Shown here: in pieces, positions 1 through 64,000 of the stretch
Layout: each line of letters starts with the position of its first letter
Numbering within the stretch: position 1 is the first letter of the stretch
Assembly: GCF_041355105.1 (NCBI RefSeq)
Contig: NZ_JBFUPK010000002.1
Coordinates: forward strand, 682,001 to 746,000
Direction of reading: 5' to 3'
DNA from: Terriglobus sp. RCC_193
GTDB taxonomy: Bacteria > Acidobacteriota > Terriglobia > Terriglobales > Acidobacteriaceae
Length of the DNA stretch: 64,000 bases
Position numbers and translations under genes: made by a program
The notes under the pieces: generated by a model
What the model saw: the letters and a program-made list of their open reading frames with translations, nothing else
What the model was told of the DNA's origin: nothing
Database searches by the model: none

Positions 1-1
1 G

Positions 2-76
2 AATCCGTTGCGGGGCATCTCCGTGGCGCGCTCGCGGCCTTTCAGCGATGCAGAGCGCGCCACGGTGATGGCTTAA
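2..76 (+). CDS. C-terminal end of an unidentified protein (partial)
   Basis: An open frame enters from the left edge and runs 24 codons to a TAA at 74-76. The translated tail (ending ERATVMA) reads like an ordinary soluble C-terminus, and its stop overlaps the stop of the convergent gene on the other strand (shared TTAA at 73-76), a common tail-to-tail arrangement. Too little is present to name a family. The call rests only on frame and context and could be chance. Confidence 0.35.
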   Translation, partial: NPLRGISVARSRPFSDAERATVMA

Positions 77-846
77 GCCTCGGACCTGGGAATGAGTGCG
101 CGGAGCGCCACGGACACACCGAGCGAGATGAGGATGCCCTGCGTGATGTGGAGGACCGTGTTCTCCCAGCTGAAGCTGTCGGCCCATCCCAGAATGGCGA
201 AAGAGATGGCTGCGCCGAGCATATAGAACTCGCTGAGGATGCCTTGCTTCCAGTTGGGATGGCTGGTGCCTGGAGCGGTACACGGCTTCATGGATGGGAC
301 GATGCGCGGTACCTCTTCAAGATACGCGCGGTAGGCTTCGCCGAGATGTCCCATCAGGTAGGGTTCTTCGCGACCGATCAGGCGCAGTTGCAGCAGCGTA
401 ATGAGGAGAATGCAGAGGGCTGCTGCCTCCGGCCGCATGAGAAACGCCAAGGCAATGGTGTGCAGAATGGTGCCCAGATACAGCGGATTGCGAACGTAAC
501 GAAACGGACCATCTGCGATGACACGATTGCCCACCATGCCGCCGCGCTTTACGGTGGATGCTCCGAGATAGGCAGCGCCCCACGTGCGCAGCAGCGCACC
601 CGCAAACGCGAACAACAGGATGACCACCAATGCGCTGTTCCAGAACTGCGCGAAACGCGCATACTGTGGCCGCGAAAGATTGTTTGCGATGTGGAACCAC
701 ACGCTGCCATTGCTTAGGAAGCTCCATAACGCAATGCCGTGAAAGCCATTGTGATAGTCGGGCCAGGGGGCCGCAAAACATAGCGTGTAGATCAATGCGT
801 GGATCAGAAAACGGTGTTTGTACTCGAACGCGGAGGCTTGCATCAT
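73..846 (-). CDS. membrane methyltransferase, isoprenylcysteine O-methyltransferase / PEMT-like
   Basis: A 257-residue multi-spanning membrane protein. The C-terminal half carries the hallmark of the ICMT/phospholipid methyltransferase superfamily: a GPFRYVRNPLYLG motif (about residues 113-125), followed by a hydrophobic hairpin and then a conserved REEPYLMGHLGEAYRAY segment. Such enzymes use S-adenosylmethionine and bind it with these C-terminal motifs; the substrate here (lipid, isoprenoid or small molecule) cannot be told. Two ATG codons in a row occur at the start (846 or 843), without a clear ribosome binding site. A striking nested palindrome lies just upstream at 865-902. The gene is downstream of parB on the same strand. 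Confidence 0.75.
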   Translation of the reverse strand: MMQASAFEYKHRFLIHALIYTLCFAAPWPDYHNGFHGIALWSFLSNGSVWFHIANNLSRPQYARFAQFWNSALVVILLFAFAGALLRTWGAAYLGASTVKRGGMVGNRVIADGPFRYVRNPLYLGTILHTIALAFLMRPEAAALCILLITLLQLRLIGREEPYLMGHLGEAYRAYLEEVPRIVPSMKPCTAPGTSHPNWKQGILSEFYMLGAAISFAILGWADSFSWENTVLHITQGILISLGVSVALRALIPRSEA

Positions 847-864
847 GGTGTGGGGAACATCCAG

Positions 865-902
865 TCCTAATCTTTTAGGAGTGACCTCCTAAAAGATTAG
901 GA
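865..902. promoter_or_regulatory. nested inverted repeat, two TCCTAA-N4-TTAGGA units
   Basis: Bases 866-881 and 886-901 are perfect 16-bp inverted arms around the loop tgac. Each arm is itself a palindrome: TCCTAATCTTTTAGGA at 865-880 and TCCTAAAAGATTAGGA at 887-902, both TCCTAA-N4-TTAGGA. It sits between the 3' end of parB and the start of the methyltransferase gene, 19 bases upstream of the latter. It lacks a T-run on either strand, so a paired operator (two dimer sites) fits better than an intrinsic terminator, although an RNA hairpin after parB is also possible. Confidence 0.55.
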
Positions 903-934
903 GATCATATGGTTTCGCTCTGTAACAGAGGAAG

Positions 935-1849
935 TCAGTTTGCCGAGAGCATGGTCAACAACGTATCAAAGTCTTCCAGGTTGCTGTACTCAATGACCAC
1001 GCGTCCTTTGCCGCGAGTGTCCTCGATGCGAACCTTCAGGCCGAGCGAACGCTGCAGTTTGTCCTGGGCCGCTTTCACGTTGGGATCGATCTCGGGTTCT
1101 TCGGAGGTTTGAACCTTGCCAAGTTTACGCTCGGGATCCAGCAGCCCTTTTACATAATTTTCCGTGCCGCGGACCGAAAGGCTCAGCGCCTGAATTTTCT
1201 GCGCCGCGGCCAGGATCTGGGCTTCGGATTCCAGCGCCAGCAAAGCGCGGGCGTGTCCGAAACTCAGGTCGCCGCCTTCTACCTTTTCCTGTACAGCCTG
1301 CGGCAGCCGCAGCAGGCGCAGGAAGTTGGCCACAGAGGCGCGCTCCTTGCCGGTGCGCTGCGCCATCTGTTCCTGCGTCATTTTGAATTCGCGGCCCAGT
1401 CGCTCATAGGCGCGGGCCTGTTCCATGGGATTCAGGTCGGCCCGCTGCAGGTTTTCTACGATGGTCATTTCCATCGCCTGCTCGTCGGAGACCTCGCGGA
1501 TGAAGACAGGGATGGTCTTTTTGCCAGCGCGCTGCGACGCCAGCCAGCGACGCTCGCCGGCGATGAGCTGATATTTGCCGCCGGATAGCGGGCGCACCAC
1601 GATGGGCTGCACCACGCCTGTGGCCGCAATGGACTGCGCCAGTTCGTTCAGCGCCACTTCATCGAAGCGGGTACGCGTCTGAAACGGGTTGCGCACGATG
1701 GTGGTTACGTCCACCTCCAGTGGCTTGCCGGAGGGCGCTGCGGGAGGGGCCGGTGGTGGCGTGGGAGCGGGTTGCCGCGCGGGGAGCAGCGCCTCCAGCC
1801 CCCGTCCAAGGGCTCTGCGCTTGGGATCCTGTGTTTTTACGTCGGACAT
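935..1849 (-). CDS. parB: chromosome partitioning protein ParB
   Basis: ParB binds parS sites, spreads as a CTP-dependent clamp and recruits SMC and ParA for origin segregation. Seen here: the basic N-terminal ParA-stimulating peptide RRALGRGLEALLPAR (about residues 11-25), a proline-rich linker, the ParB/Srx nuclease-like fold with the CTP-binding GERR motif at 98-101, the helix-turn-helix around 150-185 (MTQEQMAQRTGKERASVANF) and a short C-terminal dimerisation region. At 304 residues it has normal length. A CAGGAA sequence 8 bases before the ATG serves as ribosome binding site. It follows parA with a 37-bp gap, the usual parAB order, and parS palindromes lie close by. Confidence 0.97.
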   Translation of the reverse strand: MSDVKTQDPKRRALGRGLEALLPARQPAPTPPPAPPAAPSGKPLEVDVTTIVRNPFQTRTRFDEVALNELAQSIAATGVVQPIVVRPLSGGKYQLIAGERRWLASQRAGKKTIPVFIREVSDEQAMEMTIVENLQRADLNPMEQARAYERLGREFKMTQEQMAQRTGKERASVANFLRLLRLPQAVQEKVEGGDLSFGHARALLALESEAQILAAAQKIQALSLSVRGTENYVKGLLDPERKLGKVQTSEEPEIDPNVKAAQDKLQRSLGLKVRIEDTRGKGRVVIEYSNLEDFDTLLTMLSAN

Positions 1850-1886
1850 GATGTGGTTCCTGTCTTTTACCTACTAGGGGCTGTCG

Positions 1887-2717
1887 TTACTCTTCGGATT
1901 CTTCGTCGGGTACGTGAACTACGGCTCCAGCGGGATTGCCTTCCGTGGTGAAGACACCGTTGCGGGCGAGCAGTTCGCGGCCAAGGTCGCGATAGGCTTC
2001 AGCGCCGCGCGACTTCGCATCGTAGGCGATGACGGGCAGGCCGTGGCTGGGCGCTTCGGCCACACGGACGTTGCGGGGAATGGTGGTGGTGTAAAGCTTG
2101 TCGCCGAAGAAGCCCTTGATGTTTTCAGCGACCTGCTGCGAGAGCGAAGTGCGCGGGTCGTACATGGTGAGTACGACACCTTCGAGACCCAGATCCGGCT
2201 GGAAGGCTGCGGCGACACGATCGAGCGTCCCGGTAAGCTCCGAGATGCCTTCCAGGGCGAAGTATTCCGCCTGCATGGGAACGAGGAGGGTGTCGGCTGC
2301 CACAAGGGCGTTCAGTGTCAGCAAATCGAGCGCGGGTGGGCAGTCCAGGAAGATGAAGTCATAAGAGCCGCGGATATCTTCCAGCGCTTTACGGAGACGG
2401 AACTCGCGCTCGGTCTGCTGTGCCAGGTCGAAGTTGGCCCCGATGAGGTCCTTTGAGCTGGGAATCAGTCGCAGATTCTCGACGGCTGTATCCAGTGTGA
2501 TCTCCGCTGCAGTGACTTCGCCCAGCAGCAGATCGTACACGGTCTTGCGGTCTGGATCGCGGGCTACGCCGAGACCGCCGGAAGCGTTAGTCTGCGGGTC
2601 GCAATCGACCAGCAGAGTCGACAGGCCATTGAACGCAACGGCTGCCGCAAGATTGATCGCGGTCGTGGTTTTTCCCACGCCACCCTTCTGGTTGACGACT
2701 GCTATGACTTTGCCCAT
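1887..2717 (-). CDS. parA: chromosome partitioning ATPase ParA (Soj)
   Basis: A ParA/MinD-family Walker ATPase that drives origin segregation together with ParB. The deviant Walker A box KGGVGKTT is at residues 11-18, the switch region [13 protein letters not shown] follows near residue 40, and the Walker B stretch [10 protein letters not shown] is near 125. Length (276) fits chromosomal Soj proteins. The C-terminus has a short acidic tail (VPDEESEE) that is not part of the core fold. It is the first gene of parAB, directly downstream of rsmG, with two parS sites in the 108-bp gap between them. Confidence 0.97.
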
Positions 2718-2759
2718 GGCGCTTCGCCAGAGTAGCAGGGGAAGGCGGGGTCTGAGTAT

Positions 2760-2775
2760 TGTTCCACGTGGAACA
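2760..2775. promoter_or_regulatory. parS site 1 (TGTTCCACGTGGAACA)
   Basis: A perfect 16-bp palindrome that differs from the classical bacterial parS (TGTTTCACGTGAAACA) only by the symmetrical T-to-C / A-to-G pair. It lies between rsmG and parA, where ParB binding sites are normally found. Confidence 0.9.
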
Positions 2776-2797
2776 CCTGAGGAGATGCTGTGGAGAA

Positions 2798-2813
2798 CGT
2801 TCCACGTGGAACA
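2798..2813. promoter_or_regulatory. parS site 2
   Basis: CGTTCCACGTGGAACA: the same palindrome as site 1 with one outer base changed (core GTTCCACGTGGAAC intact), 22 bp away in the same rsmG-parA gap. Two close parS sites provide a ParB nucleation cluster. Confidence 0.88.
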
Positions 2814-2825
2814 CCGAATTCGACG

Positions 2826-3455
2826 TTATTGCCCGGGATTCTGGCTTTCCACAGCTTTCCACAGGGATACACAGCCCTGTGAAAGTGGAACGGCCAAGGA
2901 ATACTCCAACGCCCATCCCGGAAGAGATTCAGCGCCTTCCAGGGGGAGATAACGCAGCATGGCTCCCTTAGGCTTTACTCGCGTTTCCGCGACTGGCAGC
3001 ATGGCTTCCGTGTGATCGACGGCGCGCAGGGCGACGATATCGAAGACGGAGCCTTCGGGCATGGCTTCCACGCGGTTGGACCAGACTTCCGCATCGATAC
3101 CGAGTGTGCGTACCGCTTCGCGCAGGAAGGACGCTTTTTTGCCCTGCGATTCCGCCAGCGTAACTTTCAGGCCGGGATGGAGCAGTTTTAAAGGGATACC
3201 AGGGAATCCAGCGCCGGAACCGAAGTCGAGCAGAGTTTCTGTGCCGTTCAGGAGCCGTCCGGCGAACAGGCTTTCACCGATCTGCCGTTGTACCAGGAGT
3301 TCCGGATCGCGTACGGCGGTCAGGTTGGTTTTCTGGTTCCAGCGGAGCAGAAGCATGAGATAGATTTCGAGCTTTTCCAGCGTATCTGCGGGAAGGCTTT
3401 CCGCATAAGGCGCAAGCAGCGCGGCGATATGGTCGCGGGATGGGACGTAGAGCAT
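2826..3455 (-). CDS. rsmG: 16S rRNA (guanine-527-N7)-methyltransferase RsmG
   Basis: RsmG (GidB) methylates N7 of G527 of 16S rRNA; its loss gives low-level streptomycin resistance in many bacteria. The Rossmann-type SAM-binding motif LLDFGSGAGFPG is at residues 75-86 and the family motif RWNQKTNLTAVRDPE at about 38-52. Length (209) is typical. It stands directly upstream of parA-parB, the conserved gidB-parA-parB order found near many replication origins. Its start lies 3 bp after the stop of the upstream hydrolase gene, so the two are probably co-transcribed. Confidence 0.95.
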   Translation of the reverse strand: MLYVPSRDHIAALLAPYAESLPADTLEKLEIYLMLLLRWNQKTNLTAVRDPELLVQRQIGESLFAGRLLNGTETLLDFGSGAGFPGIPLKLLHPGLKVTLAESQGKKASFLREAVRTLGIDAEVWSNRVEAMPEGSVFDIVALRAVDHTEAMLPVAETRVKPKGAMLRYLPLEGAESLPGWALEYSLAVPLSQGCVSLWKAVESQNPGQ

Positions 3456-3458
3456 GGC

Positions 3459-4202
3459 TCAGACTCCTGCTGCCGCTTTCAGAAAGTCGGCGAAGATGGC
3501 GCGCGACGCTGCGCTGGAACCCACCGTTCTTTCCGGATGCCACTGCACTCCTATGAGCCAATGTCCTGGGTCGGAGCCTTCGATGGCTTCAATGACGGTG
3601 TCCTCCGGGCATCGGGCGACCACACGCAGGGTGTCGCCAGGAGAGGCGATGGCCTGGTGGTGGCTGCTGTTGACGGGGATGCGGGCGAATTCGTCATCGA
3701 CGGGCGTAGATTCGCCGGATTGCCTCAGAATGCGTCCCAGGCGGCTGTCCTGCGAGAATTGCGCGGCGTGGGCCGCGGCTACGGCGCGTCCAGCACGATG
3801 ATTTACCGGGATGGGGGAGCAATCCTGGATGAGCGTGCCGCCGTAGTAGACGTTCATGGACTGGGTTCCAAAGCAGATGCCCAACAGCGGCTTCTTGGTT
3901 TCTTCGGCGGCTTCGAACAGGGCGCGGTCAGTCTGGTCGCGGAGCAGGTCAGGGTCGGCAGAGGCAGAGTTGCGGTCGTGACCGTAGCGGGCAGGGTCTA
4001 TATCAGCCCCGCTGCCGGGCAGCAGGATGCCGTCTGCCTGACGCGCCAATTCCTTTAATTCAGGCACGGAGTGGGTCAACGCCACCTTTACCGGTTCGCC
4101 GTCTGCGGCTTCTACCGCGGCAGCGTATTCCGGCCAGCTTTTGGCGTTATACGGCTCGTCGAAGCTGGTGGGGATCGGGATCAGGATGCGTGGGCGGCCC
4201 AT
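3459..4202 (-). CDS. gamma-glutamyl-gamma-aminobutyrate hydrolase family protein (peptidase C26)
   Basis: A class-I glutamine amidotransferase-like hydrolase of the PuuD/C26 group, which cleaves gamma-glutamyl amides. The nucleophile elbow is GICFGTQ with Cys110; the oxyanion-side motif LLPGSGADIDP is near residues 60-70; the catalytic His sits in GVQWHPER near residue 222. PuuD proteins usually have GICRG at the elbow, so the substrate may not be gamma-glutamyl-GABA. There are no polyamine genes nearby; instead it is wedged between plsC and rsmG, with a 3-bp gap to rsmG. Function beyond gamma-glutamyl hydrolysis is an inference. Confidence 0.85.
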   Translation of the reverse strand: MGRPRILIPIPTSFDEPYNAKSWPEYAAAVEAADGEPVKVALTHSVPELKELARQADGILLPGSGADIDPARYGHDRNSASADPDLLRDQTDRALFEAAEETKKPLLGICFGTQSMNVYYGGTLIQDCSPIPVNHRAGRAVAAAHAAQFSQDSRLGRILRQSGESTPVDDEFARIPVNSSHHQAIASPGDTLRVVARCPEDTVIEAIEGSDPGHWLIGVQWHPERTVGSSAASRAIFADFLKAAAGV

Positions 4203-4240
4203 CTCCTGATGATACGCCGCTTGTCCTGCTCCACCCTCAG

Positions 4241-4256
4241 TGTTCCACGTGGAACA
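4241..4256. promoter_or_regulatory. parS site 3 (TGTTCCACGTGGAACA)
   Basis: A perfect copy of parS site 1, in the 55-bp gap between the C26 hydrolase gene and plsC, about 1.5 kb from the other two sites. A third perfect match so close by makes the parS assignment firm. Confidence 0.9.
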
Positions 4257-4257
4257 T

Positions 4258-5043
4258 TTAGAGCTGGCTGCTGGGGATCTTTGCCTGATTCTCCGGGACT
4301 GATGCGGGCTGCACGAGCTGGGAGTGGCGATAATATTCGGTGGCGATGGCGTCCATCAGGCGCTGTGTGAGTGCCTCGGCATCCTTGGTGACCATGCCGG
4401 TGGTATTGATGGGGTCGCAGGCTATCAGCAACAGGGGCCGCGGAGCCAGATGGTAGGTGTGCATCGGCAGGAGTTCGTAGGTTCCTACGAGCGCCAGCGG
4501 CACCAGTGGCACCTGGGCCTTGATGGCCATGAAGGCTGCGCCCTGCAGGAACTGGCGGATGTGACCGTCAGAGGAGCGGCCGCCGTCAGGGAAGATCAGG
4601 AGCGGCATCCCCGATTTCAGGGTGGATACCCCACGCATCAGTCCGGCCACCATTGACCTCATGCTGGACTGATCAATGGGCACCTGGCCGGAGCGGGTGA
4701 GATGCCAGCCGATGAAGGGGATCTTGAACAGGTAATGGTTCGCCAGGATGCGGAACTGGAAGGGCAGCGCGCCGAAGAGGGCCGGGGTGTCCATATAGCT
4801 GAGGTGATTGCTGGCGAAGACGGCGGCGCGACCCAGATGGAGATTCTGCGGATTGACCACCTTCATGGGCGAAAGCGCGATGACAAGCATCAACTTTGCC
4901 CAGATGTGGGCGATGGCGTGCTGCTGACGGCCGGACTTATCCCACAGAGAAACCAGCAGCGAAAGCGAACCGCAGGCGACCGTAACGAACAACATTAGGG
5001 GGATGAAGATCAGGTACGAAACCCAGGGCAGCAGCCGTTTCAT
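4258..5043 (-). CDS. 1-acyl-sn-glycerol-3-phosphate acyltransferase-like (PlsC family)
   Basis: An inner-membrane lysophospholipid acyltransferase. One N-terminal transmembrane segment is followed by the acceptor motif NHLSYMD (His80, Asp85), then a GQVPIDQ block and FPDGGRS near residues 151-157. The last motif is normally FPEGTRS, so block III is altered (E to D, T to G). The start chosen is the ATG at 5041-5043: it overlaps the folC stop as ATGA and has AGGAG eight bases upstream. An in-frame upstream ATG at 5064 would add seven residues but has no such signal. Coupling to folC suggests co-expression only, not a shared pathway. Confidence 0.85.
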   Translation of the reverse strand: MKRLLPWVSYLIFIPLMLFVTVACGSLSLLVSLWDKSGRQQHAIAHIWAKLMLVIALSPMKVVNPQNLHLGRAAVFASNHLSYMDTPALFGALPFQFRILANHYLFKIPFIGWHLTRSGQVPIDQSSMRSMVAGLMRGVSTLKSGMPLLIFPDGGRSSDGHIRQFLQGAAFMAIKAQVPLVPLALVGTYELLPMHTYHLAPRPLLLIACDPINTTGMVTKDAEALTQRLMDAIATEYYRHSQLVQPASVPENQAKIPSSQL

Positions 5044-6410
5044 CCGTGTTGCTCCTTCAGCCATGTCTTCGCCTCGGCTACGAGGTATACCGAACCCGAT
5101 ACGATGACGCTGCCGGCTCGATCTGCGGCTTTGTCCATAGCGTCCGCGACCGATGTGCAGACCTCTGCAGCGGTATCCAAAGCGGCGGCGACTTCGGCCA
5201 GCGCTTCGGCCGTGGCGGCACGCGGACTGCGAATGGGAGCCAGCAGGATGCGGTCATCCGGGCCGTCAAACAGCGGGAAGAGAATCTGCGCCATTTCGCG
5301 GATGGACTTGTCCTTCAGGGCTGAAAAGACGAGGGTGCGCGGTGTGGGCAGTTGGTCGCCATCGATCTGGCGGGAAAGATGGCTGCGCAGCGTCCACGCC
5401 CCGGCGGGGTTGTGCGCCACGTCCATCAGCAACGCGATCCGTGTTCCCGGGATGGTGACGGATTCCAGCCTTCCCGGCCAACGTGTGAACCGGATACCGC
5501 GTTCGACGGACTGCGGCGTAATCCTTGTAAATTGTTGTTGTATAAGGAGTTGTTCCGATACAGCAATCGCCAGGGCGACATTGCGACGCTGGTGATCCCC
5601 GGCCAGGGGGCTGGCAATGGTAATGCTTTCTCCCTGCACGACTACCGGGTACGAGACGTCGCCGGTGATGCGATCCGGCAGGTAGGTGGCGGCGTTTATT
5701 CCCGTGACATCCAGCGCTACCGCAATTTCGCCGATGGCGGCGTTGGCCTCGGGGTGCTGCGGCAGGGTTATCAGGCGTCCGTGCGGACGGAGGATGCCGG
5801 CTTTTTCGCGGGCGATCTCGGTCAGCGTGTTGCCGAGCCATTCGGTGTGGTCGAGCGAGATGTCCGTGATGACGGAGAGTAGCGGCTCCACGATGTTGGT
5901 GGCGTCCAGGCGACCGCCGAGGCCGACTTCGAGGATGGCGATGTCGACCTTCGCTTCGGCGAAGGCAACAAAGGCCATTGCCGTCATGACTTCAAAGAAG
6001 CTGGGCGGATGCGGCAGGTGGCCTTCCGCAACCAATCGTGTCGCTGTGGCTTGAACCTTTGCGAAGGCATTGGCGAAGGCGTCATCGCTGATCTCAGAGA
6101 GCGAGTTTTCACCGGGTGTTATATCGCTGATCTGGATGCGTTCGTTGGGGCGCAGCAGATGCGGCGAGGTGTACAGGCCGGTGCGGTAGCCGGAGACGCT
6201 GAGAATGCTGGCGAGCGTTGCGGCCGTGGAGCCCTTGCCGTTGGTGCCTGCGATCAGAACCGAGGGATAACGGTTCTGCGGATTGCCCAGGGCTTCGGCG
6301 AGTACGCGCATATGAGCAAGCTCAAATTTGCGGCGTGGTGTGCCGGGCGCGGCAGGAGCAAGCTCGCCGCTCAGGGTGTACAGCTCACTTACTGCTTCTT
6401 CGTACTGCAT
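5040..6410 (-). CDS. folC: bifunctional folylpolyglutamate synthase / dihydrofolate synthase FolC
   Basis: A Mur-ligase family enzyme adding glutamate to dihydropteroate and folates with ATP. The P-loop GTNGKGS is at residues 55-61, followed by the family motif YTSPHLLRPNERIQI; the central ATPase block ILEVGLGGRLDATNIV and the C-terminal ligase-domain motif MDVAHNPAGAW are all present. Length (456) is normal. The stop overlaps the start of plsC (ATGA). folK lies elsewhere in this window (54.3 kb), so folate genes are scattered. The ribosome binding site before the ATG is weak. Confidence 0.95.
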   Translation of the reverse strand: MQYEEAVSELYTLSGELAPAAPGTPRRKFELAHMRVLAEALGNPQNRYPSVLIAGTNGKGSTAATLASILSVSGYRTGLYTSPHLLRPNERIQISDITPGENSLSEISDDAFANAFAKVQATATRLVAEGHLPHPPSFFEVMTAMAFVAFAEAKVDIAILEVGLGGRLDATNIVEPLLSVITDISLDHTEWLGNTLTEIAREKAGILRPHGRLITLPQHPEANAAIGEIAVALDVTGINAATYLPDRITGDVSYPVVVQGESITIASPLAGDHQRRNVALAIAVSEQLLIQQQFTRITPQSVERGIRFTRWPGRLESVTIPGTRIALLMDVAHNPAGAWTLRSHLSRQIDGDQLPTPRTLVFSALKDKSIREMAQILFPLFDGPDDRILLAPIRSPRAATAEALAEVAAALDTAAEVCTSVADAMDKAADRAGSVIVSGSVYLVAEAKTWLKEQHG

Positions 6411-6483
6411 GCCTTGGTCATTGTAGACGGGTAGCCGTTTCGCAGAATGATGATGCGCTTTGTGGTGGCGAATTCTGTGTGAG

Positions 6484-7353
6484 CTACTGGCGCAGCGGTC
6501 GTGGGGATTTGGTGGTTTTCGCTTTGTCCAGGCGGGTTCCTATGGCTTCGAACGCGGGTGTGGGGCCGGTCCAGCGTAGTTGGTCGACGTTGGTGAAGAG
6601 TGGCAAGTCTGTCTTGAGTGTGGCCAGGTTGCGGAAGAGGAGAGCGTTCTGCCACTCGGTGCGCAGGGTGTCATTCATGCCGCGTGGATTGGCGATGGCG
6701 AGTTGCCAATCTGCGCTGTTTTGCGGGATGGCTTCGATGTGGCCGAACTTTGCAAGGACGGCGGCAGTGCCTTTGGCTCCCCAGCCGCGAAGGCCGGGGA
6801 AGCCGTCCGCGGCATCGCCCACGAGGGCGAGATAGTCGGGGATGGAGGTGGGCGGGACGCCGAACTTTGCAATGACTCCGGCTTCGTCGCGGGTTTCGCG
6901 CTTGCGACGGTCCATCTGAACCACACGATCGCCCTGCACGCATTGCGCAAGGTCCTTATCAGGGGTGCAGATGAGGACGCGTGTGACGCGTGCATCTTCT
7001 GATGCGATGCGGGCCGCGGAGGCGAGTGCGTCGTCTGCTTCTTCGTTCTTCATGGCCCAGGTGACAATACCCATCGCCTGCAAGGCTTCTTCCAGCAGAG
7101 GGAACTGTGCGAAGAGATCAGGGTCAATGCCTTCGCCTGTTTTATAGCCGGGCCATAGATCATTGCGGAAGGATTCAATGACGTGATCGGTGGCCACACC
7201 AATATGGGTGGCTCCTTCCTTCACCATCGCGAGGATGGATGCGAGTACACCTTTCACTGCGCCTACTTCGTTACCATCGGCGTCGCGCATGGATGGCCAT
7301 GCGTAGAAGTGGCGGAAGAGTTCGTAGGTGCCGTCGATGAGATGGATTTCCAT
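6484..7353 (-). CDS. stand-alone 5'-3' exonuclease / flap endonuclease (PolA N-domain-like)
   Basis: A 289-residue protein matching the 5' nuclease domain of DNA polymerase I without the polymerase. Visible are the N-terminal metal-binding DGTYELFR, the acidic cluster NEEADDALASAA, the second acidic site CTPDKDLAQCV and the helix-hairpin-helix/H3TH DNA-binding region GDAADGFPGLRGWGAKGTAAVL. Members remove RNA primers or flaps during lagging-strand synthesis or repair. The very first residues read MEIHLIDGTYELFRHFYA, slightly unlike bacterial PolA (LLIDGSSYLYRA), as in the Xni/short-exonuclease group. It is transcribed with folC on the same strand, 73 bp upstream of it. Confidence 0.88.
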   Translation of the reverse strand: MEIHLIDGTYELFRHFYAWPSMRDADGNEVGAVKGVLASILAMVKEGATHIGVATDHVIESFRNDLWPGYKTGEGIDPDLFAQFPLLEEALQAMGIVTWAMKNEEADDALASAARIASEDARVTRVLICTPDKDLAQCVQGDRVVQMDRRKRETRDEAGVIAKFGVPPTSIPDYLALVGDAADGFPGLRGWGAKGTAAVLAKFGHIEAIPQNSADWQLAIANPRGMNDTLRTEWQNALLFRNLATLKTDLPLFTNVDQLRWTGPTPAFEAIGTRLDKAKTTKSPRPLRQ

Positions 7354-7533
7354 GCGTGGTTAGCGTACATGGAATGTGTTCTAAGTTACGTCGATTTTTG
7401 ATAAGAGGGGAAGGGCTTGCTTGTGGGAGGGAGTGCGCGGCTGACAGGTGAGGAGCGCGTTTATCGTTACTTATTCGCGCCAGTTTTCAAGTGACTTTTC
7501 AGGAATCCAAGAGTCCCAAACTCTTAATTACGT

Positions 7534-8481
7534 TCACTTCTGAAGAGCGCCACCGTCCGGTACAAGCACGGTAGACGTTGCCTTGTAGCGATGCCACTCG
7601 GAATAAGTAGCGAGAAACTTGTCTTCCTTTTCGTCCTCGGCATAGATGCGGCTAGGCAACGACATCGTTTCTCCGGCGATCGTTATGGGGGCGTAGATGA
7701 TGTCCAGGAAAACGGCGGCCTTCGAGTTCAAGACAGTTTCCCGGCCAAATCTTCGTGTGAGTCGAAGAATGTGTCCCGACTTTGCATCTATTGTCAGGTC
7801 ACAAGTGAAGCTGGCGCCGAAGATGCCGCAACGGTTCGGCGCCTGCACAATGGCCTTGGACGTCAAATGCAACTGAATGGTCGTTCCGTGTTCGACGACT
7901 TTGCTGTCCAGACAAGTACTGAACTCCTGCGAGACAAGCAGCTTTGGCATCTGATCAAATTCGCCGGTGAGTGATAGAGGTAACACTGCGAACAGAGAAA
8001 TTGGGACGTAGTTGCCGTCTCGAGATACTTTGTAGTGCTCTGAAGCGATCTCTCCCGCGTTCGATCTTGATCGCATGAAGCGTATCTCGGTCGTTGTTCG
8101 CACTTCCCGCACAGGCATGCCGCTAAGCGAGTGTATCGATGTCGCACTTTCCTTCGCTTCCAGCGATGGAAGCACCGCCAGGAAGTGGATCAGGTCGGGA
8201 CGCACTCGATCCAGCTCTGCAATGGCAGAAACAGAATCGCTCTGCACGTCACCCTTGAGAAGGCCGAGCGCGATTCCCAAGATTGTTTGCACGAGCGCGA
8301 CTTCTAAGCCCCGTACCAGCATCCTTGATGCATTCTCAGATACACGCATGAAATTTGCAAAATGCCCCAGCTTCCTGGAACGCCCTTCCGGAAACTGCTG
8401 AAGATTAGTAACGAGAAGTCGGCTTATCGCGAGTAGAGGTAGCTGACGGCAAGCGCGTTTATGGGAGTGTTGATGCGCCAA
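7534..8481 (-). CDS. hypothetical protein (possible LolA/LppX-like fold)
   Basis: I do not recognise this protein. The C-terminal two thirds look like a beta-rich exported domain: alternating strands, a pair of cysteines (CGIFGASFTC), and an ending YSEWHRYKATSTVLVPDGG that resembles tails of outer-membrane lipoprotein-like proteins common in Acidobacteria. The annotated start is a TTG with an AGGAGG ten bases upstream; a later ATG at 8349 begins MRVSENASRMLVRGLEVALVQ, where a weak hydrophobic stretch could act as signal sequence, but has no ribosome binding site. It is divergent from the TIGR03435 gene at 8547. No function is claimed. Confidence 0.6.
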   Translation of the reverse strand: MAHQHSHKRACRQLPLLAISRLLVTNLQQFPEGRSRKLGHFANFMRVSENASRMLVRGLEVALVQTILGIALGLLKGDVQSDSVSAIAELDRVRPDLIHFLAVLPSLEAKESATSIHSLSGMPVREVRTTTEIRFMRSRSNAGEIASEHYKVSRDGNYVPISLFAVLPLSLTGEFDQMPKLLVSQEFSTCLDSKVVEHGTTIQLHLTSKAIVQAPNRCGIFGASFTCDLTIDAKSGHILRLTRRFGRETVLNSKAAVFLDIIYAPITIAGETMSLPSRIYAEDEKEDKFLATYSEWHRYKATSTVLVPDGGALQK

Positions 8482-8546
8482 CCAAGTATTTCCTCCTGCG
8501 TCATAACATAGGCTGACACACGCGTTTGAATCGGGAGGAAGTCCGA

Positions 8547-9404
8547 ATGAAGGAATATAAGTACCGATTTTCGATTGTGCTGTGTGCGATTGTTGCGCTG
8601 TCCTTCTCGGGGCCGCAGCTTATGGGGCAGGCAAGCGGGCTGCCGGTAGCGCCTGTGTCTGCACAATCGGCTTCGGACTCGACGCTGCCTGTATTTGACG
8701 TGATCACCGTGAAGCCCAACAGCTCCGACGATCGACCAAGCATCGATTTTGATGGCGGGAACTTCTCAGCAACCAACTTTTCCGTAAAGATGCTTGTACT
8801 CTTCGCCTATGACCTGAAGGACGACCAACTTTTCGGCATTCCGAAATGGGCAAGCGAACTGCGGTTTGATATGAAGGCGAAGGTGCTTGACGCCGACCCC
8901 ACAATTCTTCAGCACCTCACCAATGATCAGAAGCGACTGATCGAGCAGAGCATTCTCACGGAACGCTTCGGGCTGATATTCCATCGCGAGACGAAGGTAC
9001 TCTCCGTCTACGAACTGGTCGTCGATAAAGGTGGACCCAGGTTCCAGCCGTCGAAAATTGAGGCTGGACAGAAAGGGGCGAACGGTTTGGGAGCCGGAAG
9101 CCTGCACACGAACAATCACGACGGTAATGCGGACATGGCATCTACCGCCGTTCCGATTTCCTCACTGGTCAATGTTCTGTCCAGACAAATGGAACGCATC
9201 GTCGTGGATCAGACCGGACTGACAGGACGGTACGACCTGAATCTGACCTGGTCCCGTGATGATGGCGGAACAACGGCAACGGATCAAAACAGGCCGCCGA
9301 TCCAAACCGCAATCCAGGAACAACTTGGCCTGCGACTTCGTCCCGCGAAGCTTCCGGTCGGCACCTTTGTCGTTGACCATGTTGCATTGCCCTCTGGGAA
9401 TTAG
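8547..9404 (+). CDS. TIGR03435 family secreted protein
   Basis: Members of TIGR03435 are secreted proteins of unknown function, heavily expanded in soil Acidobacteria and Solibacter. The family features are clear: a signal peptide (hydrophobic core SIVLCAIVALSFSG), then FDVITVKPNSS, GNFSATNFSVKMLVLFAYDL, ILTERFGLIFHRETKVLSVYEL, VVDQTGLTGRYDLNL and a closing AIQEQLGLRL ... VVDHVALPS. The start used is the ATG at 8547 with GGGAGG eight bases upstream; the TTG at 8526 would add seven residues over the ribosome binding site. A second family member is at 58.6 kb. Some relatives lie next to BlaR-like sensors, but none is seen here. Confidence 0.88.
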   Translation: MKEYKYRFSIVLCAIVALSFSGPQLMGQASGLPVAPVSAQSASDSTLPVFDVITVKPNSSDDRPSIDFDGGNFSATNFSVKMLVLFAYDLKDDQLFGIPKWASELRFDMKAKVLDADPTILQHLTNDQKRLIEQSILTERFGLIFHRETKVLSVYELVVDKGGPRFQPSKIEAGQKGANGLGAGSLHTNNHDGNADMASTAVPISSLVNVLSRQMERIVVDQTGLTGRYDLNLTWSRDDGGTTATDQNRPPIQTAIQEQLGLRLRPAKLPVGTFVVDHVALPSGN

Positions 9405-9565
9405 GCACGACTGTGCTGACGAGGATCGGTCTCTGGAACTTCGGCTTGTAGGAAGTGGTGGGCGATGAGGGCTGCGAATACCTCGGTCAGGTTTCGTGTC
9501 TGTTGTGTGTTCAGGTAAGCTGCGAACCAAGCACACATTGTTACGCACGGGTTTCTGGAGGGGCG

Positions 9566-10840
9566 TTGGCGATTTCGAGTCACGGTGAGGTTCGTACCTC
9601 GGCCGCAGCAGCAGAAGGTAGGTACACCGTTCAACTGGCGCTGATCGTCGCGTTGTTTGGAGGCATTGGATTCATCACGGCGATGAATGATGTGCTGGTG
9701 CCGCACTTCAAGGATCTGTTTCAGCTCACGAATGTGAAGGCGCTGCTGGTGCAGTTCGCATTCTTTGGCGCTTACTTTCTGCTGGCCATTCCTTCGGGCA
9801 AGATCGTGGGTCGCATTGGATATCGCAACGGCATGGTTGCGGCAATGGCTGTGATCGGCTGCGGCCTGCTGCTGTTTCTGCCGGCATCCATTCTCATTAC
9901 GTATCCGCTGTTTTTGTTTGCGCTGTTTGTGGTGGGTTGTGGGCTGGCGTTGCTGCAGGTGGCGGTGAATCCGTACATCAGCGCGCTGGGCGATCCTTCA
10001 AAGGCAGCTTCGCGGTTGAACCTGGCGGGCGGGTTGAATTCGCTGGGCGGAACGCTGGCTCCGCATGTGGGTGCGGCGTTCATCTTTGTGGCTGCAGGAG
10101 CGACGACCGCAGAGTTGGCGCGCAGTGTGCGCATGCCGTATGTGGTGCTGGGGCTGATGGCGTTTGCCATGGCGCTGGTGGTGCGGCTAGTGCATCTGCC
10201 GGAAATTATTCCGCAGGCAGAGGCGGGTGAGAAGCTGTCCGGCAGCGCGTGGGACTTTCGCCAGCTGCGCTTTGGCCTGCTGGGAATCTTCTTTTATGTG
10301 GGCGCGGAAGTGACGGTGGGCAGCCTCATCATCAACTATCTTGGCCAGCCGTCGATGGGCAGCATGCCGCATCTGCAGGCGGCGAAATACGTGTCGCTGT
10401 ATTGGGGCGGTGCGATGGTGGCTCGTTTCATCGGCTTCGTTGCCTTGCGGCATGTGAAGCAATCGCATGCGCTGGCGTTTGTGAGCGCGTTCGGCGTGGT
10501 GGCGATTACACTGGCGATTTTGGGACACGGGTCGCCTGCCATGTGGGCGATTGTTTCGTGCGGTCTTTATAACTCGGTGATGTGGCCTTGCATCTTCCCC
10601 ATGTCGATTGAGGGTCTTGGCAAGTACACCAGCCAGGCTTCTGGTTTGTTGGTGATGATGATTGTGGGCGGAGCTGTGGTGCCGGAGGTGCAGGGCTGGG
10701 TGGCCGATCATTATGGCTATCAGCGGAGCTTCCTGGTGGTGCTGGTCTGCTACGCGTATGTGCTGTTCTTTGCGTTGAGCGGGCATAAGCCGGGGAAGAG
10801 CAGCGAGGGATTGGTGGAAGTGCCTCCGGTTGGGGTTTAG
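9566..10840 (+). CDS. sugar MFS transporter, FucP-like
   Basis: A 12-helix major facilitator of the L-fucose:H+ symporter / glucose-galactose porter group. Typical pieces are GGIGFITAMNDVLVPHFKDLF in helix 1, the LAIPSGKIVGRIGYRNG loop after helix 2, NPYISALGDP and the second-half SLYWGGAMVARFIG. Acidobacterial FucP-like proteins import hexoses. I start at the TTG at 9566, which has GGAG about five bases upstream and gives 424 residues, the usual family length; the open frame extends to 9455 but the extra 37 residues are cysteine-rich and unlike any transporter N-terminus. It stands alone between the TIGR03435 gene and the DUF1080-PQQ operon. Confidence 0.88.
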   Translation: MAISSHGEVRTSAAAAEGRYTVQLALIVALFGGIGFITAMNDVLVPHFKDLFQLTNVKALLVQFAFFGAYFLLAIPSGKIVGRIGYRNGMVAAMAVIGCGLLLFLPASILITYPLFLFALFVVGCGLALLQVAVNPYISALGDPSKAASRLNLAGGLNSLGGTLAPHVGAAFIFVAAGATTAELARSVRMPYVVLGLMAFAMALVVRLVHLPEIIPQAEAGEKLSGSAWDFRQLRFGLLGIFFYVGAEVTVGSLIINYLGQPSMGSMPHLQAAKYVSLYWGGAMVARFIGFVALRHVKQSHALAFVSAFGVVAITLAILGHGSPAMWAIVSCGLYNSVMWPCIFPMSIEGLGKYTSQASGLLVMMIVGGAVVPEVQGWVADHYGYQRSFLVVLVCYAYVLFFALSGHKPGKSSEGLVEVPPVGV

Positions 10841-10844
10841 GTAT

Positions 10845-11013
10845 TTCGTACCGTTCTCGATGCTTCACGTGGTCGCGCTATTACCCGGGTTGATACTTCT
10901 TCCGATCCCACGTCTCAGAATCGAGACGTGGGGCACCCACATTTTCGTAAGGGGAAAGGAATGCAGGTCCTTCGACTCCACTTCGTTTCGCTCAGGATGA
11001 CGGCCCTTTGGCC
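10845..11013. repeat. composite dispersed repeat (hairpin plus REP-like unit)
   Basis: The 285-bp gap before the DUF1080 gene is filled with repeat material. It contains the 16-mer TTCGTACCGTTCTCGA (10845-10860, also at 63116-63131), a hairpin CCCACGTCTC-N6-GAGACGTGGG (10907-10932) followed by GCACCC, and a REP-like unit 10961-11002 (atgcaggtccttcgact ... ctcaggatgacg). The hairpin and the unit recur together at 23550-23675 and, in the opposite order, at 14531-14632. No gene is visible here. Confidence 0.75.
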
Positions 11014-11125
11014 GCTGGAGCGGTTCGGGCTGTGGAGCTTTGTTCGAGACGGGTTCAGCCGTTGGAGCTTCGCTTGTTGTGCTTACAGAGTTTATGGGCG
11101 AGGTTGTTGCGTCGTATAAGCCTGC

Positions 11126-11872
11126 ATGTATGCTTATTTTGCTCGTTTAATTAATTCCTTTTCCGGGGTGAGGGCCGTGGGTCTGGTTTCTGCTCTTCGC
11201 TTTTCTGTTCGGCGCACAGCGGTGCGCTGTGTAGGTGTTGCGGCTCTTGTTCTGTCGACCGGTGTGACGGCAACCACGCAGATGCAAACGGCTGCTCCTA
11301 AGCCGAAGACGCCTGGCAATGACTGGATTCAGTTGTTCAATGAAAAGGACCTGACCGGGTGGACGCCGATTGGTGCGGAGAGCTGGACCGTGGAAGGCGA
11401 CGGCCTCCTGCATGGCAAGGGCCTGACCAAGGCCTATGGCTACCTGGAAACGGAAAAGGACTACAAGGACTTTCAGTTGTCGCTGCGCTTCAAGTGCGTG
11501 GGCGATGGCAACAGCGGCGTGTTCTTCCACACCAGCTTCGATGGTGTGGATGCCAAGACGGGCATGCAGTTTGAGATTGACTGCACGATGATGCACCACA
11601 CCGCAGGCGTGTATGCCGAAGATGGCCGCGGATGGGTAGTTTGGCCTGCGCCGGAAAATGAAGGCGTGGTGCGTAAAGGCGAGTGGAACGACTATCTTGT
11701 TGAGGTTGTCGGCAATCGCTATCGTTCGCGTTTGAATGGCGTGCCGATGGTGGACTTCACGGACCCGAAGCCGGGCGCTCCGGATGGCAAGATTGCTCTG
11801 CAGCTCCATGCGGGCGGCGCAGGCAACATGCAGTTCAAGGACATCTGGATTCGCGATCTCTCCAAGCGCTAA
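11126..11872 (+). CDS. secreted DUF1080 (3-keto-disaccharide hydrolase domain) protein
   Basis: A 248-residue exported protein with one DUF1080 / PF06439 jelly-roll domain from about residue 68 to the end: WIQLFNEKDLTGWTP, DGLLHGKG, KDFQLSLRFKCVGDGNSGVFF, EWNDYLVEVVGNRYRSRLNG and the closing MQFKDIWIRDL. The family is lectin/glucanase-like and now carries the name 3-keto-disaccharide hydrolase domain. The N-terminus has a signal-like stretch (CVGVAALVLSTGVTA). The start is uncertain: the ATG has no good ribosome binding site, and a GTG at 11177 would give a shorter signal peptide. It leads an operon with a cytochrome c and a PQQ dehydrogenase, supporting an oxidative sugar pathway in the periplasm. 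Confidence 0.85.
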   Translation: MYAYFARLINSFSGVRAVGLVSALRFSVRRTAVRCVGVAALVLSTGVTATTQMQTAAPKPKTPGNDWIQLFNEKDLTGWTPIGAESWTVEGDGLLHGKGLTKAYGYLETEKDYKDFQLSLRFKCVGDGNSGVFFHTSFDGVDAKTGMQFEIDCTMMHHTAGVYAEDGRGWVVWPAPENEGVVRKGEWNDYLVEVVGNRYRSRLNGVPMVDFTDPKPGAPDGKIALQLHAGGAGNMQFKDIWIRDLSKR

Positions 11873-11919
11873 CTGTTTTCAGTCATAGCGACACTGTTTC
11901 TTTGCCAAGGATTTTCTGA

Positions 11920-12762
11920 ATGCGGAAATGGAATTTCAGACAAGGTGTTCACCGGCTGTGTGCAGCCGGTGTGCTCCTTTTTGCGTTTGCGCCACTGGCT
12001 GTGGCGCAGCATATCGAAACGTCTACGTTTAACCAGGCACCCAAGCGTCCTGCGGAAGACCCCAAGGCCGTGGAACATGGCAAGCAGGTCTATACGCAGA
12101 AGTGCGCATCGTGCCATGCTGCCGATCTGCGCGGCACAGATACGGGTGTGAACATTCTGCGTTCGCAGCCCGCGTTGACCGATCATGGCAACGACCACCT
12201 GACGCCGATCATGCTGGGCCAGTGGACCGGCATGCAGACGCACAAGGTGGATATTTCCAATGCGGATGCAGCGGCTGTGGGCGCTTACGTCCGCAGTCTG
12301 CTGGCGCTGATCGGAAGCCAGGGTCGTGCGCCGTATGACGCAATGAAGCAGCCGAACATTGTGGTGGGAGATGCGGTGATCGGCAAGACAACGTTTGCGA
12401 AGACGTGCGGCTCCTGCCACTCCGTGGATGGAGATCTGAAGGGATTTGCCAGGAGGGTGTCGTCACCCAAACTGATGCAGCAGGCGTGGCTGCGCGGAAC
12501 GTACCTGGGCGCGACGCCGGTTGTGGTGACCGCGACTGTGACGGAACCGGGCAAGGCTGCTGTGGCCGGAACACTGATCCACGTGGACGACTTCCTGGTG
12601 ACACTGAAGGTGGAAGACGGCACGCAGGAGACGTTTGTGCGCAACGGCGCAGTGCCGAAGGTGGTGGTGAAGGATCCGCTGGATGCTCACCGTACTCTGC
12701 TGCCCAAGTACACGGACAAAGACATTCACGACATAACGGCTTACCTGGTGACTCTGAAGTGA
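11920..12762 (+). CDS. periplasmic di-heme cytochrome c
   Basis: A 280-residue protein with a signal peptide (ends near ...LAVAQ, residue 30) and two heme c sites, CASCH at 62-66 and CGSCH at 163-167. After the second heme comes a beta-rich segment and a C-terminal helix DKDIHDITAYLVTLK that closes a cytochrome c fold. Its stop overlaps the ATG of the PQQ dehydrogenase (TGATG), so the two are translationally coupled and this is probably the electron acceptor of that enzyme. The same domain order is fused in one polypeptide at 47177-49519. AAGGA eight bases upstream of the ATG supports the start. Confidence 0.9.
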   Translation: MRKWNFRQGVHRLCAAGVLLFAFAPLAVAQHIETSTFNQAPKRPAEDPKAVEHGKQVYTQKCASCHAADLRGTDTGVNILRSQPALTDHGNDHLTPIMLGQWTGMQTHKVDISNADAAAVGAYVRSLLALIGSQGRAPYDAMKQPNIVVGDAVIGKTTFAKTCGSCHSVDGDLKGFARRVSSPKLMQQAWLRGTYLGATPVVVTATVTEPGKAAVAGTLIHVDDFLVTLKVEDGTQETFVRNGAVPKVVVKDPLDAHRTLLPKYTDKDIHDITAYLVTLK

Positions 12763-14423
12763 TGGCGCGAAGACTGCTTACCCTTGCTGCTGCCCTGCTG
12801 CTGGCTCCGTTGGCGCCAGCGCAGAACGTAACCAACGCGGATCTCGCAAAGCCTCTGCGGAACGAGTGGCTGACGTACAACGGTGATTACACCGCTCGCC
12901 GCTACAGCGCGTTGACGGCTGTGAACCGGCAGACGGTGAAACACCTGTCGCTGGCATGGACGTCGAAGATGACGCCCGGCGACCAGCTTGCGCCGCTGAC
13001 CGGCTACAGCAAGGTACGTCCTGCGCTGATCACCGGTGGCGAAGGCGCCGGCGGATTGGGTGCCGGTGGCATTAAGGGCACCATTCTGCAGCGCGACGGC
13101 ATCCTCTATGTGACGCAGCCGGACAACACCTATGCCGTGGATGCACGCAGCGGCGAAGTGTTGTGGCACTACTACTGGAAGACGCGCGGCGGCACGCACA
13201 TTGGCAATCGTGGTGTGGCTTTGTACAAGGACTATCTCTTCTTCGAGACGCCGGATGACTACCTTGTGTCGCTGGAAACGAAGACGGGCAAGGAACGCTG
13301 GCACAAGAAGATTGCCGATGTGGAGGGCGGATACTTTTCCACGCCCGCGCCGATTGTGATCAAGAACCACGTGGTCGTGGGTACGGGCAATGATCTGGAT
13401 GCGCCGAGCTTCCTGAAGTCATTTGATCCGGAGACGGGCGAACTGCAGTGGACGTGGTACGTGACACCGCAGAACCCGGGCGATCCGGGGCTGGATTCAT
13501 GGAAGAACCTGGATGCAGCGCGTCACGGCGGTGGCGGCACATGGGTGACGGGTGCGTATGACCCGGAGACCAACTACTACATCATGAGCACGGGTAATCC
13601 GACGCCGAGCTGGACCAACGGCAATCGTGGCGATGGCGACAATCTGTACACCTGCTCGCTGGTGGCGCTGGATGTGGATACCGGCAAGCTGAAGTGGTTC
13701 ATGTCCACTTCGCCGCATGACACGCACGATTATGATTCCGCGCAGACGCCGGTGCTGGTGGATGGCCTGTTCAAGGGACGCCAGCGCAAGATGGCTGTGA
13801 CGGCTGCTCGTAATGGCTACTTCTTTGTGGTGGATCGCGTGACGGGCGAGCATCTGCTGACCACGAAGTATGGCGAGACGACGAACTGGTCGGACCGACT
13901 GACACCGCGCGGTGGTCCGTATCCTGATCCGGCGAAGGACGCTTCCATTGGTGGAAGTCTCATCTCTCCGGCTTCGGGTGGCACGGTGAACTGGCAGCCT
14001 CCGGCGTATTCGCCGCAGACAGGCTTGCTGTACCAGTATGAGAACAATGGTTTCTCTGATGCGTTCCTGACCGATCCGGATCCCCGCGGCGCGATGGGAC
14101 TGGGTGGCAAGGAAGAGCTTTCCATCGGTACATATTCGAATTACATCTCAGGCATCGACTACAAGACGGGCAAGGCCCGGTGGCGTCACTCGCTGTATGG
14201 ACAGGGCACGGGCGGCGGCGGATTGCTGGCGACGGCTGGTGGTCTGCTGTTCAGCGGCGATGGTTCGGGCAACCTGGTGGCGTTCGATACGGCTAATGGC
14301 AATCCGCTGTGGCACGCACACATTGGCAGCATCTCCAATGCACCGCAGACCTTCCTGCTGGATGGACATCAGTACGTCATCGCAGCATCGGGCGATACGG
14401 TGTACGCGTTCCAACTGCTGTAG
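12762..14423 (+). CDS. PQQ-dependent (quinoprotein) dehydrogenase
   Basis: A 553-residue exported quinoprotein of the alcohol dehydrogenase type: signal peptide MARRLLTLAAALLLAPLAPA, then repeated beta-propeller blades with tryptophan-docking motifs (GEVLWHYYW, GKERWHKKI, GELQWTWYV, GKLKWFMST, GKARWRHSLYG, GNPLWHAHIG). PQQ enzymes oxidise alcohols or sugars in the periplasm and pass electrons to cytochrome c. The true start is the ATG at 12762, overlapping the cytochrome stop; the frame stays open 119 codons further upstream inside the cytochrome gene, but that is out-of-frame shadow. No heme site is present in this chain. A strong terminator follows at 14441. Confidence 0.92.
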   Translation: MARRLLTLAAALLLAPLAPAQNVTNADLAKPLRNEWLTYNGDYTARRYSALTAVNRQTVKHLSLAWTSKMTPGDQLAPLTGYSKVRPALITGGEGAGGLGAGGIKGTILQRDGILYVTQPDNTYAVDARSGEVLWHYYWKTRGGTHIGNRGVALYKDYLFFETPDDYLVSLETKTGKERWHKKIADVEGGYFSTPAPIVIKNHVVVGTGNDLDAPSFLKSFDPETGELQWTWYVTPQNPGDPGLDSWKNLDAARHGGGGTWVTGAYDPETNYYIMSTGNPTPSWTNGNRGDGDNLYTCSLVALDVDTGKLKWFMSTSPHDTHDYDSAQTPVLVDGLFKGRQRKMAVTAARNGYFFVVDRVTGEHLLTTKYGETTNWSDRLTPRGGPYPDPAKDASIGGSLISPASGGTVNWQPPAYSPQTGLLYQYENNGFSDAFLTDPDPRGAMGLGGKEELSIGTYSNYISGIDYKTGKARWRHSLYGQGTGGGGLLATAGGLLFSGDGSGNLVAFDTANGNPLWHAHIGSISNAPQTFLLDGHQYVIAASGDTVYAFQLL

Positions 14424-14440
14424 TTTCTGAACTGACGTAG

Positions 14441-14479
14441 AAAGGCGGGTGGCAGATTGAATCTGCCACCCGCCTTTTT
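14441..14479 (+). terminator. intrinsic terminator of the DUF1080-PQQ operon
   Basis: Arms AAAGGCGGGTGGCAGAT and ATCTGCCACCCGCCTTT pair perfectly across a four-base loop and are followed by a T-run. It lies 18 bases after the PQQ dehydrogenase stop. Confidence 0.92.
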
Positions 14480-14530
14480 CGTTCGCTGCTTCTGGATCGT
14501 GACATGCGGATTCTTGTGTCGCACAGAGGA

Positions 14531-14717
14531 ATGCGGGTCCCCTTCGACTTCGCTGCGCTTCGTTCAGGATGACGACCTGTGGTCGTTTGATCGCGCTTTG
14601 CGCGATGCCCAGGTTAGCTTCGCGAACCTGGGGCACCCGCACTATGGGCTGAAGGCTTGCAGCATTTGTGGCGGATAGGAGATGCGTCGGGATTCTTCGC
14701 TTCGCTCAGAATGACGC
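14531..14717. repeat. dispersed repeats in a 420-bp gene-free gap
   Basis: The gap 14424-14843 has no gene. Besides the terminator it holds a REP-like unit at 14531-14574 (atgcgggtccccttcg ... caggatgacg), a hairpin CCCAGGTT-N9-AACCTGGG at 14608-14632 followed by GCACCC, and a second REP-like unit at 14685-14717 (gggattcttcgcttcgc ... cagaatgacg). Degenerate copies of the tail (agaatgacgcg) follow to about 14740. Confidence 0.75.
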
Positions 14718-14843
14718 GCTTTGCCCAGAATGACGCGCGTTGCTCGTACGAGCTTCGCTGGATGACGGCCTTCGACCGCACGAGCTCCGCTTTCGCGGGA
14801 GCCTCGATGAACGTTAGGTTTTCTACTTAACCAGCGATGCAGC

Positions 14844-15734
14844 TTACGGCAGGTGTTCTACGGAGTAGTTCGTGGGGATCTTTGGTGCTTCGAACTGGTC
14901 GTCTTCCAGCGGCTGGTTTACGGAGAGCTCCGTAATGACCATGTTCAGAGTGATCTCATCCAGCGGGCGGCGGATGGTGATTTTGGAGGGGAAGGTGGTG
15001 TCGCCGAACAGCTTGTAGTCGCTGTAGTTGGCCACGGTGACCAACTGGCCCATCTCGTCGTAGATGTCCTGCTGATAGGGGAGCAGGGTGGAGCGGCCAA
15101 TGTGGATGACGCGTTGCGTCTTCAATTCCTGGCTGTTCTGCACGGGACGATAGATGCCGACTTCGTACTCCGGCTCGTCCACGATGTATTTCTTGGTGGG
15201 GTCAGGCTGATAGATGCGATCGTCCGAGGTCATGGAGACGAGTTCGCCGGACTTCGCACTCTGGATCAGAAGCGAGTCCGTGAACACGCCGGGTCTCAGG
15301 TTTTCCAGCGGATTCTTCGAAGGCGCGGTGACTGTATTGGAGCCGGTAATGGCGCGGCTCCTGGGTGGGATGACCAGCGTGAAGGTCTCGCCGTTGGTCA
15401 CCATGTCGATCATGCGCGTGTGAATGGCGGGCAGAAGTCCCAGAAAATGGAAATCATTCGGCTGGCGGATCAGGATGTAACCGTTGAACGAGGTGTAGTC
15501 CACCACCTTGCCCTGTTTGCCACTGCCGGTGGAGGCCTGCATCTCGACGGATGCCTTCAGGGTTTTAATGCGGCTGTAGCGGTCCGCCGTGGATTTCACG
15601 ATCTGATCCAGCGATGACGTGAGCACCTGTTGCGGAGGGTGGGTTTTCATCACGGAGCGCGTCGTGCGAAGGCACCCGCCCAGCGCCGGTAAAAGCGCCA
15701 GTAGCAGCAGTGAGTTCCTTCGAGCGTGCTTCAT
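14844..15734 (-). CDS. outer-membrane lipoprotein, DUF4292 / LolA-like
   Basis: The N-terminus has basic residues, a hydrophobic run and a lipobox LGGC (about residues 19-22), so the mature protein should be lipid-anchored. The rest (about 270 residues) is a beta-rich domain with segments such as LKASVEMQAST, GYILIRQPNDFHFLGLLPAI and YSDYKLFGDTTFPSKITIRRP that resemble DUF4292 / outer-membrane lipoprotein sorting-type folds, which bind hydrophobic ligands. I start at the ATG 15734 with TTGGAAACG before it; the TTG at 15743 would add three residues. It stands alone on the minus strand, so the partner system is unknown. Confidence 0.75.
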   Translation of the reverse strand: MKHARRNSLLLLALLPALGGCLRTTRSVMKTHPPQQVLTSSLDQIVKSTADRYSRIKTLKASVEMQASTGSGKQGKVVDYTSFNGYILIRQPNDFHFLGLLPAIHTRMIDMVTNGETFTLVIPPRSRAITGSNTVTAPSKNPLENLRPGVFTDSLLIQSAKSGELVSMTSDDRIYQPDPTKKYIVDEPEYEVGIYRPVQNSQELKTQRVIHIGRSTLLPYQQDIYDEMGQLVTVANYSDYKLFGDTTFPSKITIRRPLDEITLNMVITELSVNQPLEDDQFEAPKIPTNYSVEHLP

Positions 15735-15885
15735 CGTTTCCAAACGTCCAGTGTATTGACTGGCGCAAAATCGCCACAGCGACGATCCGCGCCATCAACG
15801 GTGAGGTATCAGGTATTGGATGCGAATTTCGGCTTGCCCGATGAATTTTTCTCCCTGCTGTTACCCAGACTGTTACGTGCTGTAG

Positions 15886-17637
15886 TTAACGGGCGTTCGG
15901 TAATAGGCCCGCCTCCACTAGTACGGGCGATTTGCGCATTTTGGTGGACTGTTCATAGGCGTAGGCCCAGCCCAGCAGGTCGCCATCGTGCCAGGGGCGA
16001 GTGCTGATTTCAAGGCCGAAGGGCAGGCCGCCGTCATAGAAACCCGCCGGCACGACCACTGCGGGGACGCCGATGTTGTTGTTCCAGCCGGTGGAAGAGT
16101 GCGGGCCGCTGGAAAGCTGGCCGTTCTGCGGCATGGTTTCATCCGGTGGCGGCATCTGTGCGCTGGGGTAGATCACGCCGTCCAGGTGCAGGCGGTCAAG
16201 TTCGCCCAGGAAAAGGGCCAGAGCTGCCTTGCGCGGACCGAAGTACGTTTCGTCGGCTTTAGGGTCCTCTTTCAGAAGGACTTGCGGTGTTGGCGGGCGG
16301 TTTGGATTCGCTGCTGTTCCCGGTGGGGTGATGCCGGTGACGGTGGCTGGCAGAGGAGAACCGATGGCCTTTTCGTAAGCGTCGACGGAGCGGTATTCGG
16401 CGGGGCCGAACTCGGCCAGCCACTGGTTCGTGCCATCGCGACGGTAGGCGCGCGTGTTGATCTTGCGGACGGCCTGCGCAAAGGTGTCGGGCATGAAGGT
16501 GTCGTCGATGACGATTTCTGCACCGGCTGCCCGAAGCTGATCGATGGCCTTCATCAACATGGCGCGGGTTTCGGGACGCATCGCGTTGGTGGGGCGGGGC
16601 GCCACAGAGACTCCGAAGCCGGTATTTCCGCTGAGCATGAAAGCAGGGATGCCGAAGCGCTTGCCCTTGAGCGCGTCCTTCTTCAGGTAGGGGAGGTAAG
16701 GGCCGAGTTGTGCCGTGTCTGCGCCTTCTGTGCGGCCTGTGCCTTCGGTGCGGAAGTCGAGCGGATCGACGGGATGGCCGCTGCCGTTCATCACACCGAG
16801 AGCGATGGCCGCGTCTGTGACGTTGCGGGCGATGGGGCCGGTGTTGTCCAGCAGCCAGTCCAGAGGCGCGATGCCTGCAATGCTGACGAGGCCTCGTGTG
16901 GGAAGTACGCCTACCACCGCACTTGTTCCGGATGGCATACGGATGCTGTTGGCTGTGTCGGTTCCGGTGCCCAGCATGGCCATGTTGCTGGTGACGGCGG
17001 TGACGGTTCCTCCACTGGAGCCGCCGGGAGAGAAGCGCACGTCATACGCGTTGCCGGTGCGGCCGAAGGCAGTGGAACGATTGGTGTCGCTGGCGGCGAA
17101 GTCCGGCATGTTGGTGATGCCGAGGATGATGGCTCCCGCAGCACGCAGGCGCGCAACGACGGTTGCATCTTTCGGCGCGATGAATTCGTGACCCGGCAGG
17201 GCGAAGCCTTGCCAGCCGTCGCTGTCGATCAAGCCTTTGACCGCAGTGTTTGCCTTGATGACTACGGGAACGCCCCATAGCGGTTTTGCTGCGTCGTATT
17301 TCGCTGTGTCTTGCGTCTTGGCTGTTGCGAGGGCCTCTGCCGTGTTCACCGTCTGTACGGCGCGGTAGATGCCGTTGTATTGCGCGATGCGGCCCATGTA
17401 CCAGCGCGTGACCTGCTCCACCGTGTATTTGTGCTGTTGGTAGAGCCGGTGCAGTTGCTCGATGTCGATCTCGAGCAGATCGTGATTCATCTTTGTCTGC
17501 TGTGCAGCGGGGAGCACAGGCAGGTTTGCCGGTAATGGAATCGGCGGCGGTGACATGGGTTCCGGTGAGGTGCTTCGCTGCTGGGCGGCAGCGGTGGAAG
17601 CAACAACAACAGCCAGCGCAAGCGGCAGAAGGCGCAT
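15886..17637 (-). CDS. exported amidase (amidase signature family)
   Basis: An amidase-signature (AS) hydrolase of about 583 residues with a signal peptide MRLLPLALAVVVASTAAAQ. The Ser-cisSer-Lys triad regions are recognisable: VVIKANTAV (Lys), SPGGSSGGT (cis-Ser) and GTDTANSIRMPSG (nucleophile Ser). In most AS enzymes the last motif is GSDTGGSIRIPA, so the two glycines before the serine are replaced by AN, which may change the oxyanion hole. A long C-terminal part (AARKAALALFLGELDRLHLDGVIYP) is as in related exported amidases. The start is the ATG 17637 with GAGG eight bases upstream; the frame opens five codons earlier at a TTG. Substrate unknown. Confidence 0.85.
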   Translation of the reverse strand: MRLLPLALAVVVASTAAAQQRSTSPEPMSPPPIPLPANLPVLPAAQQTKMNHDLLEIDIEQLHRLYQQHKYTVEQVTRWYMGRIAQYNGIYRAVQTVNTAEALATAKTQDTAKYDAAKPLWGVPVVIKANTAVKGLIDSDGWQGFALPGHEFIAPKDATVVARLRAAGAIILGITNMPDFAASDTNRSTAFGRTGNAYDVRFSPGGSSGGTVTAVTSNMAMLGTGTDTANSIRMPSGTSAVVGVLPTRGLVSIAGIAPLDWLLDNTGPIARNVTDAAIALGVMNGSGHPVDPLDFRTEGTGRTEGADTAQLGPYLPYLKKDALKGKRFGIPAFMLSGNTGFGVSVAPRPTNAMRPETRAMLMKAIDQLRAAGAEIVIDDTFMPDTFAQAVRKINTRAYRRDGTNQWLAEFGPAEYRSVDAYEKAIGSPLPATVTGITPPGTAANPNRPPTPQVLLKEDPKADETYFGPRKAALALFLGELDRLHLDGVIYPSAQMPPPDETMPQNGQLSSGPHSSTGWNNNIGVPAVVVPAGFYDGGLPFGLEISTRPWHDGDLLGWAYAYEQSTKMRKSPVLVEAGLLPNAR

Positions 17638-17724
17638 CGATGGAAACCTCAATCAGCGGGAGTGATTTGTTTGTAGCATGTCCCCGAAGAGGCCGACGGC
17701 GATTTTCTTCGGCTTTGTTTACGG

Positions 17725-17900
17725 CGTCATCCTGAGCGGAGCGTAGCTGAGTCGAAGGACCTGCATTCGTTTCGCGTTTCTACAATGCTGCGTGGAAACC
17801 TGCTCCGCTATAGAGAACCCTTTGTATTTCCTAGTGGATTCCAGTGGGCACAGAAAAAAAGCAGGTCCTTCAGCTACGCTCCGCTTCGTTCAGGATGACG
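17725..17900. repeat. inverted pair of REP-like units
   Basis: In the 414-bp gap between the amidase start and the VOC gene, unit 17725-17766 (cgtcatcctgagcggagc ... aaggacctgcat) and unit 17861-17900 (gcaggtccttcagctacg ... caggatgacg) are inverted copies separated by about 94 bases, able to form a long hairpin. A tail with gtatgagcttcgctg follows to about 17965. No gene is visible in this stretch. Confidence 0.8.
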
Positions 17901-18051
17901 GTCTTTGACCGTATGAGCTTCGCTGTGGATGGGCTTCGACCATAGGAGCTTCGCCGGTTGGGAATCCGTAAGTTTGCCGGTTGAGCATCCGTAAGTTTCA
18001 TGACCGTGCGGCAGAAAGTCTCATAACTGTTCCGTCGGTTGCGGAATTGAT

Positions 18052-18426
18052 TCACGCCGCGATGTGTTGCGACAGGCTTAGCGTGTTGCCGTCCGGGTCT
18101 TTGAACCATGCCACTTTGTCGCCATCCGGTGCGGTCCAGATGCCCAGCGCGTCCTGCTCCAGAAAGCTGAAGCGGGCAAACTCCAAGCCCTTTGCTGTGA
18201 GGGATTGCACATCATCAACGATGGAGTTTGTCTCCCAGCCCAGGATGGTGAACTGGGCCGGGGTGACCTGCGGCATCTTTGCCAGGCGGATCATGTTTGC
18301 GCCGCTGCGGAAGACGAGGGCGAAGCCGTCATCGGCCACAAAGGTCAGACCCAGAACATCGGCGTAGAACGCTTTGGCGCGTTCGCTATCGGTGATGGGT
18401 GCAAAGCCGATCAGCTTTCCATGCAT
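18052..18426 (-). CDS. VOC family protein (glyoxalase/dioxygenase superfamily)
   Basis: A 124-residue single-domain vicinal-oxygen-chelate protein: paired beta-alpha-beta-beta-beta modules, with FAPITDSERAKAFYADVLGLTFV at the N-terminus, GANMIRLAKM in the middle and WFKDPDGNTLSLSQH at the end. VOC proteins bind a metal with two His/Glu pairs; here His2 or a near residue and Asp/Asn in DPDGN are candidates but the classical Glu near the C-terminus is not obvious, so activity is open. A GGAGG lies six bases before the ATG. It lies 14 bp downstream of the DUF5076-like gene, same strand, probably one transcript. Confidence 0.85.
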   Translation of the reverse strand: MHGKLIGFAPITDSERAKAFYADVLGLTFVADDGFALVFRSGANMIRLAKMPQVTPAQFTILGWETNSIVDDVQSLTAKGLEFARFSFLEQDALGIWTAPDGDKVAWFKDPDGNTLSLSQHIAA

Positions 18427-18440
18427 GGCTGCCTCCGCTG

Positions 18441-18737
18441 TTACTGAACGCTGCCGCTGACGTCGTCGGTGGGGGCGTCGAGTTCTGCTTCCAGGCCGGC
18501 GCGAATCTGTTCCAGATAGTCTTCGGCGTCCACCTGATCGTCCTGCTGCGCGTGGGCTTCGGCGATGTGGCGCGCAAGGTCAGCAAGCAGCAGTCCCCAT
18601 GCGGATGGGTCCTCCCACATGCCAAAGGCAAGCGCCACATGCTGTTCGCCGTTGGCAATCCAGACGCGAAGGACCTCCAGCGAACGGGGATCGCGCGATG
18701 CAGCGGCGGGAATGGGGAGCGAATCTTTCTGCGACAT
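18441..18737 (-). CDS. DUF5076-like small protein
   Basis: A 98-residue soluble protein. The segments LPIPAAASRDPRSLEVLRVWIANGEQHVAL and WGLLLADLARHIAEAHAQ remind me of DUF5076, a family of unknown function; the match is from memory. I start at the ATG 18737 (MSQKDSLPIP), with GAGGAA seven bases upstream; an upstream in-frame start at 18788 would run through a DnaA-box-like cluster. The C-terminus is acidic. It shares a transcript with the VOC gene. Confidence 0.65.
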   Translation of the reverse strand: MSQKDSLPIPAAASRDPRSLEVLRVWIANGEQHVALAFGMWEDPSAWGLLLADLARHIAEAHAQQDDQVDAEDYLEQIRAGLEAELDAPTDDVSGSVQ

Positions 18738-18750
18738 GGGTTCTTCCTCA

Positions 18751-18870
18751 GGATTCACAGTAATCCACAGTTCCGGAGGGCAATCCACAGGCCGTATGTG
18801 GATAACTCTCGCAAATGTAACTACAAAGGCACGTGAGAGGCTACATGGCTTGCTAACAGACTGTGAATAA
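18751..18870. promoter_or_regulatory. cluster of DnaA-box-like sites upstream of dnaB
   Basis: The 324-bp gap 18738-19061 between divergent genes contains two perfect consensus boxes on the minus strand, TTATCCACA (18797-18805, written TGTGGATAA on plus) and TTATTCACA (18862-18870), plus near matches on the plus strand: TAATCCACA (18761-18769), CAATCCACA (18781-18789) and GGATTCACA (18751-18759). Five sites in 120 bp is more than expected by chance. The region may be DnaA control of dnaB, a DnaA titration site or part of an origin. The rest of the gap (18871-19045) shows nothing I can name. Confidence 0.55.
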
Positions 18871-19061
18871 TCGCGTCAGAGCGGGTTGAGGATGCTGTGT
18901 AGATAGGGCAAAAGCAGGCTTGCGACAGAGGCTGTACTCTGAACAAGGCAGCGCGGCAAGGCCTGTTTTACGTCGCCGCGATCTGCATATTCTGTATCAA
19001 CGCAAAGCTGCACCCGCTCCACGAGCGCCGGTAGTCAAGCGCAAGCGAGGAGAACACATTC

Positions 19062-20450
19062 ATGGCAACCTTCCTCCAGATCGTCGAGCGCGACGGGCTT
19101 CCCGCATCCGTTCATACAGAGCGCGTGATCCTGGGCGCGATGCTGTCCGATCCTGTTGCCGTTGTAGACGCCACGGCAAAGCTGATTGCGGATGATTTTT
19201 CGCTGGACTCGCACAAGCGCATTTACGGCTGCATGCAGGAACTGTCGGACATGGGCCACGCCATTGACTTTGTGACGGTGGCCGAAGTGCTGATCCGTCG
19301 CAAAGAGCTGGAGGCCATCGGCGGGCGGCCGTATCTGATTTCGCTGACGGAAGACCTGCCGCGCCACCTGGCGATTGAAAACTATGTGCAGGTGGTGAAG
19401 GACAAGTCGATCCTGCGCAAGCTGATGCAGGTGTGCGAGATGGGTTTGAATCGCGCCGCCGATCAGAGCGAAGTGTCGCTGGATGTGCTGGGCGATGTGG
19501 AGAACCGGCTGATGGAGATCAGCGAAAGTGCCATCAAGCGCGGGTTTTCCGACATTGGGCAGATCGTTACGGAGAGCTTCGGTTCCATCGACCAGCTTTA
19601 TGAACAGGGTCGCGAGATCACCGGCCTGGAGACGCATTACACCGAGTTTGACCGCATGACCAGCGGATTGCAGAAGGCCGATCTGATGATCATTGCGGCG
19701 CGTCCTTCCATGGGCAAGACGGCGTGGGCCATCAACATTGCGCAGAACTGCAGCGTGCGCGACCAGAAGGTGGTGGCGGTCTTCTCGCTGGAAATGTCGA
19801 AGGAATCACTGCTGCGTCGTATGCTGGCCAGCGAAGCGCTGGTGAACAGCCGTAAGATTCAGACAGGCTTTTTGCCGCGTGAAGACAAGCAGAAACTCAT
19901 CAATGCGCTGGATCGGCTGATGAGTTCGAAGATGTTCATTGACGATACGCCGGGCATTACGCTGACAGAGATGCGCGCGAAGGTGCGGCGTTTGAAGCAG
20001 CAGGAGGGTTCGCTGGACCTGATCCTGATTGACTATCTGCAGCTGATGACGATTGCGGCGAGTGGTCCCGGCGGACGTAAACCGGAGAACCGTACGCAGG
20101 AAGTGTCACAGATCTCGCGTGGTCTGAAGGCGCTGGCCAAGGAAATGAACGTGCCGGTGATTGCGCTGTCGCAGCTGTCGCGTGGAAGCGAACAGCGTCA
20201 GGGCGACAAAAAGCCGCTGCTCTCCGATCTTCGTGAATCGGGTTCCATCGAGCAGGATGCGGACGTGGTGTGCTTCATCCATCGCGAGGAATATTATGAC
20301 CGCGAAAACGAAGACGTGAAGGGGCAGGCGGAGATCATTATCGCCAAGCAGCGTAACGGGCCTACGGGATCGGTAAAAATGGCATATCTATCTGATTACA
20401 CGCGATTTGAGAATCTGGCTGCAAGTGGCGGCCCGGCCGGCGACTACTAG
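19062..20450 (+). CDS. dnaB: replicative DNA helicase DnaB
   Basis: The hexameric helicase of the replication fork, 462 residues. The N-terminal domain begins VHTERVILGAMLSDP; the RecA-like motor has Walker A ARPSMGKTAW at residues 213-222, Walker B LDLILIDYLQLM, and the DnaB motifs ALSQLSRG and LSDLRESGSIEQDADVV followed by IIAKQRNGPTG. All parts are intact. GAGGAG nine bases before the ATG supports the start. It is preceded by a DnaA-box cluster and followed, after 222 bp, by a cold-shock gene on the same strand. Confidence 0.97.
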   Translation: MATFLQIVERDGLPASVHTERVILGAMLSDPVAVVDATAKLIADDFSLDSHKRIYGCMQELSDMGHAIDFVTVAEVLIRRKELEAIGGRPYLISLTEDLPRHLAIENYVQVVKDKSILRKLMQVCEMGLNRAADQSEVSLDVLGDVENRLMEISESAIKRGFSDIGQIVTESFGSIDQLYEQGREITGLETHYTEFDRMTSGLQKADLMIIAARPSMGKTAWAINIAQNCSVRDQKVVAVFSLEMSKESLLRRMLASEALVNSRKIQTGFLPREDKQKLINALDRLMSSKMFIDDTPGITLTEMRAKVRRLKQQEGSLDLILIDYLQLMTIAASGPGGRKPENRTQEVSQISRGLKALAKEMNVPVIALSQLSRGSEQRQGDKKPLLSDLRESGSIEQDADVVCFIHREEYYDRENEDVKGQAEIIIAKQRNGPTGSVKMAYLSDYTRFENLAASGGPAGDY

Positions 20451-20555
20451 GACTTGTGACGTTTTCGACGCCTTTGGCGCGGTTTACGTTGCCCTATTAT
20501 CCAGATTTGTGTTGCAAAACCGGGGTACCAGCCAACCCAAAACTGCCTTACTGTT

Positions 20556-20569
20556 ATCCTATTAAGGAT
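20556..20569. promoter_or_regulatory. palindrome in the long leader of the cold-shock gene
   Basis: The 222 bases between dnaB and the cold-shock ATG hold no gene. They include the palindrome ATCCT-ATTA-AGGAT at 20556-20569 directly followed by ATCGTACGAT (20568-20577). Cold-shock genes often have long structured leaders, so these may be RNA elements; this is inference. Confidence 0.35.
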
Positions 20570-20672
20570 CGTACGATTCGATCTGGTCTTTTGCGTGTTT
20601 CCGGTTCCACCGTCACCGCATTACCTCCACATTGCGTTCGTCGGTACATTCAGCTTCACAAGGAACAGAGAC

Positions 20673-20876
20673 ATGGAACAGGGAACAGTTAAGTGGTTCA
20701 ACGATGCAAAGGGTTTTGGATTTATCAGCCGTGCAAACGGTGGTGGTGATGTATTTGTGCACCACACCGCAGTACAGTCCTCGGGCTTCCGTTCGCTGGC
20801 AGAAGGCCAGACGGTTGAGTTCGAAGTAGTCAAGGGACCGAAGGGTCTGCAGGCTGAGAACGTTCGCCCTCTGTAA
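20673..20876 (+). CDS. cold-shock protein, CspA family
   Basis: A 67-residue OB-fold protein that binds single-stranded RNA and DNA and melts RNA structure. It starts [15 protein letters not shown] with the RNP1 motif KGFGFI, has RNP2 VFVHHTAV, and ends [20 protein letters not shown], all typical of CspA. The ATG at 20673 has AAGGA eight bases upstream; the open frame extends upstream but only this start gives the family length. It follows dnaB on the same strand with a long leader. A perfect palindromic terminator follows. Confidence 0.95.
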
Positions 20877-20896
20877 GCGAAAGTTCAGTAAGCAGG

Positions 20897-20930
20897 AAGG
20901 GGATGGCATATGCCATCCCCTTTCTCTTTG
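20897..20930. terminator. bidirectional intrinsic terminator after the cold-shock gene
   Basis: AAGGGGATGGCAT and ATGCCATCCCCTT form a perfect 26-bp palindrome (20897-20922), followed by a pyrimidine-rich tail tttctcttt. It lies between the cold-shock gene and the convergent sugar isomerase gene and can serve both. Confidence 0.9.
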
Positions 20931-20943
20931 CCTGCAACGAGGC

Positions 20944-21786
20944 TTATGCGAGTTGCTGTTTCCACTGCGCGATGCGTTCCACTGCGAGGCGAATGTCCTT
21001 GTCGCGCTGTTCCGCGTCGGGTTCTTCACGTTCGATGACAAGTGGGCCGGTGTAGCCGATCTTCTTCAGCAGTGCGATGAAGGCGGGGAAGTCCACTTCG
21101 CCTTCGCCAAGCGCGACTTCACTGCCGAGTTCTCCTAAAGCTTTGGGAGATGTGCCGTCTTTGCAGTGGACGGAACGCACATGCTTCTGCAGCAGGTCCA
21201 GTGCAGTGATGGGATCGCCGCTGCCGTAGAGGATCATGTTGGCGGGATCGAAGTTCACGCGCAGGTTCGACTTCTTTACATCGGCCAGGAATTGCAGCAG
21301 CGTGTACGCGCTCTCCTGTCCTGTTTCCAGGACAAAGTCCTGTCCGTTGGCCGCGCATGCATCGCAGAGTTCACGCGCGATGCCGATGAGTTCGGTGTAG
21401 ATGGGCGATGCGGGTTCGTCGGGGATAAAGCCGATGTGGCACGACAAGGACGTGATGCCGAGTGCGGCGACGAAGTTCGATGCTTCCTTCGTACGTGCGA
21501 TGCGTTCGGCGGCATAGCCCGGTGCGGTGAAGCCTACAGTCTCATGCACCTTGGCGAGGTTTGCGTAGTCTTCTCCGCGATAGGCAACGACTGCGCCGGA
21601 GACGATGACGCCTTCGCGTGCGATGGCTTCCTTCCATTCATTTACCGCAGCGGTGCAATCGAGTGTGGGTGCAACGCCAAGCTGGCAGACGCGCAGGCCG
21701 TAGCTCTTCAGTTGTTGCAGGTGCGTGTTGGCATCTTTTTCCGCCCAGAAGACAAGGCCTGTTTCCAAGGGTTCTGCTACTGCCAT
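20944..21786 (-). CDS. sugar phosphate isomerase/epimerase family protein (TIM barrel), cytoplasmic
   Basis: A xylose-isomerase-like TIM barrel (AP endonuclease 2 superfamily) of 280 residues with the metal-site motifs VLETGQES, LRVNFDPANMILYGSGDP, VRSVHCKDG, GEGEVDFPAFIALL and IEREEPD. Such proteins act as sugar isomerases, epimerases or, in some cases, 3-keto-sugar lyases. The start ATG 21786 (MAVAEPLETGLVFW) has AGGAA upstream and no signal sequence; the longer open frame to 21900 is the overlapping neighbour's shadow. It overlaps the stop of the Gfo/Idh/MocA gene by 10 bp, so both are one operon. Very similar in motifs to the Tat-exported copy at 27.3 kb. Confidence 0.88.
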   Translation of the reverse strand: MAVAEPLETGLVFWAEKDANTHLQQLKSYGLRVCQLGVAPTLDCTAAVNEWKEAIAREGVIVSGAVVAYRGEDYANLAKVHETVGFTAPGYAAERIARTKEASNFVAALGITSLSCHIGFIPDEPASPIYTELIGIARELCDACAANGQDFVLETGQESAYTLLQFLADVKKSNLRVNFDPANMILYGSGDPITALDLLQKHVRSVHCKDGTSPKALGELGSEVALGEGEVDFPAFIALLKKIGYTGPLVIEREEPDAEQRDKDIRLAVERIAQWKQQLA

Positions 21787-22745
21787 GAGAGTTCCTTTCC
21801 GTTGTTGTCGCGTGATTGCATGAGCAGCAGCGCCAGGCGAACAGCCTTTGCAGAGCTTTCGGGCGTGCAGAGTGCGGGTGCGTTGCCGGTGCGGCAGCAT
21901 TCGATGAAGTAGGCAATCTCGTCGTAGTAAGCGTCATGTTCGGGAAGCTTCACTTCGTGCGATTCGTTGCCGTGGGTTTCGGTTAATTTGCCTTCCGCAA
22001 AGCTGAGTGATGCATCGTTTGCGGTGATGGAGAAGGATGCGGCGAAAGGCGTTTCCGGCGCGAGCCATCCACCTTCCACGATGATTTCTTTGTCTGCATA
22101 ACGAAGGCTTGCGTGCATGGTGTCCACTTCGCCGATGCTGGTGGCGCTTACGGTGACGGGGTCGCCGAACCACTGCAGTGCCTGATCGAGATCGTGCAGC
22201 AGAAGGTCAGGAATGGCTCCGCCACTGACCTTGATGTCGCGCAGCCATTTGCTCCAGTGGGGGTAGCCGGTGCTGCGGCGCAGTGTTGCTGTTGTAATGT
22301 CGTTCGTTTTCTTAACGAACTCAAAGGCGTACGGATACGGCTGCATCCAGCGCAGCACATGCGCGATCATGAAGATCCTGCCGCTGGCTTTCGCGAGTGC
22401 AAGTAGCTCTTCACAATCCTGGTTGCTGAGCGCCATCGGCTTTTCGCAGAGCACATGTTTGCCGTTGGCGAAGGCGCGTTCAATGGCTTCGCGGTGCATA
22501 GGCGTGGGCAGGCAGATGTCGACGGCGTCGATGGTGGGATCGTCCACGACTTCCTGCCAGTCCGGTGTCCAGCGAACGGTGTCAGGTAGCGGTTCGGTCT
22601 TCAGATCGAGGTTGCCGCGCGTGGGGCCGTCTGCGGATGGTTTGTTCTGCGAGCCGACCGCTACGAGTGTTGCGCCGGGAATGTGCGTGATGGCCGCAGC
22701 GTGCGCGCCGCCCATGAAGCCGTATCCGATGAGTCCGATGTTCAT
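21777..22745 (-). CDS. Gfo/Idh/MocA family oxidoreductase, cytoplasmic
   Basis: A 322-residue NAD(P)-dependent sugar dehydrogenase type protein: N-terminal Rossmann motif GLIGYGFMGGAHAAAI, then the lysine-containing CEKPMALS (catalytic Lys) near residue 100, and the C-terminal beta-sheet domain with SGGAIPDLLLHDLDQ carrying the family His. These enzymes oxidise or reduce sugar hydroxyls such as myo-inositol or glucose C3. It has no signal peptide. The start ATG at 22745 is followed by a typical beta strand. Its stop overlaps the isomerase start, a pairing (dehydrogenase plus TIM-barrel isomerase) repeated elsewhere in this window. Confidence 0.92.
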   Translation of the reverse strand: MNIGLIGYGFMGGAHAAAITHIPGATLVAVGSQNKPSADGPTRGNLDLKTEPLPDTVRWTPDWQEVVDDPTIDAVDICLPTPMHREAIERAFANGKHVLCEKPMALSNQDCEELLALAKASGRIFMIAHVLRWMQPYPYAFEFVKKTNDITTATLRRSTGYPHWSKWLRDIKVSGGAIPDLLLHDLDQALQWFGDPVTVSATSIGEVDTMHASLRYADKEIIVEGGWLAPETPFAASFSITANDASLSFAEGKLTETHGNESHEVKLPEHDAYYDEIAYFIECCRTGNAPALCTPESSAKAVRLALLLMQSRDNNGKELSWQ

Positions 22746-22932
22746 TGATGGTTGCTTCCTTGAAATGCATTCCCCAGCGGATGAAGCCGCTTCGAGAGTG
22801 CAGGTTTAAGGACAGGGCTGAAGCCTTGTTCTTCCGAAAGATGACGAACTTCGTTCGTATGAGCTTCGCTATTGCGAAGCTGGTTTGGGTTCTTTGTTTG
22901 AAACCTTCGAATATCTGTGGTGGTGCGGAGTG

Positions 22933-22963
22933 CGTTGGGATTCTTCGCTTCGCTCAGAATGAC
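22933..22963. repeat. REP-like unit upstream of the msrA 3' end
   Basis: cgttgggattcttcgctt ... cagaatgac in the gap between the Gfo/Idh/MocA start and the msrA stop. A shorter related tail (atgacgaacttcgttcgt) lies at about 22840. One of a family of units spread over the window. Confidence 0.7.
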
Positions 22964-22984
22964 AGCGTTTTTGACGTGTCTCAA

Positions 22985-23497
22985 TTATTGAGTGGAGCCG
23001 TTGCGTCTGGGCAGCTTCCAGTCCGGGCGAATCCAGTGACAGGTGTAGCCGTTGGGGATGCGTTGCAGGTAATCCTGGTGTTCCGGTTCCGCTTCCCAGA
23101 AGGGGCCTGCGGGGACGACTTCTGTCACGACTTTGCCGGGCCACAGGCCGCTGGCATTTACGTCGGCGATGGTGTCTTCCGCAATCTGTTTCTGTTCCGG
23201 CGAGGTGTAGTAAATGGCGGAACGATAGCTGGCGCCGAGGTCATTGCCCTGACGATTGAGTGTGGTGGGATCGTGTAGCTGGAAGAAGAACTCCAGCAAT
23301 GTGCGATAGCTGAGCTTTGCTGGATCGAAGATGATTTCGACGGCTTCGGCGTGCGTGCCGTGGTTGCGATAGGTTGCGTTGGCCACGTCGCCGCCACTGT
23401 AACCCACGCGTGTGGAGATGACGCCGGGGTAGCTGCGCAGAAGTTCCTGCACACCCCAGAAGCATCCGCCTGCCAGAATTGCTGTTTCCGTTGCCAT
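22985..23497 (-). CDS. msrA: peptide-methionine (S)-S-oxide reductase MsrA
   Basis: Repairs oxidised methionine by reducing the S-sulfoxide, with thioredoxin as electron donor. The active site GGCFWG (Cys at about residue 10) lies at the N-terminus, followed by [26 protein letters not shown] and [30 protein letters not shown], all hallmark segments. Length is 170 from the ATG at 23497; the frame opens 19 codons earlier without a plausible start signal. No recycling cysteine pair is visible in the short C-terminus (ending RRNGSTQ). It is probably transcribed alone; REP-like repeats flank it. Confidence 0.95.
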
Positions 23498-23549
23498 AAG
23501 TAGAAGGTACCCCTCTGTGCAATTGGATGCGGTTCTGGTTGGGCGAGAA

Positions 23550-23675
23550 CCCACGTCTCAGAATCGAGACGTGGGCACCCGTTGCTATTGGAACCTATCG
23601 GCTTTCCATCGACGTTGTAGTGGTGCGAAAAGAATGCAGGTCCTTCGACTTCGCTGCGCTTCGCTCAGGATGACG
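23550..23675. repeat. composite dispersed repeat (hairpin plus REP-like unit)
   Basis: Hairpin CCCACGTCTC-N6-GAGACGTGGG at 23550-23575 followed by GCACCC, then after about 58 bases a REP-like unit at 23634-23675 (atgcaggtccttcgact ... caggatgacg) and a tail with gagcttcgctgg. The arrangement matches 10907-11002 in order and sequence. It fills the gap between msrA and the SIS gene. Confidence 0.75.
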
Positions 23676-23705
23676 CACGTTGTGCGTTTGAGCTTCGCTG
23701 GTTGC

Positions 23706-24836
23706 TCACTCGGCGAGCACTGCCTTGTTGAGATTGCGTGGACTGTCTACGTTGATGCCGTTCTGGATGGCCATGCAGTACGACAGAATCTGTAGCGGGA
23801 TGACTTCGCAGATGGTGAGCAGACCTTCACTGGCTTCTTCTACGGGGACGAAGAAATCTGCGAGTTGTTCGACGGCGGTATCGCCTGTGTTGCCGATCGC
23901 GAGAATCGTTGCGCCCTGTGTGCGCATGTCCTGCATGAGCTGCACAACTTTTTCATAACGCTCCAGGGATTCGCTGTCGCTGCGATCGACGGTAGCGAGC
24001 ATGACAAGTGGTGTTTCCTTGCTGACGAGTGCGTTGGGGCCGTGCTTGAGTTCGCCGCTGGGATAGCCTTCGGCGTTGATGTACGCAGACTCCTTCAGCT
24101 TGAGCGCGCCTTCACGTGCAATGGCATAGTGGACGCTGCGGCCAACGAAGAGGAACGCTTTTGCGTTGGCAATCTGCGCGGCGATTTCGCGTACGCGGCT
24201 CTCCCACAGCGGCAACTGGCGACGCACTCGGTCAGAGAGCGTGCCCAGTTCTGCGAGGAGTCTGTCGAGTTCAGGCTTTACCAGAACGGCACGCTCTTCT
24301 GCTGCGAGGAGCGAGAGAAGATAGAGGTTCAACAGTTGTGCGGTGAAGCTCTTGGTGGCGGGTACAGCGCGCTCGCGGCCTGCGAAAGTGGGCATGGAGA
24401 CGGATGCTTCACGCGCCATGGATGAGCCGGGAACGTTGGTGATGGCCAGCGTGTGGTGGCCTGCGATGTTCGCCTTGCGCAGTGCGGCCAGCGTGTCGAC
24501 GGTTTCGCCGCTTTGCGAGATGACCATGACGGCGGCGCTCTTCAGCGAATGCTCAGAACGGTAGCTGTATTCACTGGCGTATTCCACATCGACATGGATG
24601 CCTGCCTTGTCTTCAATGAGCAGCTCTGCGACCAGGCCGGCGTGGCGACTGGAACCGCTAGCGGAAATCACGATGTCGCGCTGCGCTTCGCGAAGCCATT
24701 GGCGTATGGATGCGCAGGTATCGTCGCGAAATCCTTCGGCAGTGGCGTAAGCAGCGAGTGTGGCGGCCAGTGTCTCCGGCTGTTCGTGGATTTCGCGGAG
24801 CATCCAGTGGGAGTAGGGTGCGGGTGTATCGCTCAC
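23706..24836 (-). CDS. SIS-domain aminosugar isomerase/deaminase, GlmS isomerase-half-like
   Basis: A 376-residue protein with two SIS domains and no N-terminal glutaminase. The start SHWMLREIHEQP, the middle ISQSGETVDTLAALR, the block KLKESAYINAEGYPSGELKHGPNAL and the end GINVDSPRNLNKAVLAE match the isomerase half of GlmS. Stand-alone forms act as glucosamine-6-phosphate deaminases (NagB-II) or deglycases. With the BadF-type kinase at 39.3 kb this would fit amino-sugar catabolism; that link is inference. The start is a GTG with GAGG seven bases upstream. It is the last gene of the ROK-led operon, 18 bp after a Gfo/Idh/MocA gene. Confidence 0.88.
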   Translation of the reverse strand: MSDTPAPYSHWMLREIHEQPETLAATLAAYATAEGFRDDTCASIRQWLREAQRDIVISASGSSRHAGLVAELLIEDKAGIHVDVEYASEYSYRSEHSLKSAAVMVISQSGETVDTLAALRKANIAGHHTLAITNVPGSSMAREASVSMPTFAGRERAVPATKSFTAQLLNLYLLSLLAAEERAVLVKPELDRLLAELGTLSDRVRRQLPLWESRVREIAAQIANAKAFLFVGRSVHYAIAREGALKLKESAYINAEGYPSGELKHGPNALVSKETPLVMLATVDRSDSESLERYEKVVQLMQDMRTQGATILAIGNTGDTAVEQLADFFVPVEEASEGLLTICEVIPLQILSYCMAIQNGINVDSPRNLNKAVLAE

Positions 24837-24854
24837 AGTATTACCTCGTGTTCC

Positions 24855-25907
24855 TTATGGTTCATTTGATCCGTGCTGTAAAGACACGGTGCGCCCTTCA
24901 CGGGCGGAAAAATAAAAGGCGTCCAGCACGGCCATGACATTCACTGCGTCCTGCGCGGTGATGGCGGGCGCGGTGCCCGTGCGGATGGCATCGCGGATGC
25001 TCTCGTAATACTTCTGCTGGCAACCGCGCTGCGGTGTTGCAGGCGTTACGGTGCCGGTTGCTCCATCCATGATGACACCACCATCGGGGTCGATGCCAAA
25101 CGCAGGATCGTTTGGAGACATGCCGGATTGCAGTTGCGGTTCCTGCGTGTCCGCGCCGTATTTCATCCATGTTGCCGTGGTGCCATGCAGTGTGGAGCGT
25201 GGACCTGTACCGGCAACTAAGAGCGATGCGTTCAGCACGGCGCGCATGTGCGGGTAATGAAGAATGGCATGACCCCAGTCGTCGGTTTTGCCGCCTGGAC
25301 GCAGCGTTGCAAGATTGCCTTGAATCGCCTGTGGCATACCGAAGAGATAGATTGCTGCGTCGATCATGTGTGGTCCAAGATCGAACCAGAGACCTGCGCC
25401 GGGGCCGGGGTTTTCGCGCCAGCGTTGTCGCACGTTGGGCCGGAAACGATCCATGTGCAGTTCGTAATGCGTCACCTGGCCGAGTACGCCGGATTGCAGC
25501 ACTTCGCGCGCGCCGTTGATCTCGCTCTCCCAGCGGCGGTTGTGAAAGACGCTGAGGATGCGGCCATATTCGTTTGCGATCTGTTGCAGTTGTTTTGCTT
25601 CTTGCAGATTCAGCGTGAATGGCTTATCGACGACAACGTGTTTGCCTGCACGCAATGCTGCTGCTGCCAGCGGGAAGTGCGAATCGTTTGGCGTGGCAAT
25701 GACAACGAGTTCAATCTCAGGATCGACGACAGCATCCTGCGCGCTGGATACGCGCACATGCGGATAATGCGCGTGCACATCCTCCGGGCGGCTGGAACCA
25801 ACGAGCGAAAATGCAATGCCCTCCACGGCCTCAAGCAGAGGTGCATGGAATGTGCGGCCGGCATAGCCGAAACCGAGGAGGGCAGTGCGAACGGGAAGCA
25901 TGGTCAT
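24855..25907 (-). CDS. Gfo/Idh/MocA family oxidoreductase, cytoplasmic (YdgJ-like)
   Basis: A 350-residue dehydrogenase with the Rossmann start VRTALLGFGYAGRTFHAPLL, ATPNDSHFPLAAAAL, the catalytic Lys in VVDKPFTLN, and WFDLGPHMIDAAIYLFG with the family His. It resembles oxidoreductases of the scyllo-inositol / glucose-type branch. No signal peptide. Start could be the ATG 25907 or the next ATG 25901; no clear ribosome binding site decides. It lies 8 bp downstream of the Tat-exported relative and 18 bp upstream of the SIS gene, so it is mid-operon. Confidence 0.9.
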   Translation of the reverse strand: MTMLPVRTALLGFGYAGRTFHAPLLEAVEGIAFSLVGSSRPEDVHAHYPHVRVSSAQDAVVDPEIELVVIATPNDSHFPLAAAALRAGKHVVVDKPFTLNLQEAKQLQQIANEYGRILSVFHNRRWESEINGAREVLQSGVLGQVTHYELHMDRFRPNVRQRWRENPGPGAGLWFDLGPHMIDAAIYLFGMPQAIQGNLATLRPGGKTDDWGHAILHYPHMRAVLNASLLVAGTGPRSTLHGTTATWMKYGADTQEPQLQSGMSPNDPAFGIDPDGGVIMDGATGTVTPATPQRGCQQKYYESIRDAIRTGTAPAITAQDAVNVMAVLDAFYFSAREGRTVSLQHGSNEP

Positions 25908-25915
25908 CGTCAGGT

Positions 25916-27178
25916 TTAGTGGAACTTCGTGATGTCGAGTCCGGCCTCGTAGGTCTCGTTGTCCGCCAGGAGTTCATCCCATGTGGCAACGCGGCCCAGC
26001 TCCGCGGATTTGCGGCCCATGATGCAGGTGCGTGCGCTGTCCACGCCGGTGGCAATCTGGTTCTGATACTGGTTGCTGGTGATGCTGCCGATGAAGTCTT
26101 TGTCCTTCATCGTGTCGGCGTCGGCCAGGTTGTCGTTGAAGGCGCCATCGGAAGCGAACTTGCTGTCGGTCTTTGCAGGTCCACCGTTCCACGTCCATGC
26201 CTTCGGCCCCAGGATGCGCAGCGGTCCCTTGTAGGGTGCTTCTGCGATGCCGTTGCTGCCGAAGATGTGTTCGGCAACATCGAAGAAGCCCTTGAAGTTG
26301 AATTGCGTGGAATTGAAAACGAACTCCACGTCGCCGGGATAAGTGAAGATGACTTCGTAGTTGTCATTGATGTTGCCGTAGCCTGTGACGATCTTGCGGC
26401 TGGCGCGAGCGTCGGCCTTGATGGGATGCGCACCCATGATCCAGTTGCAGACGTCGATCACGTGGATGTTCTGCTCCAGCAGAATGTCGCCGGAGAGTTT
26501 CTTGTCACGCAGCCAGTTGCGCAGGCGGTACTCTTCCTGCGAGACATTCTGTACATCGTGAAGGGTGGCGGGCGGCGAGTTGTAGTAGCCGTTGAGTGAT
26601 GCGATCTTGCCGATGTCGCCGTTGTGAATGCGGTTGACGAGTTCGACGAAGGGCGTCGCCTTGCGAATCTGGAAACCAACGGCGACGCTTACCTTGCCGT
26701 TGATGCGCTTGGCAATGTCGAGTGCGCGGCGCGTTTGCGGAATGTCTACGCCCACGGGCTTTTCAACGTAAACGTGCTTGCCGCCCGCGGTGAGGATGTC
26801 GAGATGTTCCACGTGGAAGAACGGCGGCGTGGAGATCTGCACTGCGTCGATGTTCGGGTTTGCGGCCATCGCCTTGTAAGCTTCCCATCCGTGGAAGGTC
26901 AGCTTGGGATCAATGGCAGACTTACCCAGCGATGCGTTCACCTGATCAAAGTGCAGCTTGCCCTTGGCGAGTTGATCCGGAAAGATGTCGCCCAGCGCGA
27001 CGATGCGAGCATCGGTGTTCTTTGCGAACGATGTGGCGACGGAGGTGCCACGGCCACCGCATCCCAACAGGCCGTAACGCACGGCGGAGTTGGCAGCGTA
27101 ACCAAAGGCAGTGGAGGGTTTCACGATCAGGAGTCCGCAGGCAGCGCCGGTCCCCTTGAGGAATTTTCTGCGATCCAT
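25916..27178 (-). CDS. Tat-exported Gfo/Idh/MocA family oxidoreductase
   Basis: An oxidoreductase of about 420 residues with a twin-arginine leader MDRRKFLKGTGAACGLLIV. The mature part has the Rossmann motif YGLLGCGGRGTSVA, the catalytic Lys block VYVEKPVGVDIPQTRR and DILLEQNIHVIDVCNWIMGAHP. Tat export suggests it folds with its NAD(P) cofactor in the cytoplasm before transport, so it should act on sugars in the periplasm. Glucose-fructose-type and glycoside 3-oxidising members are known with this layout. The start is the ATG 27178 with GGAGA upstream. Inside the gene, 26805-26820 resembles a parS site. Confidence 0.9.
   Translation of the reverse strand: MDRRKFLKGTGAACGLLIVKPSTAFGYAANSAVRYGLLGCGGRGTSVATSFAKNTDARIVALGDIFPDQLAKGKLHFDQVNASLGKSAIDPKLTFHGWEAYKAMAANPNIDAVQISTPPFFHVEHLDILTAGGKHVYVEKPVGVDIPQTRRALDIAKRINGKVSVAVGFQIRKATPFVELVNRIHNGDIGKIASLNGYYNSPPATLHDVQNVSQEEYRLRNWLRDKKLSGDILLEQNIHVIDVCNWIMGAHPIKADARASRKIVTGYGNINDNYEVIFTYPGDVEFVFNSTQFNFKGFFDVAEHIFGSNGIAEAPYKGPLRILGPKAWTWNGGPAKTDSKFASDGAFNDNLADADTMKDKDFIGSITSNQYQNQIATGVDSARTCIMGRKSAELGRVATWDELLADNETYEAGLDITKFH
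26805..26820. promoter_or_regulatory. parS-like sequence inside an oxidoreductase gene
   Basis: TGTTCCACGTGGAAGA matches the parS palindrome of this genome at 15 of 16 positions, but lies in coding sequence for the FHVEHLD stretch of the Tat-exported oxidoreductase. It may be a weak ParB site about 24 kb from the main cluster or a chance result of codon choice. Confidence 0.35.
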
Positions 27179-27328
27179 TGTTCTTTCTCCGAATGTTGCT
27201 TTCGCGAAGTTCTGAGGAAGTCTTTCTGCAAAGGGGCGGAAGTCAGGGGGACTGAAGCCCCCTGCTCCCATCTGACATGACTTCATCGGAACGTCTGGCT
27301 TAGAAATGATCTGCTCAGAACGCGCCTC

Positions 27329-28321
27329 TTAGGCGTGGTTGAGCTGCTTGAGGATGCTTTCGAGGTAGCGCTTCGATTCCTTCACGTCTTCCACCTGCTG
27401 CGGGCCTGACGTCTCACGTTCAATGCTGATGGCACCCGTATAGTTCACAGCCTTGAGCTGCTTGAGTACGGTGGGGAAGTCGACTTCGCCCTTGCCAATC
27501 TGCACTTCCTTGCCGAGCTTGTCGGGGTCGGTGGGCCACATGCCGTCCTTGGCGTGGATGGCCTGTACGTGCGGTCCGAGGATCTTCATGGCATCCACCG
27601 GATTCGCCTTGCCGTAAAGGATGACGTTCGCAGTATCCAGACCCACGCCAAGTGCAGGATGGTTCACATCCTTAATCATGCGCAGCATGGTGGTGGGTGT
27701 TTCCTGGCCGGTCTCCATGAGGAAGTGCTGGCCGTTGCCGGCGCAGTGCTCGGCGAGTTCGCGGATGGCCTTCACTGTGCCGTCGTAAAGAGGATCATGC
27801 GGATCTTCTGGAATGAAGCCGCAATGTGTTTGAATGCGGCCCACTCCGAGGAGCTTGGCAAAATCTGAAGTTTCCTTCAGCGCATCGACGCGAGCCTGGC
27901 GATATGCAGGCGGCACAACGCCGATGGTCGACGGGCCCTCTACGAAGTTCCACTTCAGCGGCAGCGGACGCACGGCTTCTGCCGTGGTGGGAATCACCTG
28001 ATATTTGTCGAACAAGTCATTGAACTGCTTAGCCAGAGCGGGCGTGAATTTGCCCAGGTAGCTGTCCAGCGAAAGGAAGCAGGTCGGAAAGCCCAGATCG
28101 TGGACGAGCTTGATTCTGGCTTCGGCATCCGGGAAGGGAGAGATTAGCAGTCCCAGGGCCATGGGTGCGTGCGTGCGCTTCAACGCCTGTGCTTCCGCGC
28201 GGCTGGGCAGCGCGATCTTTCCTGCGACGGCGGCCAGTGCGGCTGCGGTAGCCGCGTGCTTCAAAAGGCCGCGACGTGTCAGGTCTACGGCTTTTTCCTG
28301 CTGTGTGTGCTGCTCCTGCAT
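27329..28321 (-). CDS. Tat-exported sugar phosphate isomerase/epimerase-like TIM barrel
   Basis: A 330-residue xylose-isomerase-like TIM barrel with a twin-arginine leader TRRGLLKHAATAAALAAVAG ending near ...RAEAQ. Metal-site motifs are LMETGQETPTT, GVGLDTANVILYGKANPVD, VQAIHAKDG, GKGEVDFPTVLKQL and ISIERETSG, nearly the same as in the cytoplasmic copy at 20.9 kb. Being exported, it cannot act on phosphorylated sugars made in the cytosol; an activity on free or keto sugars (isomerase, epimerase or lyase) is more likely. The start ATG 28321 follows GGGGGGAA; its 5' region overlaps no gene but the ROK stop is 28 bp upstream. Confidence 0.88.
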   Translation of the reverse strand: MQEQHTQQEKAVDLTRRGLLKHAATAAALAAVAGKIALPSRAEAQALKRTHAPMALGLLISPFPDAEARIKLVHDLGFPTCFLSLDSYLGKFTPALAKQFNDLFDKYQVIPTTAEAVRPLPLKWNFVEGPSTIGVVPPAYRQARVDALKETSDFAKLLGVGRIQTHCGFIPEDPHDPLYDGTVKAIRELAEHCAGNGQHFLMETGQETPTTMLRMIKDVNHPALGVGLDTANVILYGKANPVDAMKILGPHVQAIHAKDGMWPTDPDKLGKEVQIGKGEVDFPTVLKQLKAVNYTGAISIERETSGPQQVEDVKESKRYLESILKQLNHA

Positions 28322-28349
28322 GTACGTTCCCCCCGAGTTGTTCTGATCG

Positions 28350-29492
28350 CTATAGGGCAATCAGATAGTTAAAGGCTGCAATGGAGGCGGCGCTGCGTGG
28401 CAGCGAAACCGCTTCTCCATCGCCAAAGATGATCTGCGTGGAAGCAAGGAAGCGCGGCAGGATGCCGTTCTCAATGGCCTGTCGCGTGGCAGTACGGAAG
28501 AGGCCATTTTCAAAGCCTTCCAGATCCGTGAAAAGCACCGCCGCAGGATCATTCAAATGGACCAGTGTGGCGATGGCACTGCCAAGGGCGGTACCCGCAT
28601 CGCGCAACAGCTTGATCGCTTTGGCATTGCCGCGCATGGCCAGATCTTCCAGGTCACGCATGGTTTGAATGGAAAGTCCTGCCTTCTTTGCGGCCTGTCG
28701 TAAGGCATATCCGCCCGCGAGTGTATCCAGACAGCCATTGCGTCCGCAGCGGCAGGGTGGGCCATTCGGGTCCACAGTGATGTGGCCGATTTCGCCCGCG
28801 CTGCCGTCGTGTCCGCGATAGAGCATTCCGTTCATATAATGCGCGGAACCAATAGTGCGTCCCAGCATGACGATGGAAAAGTTGTCATACTCGCGTCCGC
28901 GTCCGAAGATCTTCTGGCCCATGGCGATGGCGTTGGCATCGTTGTCTGCCCATGCCGGCAGTTTCAGCGCAGCGGCAATCTTTTCTGCAATGGGAACGTC
29001 GCGCCAGTCGAGGCCTGCGGAGTAACGGCAGATGCCAGCATCGGCATCCACAATACCGGCGACGGAGATGCCTGCTCCACGGACGCGGCTGCGCGCAACG
29101 CCGGATTTGCGCAACATCCGCGTAAAGCTGGCTCGGATGGCGGCAGGCAACTCTTCCAGGTCGTTGTGCTCCGTCACTTCTTCGTGCCCGAGGACTTCGC
29201 CGCGCAAGTCGGTGATGGCGAGCTGTATCTTTTCTTCGTTAATGCTGACGCCGACGAAACAGGAGTGAGAGGCCTGCAGAGAAAGCTGGACCGTGGGGCG
29301 TCCGCGCCGCTTGCCGGCGTTGAGGGCCGGCGTTTCCAGCAGAAGGCCTTGTTGCAACAGGTGTTGTGTTACTTCAGTGATGGCGGCTGGGCTGACCCCC
29401 GCGCGATCACTCAGTTCCAGCCGGGAAAGCTGGTCGTTTTGGAGCAACGCGGCAATCACGGCGGTCTTCGCGGACCGGAAGGACACCTTCAT
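28350..29492 (-). CDS. ROK family transcriptional regulator
   Basis: A 380-residue regulator: N-terminal winged helix (LSRLELSDRAGVSPAAITEVTQHLLQQGLL, residues 22-51), then a ROK sugar-binding domain with GAGISVAGIVDAD, WADNDANAIAMG, the sugar-binding GHDGSAGEIGHITVDP and the zinc site CRCGRNGCLD. The kinase ATP motif DxGGT is absent, as expected for NagC/XylR-type repressors. It leads the operon with the Tat-exported isomerase and is divergent from the TonB-dependent receptor at 29847, so it probably controls both. GGAG nine bases before the ATG supports the start. Confidence 0.93.
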   Translation of the reverse strand: MKVSFRSAKTAVIAALLQNDQLSRLELSDRAGVSPAAITEVTQHLLQQGLLLETPALNAGKRRGRPTVQLSLQASHSCFVGVSINEEKIQLAITDLRGEVLGHEEVTEHNDLEELPAAIRASFTRMLRKSGVARSRVRGAGISVAGIVDADAGICRYSAGLDWRDVPIAEKIAAALKLPAWADNDANAIAMGQKIFGRGREYDNFSIVMLGRTIGSAHYMNGMLYRGHDGSAGEIGHITVDPNGPPCRCGRNGCLDTLAGGYALRQAAKKAGLSIQTMRDLEDLAMRGNAKAIKLLRDAGTALGSAIATLVHLNDPAAVLFTDLEGFENGLFRTATRQAIENGILPRFLASTQIIFGDGEAVSLPRSAASIAAFNYLIAL

Positions 29493-29581
29493 GAGAAAGC
29501 TCTCCGAACCCCGGGATGTGTTGCCGGGGTGTTGCGTCAGGATGACAGGGCTGTAAATCCTGCTTGACCCTGCACGGGGTC

Positions 29582-29681
29582 GTGGATATGATCCACCTAC
29601 CGAAACATTGTTGACCTGATTACCTTCGCAATACTACATCAGCCGCACCAGGATTGGCTCCAATTTATTCACTCGGTGAAT
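29582..29681. promoter_or_regulatory. two palindromes in the ROK / TonB-receptor divergent gap
   Basis: The 354-bp gap 29493-29846 between the divergent ROK and receptor genes holds GTGGAT-atg-ATCCAC at 29582-29596 and ATTCAC-TCG-GTGAAT at 29667-29681, the latter within an AT-rich stretch (tttattcac ... gtgaatttat). Both are candidate operators for the ROK protein. Apart from these I see nothing nameable; no convincing -35/-10 pair stands out. Confidence 0.45.
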
Positions 29682-29846
29682 TTATGGCGAGACAACGGGA
29701 CAGGATGAGTGCAGCTGGTAGGGGAGTAAGCGCTTTTTCGCCGGGGAAGGATCCATTTCCCTTTCGGCACACGAAGATTCCTGTGCGCACGCGGATCCAC
29801 GACACAGGGCGTTACCAGGCGGAATATCACTCGGGAGACCCGGACC

Positions 29847-32800
29847 ATGAAAGACCTATCAAGAATTTGTACCCAGCTGCGAGGCACTGCGGATGCGCAG
29901 TGTTTCACTGTGACCAAAGGTGCGCTGCGCACCATAGCAATCGCCGGCATTTTTGCCGCAGCGGTTTCACCAGCCTTTGCCCAGAACACCACTGCGGATG
30001 TCGTTGGCACGGCAACGGACGTGTCAGGCGCCATGGTGCCGAATGCCACGGTTGTGCTGACAGACGTCAACACGCATGACAAGCGCACCGTAACGGCAGG
30101 CTCCTCGGGGGAATACACCTTCACTCTGCTGAAGCCGGGCACATACTCACTGACCGTGACGTCGCCGGGCTTCAAGACCTTCCAGATTGCCAACTTCAAC
30201 CTGTCCGCCGGTGACCGCGCACGTGAAGATGCTCACCTGGCTGTCGGTAACGAAGGCGAAACGATCAACGTTGAGGCGACTACGCCCGCGTTGCGCACGG
30301 ATTCGTCGGCCCTGATCACGACCGTAACGGAGAAGGCGACGCAGGAACTGCCTTTGAACGGCCGTAACTTCATCAACCTGGTGCAGGTGACGCCGGGCGC
30401 TACAGAAGGCCTGAATAACGGTCTGGCCAGCGGCAACCGTCCGGACGATCGTCGTCAGACCTCATCGGTTTCGATGAACGGTCAGGCCGACATGATGAAC
30501 AACCAGACGATTGACGGCATTGATAACAATGAGCGTGTGATCGGTTCGATTGGTGTTCGTCCTTCGGTGGATGGTATCCAGGAAGTCAGCGTGCAGACGA
30601 ACGTGTTCACGGCGGAAGTGGGTCGTGCGGCAGGCGCCATTATCAACGTCATTACCAAGTCCGGTGGCAACCAGTTCCACGGCTCAGCATATGAGTTCTT
30701 CCGCAATGACAAGCTGAACGCGAACCCGTTCAAATTTGGCGCGAACATTCCCAAGCCGAAGTATCGCCAGAACCAGTTCGGCGCAAGTCTTGGCGGACCC
30801 ATCATTAAAGACAAGACGTTCTTCTTCGTGGACTACGAGGGGCTGAACAAGGTTTTCAATCAGAACCCTTCGTCTACCACGGTGCCCACGCTCTTTGAGC
30901 GCAATAACCTCGGTAACTTCACCGATAATCCGGGTATCAACACGATCGTTCCCGCGGCGAGTTTCGATAAGGTCGCCCAGCAGTACTTCAACCTGTTCCC
31001 GCTGCCGAATACCGGTACCGCCAGCACGGTTGCAAACAACTACACCGCAGCGCGTCCTGATTCGCAGTTTTCAAAGACGGGTGACGTTCGTGGCGATCAG
31101 CGCTTCAAGAACGGCGATCTGTTCTATGTTCGGTATACCTACAACCGCGTGGATACCAGCATCGGCAGCCTCTTCCCGGCGGTCAGCACTGCGGCAGGTA
31201 CCATCTTCCCGGGTGGCAACCTCGGTTCCTATCCTGGCCCAGCACTCACGCGCGCCCATCAGGCTCACCTGAACTATGTGCATGCGTTTACGCCGAACCT
31301 TCTGCTGGAGTTGAAGGCCGGTTACACGCTGCTGGACAACGCGCAGTATCCGCTGAACTTTGGCAAGGCCATCAACACTGCTTTCGGCCAGCCGAATATT
31401 AACGTCGACGGGCGCACCGCCGAACTCTCGGCCGTGAACGTTACGCTAGGTGGCGCAACCCTGGGCAACCGGCCGCCAATCATCTACCACGAGAACACGT
31501 GGCAGTATGAAGGCTCCGTCAACTACATTCACGGCAAGCAGATCATCAAGGTTGGCGCAGGTCTCATCCGTCGTCAGGATTCCACTACACAGACCGATAC
31601 TGCTAATGGCAACTGGGTGTTCAACAACTTCGCCACGCTGCTTTCGGGTGACTATGCGACCGCCGCCCGCAACCAGATTCTGTACACGCCGCGTAACCGT
31701 ACCTGGGAACCGCACTTCTTCTTTCAGGACGATGTTCACCTGACGCCAAACCTGACGGTGAACCTGGGTGTGCGCTATGACCTGTTTACGCCCTACACCG
31801 AAACCAACAACATTCTGTCGAACTTCGACATCGTGCAGCAGAAGTTCCTCATTGCTGGCGTCAATGCGGACTCGCATGGCGGCATCAAGACGGACTACGG
31901 TAACGTCGCTCCGCGCTTCGGTTTCGCATACACTCCTGCGCCAAAGACCGTGATCCGTGGCGGCTTCGGTCTCACTTTCGCTCCGGAAAATACCACCTCC
32001 GGTTCGGCACTGGTGAACCAGCCCTTTACCGCGACACTGGGACCCTACACGCAGCCAAACGCTCCGACTGGCTATAGCAAGTTTGCAAACGGGATGCCCA
32101 TCCCGACTGCGAACCCGTACCTTGTTCCGACGGGCAGCGCGACTGCTGCTTTGGATCCGAACTTCAAGTCAACCTATATCGAGCAGTTCAACCTGACTGT
32201 CGAACGCGAGTTTGCGGGTTTTGTTGGGACGCTGTCGTATGTGGGTGAGCTCGGTCGCCGCAACGGTTACTATCTGTCGGACTTCAACACAGTTCCGCTT
32301 GCACAGGCACCGCTGTCGTTTACAGCTGCTACGCGGGGCAGCACGACCCTTGCTCCTGTAGCGACGACCGACTATAACTCGCGTCGTCGGTTTGCGTCGG
32401 GCAACAACACCCAACTGTTGGGGGTGCCGCTGTACCGCAGCACGGGTTCCAGCAGCTACCACGGCTTCCAGGCCGTGTTGAAGCGCCGCTTCAGCAAGGG
32501 GCTGGATCTTCAGGCGGCCTATACGCAGTCCCGCCTGTTGGATAACTCTGAATCCATCTCCAACAATGGTGGCAACGGCTTCGGCTCCACGGCTGAGTTG
32601 TTGAACAGCATTGAATACGGCAACGGCAACCTGGACATGCGCAGCCGTATTACCGGCACGTTCAACTACGCATTGCCCTTTGGCCAAAACGCACACGGCT
32701 TTGTTGGTGTGCTGGCAAAGGGTTGGCAGGCAAACGGCATCGTGGTGTGGGGAACGGGCCTTCCGTTCTCTGTCACGAACAACGTGAACCGTACCGGTAC

Positions 32801-33224
32801 ACGTCCCACGGCGACTAACAGCGATCGCGCCACCATGCTTTCCAGCGGTCGCGTCAGCCACCCGACGATCACGAAGTGGTTTGATACGAATGCCTTTGTT
32901 TGGCAGGCAAACGGAACGACCAGCACGCAGCGCCGCAACCAGCTTTACGGGCCCGGCATCCAGCGTGTCGATCTGTCGCTGCTCAAGAACTTCGATCTGA
33001 CCGAGCGCTTCAAGCTCGAGTTCCGTACCGAAGCGTTCAACGTTCTGAACACGGCACAGTTCATCAATCCGTCTGCTTCACTCAACCAGGTGGCATGCAC
33101 CACGGCCTGTAATAACTTCCCGGTTGCTGGCTATGCGCCAGCGGCTGGTTACGGTGCCATCACCGCAACAGGCAACGCCTATAACCCGCGTCTGATTCAG
33201 TTCGCGGCGAAGGTGAAGTTCTAA
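29847..33224 (+). CDS. TonB-dependent receptor with carboxypeptidase-regulatory-like domain (Oar-like)
   Basis: An outer-membrane receptor of 1125 residues. A signal peptide ends near FAQ (residue 46); a carboxypeptidase-regulatory-like / cna-B-type domain spans about 47-135 (VVGTATDVSGAMVPNATV ... GEYTFTLLKPGTYSLTV); the plug includes the acidobacterial signature ELPLNGRNF and AGAIINVITKSGGNQFHGSAYEFFRN; the rest is a 22-strand-type barrel rich in Asn/Thr/Tyr and ending in IQFAAKVKF with a terminal Phe. Such proteins take up glycans or siderophores. GGGAGA precedes the ATG by eight bases. It faces away from the ROK regulator and precedes the M81 peptidase, which points to a sugar-related substrate. 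Confidence 0.93.
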   Translation: MKDLSRICTQLRGTADAQCFTVTKGALRTIAIAGIFAAAVSPAFAQNTTADVVGTATDVSGAMVPNATVVLTDVNTHDKRTVTAGSSGEYTFTLLKPGTYSLTVTSPGFKTFQIANFNLSAGDRAREDAHLAVGNEGETINVEATTPALRTDSSALITTVTEKATQELPLNGRNFINLVQVTPGATEGLNNGLASGNRPDDRRQTSSVSMNGQADMMNNQTIDGIDNNERVIGSIGVRPSVDGIQEVSVQTNVFTAEVGRAAGAIINVITKSGGNQFHGSAYEFFRNDKLNANPFKFGANIPKPKYRQNQFGASLGGPIIKDKTFFFVDYEGLNKVFNQNPSSTTVPTLFERNNLGNFTDNPGINTIVPAASFDKVAQQYFNLFPLPNTGTASTVANNYTAARPDSQFSKTGDVRGDQRFKNGDLFYVRYTYNRVDTSIGSLFPAVSTAAGTIFPGGNLGSYPGPALTRAHQAHLNYVHAFTPNLLLELKAGYTLLDNAQYPLNFGKAINTAFGQPNINVDGRTAELSAVNVTLGGATLGNRPPIIYHENTWQYEGSVNYIHGKQIIKVGAGLIRRQDSTTQTDTANGNWVFNNFATLLSGDYATAARNQILYTPRNRTWEPHFFFQDDVHLTPNLTVNLGVRYDLFTPYTETNNILSNFDIVQQKFLIAGVNADSHGGIKTDYGNVAPRFGFAYTPAPKTVIRGGFGLTFAPENTTSGSALVNQPFTATLGPYTQPNAPTGYSKFANGMPIPTANPYLVPTGSATAALDPNFKSTYIEQFNLTVEREFAGFVGTLSYVGELGRRNGYYLSDFNTVPLAQAPLSFTAATRGSTTLAPVATTDYNSRRRFASGNNTQLLGVPLYRSTGSSSYHGFQAVLKRRFSKGLDLQAAYTQSRLLDNSESISNNGGNGFGSTAELLNSIEYGNGNLDMRSRITGTFNYALPFGQNAHGFVGVLAKGWQANGIVVWGTGLPFSVTNNVNRTGTRPTATNSDRATMLSSGRVSHPTITKWFDTNAFVWQANGTTSTQRRNQLYGPGIQRVDLSLLKNFDLTERFKLEFRTEAFNVLNTAQFINPSASLNQVACTTACNNFPVAGYAPAAGYGAITATGNAYNPRLIQFAAKVKF

Positions 33225-33235
33225 CCAAAACAATG

Positions 33236-33281
33236 TCGGGCGGCTCACTTGTTGAGCCGCCCGATTCTTTTCTTCTTTTTT
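33236..33281 (+). terminator. intrinsic terminator after the first TonB receptor
   Basis: TCGGGCGGCTCA and TGAGCCGCCCGA form a 12-bp stem with a five-base loop, followed by a long T-rich run. It starts 12 bases after the receptor stop and precedes the M81 gene, so transcription of the latter must read through or start again. Confidence 0.9.
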
Positions 33282-33313
33282 ACTGCTGTTCTTTTCCCGG
33301 GAGATTTGCGTTG

Positions 33314-34852
33314 ATGCAGCGACGTTCGTTTCTGAAGGCCGGTTCGATGGCCGCACTTGCTACGGTTGTTGCGCGTGCGTCTTCCGCGGCGACGACTGCA
33401 CCGCGCATCGCGTATGGCGGTATTGCGATTGAGTGCAGCACGTACGGGCACATCCGTACGCGCTATGACGAATTCACCATCACGCGGGGCGATGCGCTGA
33501 ATGCCATGCCGCGCTTTGCTGTATTGAAAGAGCGTTACCCCGACGTTCCTTTCATGGGCACGATTGTTGCGACTGCCGTTCCCGGGGGACCTGTTGCGCG
33601 CGAGGCTTACGACAAGATCAAAGGCGAGTTCCTGGATCGCTTGAAAGCGCTGTTGCCGCTGGATGGTCTGTATCTGCCGATGCATGGCGCGATGACGGTT
33701 GACGGCCTCGACGATGCTGAGGCCGACTGGTATGAAGCTGCACGCAAGGTGGTTGGGCCAAAGTGCCTGATGGCGGCAAGCTACGATCTGCATGGCAACA
33801 CCAGCAAACGCATCATTGATGCGCTGGATATGCTCTCTGCGTATCGCACAGCGCCGCATGTCGATCAAAAAGAGACGATGTTCCGCGCGTGCGACATGCT
33901 GGTGAAGTGCCTGAAAGAAAATATTCGCCCCACACTGGAGTGGGCCACGATTCCAGTGTTGATGCCGGGCGAGCGCAGTTCCACAAGCTGGGAACCAGCG
34001 AAGCGCCTGTGGGCGCAGTTGCCTGAGTTGAATAAGACGCCGGGTGTGATGGATGTGTCCATGCTCGTGGGCTATGTGTGGGCCGATCAATCGCGCTCGG
34101 CTGCATCCGTTGTTGTGACCGGAACGAATCCTGCGAACGAAGAGAAGGTTGCGAAGAATCTGGCGCAGCAGTACTGGGATGCGCGCAAAGAGTTTGCTTT
34201 CGGCGATCCGGTGTGTCCGCTGGATGAGTGCATTGACAAGGCGATGAAGTCGGATGTTCATCCGCTGGTGCTTGCAGATTCGGGCGATAACCCAACAGGC
34301 GGCGGCAATGGCGATCAGGCTACGGTGTTGGAAGCACTATTGAAGGCTGGCGCGAAGGATGTTGTCTTTGGCGGCATCGCGGACAAGCCTGCAACGGACG
34401 CCTGTTATGCAGCGGGTGTTGGCAAGACGATTCCGCTTTCTATTGGAGCAACACTTGATCCCATTGCGAGCAAGCCCGTGCGTGTGGAAGCGACAGTGAA
34501 GGCGCTGCTGCAGAATGTTGATCCGGCAAAGCGCGAAGCTGCAGTGCAGATACAAGGCGTCACGCTGATTCTCAGCGCGTATCGCAGGCCGTATCACGAG
34601 ATTGTGGACTTCACGAAGCTGGGTATCGATCCGCACGCTGCGAAGATCGTTGTGGTGAAGTCCGGCTATCTTGAGCCGCAGATCAAACAACTGGCGAAGG
34701 CGAACCTGATGGCGCTGACGGATGGCGCAATCAATCAGGACATTGTGCATCTGCCGAAGAATAAGAATCGTCCGCCAACGTATCCATTTGTGGATGACCT
34801 GACCTACGCGCCGAAGGTTTATATTTCGGCGCGCAGTCCAAAACACGCATAA
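33314..34852 (+). CDS. Tat-exported M81 family metallopeptidase (MlrC-like)
   Basis: A 512-residue M81 peptidase; the type member MlrC of sphingomonads degrades linearised microcystin. The twin-arginine leader is QRRSFLKAGSMAALATVVA. Family motifs are IAIECSTYGHIRTRYDEF, YLPMHGAMTVDGLDDAE, YDLHGNTS with the metal His, and APHVDQKET; the C-terminal MlrC domain contains LADSGDNPTGGGNGD. In Acidobacteria these genes often sit in sugar islands, and the true substrate is unlikely to be a microcystin. The start is the ATG 33314 with GGGAG ten bases upstream. It sits between the TonB receptor and an exported TIM-barrel enzyme on the same strand. Confidence 0.88.
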   Translation: MQRRSFLKAGSMAALATVVARASSAATTAPRIAYGGIAIECSTYGHIRTRYDEFTITRGDALNAMPRFAVLKERYPDVPFMGTIVATAVPGGPVAREAYDKIKGEFLDRLKALLPLDGLYLPMHGAMTVDGLDDAEADWYEAARKVVGPKCLMAASYDLHGNTSKRIIDALDMLSAYRTAPHVDQKETMFRACDMLVKCLKENIRPTLEWATIPVLMPGERSSTSWEPAKRLWAQLPELNKTPGVMDVSMLVGYVWADQSRSAASVVVTGTNPANEEKVAKNLAQQYWDARKEFAFGDPVCPLDECIDKAMKSDVHPLVLADSGDNPTGGGNGDQATVLEALLKAGAKDVVFGGIADKPATDACYAAGVGKTIPLSIGATLDPIASKPVRVEATVKALLQNVDPAKREAAVQIQGVTLILSAYRRPYHEIVDFTKLGIDPHAAKIVVVKSGYLEPQIKQLAKANLMALTDGAINQDIVHLPKNKNRPPTYPFVDDLTYAPKVYISARSPKHA

Positions 34853-34892
34853 ACACTCGTCGAAACGCAACAGGCAGTAAAGGGAGATAGCA

Positions 34893-36041
34893 ATGGAGTC
34901 ACGCACAATGCAACTGGATCGCCGGAACTTTCTGAGGGGCGCGGGTGGCGCAGCGGCCGCCAGCATTTTGGCAGGCGAGGCATTTGCGCAACAGAAGAGC
35001 GCAGCACCCGAAACCCTTGAGAAGGGGAGTGCCTTCCGTCCTCTTACTGAGAGCGAGAAGCTGGACCGCATTGCTGCGAATAGTTATCCGCTGCGCTGGA
35101 TCTTCAAGAACCGCAACAACGTGGGCCCCAAGGCAACTGTGCAGCAGATGCAGGCGAAGTATGGCAGCATCACGGCGCTGGAGTATCCCGCATATGCAAA
35201 GAAGCTGTTTCCGGGTGTGACGAAGTTTGATATCTGGTCCAGCCTCTTTGGAGACATTACAGACGAAAGCCAGTACGAAGCGTCAACGATCTACGGATAC
35301 GACGGCAAGCCGCGCCAGATTACAGAATTCAACCCGGCAAGCGCGAACGGTACTAAGTGGCTGGAGAAGCTGGCGGCAAAGCAGAAGGAAGAAGGTGTCT
35401 TCTGTCATCACATCTCAAACAATGCGCCGCGCGATATCTGCGAACTGGATGAGGCGAAGCGCAAGGCTGGCGTTGCTGTTGCAAAGAAGTGGCTGGATGG
35501 CGCTGCAATCATCGGCGCAAAGAGCATGCGTGTGAACAGTGGTGGGCCGCGCATTGCGCCGTCACCACAGCCGAATGAGACCAGCTATCCGAAGAACCCG
35601 GAGCTGGAGAAGTACATGGACCAGTGCATCCAGTCGTTCAAGGAAATGGCGGAGCACGGTTCGAAGGTGGGCGTGAAGGTGACGCTGGAAAATCACTGGG
35701 GTCTGACGGCGAATCCCATTAATATCCGCACCATCATTGAAGAAGTGAACAGCCGCTGGTGCGAGGCGTCGCCGGACTTCGGCAACTGGGAACACAAGTA
35801 CCTCGTCTATCACGCGCTGAATGACCTTGCACCGTACGCACACACCACATGCCATGCGAAGCATTGGGACCGTTGGGACAACGCGTTTGGTCAGGGCACG
35901 AAGATTGATGTGCAGCGCAATGTGCGCATCATGATGAACAATGGCTACACCGGCGTATTCGCACTGGAATATGAGGACGGCCCGTGGGATGGTGTCGAGG
36001 GCGCGAAGTATCTGTTTGAGCAGGTGAAGGCAGCGCTGTAA
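34893..36041 (+). CDS. Tat-exported TIM-barrel sugar isomerase/epimerase-like protein
   Basis: A 382-residue protein with a leader LDRRNFLRGAGGAAAASILA. The mature part is a TIM barrel of the xylose-isomerase-like superfamily: KVTLENHWGLTANPINIRTIIEE, CEASPDFGNWEHKYLVYHAL, YAHTTCHAKHWDRWDN and a final FALEYEDGPWDGVEGAKYLFEQV hold the metal-binding Glu/Asp/His set. It is more divergent than the other isomerases here. AAGGGAG seven bases before the ATG supports the start; a second ATG five codons in is also possible. It follows the M81 gene by 40 bp and precedes cutC by 23 bp, suggesting one operon. Confidence 0.83.
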   Translation: MESRTMQLDRRNFLRGAGGAAAASILAGEAFAQQKSAAPETLEKGSAFRPLTESEKLDRIAANSYPLRWIFKNRNNVGPKATVQQMQAKYGSITALEYPAYAKKLFPGVTKFDIWSSLFGDITDESQYEASTIYGYDGKPRQITEFNPASANGTKWLEKLAAKQKEEGVFCHHISNNAPRDICELDEAKRKAGVAVAKKWLDGAAIIGAKSMRVNSGGPRIAPSPQPNETSYPKNPELEKYMDQCIQSFKEMAEHGSKVGVKVTLENHWGLTANPINIRTIIEEVNSRWCEASPDFGNWEHKYLVYHALNDLAPYAHTTCHAKHWDRWDNAFGQGTKIDVQRNVRIMMNNGYTGVFALEYEDGPWDGVEGAKYLFEQVKAAL

Positions 36042-36064
36042 CAGGCGCTGACTTCGCGGAGGAA

Positions 36065-36781
36065 GTGTTGCAACGAGAACTGGAAATATGCGCGGAGACA
36101 CTACAGGCATGTGAAGCAGCGAATGCCGGTGGTGCTGATCGCATTGAACTGTGCGCCGCCCTCACTGAAGGCGGCGTTACTGCTGGTGTTGGTTTTTTGC
36201 GCGAGGCGATTGCAGCTTCAAGCATCCCAGTACATGCACTGGTCCGTCCGCGCAGTGGCGGCTTCGTGTATTCCCCTGCGGAGTTTCGTATGGCGTGCGC
36301 GGATGCGGAGATGGCGTTGTCGCTTGGCGCTGCGGGGATTGTTGTTGGCACATTGACGGTCGATGGTGTTGTCGAAACAGCGCAGACCGCGGAACTGATT
36401 CGTATTGCGAATGGACGCCCGGTGACATTTCATCGTGCGTTTGACCTTGCGCGTGACCTGCATGAGTCGTTGCGTGTGGTCATCGATCTTGGTTGCAGTC
36501 GCGTGTTGACTTCGGGTGGTCAGCCCACGGTGATGGAAGGCCTGGAGATGCTGCTTGAGCTAATGCAGATGGCTGCAGGAAAGATTCGCATTGCCGCGGG
36601 TGGCGGCATGTCGTTGCAGAATGCTCCCCTGCTGACGCAGGTTCCCGGGCTTGATCTGCATGGATCGTTGCGCAGGAAGGTGAAGGTTGAGGCAGCGAGC
36701 GATGTGCTCTGGCAGCAGGGGGATGCGCGCGTGCATGTGGAGGATGTGTTGGCCGTGGCGGCGATGGTGCATGGTCATTAA
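36065..36781 (+). CDS. cutC: CutC family TIM-barrel protein (copper homeostasis protein CutC)
   Basis: A 238-residue CutC protein: LEICAETLQACEAANAGGADRIELCAALTEGGVTAG at the N-terminus, PVHALVRPRSGGFVYS, and VTFHRAFDLARD, SRVLTSGGQPTVMEG, IAAGGGMSLQNAPLL later on, the usual order. E. coli CutC was linked to copper tolerance but that role is disputed, and a sugar or phosphate ligand is possible for this barrel. The start is a GTG at 36065 or the next TTG. It ends the M81-isomerase group. A 368-bp gene-free gap follows. Confidence 0.9.
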   Translation: MLQRELEICAETLQACEAANAGGADRIELCAALTEGGVTAGVGFLREAIAASSIPVHALVRPRSGGFVYSPAEFRMACADAEMALSLGAAGIVVGTLTVDGVVETAQTAELIRIANGRPVTFHRAFDLARDLHESLRVVIDLGCSRVLTSGGQPTVMEGLEMLLELMQMAAGKIRIAAGGGMSLQNAPLLTQVPGLDLHGSLRRKVKVEAASDVLWQQGDARVHVEDVLAVAAMVHGH

Positions 36782-36858
36782 GTTTTCTTGATTGTTTTCG
36801 CTCAGCATCCAGTGCTGTGAAAGTAAGCAGACCCCCTTCGCTTTGTTCGAGGGCATGC

Positions 36859-37111
36859 TTTGACTTCGCTTAGGATGATGCGCTTTGCGTTGTTCATGCT
36901 GGCAGTGTGGAGAGGATCTTCTTTGTCTCAGGAGGAGCGTTCATGCGCCGCGCTGAACCTATTGCCCAAAATGCATCTGTCATTCTGAGCGAAGCGAAGA
37001 ATCCCAACGCATTCTCGTCGATCAACGTGGCTTCACGCTTTCGTGCGAAGAACTATCAAGCTCATCGACACATCTGCATCGTCGGGATTCTTCGCTACGC
37101 TCAGAATGACG
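36859..37111. repeat. REP-like units in the cutC-PQQ convergent gap
   Basis: The gap 36782-37149 between convergent genes holds no gene. It has a degenerate unit at 36859-36889, then an inverted pair: 36979-37009 (gtcattctgagcgaagcg ... atcccaacg) and 37080-37111 (cgtcgggattcttcgcta ... cagaatgacg), about 70 bases apart. The pair could form a long hairpin and may act as the transcription end for both genes. Confidence 0.8.
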
Positions 37112-37149
37112 GGCGTTTACTGCATTGAGCTGGGCGAAGTGATGTGCTG

Positions 37150-39315
37150 TTAATCCGGCAGGCTGAACGCGATGTATGCGCCGGGAATTGGCTCTTGCGA
37201 TGCGGGGTGACCGGGTGTGGCGTGCGTGTATGTGGTGGCGCGTGCCGCGGCGCAGAAGACGACATACTCTTTGCCGTTAATCTCGTAGATGGCGGGCATG
37301 CCTTCCAGCGCGGCATCTACTTCGTGTTCCCATAGAACTTTGCCGGTGGCTGCGTCGAGCGCGCGGATTTTGCGGTCGCGTGTGCCGGTGAAGATGAGTC
37401 CACCCGCTGTGACTACGGGATTCACCTTCGGAAAGTGAGCGCCGGTATTGGTAATGCCTTTGGCTGCGAGTTCCGGCACTTCTCCCAGCGGAATCTTCCA
37501 GCGAACATTGCCGGTGTTCAGGTCGTATGCGGTGAGCGTGGCCCACGGTGGAGCGATGACGGGCAATCCACTCTCTGCGAAGAGGAAGCCGAAACCACTG
37601 CGATAGCGCAGCGTGGCGGGATCGCCGGCAGGTACCGCGTTCGTGCTTTCAATGATGGGCAGACCCGGATTCTTCAGGAACTTCATCAGGTCATCCACCT
37701 GCGCGGTGGGCAGGCTGCCGAAGGATGGCATCTGATTTTTGCCGTAGCGGACGGTCTGGCGGACCTGCTCTTCGGTCAGGCGCTTGTCGATGTCGACCAG
37801 CGTGGGGATGACGGGTGCTTTGCCTTCGCGATTGGTGCCGTGGCACAGGCTGCATGTGTTGGCATAGACGGCTGCACCGCGTGCCTCCGGCGTGTTGCCG
37901 GCGGGTGCTGCGGGAGGCAGTTGCAGTTTCAGTATTGCGGGCAGGTCTTTGGACACGACGTACAGATAGCCGTGTGTTGGATCGACGGCTGCGCCACCGT
38001 AATTCACGCCGCCGTTATTGCCGGGCATCTCCACCGTGTCCTGCGTGGTGGGTGGAGTATAGATGCCTTCGTTGCGTGCGGCATCAATCTGCTTCTTCAG
38101 GCGCGCGTGTTCCTCGGGTGAGAGGTACGGGCTCAGGTCTTTTGATGTGAAGGTCTGGCGGCTGAAAGGCTCCAGCTTAGTGGGCACAGGCTGCGTGGGC
38201 CATACGTGTTCGCCGGGCATGGCGTCCTGCGGTACAGGCTTCTCTTCAATGGGCCAGAGAGACTTGCCGGTTACGCGATCGAAAACCCACAGGTAGCCGG
38301 TCTTGCTGGTCTGTGCGACAACGTCCACATCCTTGCCGTTATGCTTCACGGTCAACAGCATGGGTGTGTTCGGGTTGTCGTAATCCCAGATGTCGTGATG
38401 CACCATCTGGAAGTGCCAGATGCGCTTGCCGGTGTGTGCGTTGATGGCAATGAGCGAATCGCCATAGAGGTTCGATCCGGTACGATTGGCACCGTAGAAG
38501 TTGTACTTGGGGCTGGCGGTGGGCACGTAGAGGATGCCGCGCTTTACGTCGAGCGCCATGCCTCCCCACGCATTCGCTCCGCCCACGGTCTTCCATGCGT
38601 CTTTCGGCCATGTGTCGTAACCGTATTCGCCGGGATGCGGAATCGTGTGGAAGATCCATGTCATCTTGCCGGTGAGAACGTTGTACGCGCGGATGTCGCC
38701 GGGTGCGGAATCGTATTCTTCGTTGGTGGCGGAGCCAAGGATTATGAGATCGCCGAAGATGCGGCCGGGATTGTAGGACTGCACCAGCGTCAGCTTGTTT
38801 AGGTCGCGGCCCAGGCCTTCGCGTAGATCCACGTTGCCTTCTTTGCCGAAGGTGGTGATGGATTTGCCCGTGACCGCATTGATCTCACGAAGCTGATTGT
38901 CGACTGCGAAGATGAGGCGCTGATCCTTACCGTCCGCACTTTGCCAGTAAGCAAGGCCACGCGTAGGAACCAGCGGTGTTTTTGCCTGCAACGGATGCGA
39001 CCACAGTTGTTTGCCGGTGGCTGCATCCAGCGCAACGATGCTGTTGTTCTGTGCCAGCACATACATCGTTGTGCCGATGATGAGCGGATTAAAAATGTAG
39101 CCGCGACCATCGCCCGTGGGAACGCGCCATGCTTCCCGCAGATGGCTGACGTTGGTGCGGTTGATCTGCTTCAGCGACGAGTATTGCGTTCCATCTTCTG
39201 CGCCGCCATAAGCGCGCCACGATGCATGTACGTCTACTGTTTGTGCGGAGGCTGAGGCTGCGATGAGAACGCTGGTGAAGGCAAGAGAGCTAAGCAGGTT
39301 GCGCCGTGGTGGCAT
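37150..39315 (-). CDS. PQQ-binding quinoprotein dehydrogenase with inserted cytochrome c domain
   Basis: An exported quinoprotein of 721 residues: signal peptide to about residue 24 (ASASAQ), N-terminal propeller blades with docking motifs such as GKQLWSHPL, GKMTWIFHT, GKRIWHFQMV, then a cytochrome c domain with CSLCH at 488-492 inserted after about residue 470, and finally the closing blades (GNVRWKIPLGE, GKVLWEHEV, GKEYVVFCAA). This is the glucose/pyrroloquinoline membrane-type layout with an internal heme. The start is the ATG 39315 with GGAG eight bases upstream; the open frame continues another 67 codons over the kinase gene. It overlaps the BadF kinase stop by 26 bp, so these are co-transcribed. 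Confidence 0.9.
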   Translation of the reverse strand: MPPRRNLLSSLAFTSVLIAASASAQTVDVHASWRAYGGAEDGTQYSSLKQINRTNVSHLREAWRVPTGDGRGYIFNPLIIGTTMYVLAQNNSIVALDAATGKQLWSHPLQAKTPLVPTRGLAYWQSADGKDQRLIFAVDNQLREINAVTGKSITTFGKEGNVDLREGLGRDLNKLTLVQSYNPGRIFGDLIILGSATNEEYDSAPGDIRAYNVLTGKMTWIFHTIPHPGEYGYDTWPKDAWKTVGGANAWGGMALDVKRGILYVPTASPKYNFYGANRTGSNLYGDSLIAINAHTGKRIWHFQMVHHDIWDYDNPNTPMLLTVKHNGKDVDVVAQTSKTGYLWVFDRVTGKSLWPIEEKPVPQDAMPGEHVWPTQPVPTKLEPFSRQTFTSKDLSPYLSPEEHARLKKQIDAARNEGIYTPPTTQDTVEMPGNNGGVNYGGAAVDPTHGYLYVVSKDLPAILKLQLPPAAPAGNTPEARGAAVYANTCSLCHGTNREGKAPVIPTLVDIDKRLTEEQVRQTVRYGKNQMPSFGSLPTAQVDDLMKFLKNPGLPIIESTNAVPAGDPATLRYRSGFGFLFAESGLPVIAPPWATLTAYDLNTGNVRWKIPLGEVPELAAKGITNTGAHFPKVNPVVTAGGLIFTGTRDRKIRALDAATGKVLWEHEVDAALEGMPAIYEINGKEYVVFCAAARATTYTHATPGHPASQEPIPGAYIAFSLPD

Positions 39316-40279
39316 CAAGTGACTCCGTGGACCTTTGTTCGATTGCGTGTGCGCGTGCTTCAAATGCCTGCTGGTCGCGTGCGCGCCACAACGCTCCCTC
39401 AATCGGATCGACCACGCCATCGCGCGTTTGCAGCGACGGAAAATCTTTGCGCAGCGATGCAATGAGTGCTTCGCGCACGGGCAGTACGCGCTCCATGATG
39501 CTGCCCGCGAAAGCAAGCTGTGGGACGAAGATCGGATCGCCCTGCAAAGTCCGCATTTTGCGAATCAGCAGACGCACCAGGTGGGCAAGCGCTTCGCCTT
39601 CGGCCTGCAAGACTTCCTGTGCGACAGGATCACCGTGTTGCGCCACGCTGTACACAAGCTGCGCCAGGCGTGAAACATCCGGTGCAGGCGTGCGGTTGGC
39701 GTATTCGATGAGCAGATCCAGAGAAGGCAGATTCCAGAAATCCATCACGGCCTGCTGCAGCGCTGTGGTACGGCCTTCATCAATAGCCATGAAGACGGAT
39801 CGGATGGCGCGCAGGCCAATGGCGTGGCCGGAACCCTGATCAGAGAGCACGGGGCCCCATCCGCCGGTGTTGGCCATCTTGCCCGAAGGCGTGCGACCGG
39901 CAACGTTCGAACCCGTCCCCGCGAGTACCAGAACCCCCGGGCCACCACAGAAGGCAGCATCCAGGGCAATCTCTACATCGCCCAGAAGCAGTAGCTGCCC
40001 GCTGACGCGTTCTGCGATGGTTTCGCGCAGCCAGTCCGCCACCATGGGAACGGTTTCGCCTGCGGTGCCCACGCAGGTCCGCAGCACCGCGGACATGGCA
40101 ATGCCGCTCTGCGCGGTCAGTCCGCGAAGTCCTTCTTCCAGGTTTCGCTGTGCGGTATCCGCGTCGGTGCGAAGACGCTTGATGGTGCCGGTGCGCTGTC
40201 GCGCCAGTGTGCGTGTTTCATCTGCCAGCACAAAGTCCGTTTTGGTCCCACCCGCATCAATCGCCAGAAAATACGCCAT
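39290..40279 (-). CDS. BadF/BadG/BcrA/BcrD-type ATPase, N-acetylglucosamine kinase-like
   Basis: An actin-fold (ASKHA) kinase of 329 residues with phosphate-1 motif AIDAGGTKTDFVLAD at residue 6, LLGDVEIALDAAFCGGPGVLVLAGTGSNVAG and TGGWGPVLSDQGSGHAIGLRA. The match to eukaryote-type N-acetylglucosamine kinases is good; substrate is not provable from sequence. With the SIS protein at 23.7 kb, phosphorylation followed by deamination of GlcNAc would be possible. It is followed, overlapping, by the PQQ-cytochrome gene. A 14-bp palindrome lies two bases upstream of the start. Confidence 0.87.
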   Translation of the reverse strand: MAYFLAIDAGGTKTDFVLADETRTLARQRTGTIKRLRTDADTAQRNLEEGLRGLTAQSGIAMSAVLRTCVGTAGETVPMVADWLRETIAERVSGQLLLLGDVEIALDAAFCGGPGVLVLAGTGSNVAGRTPSGKMANTGGWGPVLSDQGSGHAIGLRAIRSVFMAIDEGRTTALQQAVMDFWNLPSLDLLIEYANRTPAPDVSRLAQLVYSVAQHGDPVAQEVLQAEGEALAHLVRLLIRKMRTLQGDPIFVPQLAFAGSIMERVLPVREALIASLRKDFPSLQTRDGVVDPIEGALWRARDQQAFEARAHAIEQRSTESLDATTAQPA

Positions 40280-40280
40280 A

Positions 40281-40294
40281 AAGTAACTTTACTT
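40281..40294. promoter_or_regulatory. 14-bp palindrome before the sugar kinase gene
   Basis: AAGTAA-CT-TTACTT at 40281-40294, next to the ATG at 40279. Its position would block translation initiation or transcription start if bound. The regulator is unknown and the palindrome is different from the LacI-type sites further right. Confidence 0.4.
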
Positions 40295-40354
40295 GGCAGA
40301 AGCCATGAACGGGACATGCTACGCCCCGAAAGTCCCATGTTATTCCCCATTTCG

Positions 40355-40399
40355 AAACAAAAAAGGCCGCAGAAGAATAATTCCTCTCCTGCGGCCTTT
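40355..40399 (-). terminator. intrinsic terminator after the second TonB receptor
   Basis: On the minus strand CAAAGGCCGCAGG pairs with the complementary CTGCGGCCTTT across a loop and is followed by TTTTTTG. It begins about 20 bases after the receptor stop at 40421. Confidence 0.88.
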
Positions 40400-40420
40400 G
40401 ATTCAGTTTCGAAGAGGTGC

Positions 40421-43400
40421 TTAGAAGTAGATCTTTGCCGCAAGCTCAATGGAACGGGCTGCGTTGAGTGTTGAGGTGATCTGGCCCGCAGAAGTGGAAT
40501 CGATGTTGGTGACCGGGGTGGCAAAAGTGGTGTGGTTGAAGACGTTGAAGAACGAGCCACGGAACTCCAGGGAACGCGCATCGCCGAAGGGAATCTTCTT
40601 CAGCACGGACACGTCAAATTGCACCAGACCGTCGTTGCGCATGGTGTTGGTACTACCGTTGCCGTAGGTGTATTGGGCGGGGATGCTGAACGCGTCTGTG
40701 CCACCGGTGGGGCAGGATGCGTTGCGCGAATCGTAATACCAGCAGCCGGGTCTGCGTACCATCTGCGGGCGTCCTGTGATGTTGGGGCGCTGGCCGCCGA
40801 GGCCGGTGTTCGCCTGATCGCTACTGATGGTCAGGGTGAACGGCAGGCCAGATTGTAGAGTGCCCACACCCGACAGGCTCCAGTTGCCGATCAGGCCCTG
40901 CACGATGCCGCTGGCACCCGATGCGAACATCTTGCCTTTGCCGAAGGGCAGCTCATACAGGCCGCTGGTGACGAAGTTGTGCTTGATGTCGTAGTTGCAG
41001 GGCCCGTAGTAGTAATAGCCGCCGCTGACCTCGCGGGTTTGGCCGTTGAAGGTGCCATCCGTGAGGCAGGCGCCGTAAGTGTAGGAGACGAGAAAGGTCG
41101 CTCCGTTGAGCGCGCGTGTTTCCAGCTTGGTTTGCAGTGAGTTGTAGTTGGCGTTGCCTGCGTAGCGATACAGCGTGAGTGTGCCCCACTGCTGATATGG
41201 CCTACGGTTCTGGATGGTTCCCGTCCCGGGGAATGGGTCGTTCGCAGAGAACGGCTGCACGATGTGTTGTGTGCGATTGCCCACGTAGGCAACATCGAGC
41301 GATACCTTACGACCGAACTGATGCTGCACGGCAACGTTGTATTCCTGCGTGTAGGAGTTCTTCACCTGCAGGTCCATCGTGGTGAGGCTGGGCTGCGAGC
41401 AGGAGAGTGCGACAGAGCCGAAGGAGCAGGTTGCGTTCGAAGTGTTTGCAGCGACGATGGGCTGGCCGGAGTAAAAATCGCCGAACGTCAGCGTTGGTGT
41501 TGGCTTTACGTTGTTCACCGTCTGCGATGCAATGAACGGCACAACGTTCTGCGTGTTGTTGATGGCGTTGTTATCCGGGAAGAGATAAAAGATGCCGTAG
41601 CCTGCGCGCAGCACCGTGTTTTCTTCCGGCTTGTAAGCCACACCAAAGCGTGGGCCTACGTTCTTGCGTGCCGCCTTGCGGATGGAGGTCGGTAGGCCAA
41701 GATCGTTTGAGTATTGCAGTCGATCGGAGAACAGCGAATACAGATACGGCGTTCCGGGCTGCGCGTTCATCGAAAAGTCAGAGGGAATCACCAGCTTGCC
41801 GTTGGATGGGTTCCAGCCGGAGGTCTGTCCCTTGATGCCGTTGTAGAACGGGTTGATCTCCCAGCGCAGACCGGCATTGATCGTCAGTTTGGAGCTTGCC
41901 TTGTAGTCGTCCTGCACATACATCGACTGAAAGTTCACGTAGTTACCCCACGGCTGGCGGAAGTAGCTGCGCAGGCCCGATGCGGGATAGCCCAGCAGAA
42001 AGTCCGCGAAGTTATCGCCGGAGTAGGAGTTGCTGAAGGTAAACGTGCCTACCGAATTCGAACCGAAGAGATAGGTGTTGGTGTCGTGGAAGTTTTCGTA
42101 GCCGAAGCGGACTTCATGTTTGCCGCTGGTGTACGTGGCGCGGATAACGTATTGCCATGAACGAATCTTGTTCTGCTTGGGATAGTTGCCGCTCTGGCCG
42201 GTGAAGCCCGCGTAGTTGGAGATGCTGAGCTGCGGCATGCCCTGATATTGATCGGGCGAGAGACCTTCCAGGCCTTTGATGCCCGCCTGCTGGTTGATGT
42301 TTTGCCCCTGCAGCGAACTGGTGAAGAAGAAGACACTGCGGTAGTAAGAGAACTGCGCTTCGGTCAGCCACTTCGGTGAAAAGATGTGCGTCTCGCGCAG
42401 CACCACGTTCTGGCCGCGGCTACGCAGCGGGAAACCGCCAAGTGCGGGGAAGGGATTGGGGTCCGTCTCGTGGTTGTCCGTAATGGAGTAACGGCCCATC
42501 AGACGGTCCTTCGAGAACAGTGTCTGATCAATGCGGATGTCGCCCTGATCCAGTTGTTGCTTCAGACGGTTTGTCAGCACTGCGTGTGAGACATTACCGC
42601 GAAGCTGATTTGCGTCCGGCAGATACTTCAGGAAGAACTGGGCCTGCGGGACGATGCGGTTTGCGGGGATCGTATTATTCGCAAATGCAGCGCCGGTAAG
42701 GGGGTCTTTCAGCGTAATGCCTGTGCCCTGGTAGTTGCCGGTGCGCATGGCGGCAGAGGGCACAATGTTGTCAAAGTTCTGGCCCAGCCGGTACAGCGTC
42801 GATTGCAGGTCGAGGAAGAAGAAGGTGTGGTCCTTCACGATGGGACCACCGATGGCGAAGCCGAACTGGTTGCGATGCAGCGGCTGGTTGCGGCGCGTGG
42901 AACCCGCAGGCGGAACGTAGAAATAGTTCTTCGCGTCGAAGGCATTGTTGCGCAGAAATTCGTATGCCGTGCCGTGGTAGGCGTTGGTGCCGCTCTTGAG
43001 CGTGGCGTTCACGATGGTGGGGCTGTGGCCGTAGTCGGCGGGCATGTTGCTGGACTCCACCTTGAACTCCTGCAACGCATCCACGTTCGGCGAAATGAGT
43101 GTGCCGCCAAGCTGCGACTCGGTGATGTTTGATCCATCCAGATACCATCCGGTCCACGAAGGCGAAAGGCCATTCACGTTGACGTTGACGGCGCTGGCAC
43201 GGATGGAGGTGCCGCCGGAAGCAATGTTTTGTCCGCCCTGAATGAAGCTGACGCCGGGCGTAAGCTGCGTCAACTGCCAGAAGTTACGTCCGTTCAGCGG
43301 TACGTTCTGCACCGTCTGCGTATCAATGACCTGGCCCACGGCAGAGGACGCTTCATTCAGCAGCGGAGTCTGCGAGGCGATGACGTCCACCTTGTCAGTG

Positions 43401-43750
43401 ATCGCGCCCACGTGCAGTACGGGGTTGATCGTGGCGCGCTGGGCCACCTGCAGTTCGGTGTCGGTGATCTGTGCTGACGTGAAGCCGTCATGCGCGATGG
43501 TGATGGAGTAATGGCCGATTTGCAGATTGGGAACGTTGTAGACACCGCTGCTGTCTGAAGTGGCAGTGCGCGTTTCTCCTGTGCCCAGATTGCGAATGGT
43601 TACCGTCGCACCGGGGATGGCGGCGCCGGTGTCGTCCTGCACCGTGCCGAGAATGGTACCGGTGTTGGACTGCGCATGGCCCACGGTGATGCAGGCAAGT
43701 GCAAGCGATACAGAGAGGGTGGCCTTCCGGGAAAAGTGCAGCGGTGTCAT
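40421..43750 (-). CDS. TonB-dependent receptor with carboxypeptidase-regulatory-like domain (Oar-like)
   Basis: A 1109-residue outer-membrane receptor. The signal peptide ends near AQS (residue 28); a carboxypeptidase-regulatory domain follows (GTILGTVQDDTGAAIPGATVTIRN ... GVYNVPNLQIGHYSITI); then the plug with VPLNGRNFWQLTQLTPGVSF and LKSGTNAYHGTAYEFLRNNAFD; the barrel ends ...IELAAKIYF with a terminal Phe. It differs from the first receptor throughout, so it should have another ligand. GGAG lies nine bases before the ATG. Its promoter region (43837-43881) has a TTGACA-N18-TATTTT pair and a LacI-type operator directly after the -10, so it belongs to the LacI regulon. Confidence 0.93.
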   Translation of the reverse strand: MTPLHFSRKATLSVSLALACITVGHAQSNTGTILGTVQDDTGAAIPGATVTIRNLGTGETRTATSDSSGVYNVPNLQIGHYSITIAHDGFTSAQITDTELQVAQRATINPVLHVGAITDKVDVIASQTPLLNEASSAVGQVIDTQTVQNVPLNGRNFWQLTQLTPGVSFIQGGQNIASGGTSIRASAVNVNVNGLSPSWTGWYLDGSNITESQLGGTLISPNVDALQEFKVESSNMPADYGHSPTIVNATLKSGTNAYHGTAYEFLRNNAFDAKNYFYVPPAGSTRRNQPLHRNQFGFAIGGPIVKDHTFFFLDLQSTLYRLGQNFDNIVPSAAMRTGNYQGTGITLKDPLTGAAFANNTIPANRIVPQAQFFLKYLPDANQLRGNVSHAVLTNRLKQQLDQGDIRIDQTLFSKDRLMGRYSITDNHETDPNPFPALGGFPLRSRGQNVVLRETHIFSPKWLTEAQFSYYRSVFFFTSSLQGQNINQQAGIKGLEGLSPDQYQGMPQLSISNYAGFTGQSGNYPKQNKIRSWQYVIRATYTSGKHEVRFGYENFHDTNTYLFGSNSVGTFTFSNSYSGDNFADFLLGYPASGLRSYFRQPWGNYVNFQSMYVQDDYKASSKLTINAGLRWEINPFYNGIKGQTSGWNPSNGKLVIPSDFSMNAQPGTPYLYSLFSDRLQYSNDLGLPTSIRKAARKNVGPRFGVAYKPEENTVLRAGYGIFYLFPDNNAINNTQNVVPFIASQTVNNVKPTPTLTFGDFYSGQPIVAANTSNATCSFGSVALSCSQPSLTTMDLQVKNSYTQEYNVAVQHQFGRKVSLDVAYVGNRTQHIVQPFSANDPFPGTGTIQNRRPYQQWGTLTLYRYAGNANYNSLQTKLETRALNGATFLVSYTYGACLTDGTFNGQTREVSGGYYYYGPCNYDIKHNFVTSGLYELPFGKGKMFASGASGIVQGLIGNWSLSGVGTLQSGLPFTLTISSDQANTGLGGQRPNITGRPQMVRRPGCWYYDSRNASCPTGGTDAFSIPAQYTYGNGSTNTMRNDGLVQFDVSVLKKIPFGDARSLEFRGSFFNVFNHTTFATPVTNIDSTSAGQITSTLNAARSIELAAKIYF

Positions 43751-43836
43751 AGGAGTCTGCTCCGTCTGGATGTGTGATTTTGCCGCTTTCCGGAAGCGTC
43801 TGTACCGACTTGCAGAGCGACACGGGACCGGCCGAA

Positions 43837-43852
43837 TCGGAAGCGTTTCCGA
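43837..43852. promoter_or_regulatory. LacI-type operator O1 (receptor promoter)
   Basis: TCGGAA-GCGT-TTCCGA, a palindrome with 6-bp arms. It sits on the last base of the -10 of the receptor promoter (minus strand), a place where bound repressor would block RNA polymerase. Very similar palindromes occur at 43921, 43975, 49610, 49714 and 51812. Confidence 0.75.
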
Positions 43853-43881
43853 AAATACGCACTGCTACCCTGCCTTGTCAA
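43852..43881 (-). promoter_or_regulatory. promoter of the second TonB receptor
   Basis: On the minus strand TTGACA (43881-43876), an 18-base spacer and TATTTT (43857-43852). Start of the receptor gene is about 100 bases further on. Confidence 0.6.
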
Positions 43882-43920
43882 TAAAATCGTCACTCTCAAA
43901 GCACGTGTGGCAGAATTTTG

Positions 43921-43936
43921 TCGGAAACGTTTCCGC
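43921..43936. promoter_or_regulatory. LacI-type operator O2 (between the divergent promoters)
   Basis: TCGGAAACGTTTCCGC, containing the perfect 14-bp palindrome CGGAAACGTTTCCG (43922-43935). It lies between the two -35 boxes of the divergent receptor and SDR promoters and may assist looping or both-sided repression. Confidence 0.8.
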
Positions 43937-43942
43937 ACTGTA

Positions 43943-43990
43943 TTGACAAAGGAATCCCGCAGCGCCGATGATTTTCGGAAACGCTTCCCA
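43943..43990 (+). promoter_or_regulatory. SDR promoter with LacI-type operator O3
   Basis: TTGACA at 43943-43948 with a weak -10 (GATGAT, 43967-43972), then the operator TCGGAAACGCTTCCCA at 43975-43990 directly downstream. This mirrors the layout on the receptor side. Confidence 0.65.
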
Positions 43991-44025
43991 TTCCAGCGTC
44001 TACGAAAGATCGGATTCCGACATTT

Positions 44026-44793
44026 ATGAGCAGCTTGCAGACACAACAACTGAATGGCAAAACAGCGCTGGTCACCGGGGCCAGCAGCGGCATTGGTGCT
44101 GCCACCGCGTTGGCGTTGGCCGCCGCGGGAGCGAATGTGCTGGTCCACTACAACTCGCGAAGCGACGAAGCACAGAAGGTGCTGGATCAGGTCCGCGCTG
44201 CCGGTGCTGACGGCGAGATCGTTCAGGCCGACCTGGGCACCTGGGAGGGAACGCAGATTCTCTGCCGTTACGCCGAGGGACGAAAGATCGACATCCTGGT
44301 GAACAACGCCGGATCGCTTGTGCAGCGCACACGCGTGCTGGAGTTCACGCATGAGCTGTGGGAGAAGGTGATGATGCTGAATCTCACCAGTGCGTTCTTC
44401 CTGTCGCAGGCGGTGCTGCGCGGCATGAGTGAACGCAAGAGCGGCGTCATTATCAACATGTCGTCGGTGGCTGCGCGTTTCGGCGGTGGTCTGGGTGCGT
44501 TGGCGTACTCGTCAGCGAAGGCTGCGATCTCGACGATGACGAAGGGATTGACGAAGGAGTTTGCGCCGCAGGGCGTGCGTGTGAACTGTATCTCGCCCGG
44601 CACGGTGGATACCGGCTATCACCGCTCGTTCTCCACACAGGAAGGTCTGGATGGGGTGCGCGCGGCAACGCCCATCGGCAGGCTGGGAACGGCGGAGGAG
44701 ATCGCGGATCTGGTGGTGTTCTTATCGAGCGATCAGGCTACGTTTATCCATGGCCAGGTCATTGAGATCAATGGCGGATTCTTCATGGCATGA
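44026..44793 (+). CDS. SDR family oxidoreductase (3-oxoacyl-ACP reductase-like)
   Basis: A classical short-chain dehydrogenase of 255 residues: cofactor motif VTGASSGIGAATALALA, NNAG (about residue 90), the Ser-Tyr-Lys active site with YSSAKAA, and CISPGTVDTGY plus INGGFFMA at the end. It is named FabG-like only by fold; its place in the LacI regulon points to sugar or sugar-acid reduction. It is divergent from the receptor, with a shared 275-bp control region, and ends before a convergent terminator. The ATG at 44026 begins MSSLQTQQLNGKTALV. Confidence 0.9.
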   Translation: MSSLQTQQLNGKTALVTGASSGIGAATALALAAAGANVLVHYNSRSDEAQKVLDQVRAAGADGEIVQADLGTWEGTQILCRYAEGRKIDILVNNAGSLVQRTRVLEFTHELWEKVMMLNLTSAFFLSQAVLRGMSERKSGVIINMSSVAARFGGGLGALAYSSAKAAISTMTKGLTKEFAPQGVRVNCISPGTVDTGYHRSFSTQEGLDGVRAATPIGRLGTAEEIADLVVFLSSDQATFIHGQVIEINGGFFMA

Positions 44794-44809
44794 CGTCGGC
44801 TTCGTCCGT

Positions 44810-44865
44810 AAAGAGCGAACGCAGCGCCCGCAGCGAATCCGCCGCGTACGCTGCGTTCGTTCTTT
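44810..44865. terminator. bidirectional terminator between the SDR and MFS genes
   Basis: AAAGAGCGAACGCAGCG (44810-44826) and CGCTGCGTTCGTTCTTT (44849-44865) pair with one mismatch across a 22-base loop. It lies in the gap between convergent genes. Confidence 0.75.
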
Positions 44866-44874
44866 GTTACTGCT

Positions 44875-46131
44875 TCATGCTGCAACGCTGGAATTACGCG
44901 ACATGCGCGGCAGTGTCCAGACCAGCGTTGCTGCGATGATGGGCAGCGTTCCGAAGAGCATGAACACTGGCCGGAACGAGTAGTGGTCGACCAGCCATCC
45001 TGTGCACAGGCTGAAGACCATGCCACCGAAGCCGGAACCCATGCTGGCAAGCCCCCAGATGGAAGCGACGGCGTTCTTCGGATACAGGTCACGCGGGATG
45101 GCGAGTACGTTAGCCAGTGCGCCGCTGTAGCCAAAGGTTGCGGTGGAGATGAGCGCGATGCTCAATGCGGCGCTGCTAACCATAGCTGCGGGAAACGCGC
45201 AGACCATGCATGCGGAGAAGAACAGAACACTGATGCGGCGAGCGGTCTGGTCGTTCACACCAAGTTTGAGGATCAGCATCGTGAGGAACCCACCAGCAAG
45301 ATTGCCGAGGCCAGCGGTGGCGAAGGGGATCCAACCGATTTTTCCGATCTGCGCCAGCGTGTAGCCGTGGCTCATCTTCAGGTACTGCGGAAACCAGAAG
45401 GTGTAGAAATACCAGACCGGATCTGCAAAGACCTTACTCAGCGTGAACTGCCAGACAAAGCGGTCCTGGATGAGTGAAAGAACGGATGGAGCGGGCAGCG
45501 TGGGTTCCGCTGGATTTTCTGGTGGGGTGCGATAGATCAGAAGCCAGACAGCGATCCAGAGAAAACCAAGTACGCCGACGATGGCGAACGAGGCCTTCCA
45601 TCCGAAGCTGATGGCGCACCATGCCAGCAGTGGTGGCGCAAGCATGGCTCCAATGGCCGCGCCACTGTTGAAGATTCCCGAGGCCAGCGAACGCTCGCGT
45701 GCGGGGAACCATTCGCCAATGACCTTCACGCCTGCGGGATAGTTGCCCGCCTCACCCATGCCCAGCAGGAAGCGGTAGATACCGAGAGAGAAGGCACCGG
45801 TGGTGAGGCTGGTAAGAATCTCCGCGGCGGACCAGAAAGCGATGGTTAACGAATAGCCTTTGCGGCTTCCGAGTCGATCCAGCAGCGGCCCGGAGATGCC
45901 ATTCATGATGGTGTAGGCCAGCATGAAGGCGAAGATGATCTGGCTGTACGTGCCTGCCGAGATATGGAACTGATCGAGCAATACCGGAGCCATGACGGAG
46001 AGCGTCTGGCGGTCCAGGTAGTTGATCACCGTCGCGAAAAACGCCATGGCCAGCATGGCCCAGCGCATACGGCTCAGCGTGAATGTGGCGTTTGTTTCCG
46101 CGGACGGATCCGTGATGGCCGATATGCTCAT
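44875..46131 (-). CDS. MFS transporter, ExuT / anion:cation symporter family
   Basis: A 418-residue 12-helix carrier of the ACS (hexuronate/phthalate) group: NYLDRQTLSVMAPVLLDQF in helix 1-2, GPLLDRLGSRKGY after helix 2, and LLGMGEAGNYPAGVKVIGEWFPARERSLASGIFNSGAAIGA in helices 4-5. Hexuronate, galactonate or similar sugar acids are the usual substrates. The start overlaps the isomerase stop as ATGA, so translation is coupled. It is the last gene of the PQQ-isomerase-MFS operon, and would import the sugar acid made in the periplasm. Confidence 0.9.
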   Translation of the reverse strand: MSISAITDPSAETNATFTLSRMRWAMLAMAFFATVINYLDRQTLSVMAPVLLDQFHISAGTYSQIIFAFMLAYTIMNGISGPLLDRLGSRKGYSLTIAFWSAAEILTSLTTGAFSLGIYRFLLGMGEAGNYPAGVKVIGEWFPARERSLASGIFNSGAAIGAMLAPPLLAWCAISFGWKASFAIVGVLGFLWIAVWLLIYRTPPENPAEPTLPAPSVLSLIQDRFVWQFTLSKVFADPVWYFYTFWFPQYLKMSHGYTLAQIGKIGWIPFATAGLGNLAGGFLTMLILKLGVNDQTARRISVLFFSACMVCAFPAAMVSSAALSIALISTATFGYSGALANVLAIPRDLYPKNAVASIWGLASMGSGFGGMVFSLCTGWLVDHYSFRPVFMLFGTLPIIAATLVWTLPRMSRNSSVAA

Positions 46132-47171
46132 GCGAGCCCCTGCTTTGCAAGGTGTGCACGCACAGCTTGCAGGTCCTTCTTCATGGTGGCAATCACCTGT
46201 TCACGCGGCAGCGTCAGTGTGGTCTTGCCGTTTTCAGCACCGCCCAGCGGATATTCAAAGTGCAGTTGCAGAGGGCCGTTGAAGTTCTGCGCTTTCACGA
46301 TGGAGAGGAACTGATCGAAGTGCACCATGCCTTCGTTGATGGGGCACCAGTGCGGTACAAACACGCCCGAAGCGCCGAGGCTTTTGTCGTAGGGGTCGGC
46401 GTGCGTGTTGCTCTTTTCATTGCGTGCCCACAGGAAGTCTTTCAGGGCAATGCCGCGCATCCAGTCTGCGGAGAGTTTGCTGGTGCAGATCCATCCGCCG
46501 TAGCCGCCTTCCACGGTGGCGTGGCCAATGTCGTAGTTGAAGCCAAACCATTTGGGGTCGAGTCCTCGGAACATCTCCCATAGATCCCAGATGGTGGCGC
46601 CGATGGCTTCCGGGCCGGAGTGCGTGTGATACATGGCGGCAATGCCATTCTTTTGGCTGAGGTCTGCCAGTGCGCGCACGCCAGGACGCAGCGCATTCAG
46701 TTGCGCCACGATGGGTTGCGTGGCGTTGTACTTCAACCCGCCCCAGCGATAGTGATGGATGCCTTCGCCCGCGGCGGCTTCCAGAATCTTCTTCGCCATA
46801 GGCATGGTAGACGGTGCGATCTCCGTGCTGATCATGGAGACTTCCAGGCCAGCTTTGCGCACGGCAGCAACGGCCTTGGGTAGATCGGTCGTGACGTTCT
46901 CCGGCAGTACGTGGCCTTCGGCGCGTACGGTCATGTCAATGGCGTCAAAGCCCATGTCCTTTGCGACAATGGCAGCTTCGCCAATGGGCATGAACTGCAG
47001 ATGCTTGGAGAAGATGGAAACCTTCAGAGGGCCGGTTGGCGGGGCAGGTATGATGTTGCGCGTGGATGCAGCAAGCGCCGGCGTTGTTCCAAAAGCCTGT
47101 GCCGCTCCTGCCATGGCCGCGCCCAGCAGAAGCGATCGGCGTGACATTCCCCATTCTGTTTCGTTCTGCAT
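46128..47171 (-). CDS. Tat-exported sugar isomerase/epimerase-like TIM barrel
   Basis: A 347-residue TIM barrel with leader SRRSLLLGAAMAGAAQAFG. Motifs KVSIFSKHLQFMPIGEAAIVAKDMGFDAIDM, YHTHSGPEAIGATIWDLW, FGFNYDIGHATVEGGYGGW, VPHWCPINEG and LQLHFEYPLGGAENG give the metal site and barrel strands. The start ATG 47171 has GAGG eight bases upstream; M9 is also possible. It lies 5 bp after the PQQ-cytochrome stop and overlaps the transporter start. Export with a quinoprotein and a sugar-acid transporter suggests it handles an oxidised sugar in the periplasm. Confidence 0.87.
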   Translation of the reverse strand: MQNETEWGMSRRSLLLGAAMAGAAQAFGTTPALAASTRNIIPAPPTGPLKVSIFSKHLQFMPIGEAAIVAKDMGFDAIDMTVRAEGHVLPENVTTDLPKAVAAVRKAGLEVSMISTEIAPSTMPMAKKILEAAAGEGIHHYRWGGLKYNATQPIVAQLNALRPGVRALADLSQKNGIAAMYHTHSGPEAIGATIWDLWEMFRGLDPKWFGFNYDIGHATVEGGYGGWICTSKLSADWMRGIALKDFLWARNEKSNTHADPYDKSLGASGVFVPHWCPINEGMVHFDQFLSIVKAQNFNGPLQLHFEYPLGGAENGKTTLTLPREQVIATMKKDLQAVRAHLAKQGLA

Positions 47172-47176
47172 GTGCG

Positions 47177-49519
47177 TTACCTCTTCGCGGTCGATGTGGT
47201 GTTTGCGGGCAATGCAAAGGTCAGCAGCGTTGATCCGGCCGTGATGGAGACATACTGCACGCCATTCACGGAATAGGTCATCGGCGGACCCTTCATGCCC
47301 ACGTTAGTGTCGTAGTGCCAGAGAATCTTGCCGGTCTTCTCATCCGCAGCGCAGAATGCGCCGTTTGGATCGGCATAGAAGACGAGTCCACCTGCTGTAC
47401 CCAGAACGCCAGACCACGTCTTCAGTACCAGCGCGCCGGGCTGTGCGATCTCCCATTTTGTTTCTGCAGTTTCAATGTCGATGGCGCGAACGAAGCGTTG
47501 CTGCAGACCCTGTGCTGCGGGTGTGCCGGGCGCAGCCTTTGGATCGCCGCAGGCCTCAATCGTCATCAGGTAATACCAATGCGTGGTGGGGCTGAAGGCG
47601 GTCGACGTCCAGTTGGCGCCGTTGTCAGGGCAGTTGCGCTGCCTGGTTGGCATGGTGGTGGGCAGCGACTTGTTCAGGATGGGGCGCCCGTTGGCGTCGA
47701 TGCCGGTGGCCCAGTTGATGCGCTTCAGGAATGGCTTCGCCAGCAGCAGCTTGCCGTTGGTGCGATCGAAGACGTAAAAGAATCCGTTGCGATCGGCATG
47801 TAGCAGCAGCTTACGTGGCTGGCCCTGGAATGTGGTGTCGACAAGCACGGGTGGTTCTACGGCATCGCGGTCGGCTGTGTCATGCGGCGTGAACTGGAAG
47901 TACCATTTCACTTTGCCGTCGTGCGGATTCATCGCAAGGATGCTGTTGGTGTACAGGTTGTCGCCGGGGCGTGTGCGGTCGTCAGAGTCAGGCCACGGAT
48001 TGCCTGTGGGCCAGAACAGTGTGTCCGTTTCCGGATCGTACGAGCCGTGCAGCCATGTGGATCCGCCGCCCAGTTTGGGCCACTCCGGTCCCCATGTTTC
48101 CAGGCCGGGTTCGCCGGGGCCGGGCAGTGTCCAGTGTCGCCACAGTTGTTTGCCCGTCTCTGCGTCGTAACAGATGATGAAGCCGCGAATGCCCCAGTCG
48201 CCGCCGGAGACGCCGCCAATGACGGTGTCGTTCAGGATCATGGGCGCGACGGTAGAACCGTACTTCATCTTCTCTTCCGGCATCGTCTGTTCCCACACAG
48301 GCTTGCCGGTCACCCGATTCAGGGCGATGAGGTGCGCGTTGTCGGTGGTGATGTACACCTTGTCGCGGAAGACGGCTGCGCCGCGATTTGTGCCTACCGA
48401 CGCATCGCCCACGAGGCCCGATGTGGGCGGGCGGAACCACGTCCAGATGGTGCGGCCCGTCTTTGCATCCAATGCACTCACACGGTTCTGGCCGGAGAAG
48501 TACATCGTGTCGCCCACGACAATGGGTGTGGCCTCCAGGCCAAGCTGCGGCATGGGTGCAATCCACTTCAGGATGAGTTGGCTGATGTTGGTGCGATTGA
48601 TGCTGGTCAGGTCGCTGTAGCGATTGGCGTTGAGCTTGCCGTTGTACGAAGGCCATTCGCCCTTGCGCGGATGCAGGATTTCGTTGAACTCGATCATGCT
48701 GGCGCCGGGTGTGACGACGTTGTTCTTCTCCGGCATCGGGCCGTCCACGCCAGTCAGACTGCCGAGGTATGCCGTGAGATCGTCCATCTGCTTTTCCGGC
48801 AGTGTGAGTGGCTTCATCGCCGCGTGATCGTCGACGGTGAGTTTTGCTACCTGTGAAAGCGGCAGCAGATGGATGGTGCCGCCCTCTTTGTCCTGCAGAT
48901 GAATGTCGTAGTTGGTGCGGTTGCGCAGATAGCCGCGCAGCGTTTTGCCACCGGTAACGACCGTGGCCAATTCGTAGCCTGGCGTGATGTGCAGATCCGG
49001 CGCGGTCAGGGAGGCATGGATAGCGGGGGCGCTCATGCGAGAGCCAACGTCGGACAGGTCCGGCCCGGTGGCGGAGCCCATGCCACGGACCATGTGGCAG
49101 GTGCTGCACTTGCCGCCGTTCCAGTAAAACTGCTTGCCTGCCTCTGCGTTGCCGCTGGGGATGCTTTCGGATGCGGTGACGTTCAACGAACGGACGTATG
49201 CAGCCAGATCATCAATGTCAGCGGTTGGCATGCTGCCAAAGGGAGGCATACCCTGTGCGGGAAATCCGGCGGCAATGATGCTGTGAATGCGTGCAATGTC
49301 TTTGCCGCGGAGGTCCGGATTATCTGCCAGCTTGGGCGCATGCTCTGTTCCGCCGCCATCTGTTTCGTGGCAACCGATGCACAGGTTGCTGTATTTCACC
49401 TTGCCGGATGCGGCCGATGGCGTTTGCGCGGGCAGCGTTACCGCTGCAGCGGCGCACAACAGGGCAGCAGCCAGAGTGCGGGATGCGGAGTGGCCGAAGC
49501 TGATTTGCGATCGATTCAT
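47177..49519 (-). CDS. fused di-heme cytochrome c - PQQ quinoprotein dehydrogenase
   Basis: A 780-residue exported protein. After a signal peptide (to about residue 31) come two cytochrome c sites, CIGCH at 47-51 and CSTCH at 138-142, a beta-rich segment (TLRGYLRNRTNYDIHLQDKEG) and then a PQQ propeller from about residue 290 with GRTIWTWFRPP, GKPVWEQTM, GKQLWRHWTLP, GKVKWYFQF, and TKWEIAQPG. The layout equals the split cytochrome plus PQQ pair at 11920-14423 fused into one chain. It leads the operon with the TIM-barrel enzyme and MFS transporter. A LacI-type operator lies 91 bases upstream. No clear ribosome binding site precedes the ATG. Confidence 0.9.
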   Translation of the reverse strand: MNRSQISFGHSASRTLAAALLCAAAAVTLPAQTPSAASGKVKYSNLCIGCHETDGGGTEHAPKLADNPDLRGKDIARIHSIIAAGFPAQGMPPFGSMPTADIDDLAAYVRSLNVTASESIPSGNAEAGKQFYWNGGKCSTCHMVRGMGSATGPDLSDVGSRMSAPAIHASLTAPDLHITPGYELATVVTGGKTLRGYLRNRTNYDIHLQDKEGGTIHLLPLSQVAKLTVDDHAAMKPLTLPEKQMDDLTAYLGSLTGVDGPMPEKNNVVTPGASMIEFNEILHPRKGEWPSYNGKLNANRYSDLTSINRTNISQLILKWIAPMPQLGLEATPIVVGDTMYFSGQNRVSALDAKTGRTIWTWFRPPTSGLVGDASVGTNRGAAVFRDKVYITTDNAHLIALNRVTGKPVWEQTMPEEKMKYGSTVAPMILNDTVIGGVSGGDWGIRGFIICYDAETGKQLWRHWTLPGPGEPGLETWGPEWPKLGGGSTWLHGSYDPETDTLFWPTGNPWPDSDDRTRPGDNLYTNSILAMNPHDGKVKWYFQFTPHDTADRDAVEPPVLVDTTFQGQPRKLLLHADRNGFFYVFDRTNGKLLLAKPFLKRINWATGIDANGRPILNKSLPTTMPTRQRNCPDNGANWTSTAFSPTTHWYYLMTIEACGDPKAAPGTPAAQGLQQRFVRAIDIETAETKWEIAQPGALVLKTWSGVLGTAGGLVFYADPNGAFCAADEKTGKILWHYDTNVGMKGPPMTYSVNGVQYVSITAGSTLLTFALPANTTSTAKR

Positions 49520-49609
49520 GTTCTGCGGTCATCCAGCCCCGAGCCGGCCCTCTAGCGGGTCAGTCCGCGTCCGTGTTCTCCTGTGTGGATTTCGTGTCGG
49601 CCTTGTATG

Positions 49610-49625
49610 TCGGAAACGCTTCCGA
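49610..49625. promoter_or_regulatory. LacI-type operator O4 (PQQ-isomerase-MFS operon)
   Basis: TCGGAA-ACGC-TTCCGA, the best palindrome of the set. On the minus strand it follows a TTGACA (49658-49653) and a weak -10-like stretch, so it would repress the operon starting at 49519. Confidence 0.8.
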
Positions 49626-49713
49626 GGAATCTTCAGGCAAGCATCGCGCGGCTGTCAACCTCCGTATTGCGATATCGGATACCCTCGCCTTTGGCATGGC
49701 GGGAATGGTAGCT

Positions 49714-49729
49714 TTGTAAGCGCTTCCGA
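49714..49729. promoter_or_regulatory. half-degenerate LacI-type operator O5 (SDR)
   Basis: TTGTAAGCGCTTCCGA keeps the right arm TTCCGA and the centre GCGC; the left arm is changed to TTGTAA, which overlaps a possible -10. It lies 35 bases upstream of the SDR start. Confidence 0.55.
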
Positions 49730-49763
49730 AAACAGAGATTGAAGACGAGCTGGAGGAGTGGGG

Positions 49764-50492
49764 ATGTCGGAATCGCTTCAGGGAAAAGTGGTGCTGGTAG
49801 TGGGCGCTTCCAGTGGCATTGGGCAGGCCACGGCGGAACTTGCAGCGCGCGAAGGCGCGGTGGTGGTGGCTGTGGCGCGCCGGAAAGACAGGCTGATTGC
49901 CATGAAGCAGCGGCTTGCTGCAGAGGGAATTGTGCTGCATACGCGCAAAGCGGATGTTACCCGGCTGGAAGAGATGCAGGCCATGGTGGCTGACATTGAA
50001 AAGACCATCGGAAGCATCGCGGTTGCGGTGTATGCCAGCGGTACCAACACACCGCAGCGCGCCATGAAGGTGATGCCGCCAGCGGTGTGGCATGAAGTGC
50101 TGGAAGTGAATCTGACCGGCGCGTTCCACCTGGCACATGCCGTGTTGCCGGGTATGCGTAACGCGGGCGCAGGGCATATCGTGTTTGTTTCGTCTACGGC
50201 TGGAGCTATTGCCGATCTCTCCGGTGCGGCGTATCAGGCTTCAAAGCGCGGTGTGTTGGGGCTGGCGCACGCCATCCGGCTGGAAGAACGAATGAACGGC
50301 ATTCGCACCTGCTGCATCATGCCGGGGCTGACGAATACGGAGCTGGTAGAGAAGCGCCCGGAGAAGCTGTCGGCGGACACGTTGAACAAAGCGCTCCAGC
50401 CGCAGGATGTCGCCGAGACGATTGTCCACGTGATGAAGACGCCGGCTCACGTCACCATTACAGAACTGCTGATGGTGCCTTCACAGGCCTGA
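49764..50492 (+). CDS. SDR family oxidoreductase
   Basis: A 242-residue short-chain dehydrogenase: VVGASSGIGQATAELAA at the N-terminus, an unusual YASG(TNTP) in place of the NNAG motif (about residue 93), active-site YQASKRG and a final MKTPAHVTITELLMVPS. The last segment resembles the SDRs of the YdfG/serine dehydrogenase group. The start ATG 49764 has GGAGGAG five bases upstream; a GTG at 49758 would add two residues. It is divergent from the PQQ-isomerase-MFS operon with operators for both sides, so it likely joins the same pathway. Confidence 0.9.
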   Translation: MSESLQGKVVLVVGASSGIGQATAELAAREGAVVVAVARRKDRLIAMKQRLAAEGIVLHTRKADVTRLEEMQAMVADIEKTIGSIAVAVYASGTNTPQRAMKVMPPAVWHEVLEVNLTGAFHLAHAVLPGMRNAGAGHIVFVSSTAGAIADLSGAAYQASKRGVLGLAHAIRLEERMNGIRTCCIMPGLTNTELVEKRPEKLSADTLNKALQPQDVAETIVHVMKTPAHVTITELLMVPSQA

Positions 50493-50505
50493 GGCTACTT
50501 TCACT

Positions 50506-50644
50506 GTCATTCTGAGGAATGGAGTGACGAAGAATTCCAGCGCATTGGAAAGCTGCGAACCGCTTTAACTTTAACCGGCTGAAACCGCTCGGGATCTTTC
50601 TCGCATACACATCGTCGGGATTCTTCGCTACGCTCAGAATGACA
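50506..50644. repeat. inverted REP-like pair between convergent SDR and lacI-type genes
   Basis: Unit 50506-50538 (gtcattctgaggaatgga ... agaattcc) and unit 50613-50644 (cgtcgggattcttcgcta ... cagaatgaca) are inverted copies about 75 bases apart. The pair sits in the 163-bp gap between convergent genes, as at 36979-37111. Confidence 0.75.
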
Positions 50645-50655
50645 TGCCGCATGTT

Positions 50656-51690
50656 TTAACGAGCGGAAAGCTTCGCTACAGACGAGCGTTCCACCAGTTC
50701 CACATCCACCACGCGGTGAATGGGGGTCTTTGAACCACTGGTGAGTAGCTGTTGCACAATCTCAACCGCTGCGCGACCCACCTCATACTTCGGCTGGCGA
50801 ACCGTGGTGAGCGGCGGGAAGGTCATGGCGGATAGCTCCACATCGTCAAAACCGATGAGTGAGATGTCGCGCGGAATCCGCACGCCTGCTTCAATGGCGG
50901 CACGCATCACACCAAAGGCCATGGCATCGTTGCCGGTGGCAATGGCGGTTTCGCCATTGAGCTTGCGGAAGATTTCAATCGCTGCTTCGTAGCCGCCCTG
51001 CATGGTGTTGATGGTGTGGATCGTGCGCACGCGCGCGCTGCGTTGTGCCTCCATCGTCTTAACGAATGCAGCGGAACGGCGTGAAAGGTTGGCGTGTTTC
51101 TTCGGGCCGGTGAGGTTGATGACCTTGCGATGGCCGTTGCGCAGAAGGCATTCTGCGGCCAGTCGTCCGCCCTTGTCGTTGTCCGCATTCACCGTGGAGA
51201 ACGTGGTGTCGCGGCCAGGGCGATTCAGCAGCACAATGGGAACGCCCGCCGCGGCAATCTTCTGCTGATCTTCGCGTGAAAGCGAGGCCACAGAGTTCAT
51301 GATGATGGCTTCCGCGCGCTTGTCCAGCAGCGAATTCACGGACTTCATCTGGCGTTCGGCGTTCAGGTCGCTATTGCACAGCATCACGTCGCGGCCGGAT
51401 TCCAGCGCGGCATCTTCCACGCCGCGTGCCACTTCGGCAAAGTAGGAGTTACGAATATCGCTGACGATGAGGCCCACCATATCCGAGCGTCCGGTCACCA
51501 GGCCACGTGCAAAACGGTTTGGCTTATAGTGCAGTTGTTCCGCAATGCGCTGGACGCGCGCCTTCGTCTCCGGATGCACGCCATAGGCATCGTTCAGTGA
51601 TCGCGATGCGGTTGCAATGGTGACTCCTGCGGCTTCTGCCACTGCCTGTAGAGTCACGCCGCCTGTTCCCGGGTTTGCGTTCTTCACCAT
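50656..51690 (-). CDS. LacI family transcriptional regulator
   Basis: A 344-residue repressor: headpiece VTLQAVAEAAGVTIATASRSLNDAYGVHPETKARV (residues 12-46) with hinge helix HYKPNRFARGL, then a periplasmic-binding-protein-like ligand domain (VGLIVSDIRNSYFAEVARGVEDAA, IGFDDVELSAMTFPPLTTVRQP). The recognition helix ATASRSLN is close to the common VSRVLN type, which reads central CG steps. Palindromes TCGGAA-N4-TTCCGA occur upstream of its own gene and of four neighbouring units, so it is the likely regulator of the 40.4-50.5 kb cluster. The start is the ATG 51690; the frame opens one codon earlier at TTG. Confidence 0.93.
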   Translation of the reverse strand: MVKNANPGTGGVTLQAVAEAAGVTIATASRSLNDAYGVHPETKARVQRIAEQLHYKPNRFARGLVTGRSDMVGLIVSDIRNSYFAEVARGVEDAALESGRDVMLCNSDLNAERQMKSVNSLLDKRAEAIIMNSVASLSREDQQKIAAAGVPIVLLNRPGRDTTFSTVNADNDKGGRLAAECLLRNGHRKVINLTGPKKHANLSRRSAAFVKTMEAQRSARVRTIHTINTMQGGYEAAIEIFRKLNGETAIATGNDAMAFGVMRAAIEAGVRIPRDISLIGFDDVELSAMTFPPLTTVRQPKYEVGRAAVEIVQQLLTSGSKTPIHRVVDVELVERSSVAKLSAR

Positions 51691-51811
51691 CAATCACGTG
51701 TGCCGGGCGAAAACAGATTTCTCAAACCGGCGACTTCCTGTCTTTAGTTTTTGAGTCGGCGCAAAGTTCCCCGGAGGCGCCACGGACAAACAATACCCGA
51801 AGAAAGCTGTT

Positions 51812-51827
51812 TCGGAAAGGTTTCCGA
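51812..51827. promoter_or_regulatory. LacI-type operator O6 (autoregulation of the regulator)
   Basis: TCGGAA-AGGT-TTCCGA, 122 bases upstream of the regulator's ATG. Its presence suggests that the regulator controls itself. Confidence 0.75.
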
Positions 51828-51892
51828 AAAGCATACCTCAGGAATGTTTCCTCTTTTGCAACTCTGTGTGACGAAAGAAGTGGTGTTGCGAT

Positions 51893-53020
51893 TTACCCGG
51901 CAATCCGTTCCCCGCGAAGTTTTCTCATCGTGTCTAAATAAAACGACAGGTTATGTACGGAAGCCAGCGTTGCGGCCAGCGGCTCGCCCGTGTGAAACAG
52001 GTGGCGAAGGTAAGCACGCGAATAGCGGCGGCAGACCGGGCAGTGGCACTCTGGATCTGCAGGGCCATGATCTTCACTGAATTTCTTGCCACGTATGTTT
52101 AGACGCCCCTCGCTGGTGAACAGCAGGGCGTGCCGCGCGGCGCGTGTGGGTAGCACGCAGTCCATCTGATCCACGCCCATCTGCGCGTATTCCACAATTT
52201 CATCCGGATAGCCCACGCCCATCACGTAACGCGGTTTGTCCTTTGGCAGCAGTTCCAGTGTGTGCGCAATGATTTCGCGTGTGACTTCGCGCGGCTCGCC
52301 CACGGCGAGACCGCCAATCGCGTAGCCGTCGAAGCCTTCGCCGTTCGCAGCGCGCATCTCCAGCAAACGGTTTGCACTTTCCGTGCGCAGGTCTTTGTAC
52401 ATGCCGCCCTGGACAATGCCGTACAGATTCTGGCGCTGGCCCAGTTCGGGGAACCACGGTACGTCCTGGCAGTGCGTATGGAAGTGATCCAGTGAGCGCT
52501 GTGCCCATGCGTGTGTCAGAGCCATGCTGTCGCGTGTGCGTTCGTAGGTGGCTGGATGTTCCGTACATTCATCGAATGCCATGATGATGTCCGCGCCCAG
52601 CGCGATCTGCACGTCGATGGAATGTTCCGGCGAGAAGAAATGTTTGGAACCATCCAGGTGTGAGCGGAACTCCACGCCCTCGGCGGTGATCTTGCGCAAT
52701 GCGGCGAGTGAGAAGACCTGGAATCCGCCGCTGTCCGTCAGCATGGGCCGATTCCAGCTCATGAACTTGTGGACGCCGCCCGCGCGACGAATCAGTTCGT
52801 GACCAGGGCGCAGGTACAGGTGATAGGTGTTTGCCAGAATGATTTCGGCACCGCGGCCATCGTCACCCAGCGTTTCCAGTATGTCCTGCGGTACGGCCTT
52901 TACCGATGCGGCTGTGCCCACGGGCATGAAGACGGGGGTTTCCACGCTGCCGTGAGGCAGGTGCAGCGTGGCGCGGCGCATGGAGTTTTCCGTGCGGTGG
53001 ATTTCAAAACGAAGAGACAT
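51893..53020 (-). CDS. tgt: queuine tRNA-ribosyltransferase (tRNA-guanine transglycosylase) Tgt
   Basis: Exchanges guanine 34 for preQ1 in tRNAs with GUN anticodons, making queuosine precursors. Motifs: nucleophile and specificity region SGGFQVFSL after MLTDSGG, the GALGADIIMAFDE stretch, GGLAVGEPREVTREI, and the zinc site CHCPVCRRYSRAYLRHLFHTGE near the C-terminus. Length 375 from the ATG 53020; a TTG one codon earlier also opens the frame. It seems to be transcribed alone. Other queuosine genes (queA) are not in this window. Confidence 0.96.
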   Translation of the reverse strand: MSLRFEIHRTENSMRRATLHLPHGSVETPVFMPVGTAASVKAVPQDILETLGDDGRGAEIILANTYHLYLRPGHELIRRAGGVHKFMSWNRPMLTDSGGFQVFSLAALRKITAEGVEFRSHLDGSKHFFSPEHSIDVQIALGADIIMAFDECTEHPATYERTRDSMALTHAWAQRSLDHFHTHCQDVPWFPELGQRQNLYGIVQGGMYKDLRTESANRLLEMRAANGEGFDGYAIGGLAVGEPREVTREIIAHTLELLPKDKPRYVMGVGYPDEIVEYAQMGVDQMDCVLPTRAARHALLFTSEGRLNIRGKKFSEDHGPADPECHCPVCRRYSRAYLRHLFHTGEPLAATLASVHNLSFYLDTMRKLRGERIAG

Positions 53021-53127
53021 CAACTCCGATTGTAAGAAACGATGGGCAACACCGCGCAGAGAGCAGTGCCGCCCATCTCAATCTCTGCGCCAGCTCGGAG
53101 GGTTAAGCGCAGAGAAACCTGTTGTTA

Positions 53128-53877
53128 TCAGCGTGCGCCGCCGGAGACCTTGATGATCTGGCCGGTTACCCAGCGCGCATCGTCTGTAGCGAAGAAGGTG
53201 GTGGCTGTGGCGATGTCATCCGGCTGTCCCACGCGGCCCAGCGGCGTCTCTTCCACTGCTTTTGCTTCAAACGGGCTGCCGATGAAGCCTTTGCTGATGG
53301 CGCCTTCGGTCACCACCATGCCGGGGCTCACGCTGTTCACGCGAATCTTCTTCGGTCCCAGTTCCTTCGAGAGCGACAGCGTGATGGTGTCTACCGCGCC
53401 TTTGGTAGCGCTGTAAACAGAGCCGTGTGCCGGGGCCAGTGTAGCCACCACTGAGCTAATGTTGATCACCGATCCGCCCTCCGCAGGGAAGTGCGGCACC
53501 GCGGCCTGCGTGGTTAGCAGGAGGCCCAGTACGTTGGTATTGAACTGGCTGTGAAAGTGTTCCGGCGTGATGGCTTCCAGCGGAGCAAAGTCGAAGATAC
53601 CGGCATTGTTTACCAGCACATCGATCTTGCCGTACGCCTTGACCGTTTCGTCGATCAGCTTACTGATCTCTTCCGGCTTGGCTACGTTCGCGCCTACGGC
53701 AATCGCCTTGCCGCCAGCCTTGGTGATGCGTTCCACCACAACGTCCGCGCCAGCCTTCGACGAAGCATAATTCACCACGACGGACGCACCATTTGCCGCC
53801 AGATCCTCTGCAATGGCCGCGCCAATCCCTTTGGATGCGCCGGTTACCAATGCAACTTTCCCGCTGAGCTTACCCAT
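53128..53877 (-). CDS. SDR family oxidoreductase (FabG-like)
   Basis: A 249-residue short-chain dehydrogenase: VTGASKGIGAAIAEDLAANGASVV, NNAG (about 86), active-site YSATKGAVDTI and NSVSPGMVVTEG; the end WVTGQIIKVSGGAR is typical of glucose-type/FabG-like SDRs. The ATG at 53877 gives the normal N-terminus (MGKLSGKVALVTG); the frame continues 14 codons upstream. The gene for an ArsR-type regulator lies about 130 bp upstream on the same strand. Substrate not evident. Confidence 0.9.
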   Translation of the reverse strand: MGKLSGKVALVTGASKGIGAAIAEDLAANGASVVVNYASSKAGADVVVERITKAGGKAIAVGANVAKPEEISKLIDETVKAYGKIDVLVNNAGIFDFAPLEAITPEHFHSQFNTNVLGLLLTTQAAVPHFPAEGGSVINISSVVATLAPAHGSVYSATKGAVDTITLSLSKELGPKKIRVNSVSPGMVVTEGAISKGFIGSPFEAKAVEETPLGRVGQPDDIATATTFFATDDARWVTGQIIKVSGGAR

Positions 53878-54007
53878 GATCCTTACATCCTCCCGAAGCA
53901 TCTCGCTTCGACATTTCAATGACTATCGAAATGATTGCGCTGGGGCGGGAAAGGATTCAGGAAACATTTTGATGATCGTGAAAACGTACAAAACAGGGCG
54001 GGAGAAC

Positions 54008-54334
54008 TCAGGCAAGTTCTTTCAGGTAGGAAAGGTAGTTCTTCCACACCTTGCGCCGTACTTCCGCGCGGACAAACTTGCCATCGCGATGTGTCTCAAT
54101 CAGGCCGGCGGATTCCAGTTGGCGCATGTGATGGGATAGCGTTGCAGGATTCATCTCCAGGCATCCGCGCAGATCCATGCAGGTGGAGTTTTCCTTGTTC
54201 GCAATGCGGCGGAAGACAGAGAGGCGGGTGGGGTCGGCAAGCGCACGCGTAATGGCGATCATGCTGCGTTCTTCCGCATTGTCCTGTGCGGATGTTTCTT
54301 CCCGTTCTGTCTTGTCTTTCTTTCCCATGGCCAT
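54008..54334 (-). CDS. ArsR family transcriptional regulator
   Basis: A 108-residue winged-helix regulator. DPTRLSVFRRIANKENSTCMDLRGCLEMNPATLSHHMRQLESAGLIETHRDGKFVRAEV is a clear ArsR-type HTH with the recognition helix NPATLSHHMRQL. A metal site like CxC of ArsR/SmtB is not convincing (single Cys at two places), so it probably senses something else. The first 25 residues are charged and of low complexity. It precedes the SDR gene by about 130 bp and follows folK by 10 bp. Confidence 0.9.
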   Translation of the reverse strand: MAMGKKDKTEREETSAQDNAEERSMIAITRALADPTRLSVFRRIANKENSTCMDLRGCLEMNPATLSHHMRQLESAGLIETHRDGKFVRAEVRRKVWKNYLSYLKELA

Positions 54335-54344
54335 CGCCTGCGAT

Positions 54345-54815
54345 TCAGGCAGTATACGCGTCCAGTTCCTGCAGAAGCTGGCGGACCGTCCGGAGCAGCA
54401 CCGGGTGAATCATTTCTGGCGCGATGGATGCCAGCGGTTCCAGTACGAAACGGCGGCAATGCATCTCCGGATGGGGCAGGGTCAGCTCCGGTGTCTCCAT
54501 GACCGTATTCGCATATAGCAGCAGGTCTAGGTCGAGTGTGCGGGGTCCTTTTTCAATGCCATGCGAACGGTCGCGACCGTGTTCTCGTTCGATTTGCAGC
54601 AGATTTTGCAGCAGAAGCACGGGCGCCAGTTCCGTGTCGATGAGTGCTGCGCCGTTCACAAACTCGGGCTGATCGGTGTAGCCCACAGGCTCCGTCTCAA
54701 TCCACGGGGACACAGCTACGACGCGGCCGACAGAGGCTAAAGAACGAACGGCATCCGTCAGAGTAGCCTTGCGGTCACCCAGGTTCGATCCCAATGCGAT
54801 GGCGGCGAGAGGCAC
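54345..54815 (-). CDS. folK: 2-amino-4-hydroxy-6-hydroxymethyldihydropteridine pyrophosphokinase FolK
   Basis: HPPK transfers pyrophosphate from ATP to 6-hydroxymethyl-dihydropterin in folate synthesis. Family motifs: IALGSNLGDRKATLTDAV at the start, the catalytic and ATP site REHGRDRSHGIEKGPRTLDLDLLLYAN, and LTLPHPEMHCRRFVLEPLASIAPE. Length 156 is normal. It begins at a GTG six bases after the lpxC stop, so it is probably co-transcribed with lpxC. The start codon is rare but no ATG is available. Confidence 0.96.
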   Translation of the reverse strand: MPLAAIALGSNLGDRKATLTDAVRSLASVGRVVAVSPWIETEPVGYTDQPEFVNGAALIDTELAPVLLLQNLLQIEREHGRDRSHGIEKGPRTLDLDLLLYANTVMETPELTLPHPEMHCRRFVLEPLASIAPEMIHPVLLRTVRQLLQELDAYTA

Positions 54816-54821
54816 GGCGAA

Positions 54822-55754
54822 TCAGGCGTGGACCGGCGTGGCGAATGCGGCGTTCAGAGACGATTCCAGGGTGGGTTCTTCGTCGAATTCCGGAGCCAGC
54901 TCCCATGCGGAGCGATCCTTCAGCAGTGTGCTGACCAGCGCGGTGTGCATGGCGTGTCCTGCGCGTTCGGCCACCACGCGGCCCTGAATGCGGCGTCCTG
55001 CAAGGGCGAGATCGCCGATCAGGTCCAGCACTTTATGACGAACGAACTCGTCGGGGAAACGGAGTGGGCCATTCTGCACTTTTTTCTCGCCGATGATGAT
55101 GGCGCAGGTGTCGTCCGCGCCGCGAATCAGGCCCATGTTGCGCAGCATAGGTTCGTCTTCACGGAAGCCGAAGGTGCGGGCCGGAGCAATCAGGTCGGCA
55201 TAAGCACCGGTTTGCAGGTCGCCCAGAAAGCGGGATGTACCGATTGGTGCAGGGAAGTCGATGGAGTAGTCGATCTGATAGCCCTTGCCGGGATATACAC
55301 CGATAAATTTCAGGCCATCCTTACTCTTTTCCGTGACTTCAACGGGTTTCAGAATGCGCAGATATTCGCGGCGGCGGCGCTGCTGCTGGATGCCTACACG
55401 CTCAAACGCCTCCACGTAGGGCAGGGCCGAACCATCCAGAATCGGGACTTCCAGGTTGTCGATTTCGACGATGACGTTGTCCACACCACAGCCGATGAAT
55501 GCGCTAAGAAGATGCTCGGTGGTGGAAATCAGAACGCCCTGCCGCATGAGCGATGTCGCGTACGACACCTTGGCTACGTTGCGGCCATTGGCGGGAATTT
55601 CAAAATTGTCCAGATCGGTGCGGCGGAAGACGATGCCGGAACCGGGGGCCGCAGGTACCAGCCGCATGGTCACAGGTGCGCCAGAGTGCAGACCCACGCC
55701 GTTAAAGCAGACTGCCTCCTGCAACGTGCATTCCCTGTGTGGCGATTGACCCAA
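54822..55754 (-). CDS. lpxC: UDP-3-O-acyl-N-acetylglucosamine deacetylase LpxC
   Basis: The committed step of lipid A synthesis, a zinc deacetylase. Metal ligands and active-site residues are found with the right spacing: His81 in STTEHLLSAF, His240 and Asp244 in VRHKVLDLIGD, and His267 in AERAGHAMH; the start is QEAVCFNGVGLHSG. The start is a TTG with AGGAG eight bases upstream; no nearby ATG is in frame. It makes the organism an LPS-bearing Gram-negative. It is followed by folK. Confidence 0.96.
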   Translation of the reverse strand: MGQSPHRECTLQEAVCFNGVGLHSGAPVTMRLVPAAPGSGIVFRRTDLDNFEIPANGRNVAKVSYATSLMRQGVLISTTEHLLSAFIGCGVDNVIVEIDNLEVPILDGSALPYVEAFERVGIQQQRRRREYLRILKPVEVTEKSKDGLKFIGVYPGKGYQIDYSIDFPAPIGTSRFLGDLQTGAYADLIAPARTFGFREDEPMLRNMGLIRGADDTCAIIIGEKKVQNGPLRFPDEFVRHKVLDLIGDLALAGRRIQGRVVAERAGHAMHTALVSTLLKDRSAWELAPEFDEEPTLESSLNAAFATPVHA

Positions 55755-55908
55755 ATCCAGCGCTCCTGATGCAACTTGGAGAATGCAGCGTTGGGGGGCG
55801 CTACAAAATCCGGCGAAGGACAGCGTACACCCATTTGGGACGGCGCAACTGTGTCTTAATAGACACAGTCACCCGGTACAAACTGGGCCTCGGACGTAGA
55901 ATCGGGCC

Positions 55909-57096
55909 ATGTCCTCTGACCTGCATCTGCTGCAAACCGCCCTGACCAAGACAAGCGACCGATGGCTCTCCCGTTTGCGCGCACTGGTGGAGTGCGAGTC
56001 GCCTACGGAAGATGCGGCGGCGGTGAACCGCGCCATGGACATGGCGATTGCCTGGGCGGAGGAGCTTGGCGGACGCGTGATGCGGCATCCGCAGACGGGC
56101 TATGGTGACGTTGTTGAGCTATGGTTCGGAGACCAGGCGAACGGACGTAAACCACTGATGTTATTAGGACATCTGGATACTGTTTGGCCCCTGGGCACGC
56201 TGGCTGGGATGCCCTGGCGGCAGGAGGCAGATGCACAGGGACGTATGCGGCTGTGGGGACCGGGTGTCCTGGACATGAAAGCCGGGGTCGTGATGGCGCT
56301 GGCCGCAGTGGAGGCTGTGCAGCAAAATGGTGGCCTTTCGCAGCCTGTCGTTCTGCTTCTGAACCCTGATGAAGAAACCGGCTCAGAGGTTTCGCGGCCC
56401 CATACGGAACGGATTGCGCGGGAGTGTGAGGCGGTTTTTGTGCTGGAACCAGCGCAGGGCTTACCCGGCACCACGGAGGATGCCGCGTACAAAACGGCGC
56501 GAAAGGGCGTCGGGCATTACCGGCTGGATGTGGCGGGTGTGGCCTCGCATTCGGGAGTGGACTTTACGCGCGGACGTTCGGCGGTGCTGGAATTGGCGCG
56601 TTTGCTGTTGAAGGTGGAGAAGTTCACGGACCTGGAGACTGGGCTGACGGTCAATCCGGGAGTAATTGGCGGTGGAACGCGGTCGAATGTGATCGCCGCG
56701 CATGCCTGGGCTGAGGTGGATGTCCGCATTGCTCGTGCGGCCGATGCAGAACGTGTCGATCGCCTCTTTCATGGGCTTACTGTCGGTGATCCTGCCTGTT
56801 CGTTGCAGGTGAGCGGAGGCATCAATCGTCCGCCGATGGAGCGCGGCGAGGGGACAGTGCGTTTGTTTGAACAGGCACGGGCACTGGCGGCATCGCTGGG
56901 TATGGAATTGAAAGAAGCCTCTACGGGTGGCGGATCCGATGGCAATTTCACTGCGGGTATTGGTGTGCCAACACTGGACGGCATGGGCGCGGTGGGCGAA
57001 GGCGCACATGCTGCGCATGAATCGCTGCTGCTGGATCATTTGTTGCTGTTGCCGCGCACGCTGTTGCTGGCTGCAATGATCGCTTCCGGGAAATAG
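55909..57096 (+). CDS. M20 family metallopeptidase (carboxypeptidase G2-like)
   Basis: A 395-residue M20A/M20C zinc peptidase. Metal-binding parts: LLGHLDTVWPLG, GPGVLDMKAGVVMA (bridging Asp), LNPDEETGSEVS (catalytic Glu), VFVLEPAQGLPGT, and C-terminal GEGAHAAHE; the dimerisation domain is between. The form without a signal peptide is similar to glutamate carboxypeptidases (CPG2-like) that cleave C-terminal Glu from folates. Substrate is an inference. It is transcribed away from lpxC and stands alone; the gap to lpxC has nothing else clear. Confidence 0.9.
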   Translation: MSSDLHLLQTALTKTSDRWLSRLRALVECESPTEDAAAVNRAMDMAIAWAEELGGRVMRHPQTGYGDVVELWFGDQANGRKPLMLLGHLDTVWPLGTLAGMPWRQEADAQGRMRLWGPGVLDMKAGVVMALAAVEAVQQNGGLSQPVVLLLNPDEETGSEVSRPHTERIARECEAVFVLEPAQGLPGTTEDAAYKTARKGVGHYRLDVAGVASHSGVDFTRGRSAVLELARLLLKVEKFTDLETGLTVNPGVIGGGTRSNVIAAHAWAEVDVRIARAADAERVDRLFHGLTVGDPACSLQVSGGINRPPMERGEGTVRLFEQARALAASLGMELKEASTGGGSDGNFTAGIGVPTLDGMGAVGEGAHAAHESLLLDHLLLLPRTLLLAAMIASGK

Positions 57097-57229
57097 GCTG
57101 ACTTCGTGGCGTGATGTGCCGCTTCTTCAGACCCAATGGTTTAGCGCGATACAATGAACCTCGGGATTTTGAAAGCCTTTCGCGCGCATATTCCCACCAG
57201 TTCAAGGCAAGACATTAGGAGTTTTCACC

Positions 57230-57790
57230 ATGGCGATTCCCGCCACACAAATGCGCCCCGGCATGGTCATCAAGCACAACGAGAAGCTGCACTCGGTCTT
57301 CTCTGTTGAGCACCGCACCCCCGGCAACCTTCGCGCCTTCATCCAGGCAAAGCTGCGCAACCTGGAATCGGGTGCCATGTTTGAGCACCGCTTCCGCTCC
57401 GGCGACGCGATCGACCGCGTGATCGTGGACGATGTGGAGATGGAGTTCCTGTACCAGGACGGCGAAGAGTACGTTTTCATGGACATGAGCAACTACGAAC
57501 AGACGTCGCTGGGTCGTGACATCCTGGGCGATGCTGTGGACTACATGCTGCCAAACATCAAGGTGGACATCAGCTTTATCGACGGCAAGCCGGTGGGTGT
57601 GGAACTGCCCAACGTGGTGGAGATGACGGTTGTAGAGACGGAGCCGGGCATCAAGTCCGCAACTGCGTCGTCCGTCACCAAGCCTGCCAAGACCGAAACC
57701 GGCCTGGTGGTGCAGGTGCCGCCGTTCATCAACGAAGGCGAGAAGATCCGCATCGACACGGCAGAAGGCGCATACATGAGCCGCGCGTAA
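57230..57790 (+). CDS. efp: translation elongation factor EF-P
   Basis: EF-P helps ribosomes through polyproline stretches. The three OB-like domains have the normal total length (186); FEHRFRSGD, VIVDDVEMEFLYQDGEEYVFMD and a C-terminal TKPAKTETGLVVQVPPFINEGEKIRID are typical. The loop tip that normally carries Lys34 or Arg32 for modification reads PGNLRAF here, so aligned with E. coli PGKGQAF the modified residue is Asn33. AGGAG lies eight bases before the ATG. It leads a possible operon with the HEPN gene, 5 bp downstream. Confidence 0.95.
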   Translation: MAIPATQMRPGMVIKHNEKLHSVFSVEHRTPGNLRAFIQAKLRNLESGAMFEHRFRSGDAIDRVIVDDVEMEFLYQDGEEYVFMDMSNYEQTSLGRDILGDAVDYMLPNIKVDISFIDGKPVGVELPNVVEMTVVETEPGIKSATASSVTKPAKTETGLVVQVPPFINEGEKIRIDTAEGAYMSRA

Positions 57791-57795
57791 GCATC

Positions 57796-58209
57796 ATGAC
57801 ACGTTCCGATTTTCAGCTACTTGCCGAGTTGCGCCTTCAGGAGGCGCAACTTCTGCTTTCTGTGGGAAGTTATAGTGGCGCTTATTATCTCGCCGGTTAT
57901 GTTGTGGAATGCGCTTTGAAAGCTTGCATTGCGAAATCAACTCAGGCGTATGATTTTCCTGACAGGAAGCGAACGAACGATTCGTACAGTCACGATGTTG
58001 CCTCGCTTTTGAAAACTGCTGGTCTGGAATCGGCGCTTAAGTATGCGAGACAGGACAAGCCGGGACTGGGCACGCGTTGGGAGATTGCGCGGGAGTGGAA
58101 TGAGGGTAGCCGCTACCGAATCTGGCAAAAGGCCGACGCTGCGTTTCTATTGGAAGCGGTTGATAATTCTCAGGAAGGAGTGCTTGCATGGCTGAAACAA
58201 CACTGGTAG
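57796..58209 (+). CDS. HEPN domain protein
   Basis: A 137-residue helical protein of the HEPN superfamily: LAELRLQEAQLLLSVGSYSGAYYLAGYVVECALKACIA is the first two helices, and a possible RNase motif R-x6-H occurs at Arg59-His66 in RTNDSYSHD. Catalytic HEPN RNases use R-x4-6-H, so activity is possible. It starts 5 bp after efp and its end overlaps the next gene by 22 bp. HEPN genes are often paired with a nucleotidyltransferase antitoxin; the partner here is not of that kind by sequence. Confidence 0.8.
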   Translation: MTRSDFQLLAELRLQEAQLLLSVGSYSGAYYLAGYVVECALKACIAKSTQAYDFPDRKRTNDSYSHDVASLLKTAGLESALKYARQDKPGLGTRWEIAREWNEGSRYRIWQKADAAFLLEAVDNSQEGVLAWLKQHW

Positions 58210-58580
58210 GGTTCGATGTTGCATCGGGCGAAAAAGTTTTGGACGGTCTTCGCGAAGCTGGTGTCCGCATTGCTGTCGCTCTTTGGGCCAAAACCAGTGA
58301 CTATGATGAACCGCGGCTTTTCATCGCTTCTCCGGATTTCAACTCTGCATCGAAGCTCGAGGCATATACCCGTGTGGATCGCGCAATCCAGTCGAAGTTC
58401 GTTTGGTCTGCACCTAACATCATGGTTCTTCCGATGACTGATCCAATGATCGTTGTACTGCAACGGCTGTTTGGCAGTACCCGTAGCGTGTCAGGTATGC
58501 GTCTTGGCGGCCAGATGATCGGCAATCGCTATCTTGAGGATGCATACGTCTATCAAATTGAGAACGCGAAGGCTGCCTGA
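58188..58580 (+). CDS. hypothetical protein overlapping the HEPN gene
   Basis: A 130-residue alpha/beta protein that I do not recognise. It begins MAETTLVGFDVASGEKVLDGLREAG and has ALWAKTSDYDEPRLFIASPDF and IMVLPMTDPMIVVLQRLFG. There is no GSx10DxD motif of minimal nucleotidyltransferases (MNT). Its start has AAGGAG seven bases upstream and overlaps the HEPN stop by 22 bp, indicating coupled translation. The pair could be a toxin and antitoxin or two subunits; I cannot decide. Confidence 0.7.
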   Translation: MAETTLVGFDVASGEKVLDGLREAGVRIAVALWAKTSDYDEPRLFIASPDFNSASKLEAYTRVDRAIQSKFVWSAPNIMVLPMTDPMIVVLQRLFGSTRSVSGMRLGGQMIGNRYLEDAYVYQIENAKAA

Positions 58581-58606
58581 ATCTTCTTAAGTGGCATGGG
58601 GCTGAC

Positions 58607-59479
58607 ATGCAAGGTTCCACTGTGAAGAAGTCCATGATTCGTGCTGCGTTCATGGTCGCGTTCTCAGTTTTGTGTTGTTCGGCGTTCGCGCAATCGATAA
58701 AACCGACGCCGCCCGGCGGTGAACCGCTGCAATGGATGGCGGTTTCCATTCACCAGATGGATCCCGCGCATGAGAACAATGCGTCTGCTAACGATCAGCC
58801 GAACGGTATCTCCGAACGCGGTGCGCCGCTGGCTTCGCTGATCTCGCAGGCCTATAACTTCGGCATCATGCCCATGCGCGACGACGAGATTATGGGGCTG
58901 CCGAGTTGGGCGAAGTCCGCACGATACGACGTGGACGCACGTGTCGCCCCGGAAGATGTGCCTGCCTTCAAAAAACTCTCGGGGATGTCCACCTCCGATA
59001 CCATTACCGCGTTCTCAACCCGCACTTACACCGGCGAGATGCTGATGGAGCAGGCGCTGTTGACCGAACGCTTTCATTTGAAGATGCATTGGGAGAAGGG
59101 CGAGCGCAACGTTTACATGCTGACCGCAGCCAAGGGCGGCGCTCGTTTGAAGCCAACCGCGTCTGATCCGAATCATGGCAGCATCTCCTTTTCGTCTGGA
59201 CGCATTACCAGCAAGGCGGTGCCGGTGGTGTTCTTCGCATCCATCCTTGAGATGCCGGCAGACCGCAAGATTGTGGATAAGACAGGGTTGACCGGATCGT
59301 ATGACATGGACCTGCACTTCTCCTCGTCGAACCTGAGTGCTAACACCGGCGACGCCAACAACAACGATCCGGATTTCTTCACCGCATTGCAGGAACAGCT
59401 TGGACTGAAGCTGCAGCCAGCGAAGATGGAGATTCCGATTCTTGTGGTGGATCACATCGATCCGCCTACGGATAACTAG
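58607..59479 (+). CDS. TIGR03435 family secreted protein
   Basis: A 290-residue second member of the TIGR03435 family: signal peptide with RAAFMVAFSVLCCSAFAQ, then LISQAYNFGIM, LPSWAKSARYDVDARV, MLMEQALLTERFHLKMHWEKGE, IVDKTGLTGSYDMDLHFS and FFTALQEQLGLKLQPAKMEIPILVVDHIDPP. Compared with the copy at 8.5 kb it has an inserted acidic/Thr region near residue 130. The stop TAG (59477-59479) is inside the CTAG target duplication of an IS5-type element that begins at 59480, so the coding region is complete but its own terminator has been separated from it by the insertion. The start is uncertain: ATG 58607 or 58634. Confidence 0.87.
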   Translation: MQGSTVKKSMIRAAFMVAFSVLCCSAFAQSIKPTPPGGEPLQWMAVSIHQMDPAHENNASANDQPNGISERGAPLASLISQAYNFGIMPMRDDEIMGLPSWAKSARYDVDARVAPEDVPAFKKLSGMSTSDTITAFSTRTYTGEMLMEQALLTERFHLKMHWEKGERNVYMLTAAKGGARLKPTASDPNHGSISFSSGRITSKAVPVVFFASILEMPADRKIVDKTGLTGSYDMDLHFSSSNLSANTGDANNNDPDFFTALQEQLGLKLQPAKMEIPILVVDHIDPPTDN

Positions 59480-60305
59480 GGCGTATCGACATATTCACTT
59501 ACGCCGGTGTGCGGCGATTTGTTGCAGTGGGTGGATGGGAGTGTTGCGTTACGAACTAAGCGAAGCGCAGTGGCGGCGGATTGAGCCATTGCTGCCTGGT
59601 CGAGCCGGTTTGGTGGGACGTCCTGCGGAAGACAACCGGCGATTCGTGAACGGTGTGTTGTGGGTGATTCGTTCTGGGATGCGCTGGGCCGATCTTCCCG
59701 AGCGTTACGGCAAGTACAAGAGCGTGCACAAGCGGTTCGTGCGCTGGGCGCGGGCGGGTGTGTGGGACCGTATCTTCGCCGACTTAGTGCGTGACCGGCA
59801 GAACCCTTACCTGATGCTGGATTCGACCATCGTCAAGGCTCACCAGCAAGCGGCCACGGGCCGCAAAAAAGGGGCGACAAGGCTCTGGGGCGAAGCCGAG
59901 GCGGTCTGACGACCAAGGTGCATCTGCTGGTCAACGGCGAAGGCGAGCCACTGGAGTTTCGCCTCTCCCCAGGTCAACGCAGCGATTACACCGAGGCCAT
60001 TGCTCTGCTCGGCCAACGCAGGGTACAGGCAGTCATCGCCGATCGAGGATATGACAGCCAGGCCATCGTTGAGCATGCCCAACGGATGGGGCAACGGTCG
60101 TCATCCCCTCCAAAATCAATCGCCGACGACAACGCCTCCACGACCCCAACCTCTATAGGCTTCGCAACCGCATCGAGCGCTGCTTCAACCAACTCAAACA
60201 GTTCCGCAGATTCGCCACCCGATACTGCAAATACGCCGTGTCCTTCGCCGCCACAGTTGCCCTCGCCTGCTCATGGTTACATCTCAAACAATTTGTCGAT
60301 ACAGC
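59480..60305 (+). mobile_element. IS5-family insertion sequence (IS427-like)
   Basis: An 826-bp element. Terminal inverted repeats are GGCGTATCGACATATT (from 59480) and, reading in from the right end at 60305, GCTGTATCGACAAATT, agreeing at 13 of 16 positions. The ends are flanked by the 4-bp direct repeat CTAG (59476-59479 and 60306-60309). The transposase coding region fills the element. The left CTAG includes the stop codon of the TIGR03435 gene, and the right CTAG includes the stop codon of the transposase. Confidence 0.9.
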
Positions 60306-60309
60306 CTAG
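59535..60309 (+). pseudogene. IS5-family DDE transposase, broken by frame changes
   Basis: The reading frame begins MGVLRYELSEAQWRRIEPLL. A -1 shift is expected at A6G4 (59865-59874), as in the IS427 group, joining GRKK to GDKALGRSRGG and then TTKVHLLVNGEGEPLEFRL. A second -1 change is needed at the GGGG of 60088-60091 to continue ATVVIPSKINRRRQR to the end ATRYCKYAVSFAATVALAC. The catalytic acids are all there: LDSTIVKAH (D), VIADRGYDSQAI (D) and NRIERCFNQLKQF (E), but in three frames. The first shift may be programmed; the second is probably a lost G, so the copy should be dead. Confidence 0.85.
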
Positions 60310-60320
60310 CCACAAAGGAA

Positions 60321-60348
60321 AAAGGGCACGGATGCATCCGTGCCCTTT
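60321..60348. terminator. palindromic terminator between the IS element and hisS
   Basis: AAAGGGCACGGATG and CATCCGTGCCCTTT form a perfect 28-bp palindrome with A/T-rich flanks, so it can end transcription from both sides: the minus-strand hisS and, before the IS arrived, the TIGR03435 gene. Confidence 0.88.
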
Positions 60349-60375
60349 GTTGTTTCTCTTTGGGGAGTGGCTAGC

Positions 60376-61713
60376 TCAGGCTTTGAGTGCAGCCGCCAAC
60401 TCTGCAAAGGCAACTTTGCTTTGCGCGCCGTCTGCAAACTGCTTCACCGTGGCAATGCTGGTAGTCACTTCGTCTTCGCCCAGGATGACGATGCTGCGGG
60501 CAATGCGGTCTGCATTCTCGAAGCTCTTCTTCAGACGGAAGTTGCCGTCGCCCACTTCCACTTCCAGACCGGCGGCGCGCAACGTGCGTGCCAGTGCCAG
60601 TGCTGCAGGATTCTGTGCCGTGGACAACGGGGCAATGTATGCGTCGATCTTTGTTGCAGCTGGTTCGCCTTCCGCAATCGCACGCGACTCTTCCAGTGCC
60701 TGCAGCGTCAGAATGAGGCGGTCTTCACCAATCGCGAAGCCGATGCCGGGAGCCTTGGGGCCGCCAAGCATTTCGCTCAGGCCGTCATAACGTCCGCCGC
60801 CCAGCAGCGCGTTCTGTGTGCCGAGGCCAAGGTCGACGGTGAACTCGAACGTGGTGCGCGTGTAGTAATCCAGACCACGAACGAGTCGCGGATTCACTTC
60901 GTAGGGAACGCCGCAGGCATCCAGCGCGGCCCTCACCTGTTGGAAGTGTTCCGTGGAGGCGTCGTCGAGGTAGTCGGCAATCTTCGGCAGCGCGTTGATG
61001 ATCTCCTGGTCGGCCTCGTCCTTGCTGTCCAGTACGCGCAGTGGATTGGTCTCCGCGCGGCGTTGATTGTCCGGGCACATCTTGTCCTTCACCGGCACCA
61101 GGGCTTCACGCAGCGCGGCAATGTAGCGCGGACGATCCGTCGACGAGCCAACGGAGTTCAGATGCAGCTTCCATCCCTTGTATTCGTTCGCAGCAGAGGC
61201 ACGTGGGATGCCGAGTTCATTCAGCAGCGTCGCCAGCATCTCCAGCACTTCCGCATCGCGCAGAGCGGATTCGCTGCCAGATGATGCAGGGCCGATGACC
61301 TCAGCGCCAATCTGAAAGAACTGACGATAGCGTCCCTTCTGTGGACGCTCGCGGCGGAACATGGGGCCGATGTAGTACAGCTTCTGCAGTTGGCCGGTGT
61401 CGCCCAGCTTGTGTTCAATGTAGGCGCGGACCACGCCTGCGGTGTTCTCCGGACGCAGTGTGAGCGACTGTGCCTTCTCGCTGGCAGCGCGTGCGCGGTC
61501 TTCCCACGTGTACATCTCTTTGCTGACGATGTCGGTTTCTTCACCCACGCCGCGTGCAAACAGTTCCGTTGCTTCCAGCACGGGCGTGCGTATTTCACCA
61601 AAGTTGTAGCGGGCAAAGACGGCGCGGACAGTGCTTTCCACGCGGTTCCACAAAGCAGTTTCAGGGGGAAGCAGATCGCGTGTGCCGCGGATTGCTTTCA
61701 CGATAGAGGCCAT
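60376..61713 (-). CDS. hisS: histidyl-tRNA synthetase HisS
   Basis: A class IIa synthetase of 445 residues. Motif 1 EIRTPVLEATELFARGVGEETDIV, motif 2 PMFRRERPQKGRYRQFFQIGAE, the histidine-specific LVRGLDYYTRTTFEF and motif 3 GIGFAIGEDRLIL are present, as is the C-terminal anticodon-binding domain. The start ATG 61713 gives the normal N-terminus MASIVKAIRGTRDLLPPE; the frame continues upstream without a family match. It lies alone, with a terminator at its 3' end. Confidence 0.96.
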   Translation of the reverse strand: MASIVKAIRGTRDLLPPETALWNRVESTVRAVFARYNFGEIRTPVLEATELFARGVGEETDIVSKEMYTWEDRARAASEKAQSLTLRPENTAGVVRAYIEHKLGDTGQLQKLYYIGPMFRRERPQKGRYRQFFQIGAEVIGPASSGSESALRDAEVLEMLATLLNELGIPRASAANEYKGWKLHLNSVGSSTDRPRYIAALREALVPVKDKMCPDNQRRAETNPLRVLDSKDEADQEIINALPKIADYLDDASTEHFQQVRAALDACGVPYEVNPRLVRGLDYYTRTTFEFTVDLGLGTQNALLGGGRYDGLSEMLGGPKAPGIGFAIGEDRLILTLQALEESRAIAEGEPAATKIDAYIAPLSTAQNPAALALARTLRAAGLEVEVGDGNFRLKKSFENADRIARSIVILGEDEVTTSIATVKQFADGAQSKVAFAELAAALKA

Positions 61714-61947
61714 AGTGATTAGTTTATCGGAGCCCGTCCTGCGCGATTTTTGCAGAAAGACATGGCCGCTCTCGCATGTCATGTCGGTGCTTGGGTCGAC
61801 GAAGAAAGAGGGGCGCGTACCAGAGCGGTATCAAAATCTGCTCATCAATGAAAACTTCTTCTTGCTATTGCACCAGCCACGGTGCACCATATTGCTGTGT
61901 TCGCATCCGATGTGTTTTCATTGGCCACCTGCAACACGCATAAAGAA

Positions 61948-61970
61948 GATGTTGCATCCTATCCAACATC
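61948..61970. promoter_or_regulatory. palindrome upstream of the histone-like gene
   Basis: GATGTTG-N9-CAACATC lies 21 bases before the ATG, between hisS (divergent) and the histone-like gene. The 278-bp gap also has an AT-rich stretch (about 61830-61870) and a smaller hairpin TGCACC-N6-GGTGCA near 61870-61890. It may be an operator or a leader hairpin. Confidence 0.4.
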
Positions 61971-61991
61971 GGTAGCGGAGGTTTGTGGACC

Positions 61992-63008
61992 ATGATGTCT
62001 GATGATGATCTGAAGTACTATGCAGCGGCGCACGACGACTACGAGCCTGAGCTCGACGGCGATGAAGAAGATGACTTCGACGACGACGAAGAGGACGAAG
62101 AAGACGAAGTGACCACCACCTCGGATGATGATGACCGCACGTTGGACGACGAGGAAGATGACATAGACGACGAGCCGGACACGGACGATGACACCGACAG
62201 TGAAGGTGCCGACCGTCTTCTCCGCAGCGAGCATCATGCGGAACAGGCAACGCTGAAGGCATCGCCTTCGTCGCAGGGGAATCCCTACACACCCGCAGAG
62301 AGTGAATCGGTAGAGCCGGAAAAGAATGTAGCTGAGACCTCGGTTGCGGTTTCGCTGAGCTCTGCAAAGCCTGCTGCGAAGAAGGCTGTTGCGAAGAAAG
62401 CGGCGAAGAAGGCTCCGGCAAAGAAGTCTGCCGTGAAGAAAGCCGCGCCTCCCGCAGCGAAGAAAGCAGCAAAGAAGGCCGCTAAGAAAGCAGCCAAGAA
62501 AGCAGCCAAGAAAGCGGCGAAGAAGGCCGCAAAGAAGTCTCCCCCACCCGCAGCAAAGAAGGCAGCCAAAAAAGTAGTAAAGAAGGCCGCGAAGAAAGCA
62601 GCGAAAAAGGTGGCGGTGAAAAAGTCAGCACCCGCAAAGAAGACCACGGCAAAGAAAGCTACCGCAAAGAAGGCGGTAGTGAAGAAGGCTGTGGCGAAGA
62701 AAGTAGCGGGAGCAAAGAAGTCTGCCACGAAATCGTCAGTGACGAAACGTGGCGGCAACGTCGCCAGTAAGAAGGCGACGAAATCCAACCAGCGAGGAAA
62801 AACCTTGGCAACCAAGAAGGCTCCTGCAAAGAAGGCCGCGGCAAAGAAGACTGCCGTGAAGAAGGCTCCGGCGAAGAAGGCCGTAGCGAAGAAGGTCGTA
62901 GCGAAGAAGGCTCCGGCAAAGAAGGCAGCAGCGAAGAAGACTGTTGCAAAGAAGGCCGCGAAGAAGACTGTCGCAAAGAAGGCCGCAAAGAAGACCGCAA
63001 AGAAGTAG
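61992..63008 (+). CDS. histone H1-like / AlgP-like Lys-Ala-rich DNA-binding protein
   Basis: A 338-residue low-complexity protein in two parts. Residues 1 to about 75 are very acidic (runs of D and E, such as DGDEEDDFDDDEEDEEDE), then a linker with prolines and serines, and from about 115 to the end tandem KKAAKK / AKKAPAKK / VKKAV repeats like the C-terminal tail of histone H1 and bacterial HC1/HC2/AlgP/BpH1. It should bind DNA or RNA electrostatically, with the acidic head acting as a shield or chaperone. GGAGG ten bases before the ATG 61992 supports the start. It is followed by a strong terminator. Confidence 0.88.
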   Translation: MMSDDDLKYYAAAHDDYEPELDGDEEDDFDDDEEDEEDEVTTTSDDDDRTLDDEEDDIDDEPDTDDDTDSEGADRLLRSEHHAEQATLKASPSSQGNPYTPAESESVEPEKNVAETSVAVSLSSAKPAAKKAVAKKAAKKAPAKKSAVKKAAPPAAKKAAKKAAKKAAKKAAKKAAKKAAKKSPPPAAKKAAKKVVKKAAKKAAKKVAVKKSAPAKKTTAKKATAKKAVVKKAVAKKVAGAKKSATKSSVTKRGGNVASKKATKSNQRGKTLATKKAPAKKAAAKKTAVKKAPAKKAVAKKVVAKKAPAKKAAAKKTVAKKAAKKTVAKKAAKKTAKK

Positions 63009-63064
63009 TTCGCTACTTCTCCTAACCGCAGACGGGTAACCGGCTGCACGTAGTTAAGGCAAGC

Positions 63065-63105
63065 AAAAAGGCCCGGCTCCTCCCTATGAGGCTCCGGGCC
63101 TTTTT
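63065..63105 (+). terminator. intrinsic terminator after the histone-like gene
   Basis: AAAAAGGCCCGG and CCGGGCCTTTTT pair across about 15 bases with a T-run at the end. The rest of the gap 63106-63361 holds only the 16-mer TTCGTACCGTTCTCGA at 63116-63131 (also at 10845) and no gene I can support. Confidence 0.85.
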
Positions 63106-63361
63106 GCGTCTGTACTTCGTACCGTTCTCGACGCGCTTTGCGCGTGTTGTCGACTGGAATGAACTCTGTGGCTTGCCCGTCCTTCTGCATTGTCATTCGG
63201 ACGGGGAGGAAATCGATAAGCACTCCAGAAGCAAGCAACCGATGACATTTGTCATGTTCAGGTGTTGGCGAAGTTCACTACTGCGTACCCAGTTTTCCAA
63301 CCAGTATGGATACAGCCCAGGGATGGGTCGTAAAAATATCCGATTGGACAGGAGCACGTAT

Positions 63362-63961
63362 ATGGAACTCGTGAGTGCAATTCCCTCATCTTCAGCGGGC
63401 AGCGCAGGCTGGTTGAAAGGCCGTGTGATCGGCGCGCTGATCTGTGGTTTCTTTGGAGCCATCTGGATGTTCGAAGCGGTTTATCTGGGAGGCATGGCCA
63501 GACCTGTCTGGCTACCGCTCATCTGGATAGCTACACTTGGATTCATCATCTGGCCCGTTGTCCGGCTTCGGTCCTTTTCTCCTCAGCCTCGCTCTTCCGC
63601 CGAGGGAGAACGCTGGGCTTCCGTTTCAAAGACTTACTGGGGGATCGTTGCCATTGAATGGGGGCTATGTGCCGGAGCGGCCAATTGGTTAGGGCACACT
63701 CACCGCTATCAATTGATCCCGGTATTCCTCGGAGCCATCATCGGAATCCACTTTCTTCCTCTTGCGAAGCTGTTTCGGGTGCCGATCTACTATGTGACTG
63801 GATTCGTGATGACGTTCGGGGTTTTGGCTACCGTGTTGATTCCGAATCCTCATGTTCGCAATATCGCGGCATATAGTGTGAACGGTCTTACGTTGTGGGC
63901 AACTGCTGCTGTGATTCTGTGGCAGGACTGGTCTCAGAGAAACGAAAGTGAAAGCCATTAA
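63362..63961 (+). CDS. hypothetical six-helix membrane protein
   Basis: A 199-residue protein, mainly transmembrane: VIGALICGFFGAIWMFEAVYL, VWLPLIWIATLGFIIWPVV, YWGIVAIEWGLCAGAANWLG, YQLIPVFLGAIIGIHFLPLA, IYYVTGFVMTFGVLATVLIP and LTLWATAAVILWQDW. I do not recognise a family with certainty, though it resembles DUF6609/DUF7010-like small membrane proteins of firmicutes and soil bacteria. The start is the ATG 63362 with AGGAG seven bases upstream; the open frame goes further up, but through repeat sequence. Function unknown. Confidence 0.7.
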   Translation: MELVSAIPSSSAGSAGWLKGRVIGALICGFFGAIWMFEAVYLGGMARPVWLPLIWIATLGFIIWPVVRLRSFSPQPRSSAEGERWASVSKTYWGIVAIEWGLCAGAANWLGHTHRYQLIPVFLGAIIGIHFLPLAKLFRVPIYYVTGFVMTFGVLATVLIPNPHVRNIAAYSVNGLTLWATAAVILWQDWSQRNESESH

Positions 63962-63983
63962 CCGGTCGATTCAAAGGAACACG

Positions 63984-64000
63984 ATGCGCCTGCTGCCTCC
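63984..64000 (+). CDS. start of an unidentified gene (partial)
   Basis: An ATG at 63984 preceded by AAAGGA (63973-63978) starts MRLLP and runs off the right edge. Only five full codons are seen. The ribosome binding site and 22-bp distance from the membrane-protein stop make a co-transcribed gene likely. Confidence 0.4.

Follow-up and report, generated by a model that had tools for sequence, protein, structure and literature searches.

The split and fused loci

The window (the whole 64,000-nucleotide stretch of Terriglobus sp. RCC_193 DNA analysed here) contains the same protein parts in two arrangements, as two adjoining genes on the forward strand and as one gene on the reverse strand. Clade A and clade F are the phylogenetic clades that hold the split pair and the fused protein, respectively. 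The features of the split locus are as follows:

11920 to 12762, + strand: diheme cytochrome c gene, split form (open reading frame; Pfam Cytochrom_C/CBB3; best PDB relative Kustd1711)
12103 to 12117, + strand: heme 1 motif CASCH, residues 62-66 of the split cytochrome (sequence; invariant in 74/74 relatives)
12406 to 12420, + strand: heme 2 motif CGSCH, residues 163-167 of the split cytochrome (sequence; invariant in 74/74 relatives)
12529 to 12669, + strand: five-strand Hfq-like "nose" of the heme-2 domain (predicted strands, residues 204-250, moderate confidence; Foldseek hits to Hfq and Kustd1711)
12688 to 12690, + strand: His257 of the split cytochrome, a candidate ligand (alignment; invariant in 35/35 of clade A)
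12715 to 12756, + strand: closing helix, residues 266-279, DKDIHDITAYLVTL (DSSP on the model; last helix of the heme-2 cytochrome fold)
12727 to 12729, + strand: His270 within the closing helix, a candidate ligand (alignment; invariant in 35/35 of clade A)
12759 to 12764, + strand: stop-start overlap GTGATG of the cytochrome and propeller genes (sequence)
12762 to 14423, + strand: split PQQ-type beta-propeller, 553 aa, with its own signal peptide (TIGR04528, 726.8 bits; clade A in the tree)
13728 to 13736, + strand: D-Y-D of the split propeller, with catalytic-type Asp323 and lanthanide-type Asp325 (alignment to PDB)

The split cytochrome is a 280-aa protein with a signal peptide and two c-type heme domains, the second of which contains an Hfq-like beta insertion, and it ends in DITAYLVTLK. 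At the junction, the TGA of the cytochrome gene (12760-12762) and the ATG of the propeller gene have one A in common; use of an in-frame GTG at 12759 would turn this into a 4-bp GTGA overlap. The fused locus has the following features:

47177 to 49519, - strand: fused cytochrome-propeller, 780 aa (open reading frame; HMMs; AlphaFold2)
49367 to 49381, - strand: heme 1 motif CIGCH, residues 47-51 (sequence)
49094 to 49108, - strand: heme 2 motif CSTCH, residues 138-142 (sequence)
47864 to 47872, - strand: D-R-D lanthanide-type motif, residues 550-552 (alignment)

The fused protein consists of a diheme module (residues 1-255), a linker (256-285) and a PQQ-type propeller (286-772), with DLTAYLGSL just before the propeller, and genomes G036 and G046 encode full-length orthologs that are 93% identical. 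An earlier note on this DNA had the coordinates, frames and stop-start overlap of these genes right, both TAYL motifs that it quoted are present, and HMMs, alignment and AlphaFold2 all bear out the shared order of parts on which it remarked. The two propellers are 33% identical and the cytochrome parts can be aligned over their length at 25-27% identity; the same HMMs are matched by both propellers (TIGR04528: split, 726.8 bits; fused, 457.3 bits), a likeness far above chance.

A third quinoprotein of the window (37150-39315, - strand) joins heme and propeller in a different way: in this 721-aa protein, one cytochrome c domain interrupts the PQQ propeller ahead of its last blades.

Partnership and co-inheritance of cytochrome and propeller

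In the window's genome (G000; 4.2 Mb, 99.98% complete), in which the genome-wide work was done by targeted searches, seven propellers score above the TIGR04528 cut-off, each with a diheme cytochrome gene directly upstream, and there is one fused gene in addition. Across six genomes, all 41 diheme modules of at least 100 bits are either same-strand upstream of a propeller or fused to one (41/41), two of them with a gene of roughly 1 kb lying between module and propeller. Conversely, 41 of the 45 propellers of at least 500 bits in these genomes have a diheme module. A scan of 80 loci listed them in order of likeness to the fused propeller; this biases its counts of fused and split forms, which are therefore not used as a measure of prevalence.

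Phylogenetic trees were made for the propeller (101 rows), for the propeller in a more careful version (75 rows) and for the cytochrome (60 rows). All three place the split pair in clade A and the fused protein in clade F, and further split lineages branch outside these two clades. The cytochrome tree recovers A, F and a third group as one clade each, at bootstrap values of 98-100%, in agreement with the propeller tree. Cytochrome and propeller pairwise distances correlate at r = 0.865 (74 pairs), and the correlation holds within clade A, which is mostly split (0.864), and within clade F, which is all fused (0.875), while within-clade shuffles of the labels give at most 0.163 and 0.332. The partners of a split pair are therefore co-inherited no less tightly than the domains of a fused protein. 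By these computations, cytochrome and propeller have been inherited as cognate pairs since before A and F separated. Because the two trees agree and the partnership is exclusive in 41/41 modules, the data support one ancestral cassette underlying the split and fused forms, as the earlier note had supposed in deriving both from one ancestral enzyme. The window's own two copies are, on the other hand, ancient deep paralogs and not recent products of fission or fusion. They cannot be read as each other's split and fused counterparts, since they belong to different, strongly supported clades and clade A made fusions of its own.

Gene overlap and repeated fusion

A 4-bp overlap is found at 28 of 47 homologous split junctions, and four more junctions are within 5 bp. 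In prokaryotes at large, no gene spacing is more frequent than an overlap of 4 or 1 nt, which permits termination-reinitiation; such overlaps couple translation, and genes for subunits of heteromeric complexes are enriched among them (PMC10666635). Given this enrichment, the 28/47 overlaps and a co-inheritance of split pairs as tight as that of fused domains, it is plausible that translational coupling could stand in for the covalent link in the split form.

To read the direction of change, canonical PQQ dehydrogenases served as the outgroup (four rows, of which one has a long branch); all deep lineages of the tree so rooted are split. On the careful propeller tree, the distribution of fused proteins requires four changes of state, a number that is imposed by the starred branches and constant across the bootstrap (range 4-4). 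These changes, together with the split state of the deep lineages, amount to four independent fusions: one at the base of clade F, one in L037, one in L039 and L161, and one in L167. Three of the four lie inside clade A, where L167 adjoins the window's split subclade, and an AU test rejects the constraint of the clade-A fusions to one clade (p = 1.7e-72). A and F separated before the fusion in F. On the rooted tree, split is thus the ancestral state and covalent fusion has occurred at least four times, so that, where fission and fusion had both been considered, fusion is favored and fission is disfavored by deep lineages that are all split.

The computations also place the fusion point always after the last helix of the cytochrome (...AYLxxL), with a linker in the place of the stop codon and signal peptide. 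For instance, one genome from another family of the same order (G019) has clade-A copies of both kinds (at least seven split, three fused), and its fusions are joined just after ...AYLxTL by Pro/Ala-rich linkers. In the clade-A pair L042 (genome G095), the two genes are in frame with one TAA between them, a single stop codon from fusion.

The diheme module and its second heme

According to AlphaFold2, both forms have the order heme 1, heme 2, five strands and closing helix; the model of the fused protein has a pLDDT of 83 and a pTM of 0.83, and that of the split cytochrome is of low confidence (pLDDT 70.5, pTM 0.44). Among PDB sequences, Kustd1711 of Kuenenia (7ZS0; profile E-value 4.8e-32) is closest to the diheme module; it has two cytochrome c domains, and an Hfq-like five-strand "nose" is inserted in the second of them (PMC11791136). 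The profile alignment spans heme 2 and the nose, and the top Foldseek hits of the low-confidence split-cytochrome model include Kustd1711 and Hfq structures. Because the Kustd1711 alignment and the models match in order, the nose and the closing helix are assigned to the heme-2 domain: the five-strand region is an insertion inside this domain, and the closing helix is its last helix. The beta region and closing helix of the earlier note are thus real, but they do not form a spacer between cytochrome and propeller. Like the window's modules, Kustd1711 of the anammox bacteria has two cytochrome c domains, the second bearing the Hfq-like nose; in contrast to them it stands alone, and both its hemes are His/Met, whereas clade A is without the heme-2 Met. 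Against TIGR02603 (cut-off 68.15), the fused sequence scores 76.4 bits as a protein and 63.7 in the genome search, and the split cytochrome, at 37.7, is below the cut-off. Several split clade-A cytochromes (L001, L042, L044, L125-L127) have a third CxxCH N-terminal to the diheme module.

In the alignments, the axial Met of heme 2 is kept in 24/24 clade F proteins and in 14/15 other split relatives. No Met is conserved at this position in clade A, in which two His residues are invariant instead (35/35 each), and within the window the Met is retained in the fused protein and lost in the split cytochrome. Clade A has probably retuned heme 2 through this loss, and its axial Met may perhaps have been replaced by His. 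Since the position aligned with the Met differs by a few residues from one alignment to another, either His257 or His270 could be the ligand. The structure of the equivalent Met-to-His mutant of Kustd1711 has been solved, and a Met-to-His change is expected to lower the potential by ~320 mV (PMC11791136). With the Met lost in clade A and a drop of this size to be expected if His has replaced it, the window's split and fused proteins are probably not electronic equivalents.

The propeller and its putative cofactor site

Pfam finds a PQQ propeller and cytochrome c at both loci. By score, the split propeller is a member of group A of TIGR04528, "acido-empty-quinoprotein" (726.8 bits against a curated cut-off of 650), whereas the fused propeller, at 457.3 bits, is below this cut-off. 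Neither reaches the cut-off of 480.05 for the PQQ-dependent methanol/ethanol dehydrogenases of TIGR03075 (split, 348.4 bits; fused, 431.6 bits). In structure searches, the propeller fold is nearest PedH and the type II alcohol dehydrogenases (ADHs; Z about 44).

The Cys-Cys disulfide pair is absent from both window propellers, as it is from 35/35 clade A and 24/24 clade F propellers; six deep split relatives retain it, which places its loss within the family. Glu177 (MDH numbering) is Asp in clade F and falls in an altered Asp-containing loop in clade A. Without the Cys-Cys pair in either clade, and with a changed Glu metal ligand, PQQ binding may be altered or lost. Other pocket residues, namely Trp243, Arg109, Asn261, Asp303, the Asp at +2, Arg331 and Asn394 (MDH numbering), are conserved in 35/35 clade A propellers and in almost every clade F propeller. 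The D-x-D motif, i.e., an Asp at +2 of the catalytic Asp, is present in both propellers (D-Y-D in the split, D-R-D in the fused); it marks lanthanide binding in PQQ dehydrogenases (PMC11996626). While D-x-D and the other pocket residues persist, the label "empty" must be regarded as unproven. PedH (6ZCW) shares the propeller fold and the D-x-D, Trp, Asn and Arg pocket residues, but the window family is without the Cys-Cys pair and the Glu metal ligand and has a diheme module on the N-terminal side, either carried or paired. Type II quinohemoprotein ADHs (1KV9, 1KB0, 1YIQ) likewise have a propeller covalently joined to a c-type cytochrome; there, a single heme domain is C-terminal, whereas here two heme domains are N-terminal or encoded by a separate gene, and the nose is additional. 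Among the hits listed in the PDB structure searches, no chain has the full fused architecture, an absence that is not decisive. In the literature searched, the family name "acido-empty-quinoprotein" was not found in use, and neither a constant diheme partner nor repeated fusions were found described.

A targeted search for PqqC found none in the window's genome, where the controls were silent, and all PqqE matches in this genome are below the cut-off. The same PqqC search over 297 Acidobacteriota genomes gave matches in 28 of them, above the cut-off in 14, and therefore works; PqqC is present in three of the seven sampled genomes that have an over-cut-off TIGR04528 member. The window's genome also encodes a canonical lanthanide-type PQQ-ADH (L009; G000:C1:1495565-1497145) with the Cys-Cys pair, the Glu and D-W-D, followed by two monoheme cytochromes. 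Since this canonical enzyme occurs in a genome in which PqqC was not found, PQQ may be scavenged. Scavenging of PQQ is common among bacteria without its synthesis, and in the Acidobacteria the importer PqqU has been reported only in Vicinamibacteria (PMC12124388). On balance, a working metal-dependent site with scavenged PQQ appears likelier than an empty one.

Proposed function and alternative explanations

We favor, at a probability of roughly 0.75, the reading that both loci belong to one family of cognate-pair cassettes in which the split form is ancestral, fusion has taken place at least four times, and the propeller passes electrons to its own diheme cytochrome. The cassette, which occurs mainly in Acidobacteriota, would be a periplasmic oxidoreductase made up of a diheme cytochrome c gene directly upstream of, and usually overlapping, a gene for a PQQ-dehydrogenase-type propeller. 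The overlap would allow co-translation and thereby matched amounts of the two proteins before export, and fusion would make their partnership permanent. In the periplasm, the propeller would oxidize an alcohol or sugar-type substrate at a putative metal-dependent cofactor site of the lanthanide (D-x-D) type, probably with scavenged PQQ, and the electrons would move from the propeller to its own diheme cytochrome and then to the respiratory chain. At heme 2 of clade A, loss of the axial Met, perhaps to His, would lower the potential. One ancestral two-gene module with repeated fusion, in a known kind of enzyme, is well supported.

The shared order of parts could also be convergent, each locus having independently recruited a common TIGR02603-like cytochrome module beside a common propeller. 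The combination of heme 2 and nose is indeed known elsewhere (TIGR02603; Kustd1711 in the anammox bacteria), and the two loci do fall in different clades, which corresponds in part to the unrelated clades that the earlier note would have taken as a sign of independent assembly. However, the trees are congruent, the mirror-tree correlation persists even within clades, and the 41/41 diheme modules of the six genomes occur only with a propeller, which makes independent assembly very unlikely. A direct event, in which a pair related to the window's split genes gave rise to its fused gene, or vice versa, would account for the same genome, the same domain order and the similar boundary motif, but it is scarcely credible at identities of only 33% (propeller) and 25% (cytochrome), with A and F each strongly supported, other split lineages outside both, and a fusion of its own (L167) neighboring the window's split subclade.

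A different question is whether the clade-A propeller is an enzyme at all. It may be without cofactor and catalysis, now serving a structural, binding or sensory role while the cytochrome does other redox work; the NCBIfam name acido-empty-quinoprotein, the negative PqqC search in the window's genome, the loss of Cys-Cys in 35/35 of clade A and the changed Glu ligand all point in this direction. On the other hand, the pocket Asn, both Asp, the Trp and both Arg are invariant in 35/35 of clade A, the genome also encodes the canonical L009 enzyme, for which PQQ may be scavenged, PqqC does occur in 3/7 sampled genomes with an over-cut-off member, and scavenging is common, even if PqqU in Acidobacteria has been reported only in Vicinamibacteria. 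A truly empty quinoprotein is accordingly judged doubtful. An extension of the cognate-pair reading is offered tentatively: the cassettes would be lineage-expanded pairs of dehydrogenase and cytochrome, their coupling repeatedly preceding fusion, and clade A would have been retuned (loss of Cys-Cys and Glu, heme-2 Met to His) around a lanthanide-type site with a scavenged or altered cofactor, making the "empty" proteins working enzymes. If this holds, their chemistry would be one that is so far undescribed. An abundant soil-bacterial family annotated as "empty quinoproteins" is now linked to a diheme partner that is constant and in which a heme ligand has likely been switched. The at least four independent fusions provide a replicated natural experiment in the passage from an overlapping gene pair to one protein; G019 offers both split and fused copies within a single genome, and L042 an intermediate that a single stop codon keeps from fusion. 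Testable predictions follow on the cofactor, the metal and the electron path.

Genomic context and relatives

The neighboring genes that bear on the substrate are the following:

9455 to 10840, + strand: GluP-type MFS sugar transporter, upstream of the split pair (context)
11126 to 11872, + strand: PF06439 (DUF1080, 3-keto-disaccharide hydrolase), upstream of the split pair (context)
46128 to 47171, - strand: PF01261 sugar-isomerase-like TIM barrel, adjoining the fused gene (context)

PF01261 TIM barrels also adjoin three split cassettes, and ThuA and Gfo/Idh/MocA adjoin one. In other bacteria, DUF1080 proteins are 3-ketoglycoside hydrolases that work with periplasmic sugar dehydrogenases (PMC9007349). 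From these gene neighbors, a sugar or glycoside is a reasonable guess at the substrate; elsewhere, the neighbor families of clade F are too mixed to name one.

Several relatives depart from the cassette. Five propellers (L131, L134, L135, L137, L149) have N-terminal extensions of 160-270 aa without a heme motif, and Pfam gives no match in the extensions of L131 and L134. In a sister clade (L083 2424-3902, L109 2496-3872, L021, L022, L094), a DUF4380-like gene and not a cytochrome gene is coupled to the propeller. Near these relatives the cytochrome is displaced or absent; in L109 and L119, a diheme cytochrome is found further upstream of the coupled gene. Finally, a single 4.8-Mb genome of the same phylum (G190) has 92 propeller matches, consistent with the large repertoires of lanthanide-type PQQ dehydrogenases reported in some Acidobacteria (PMC11996626).
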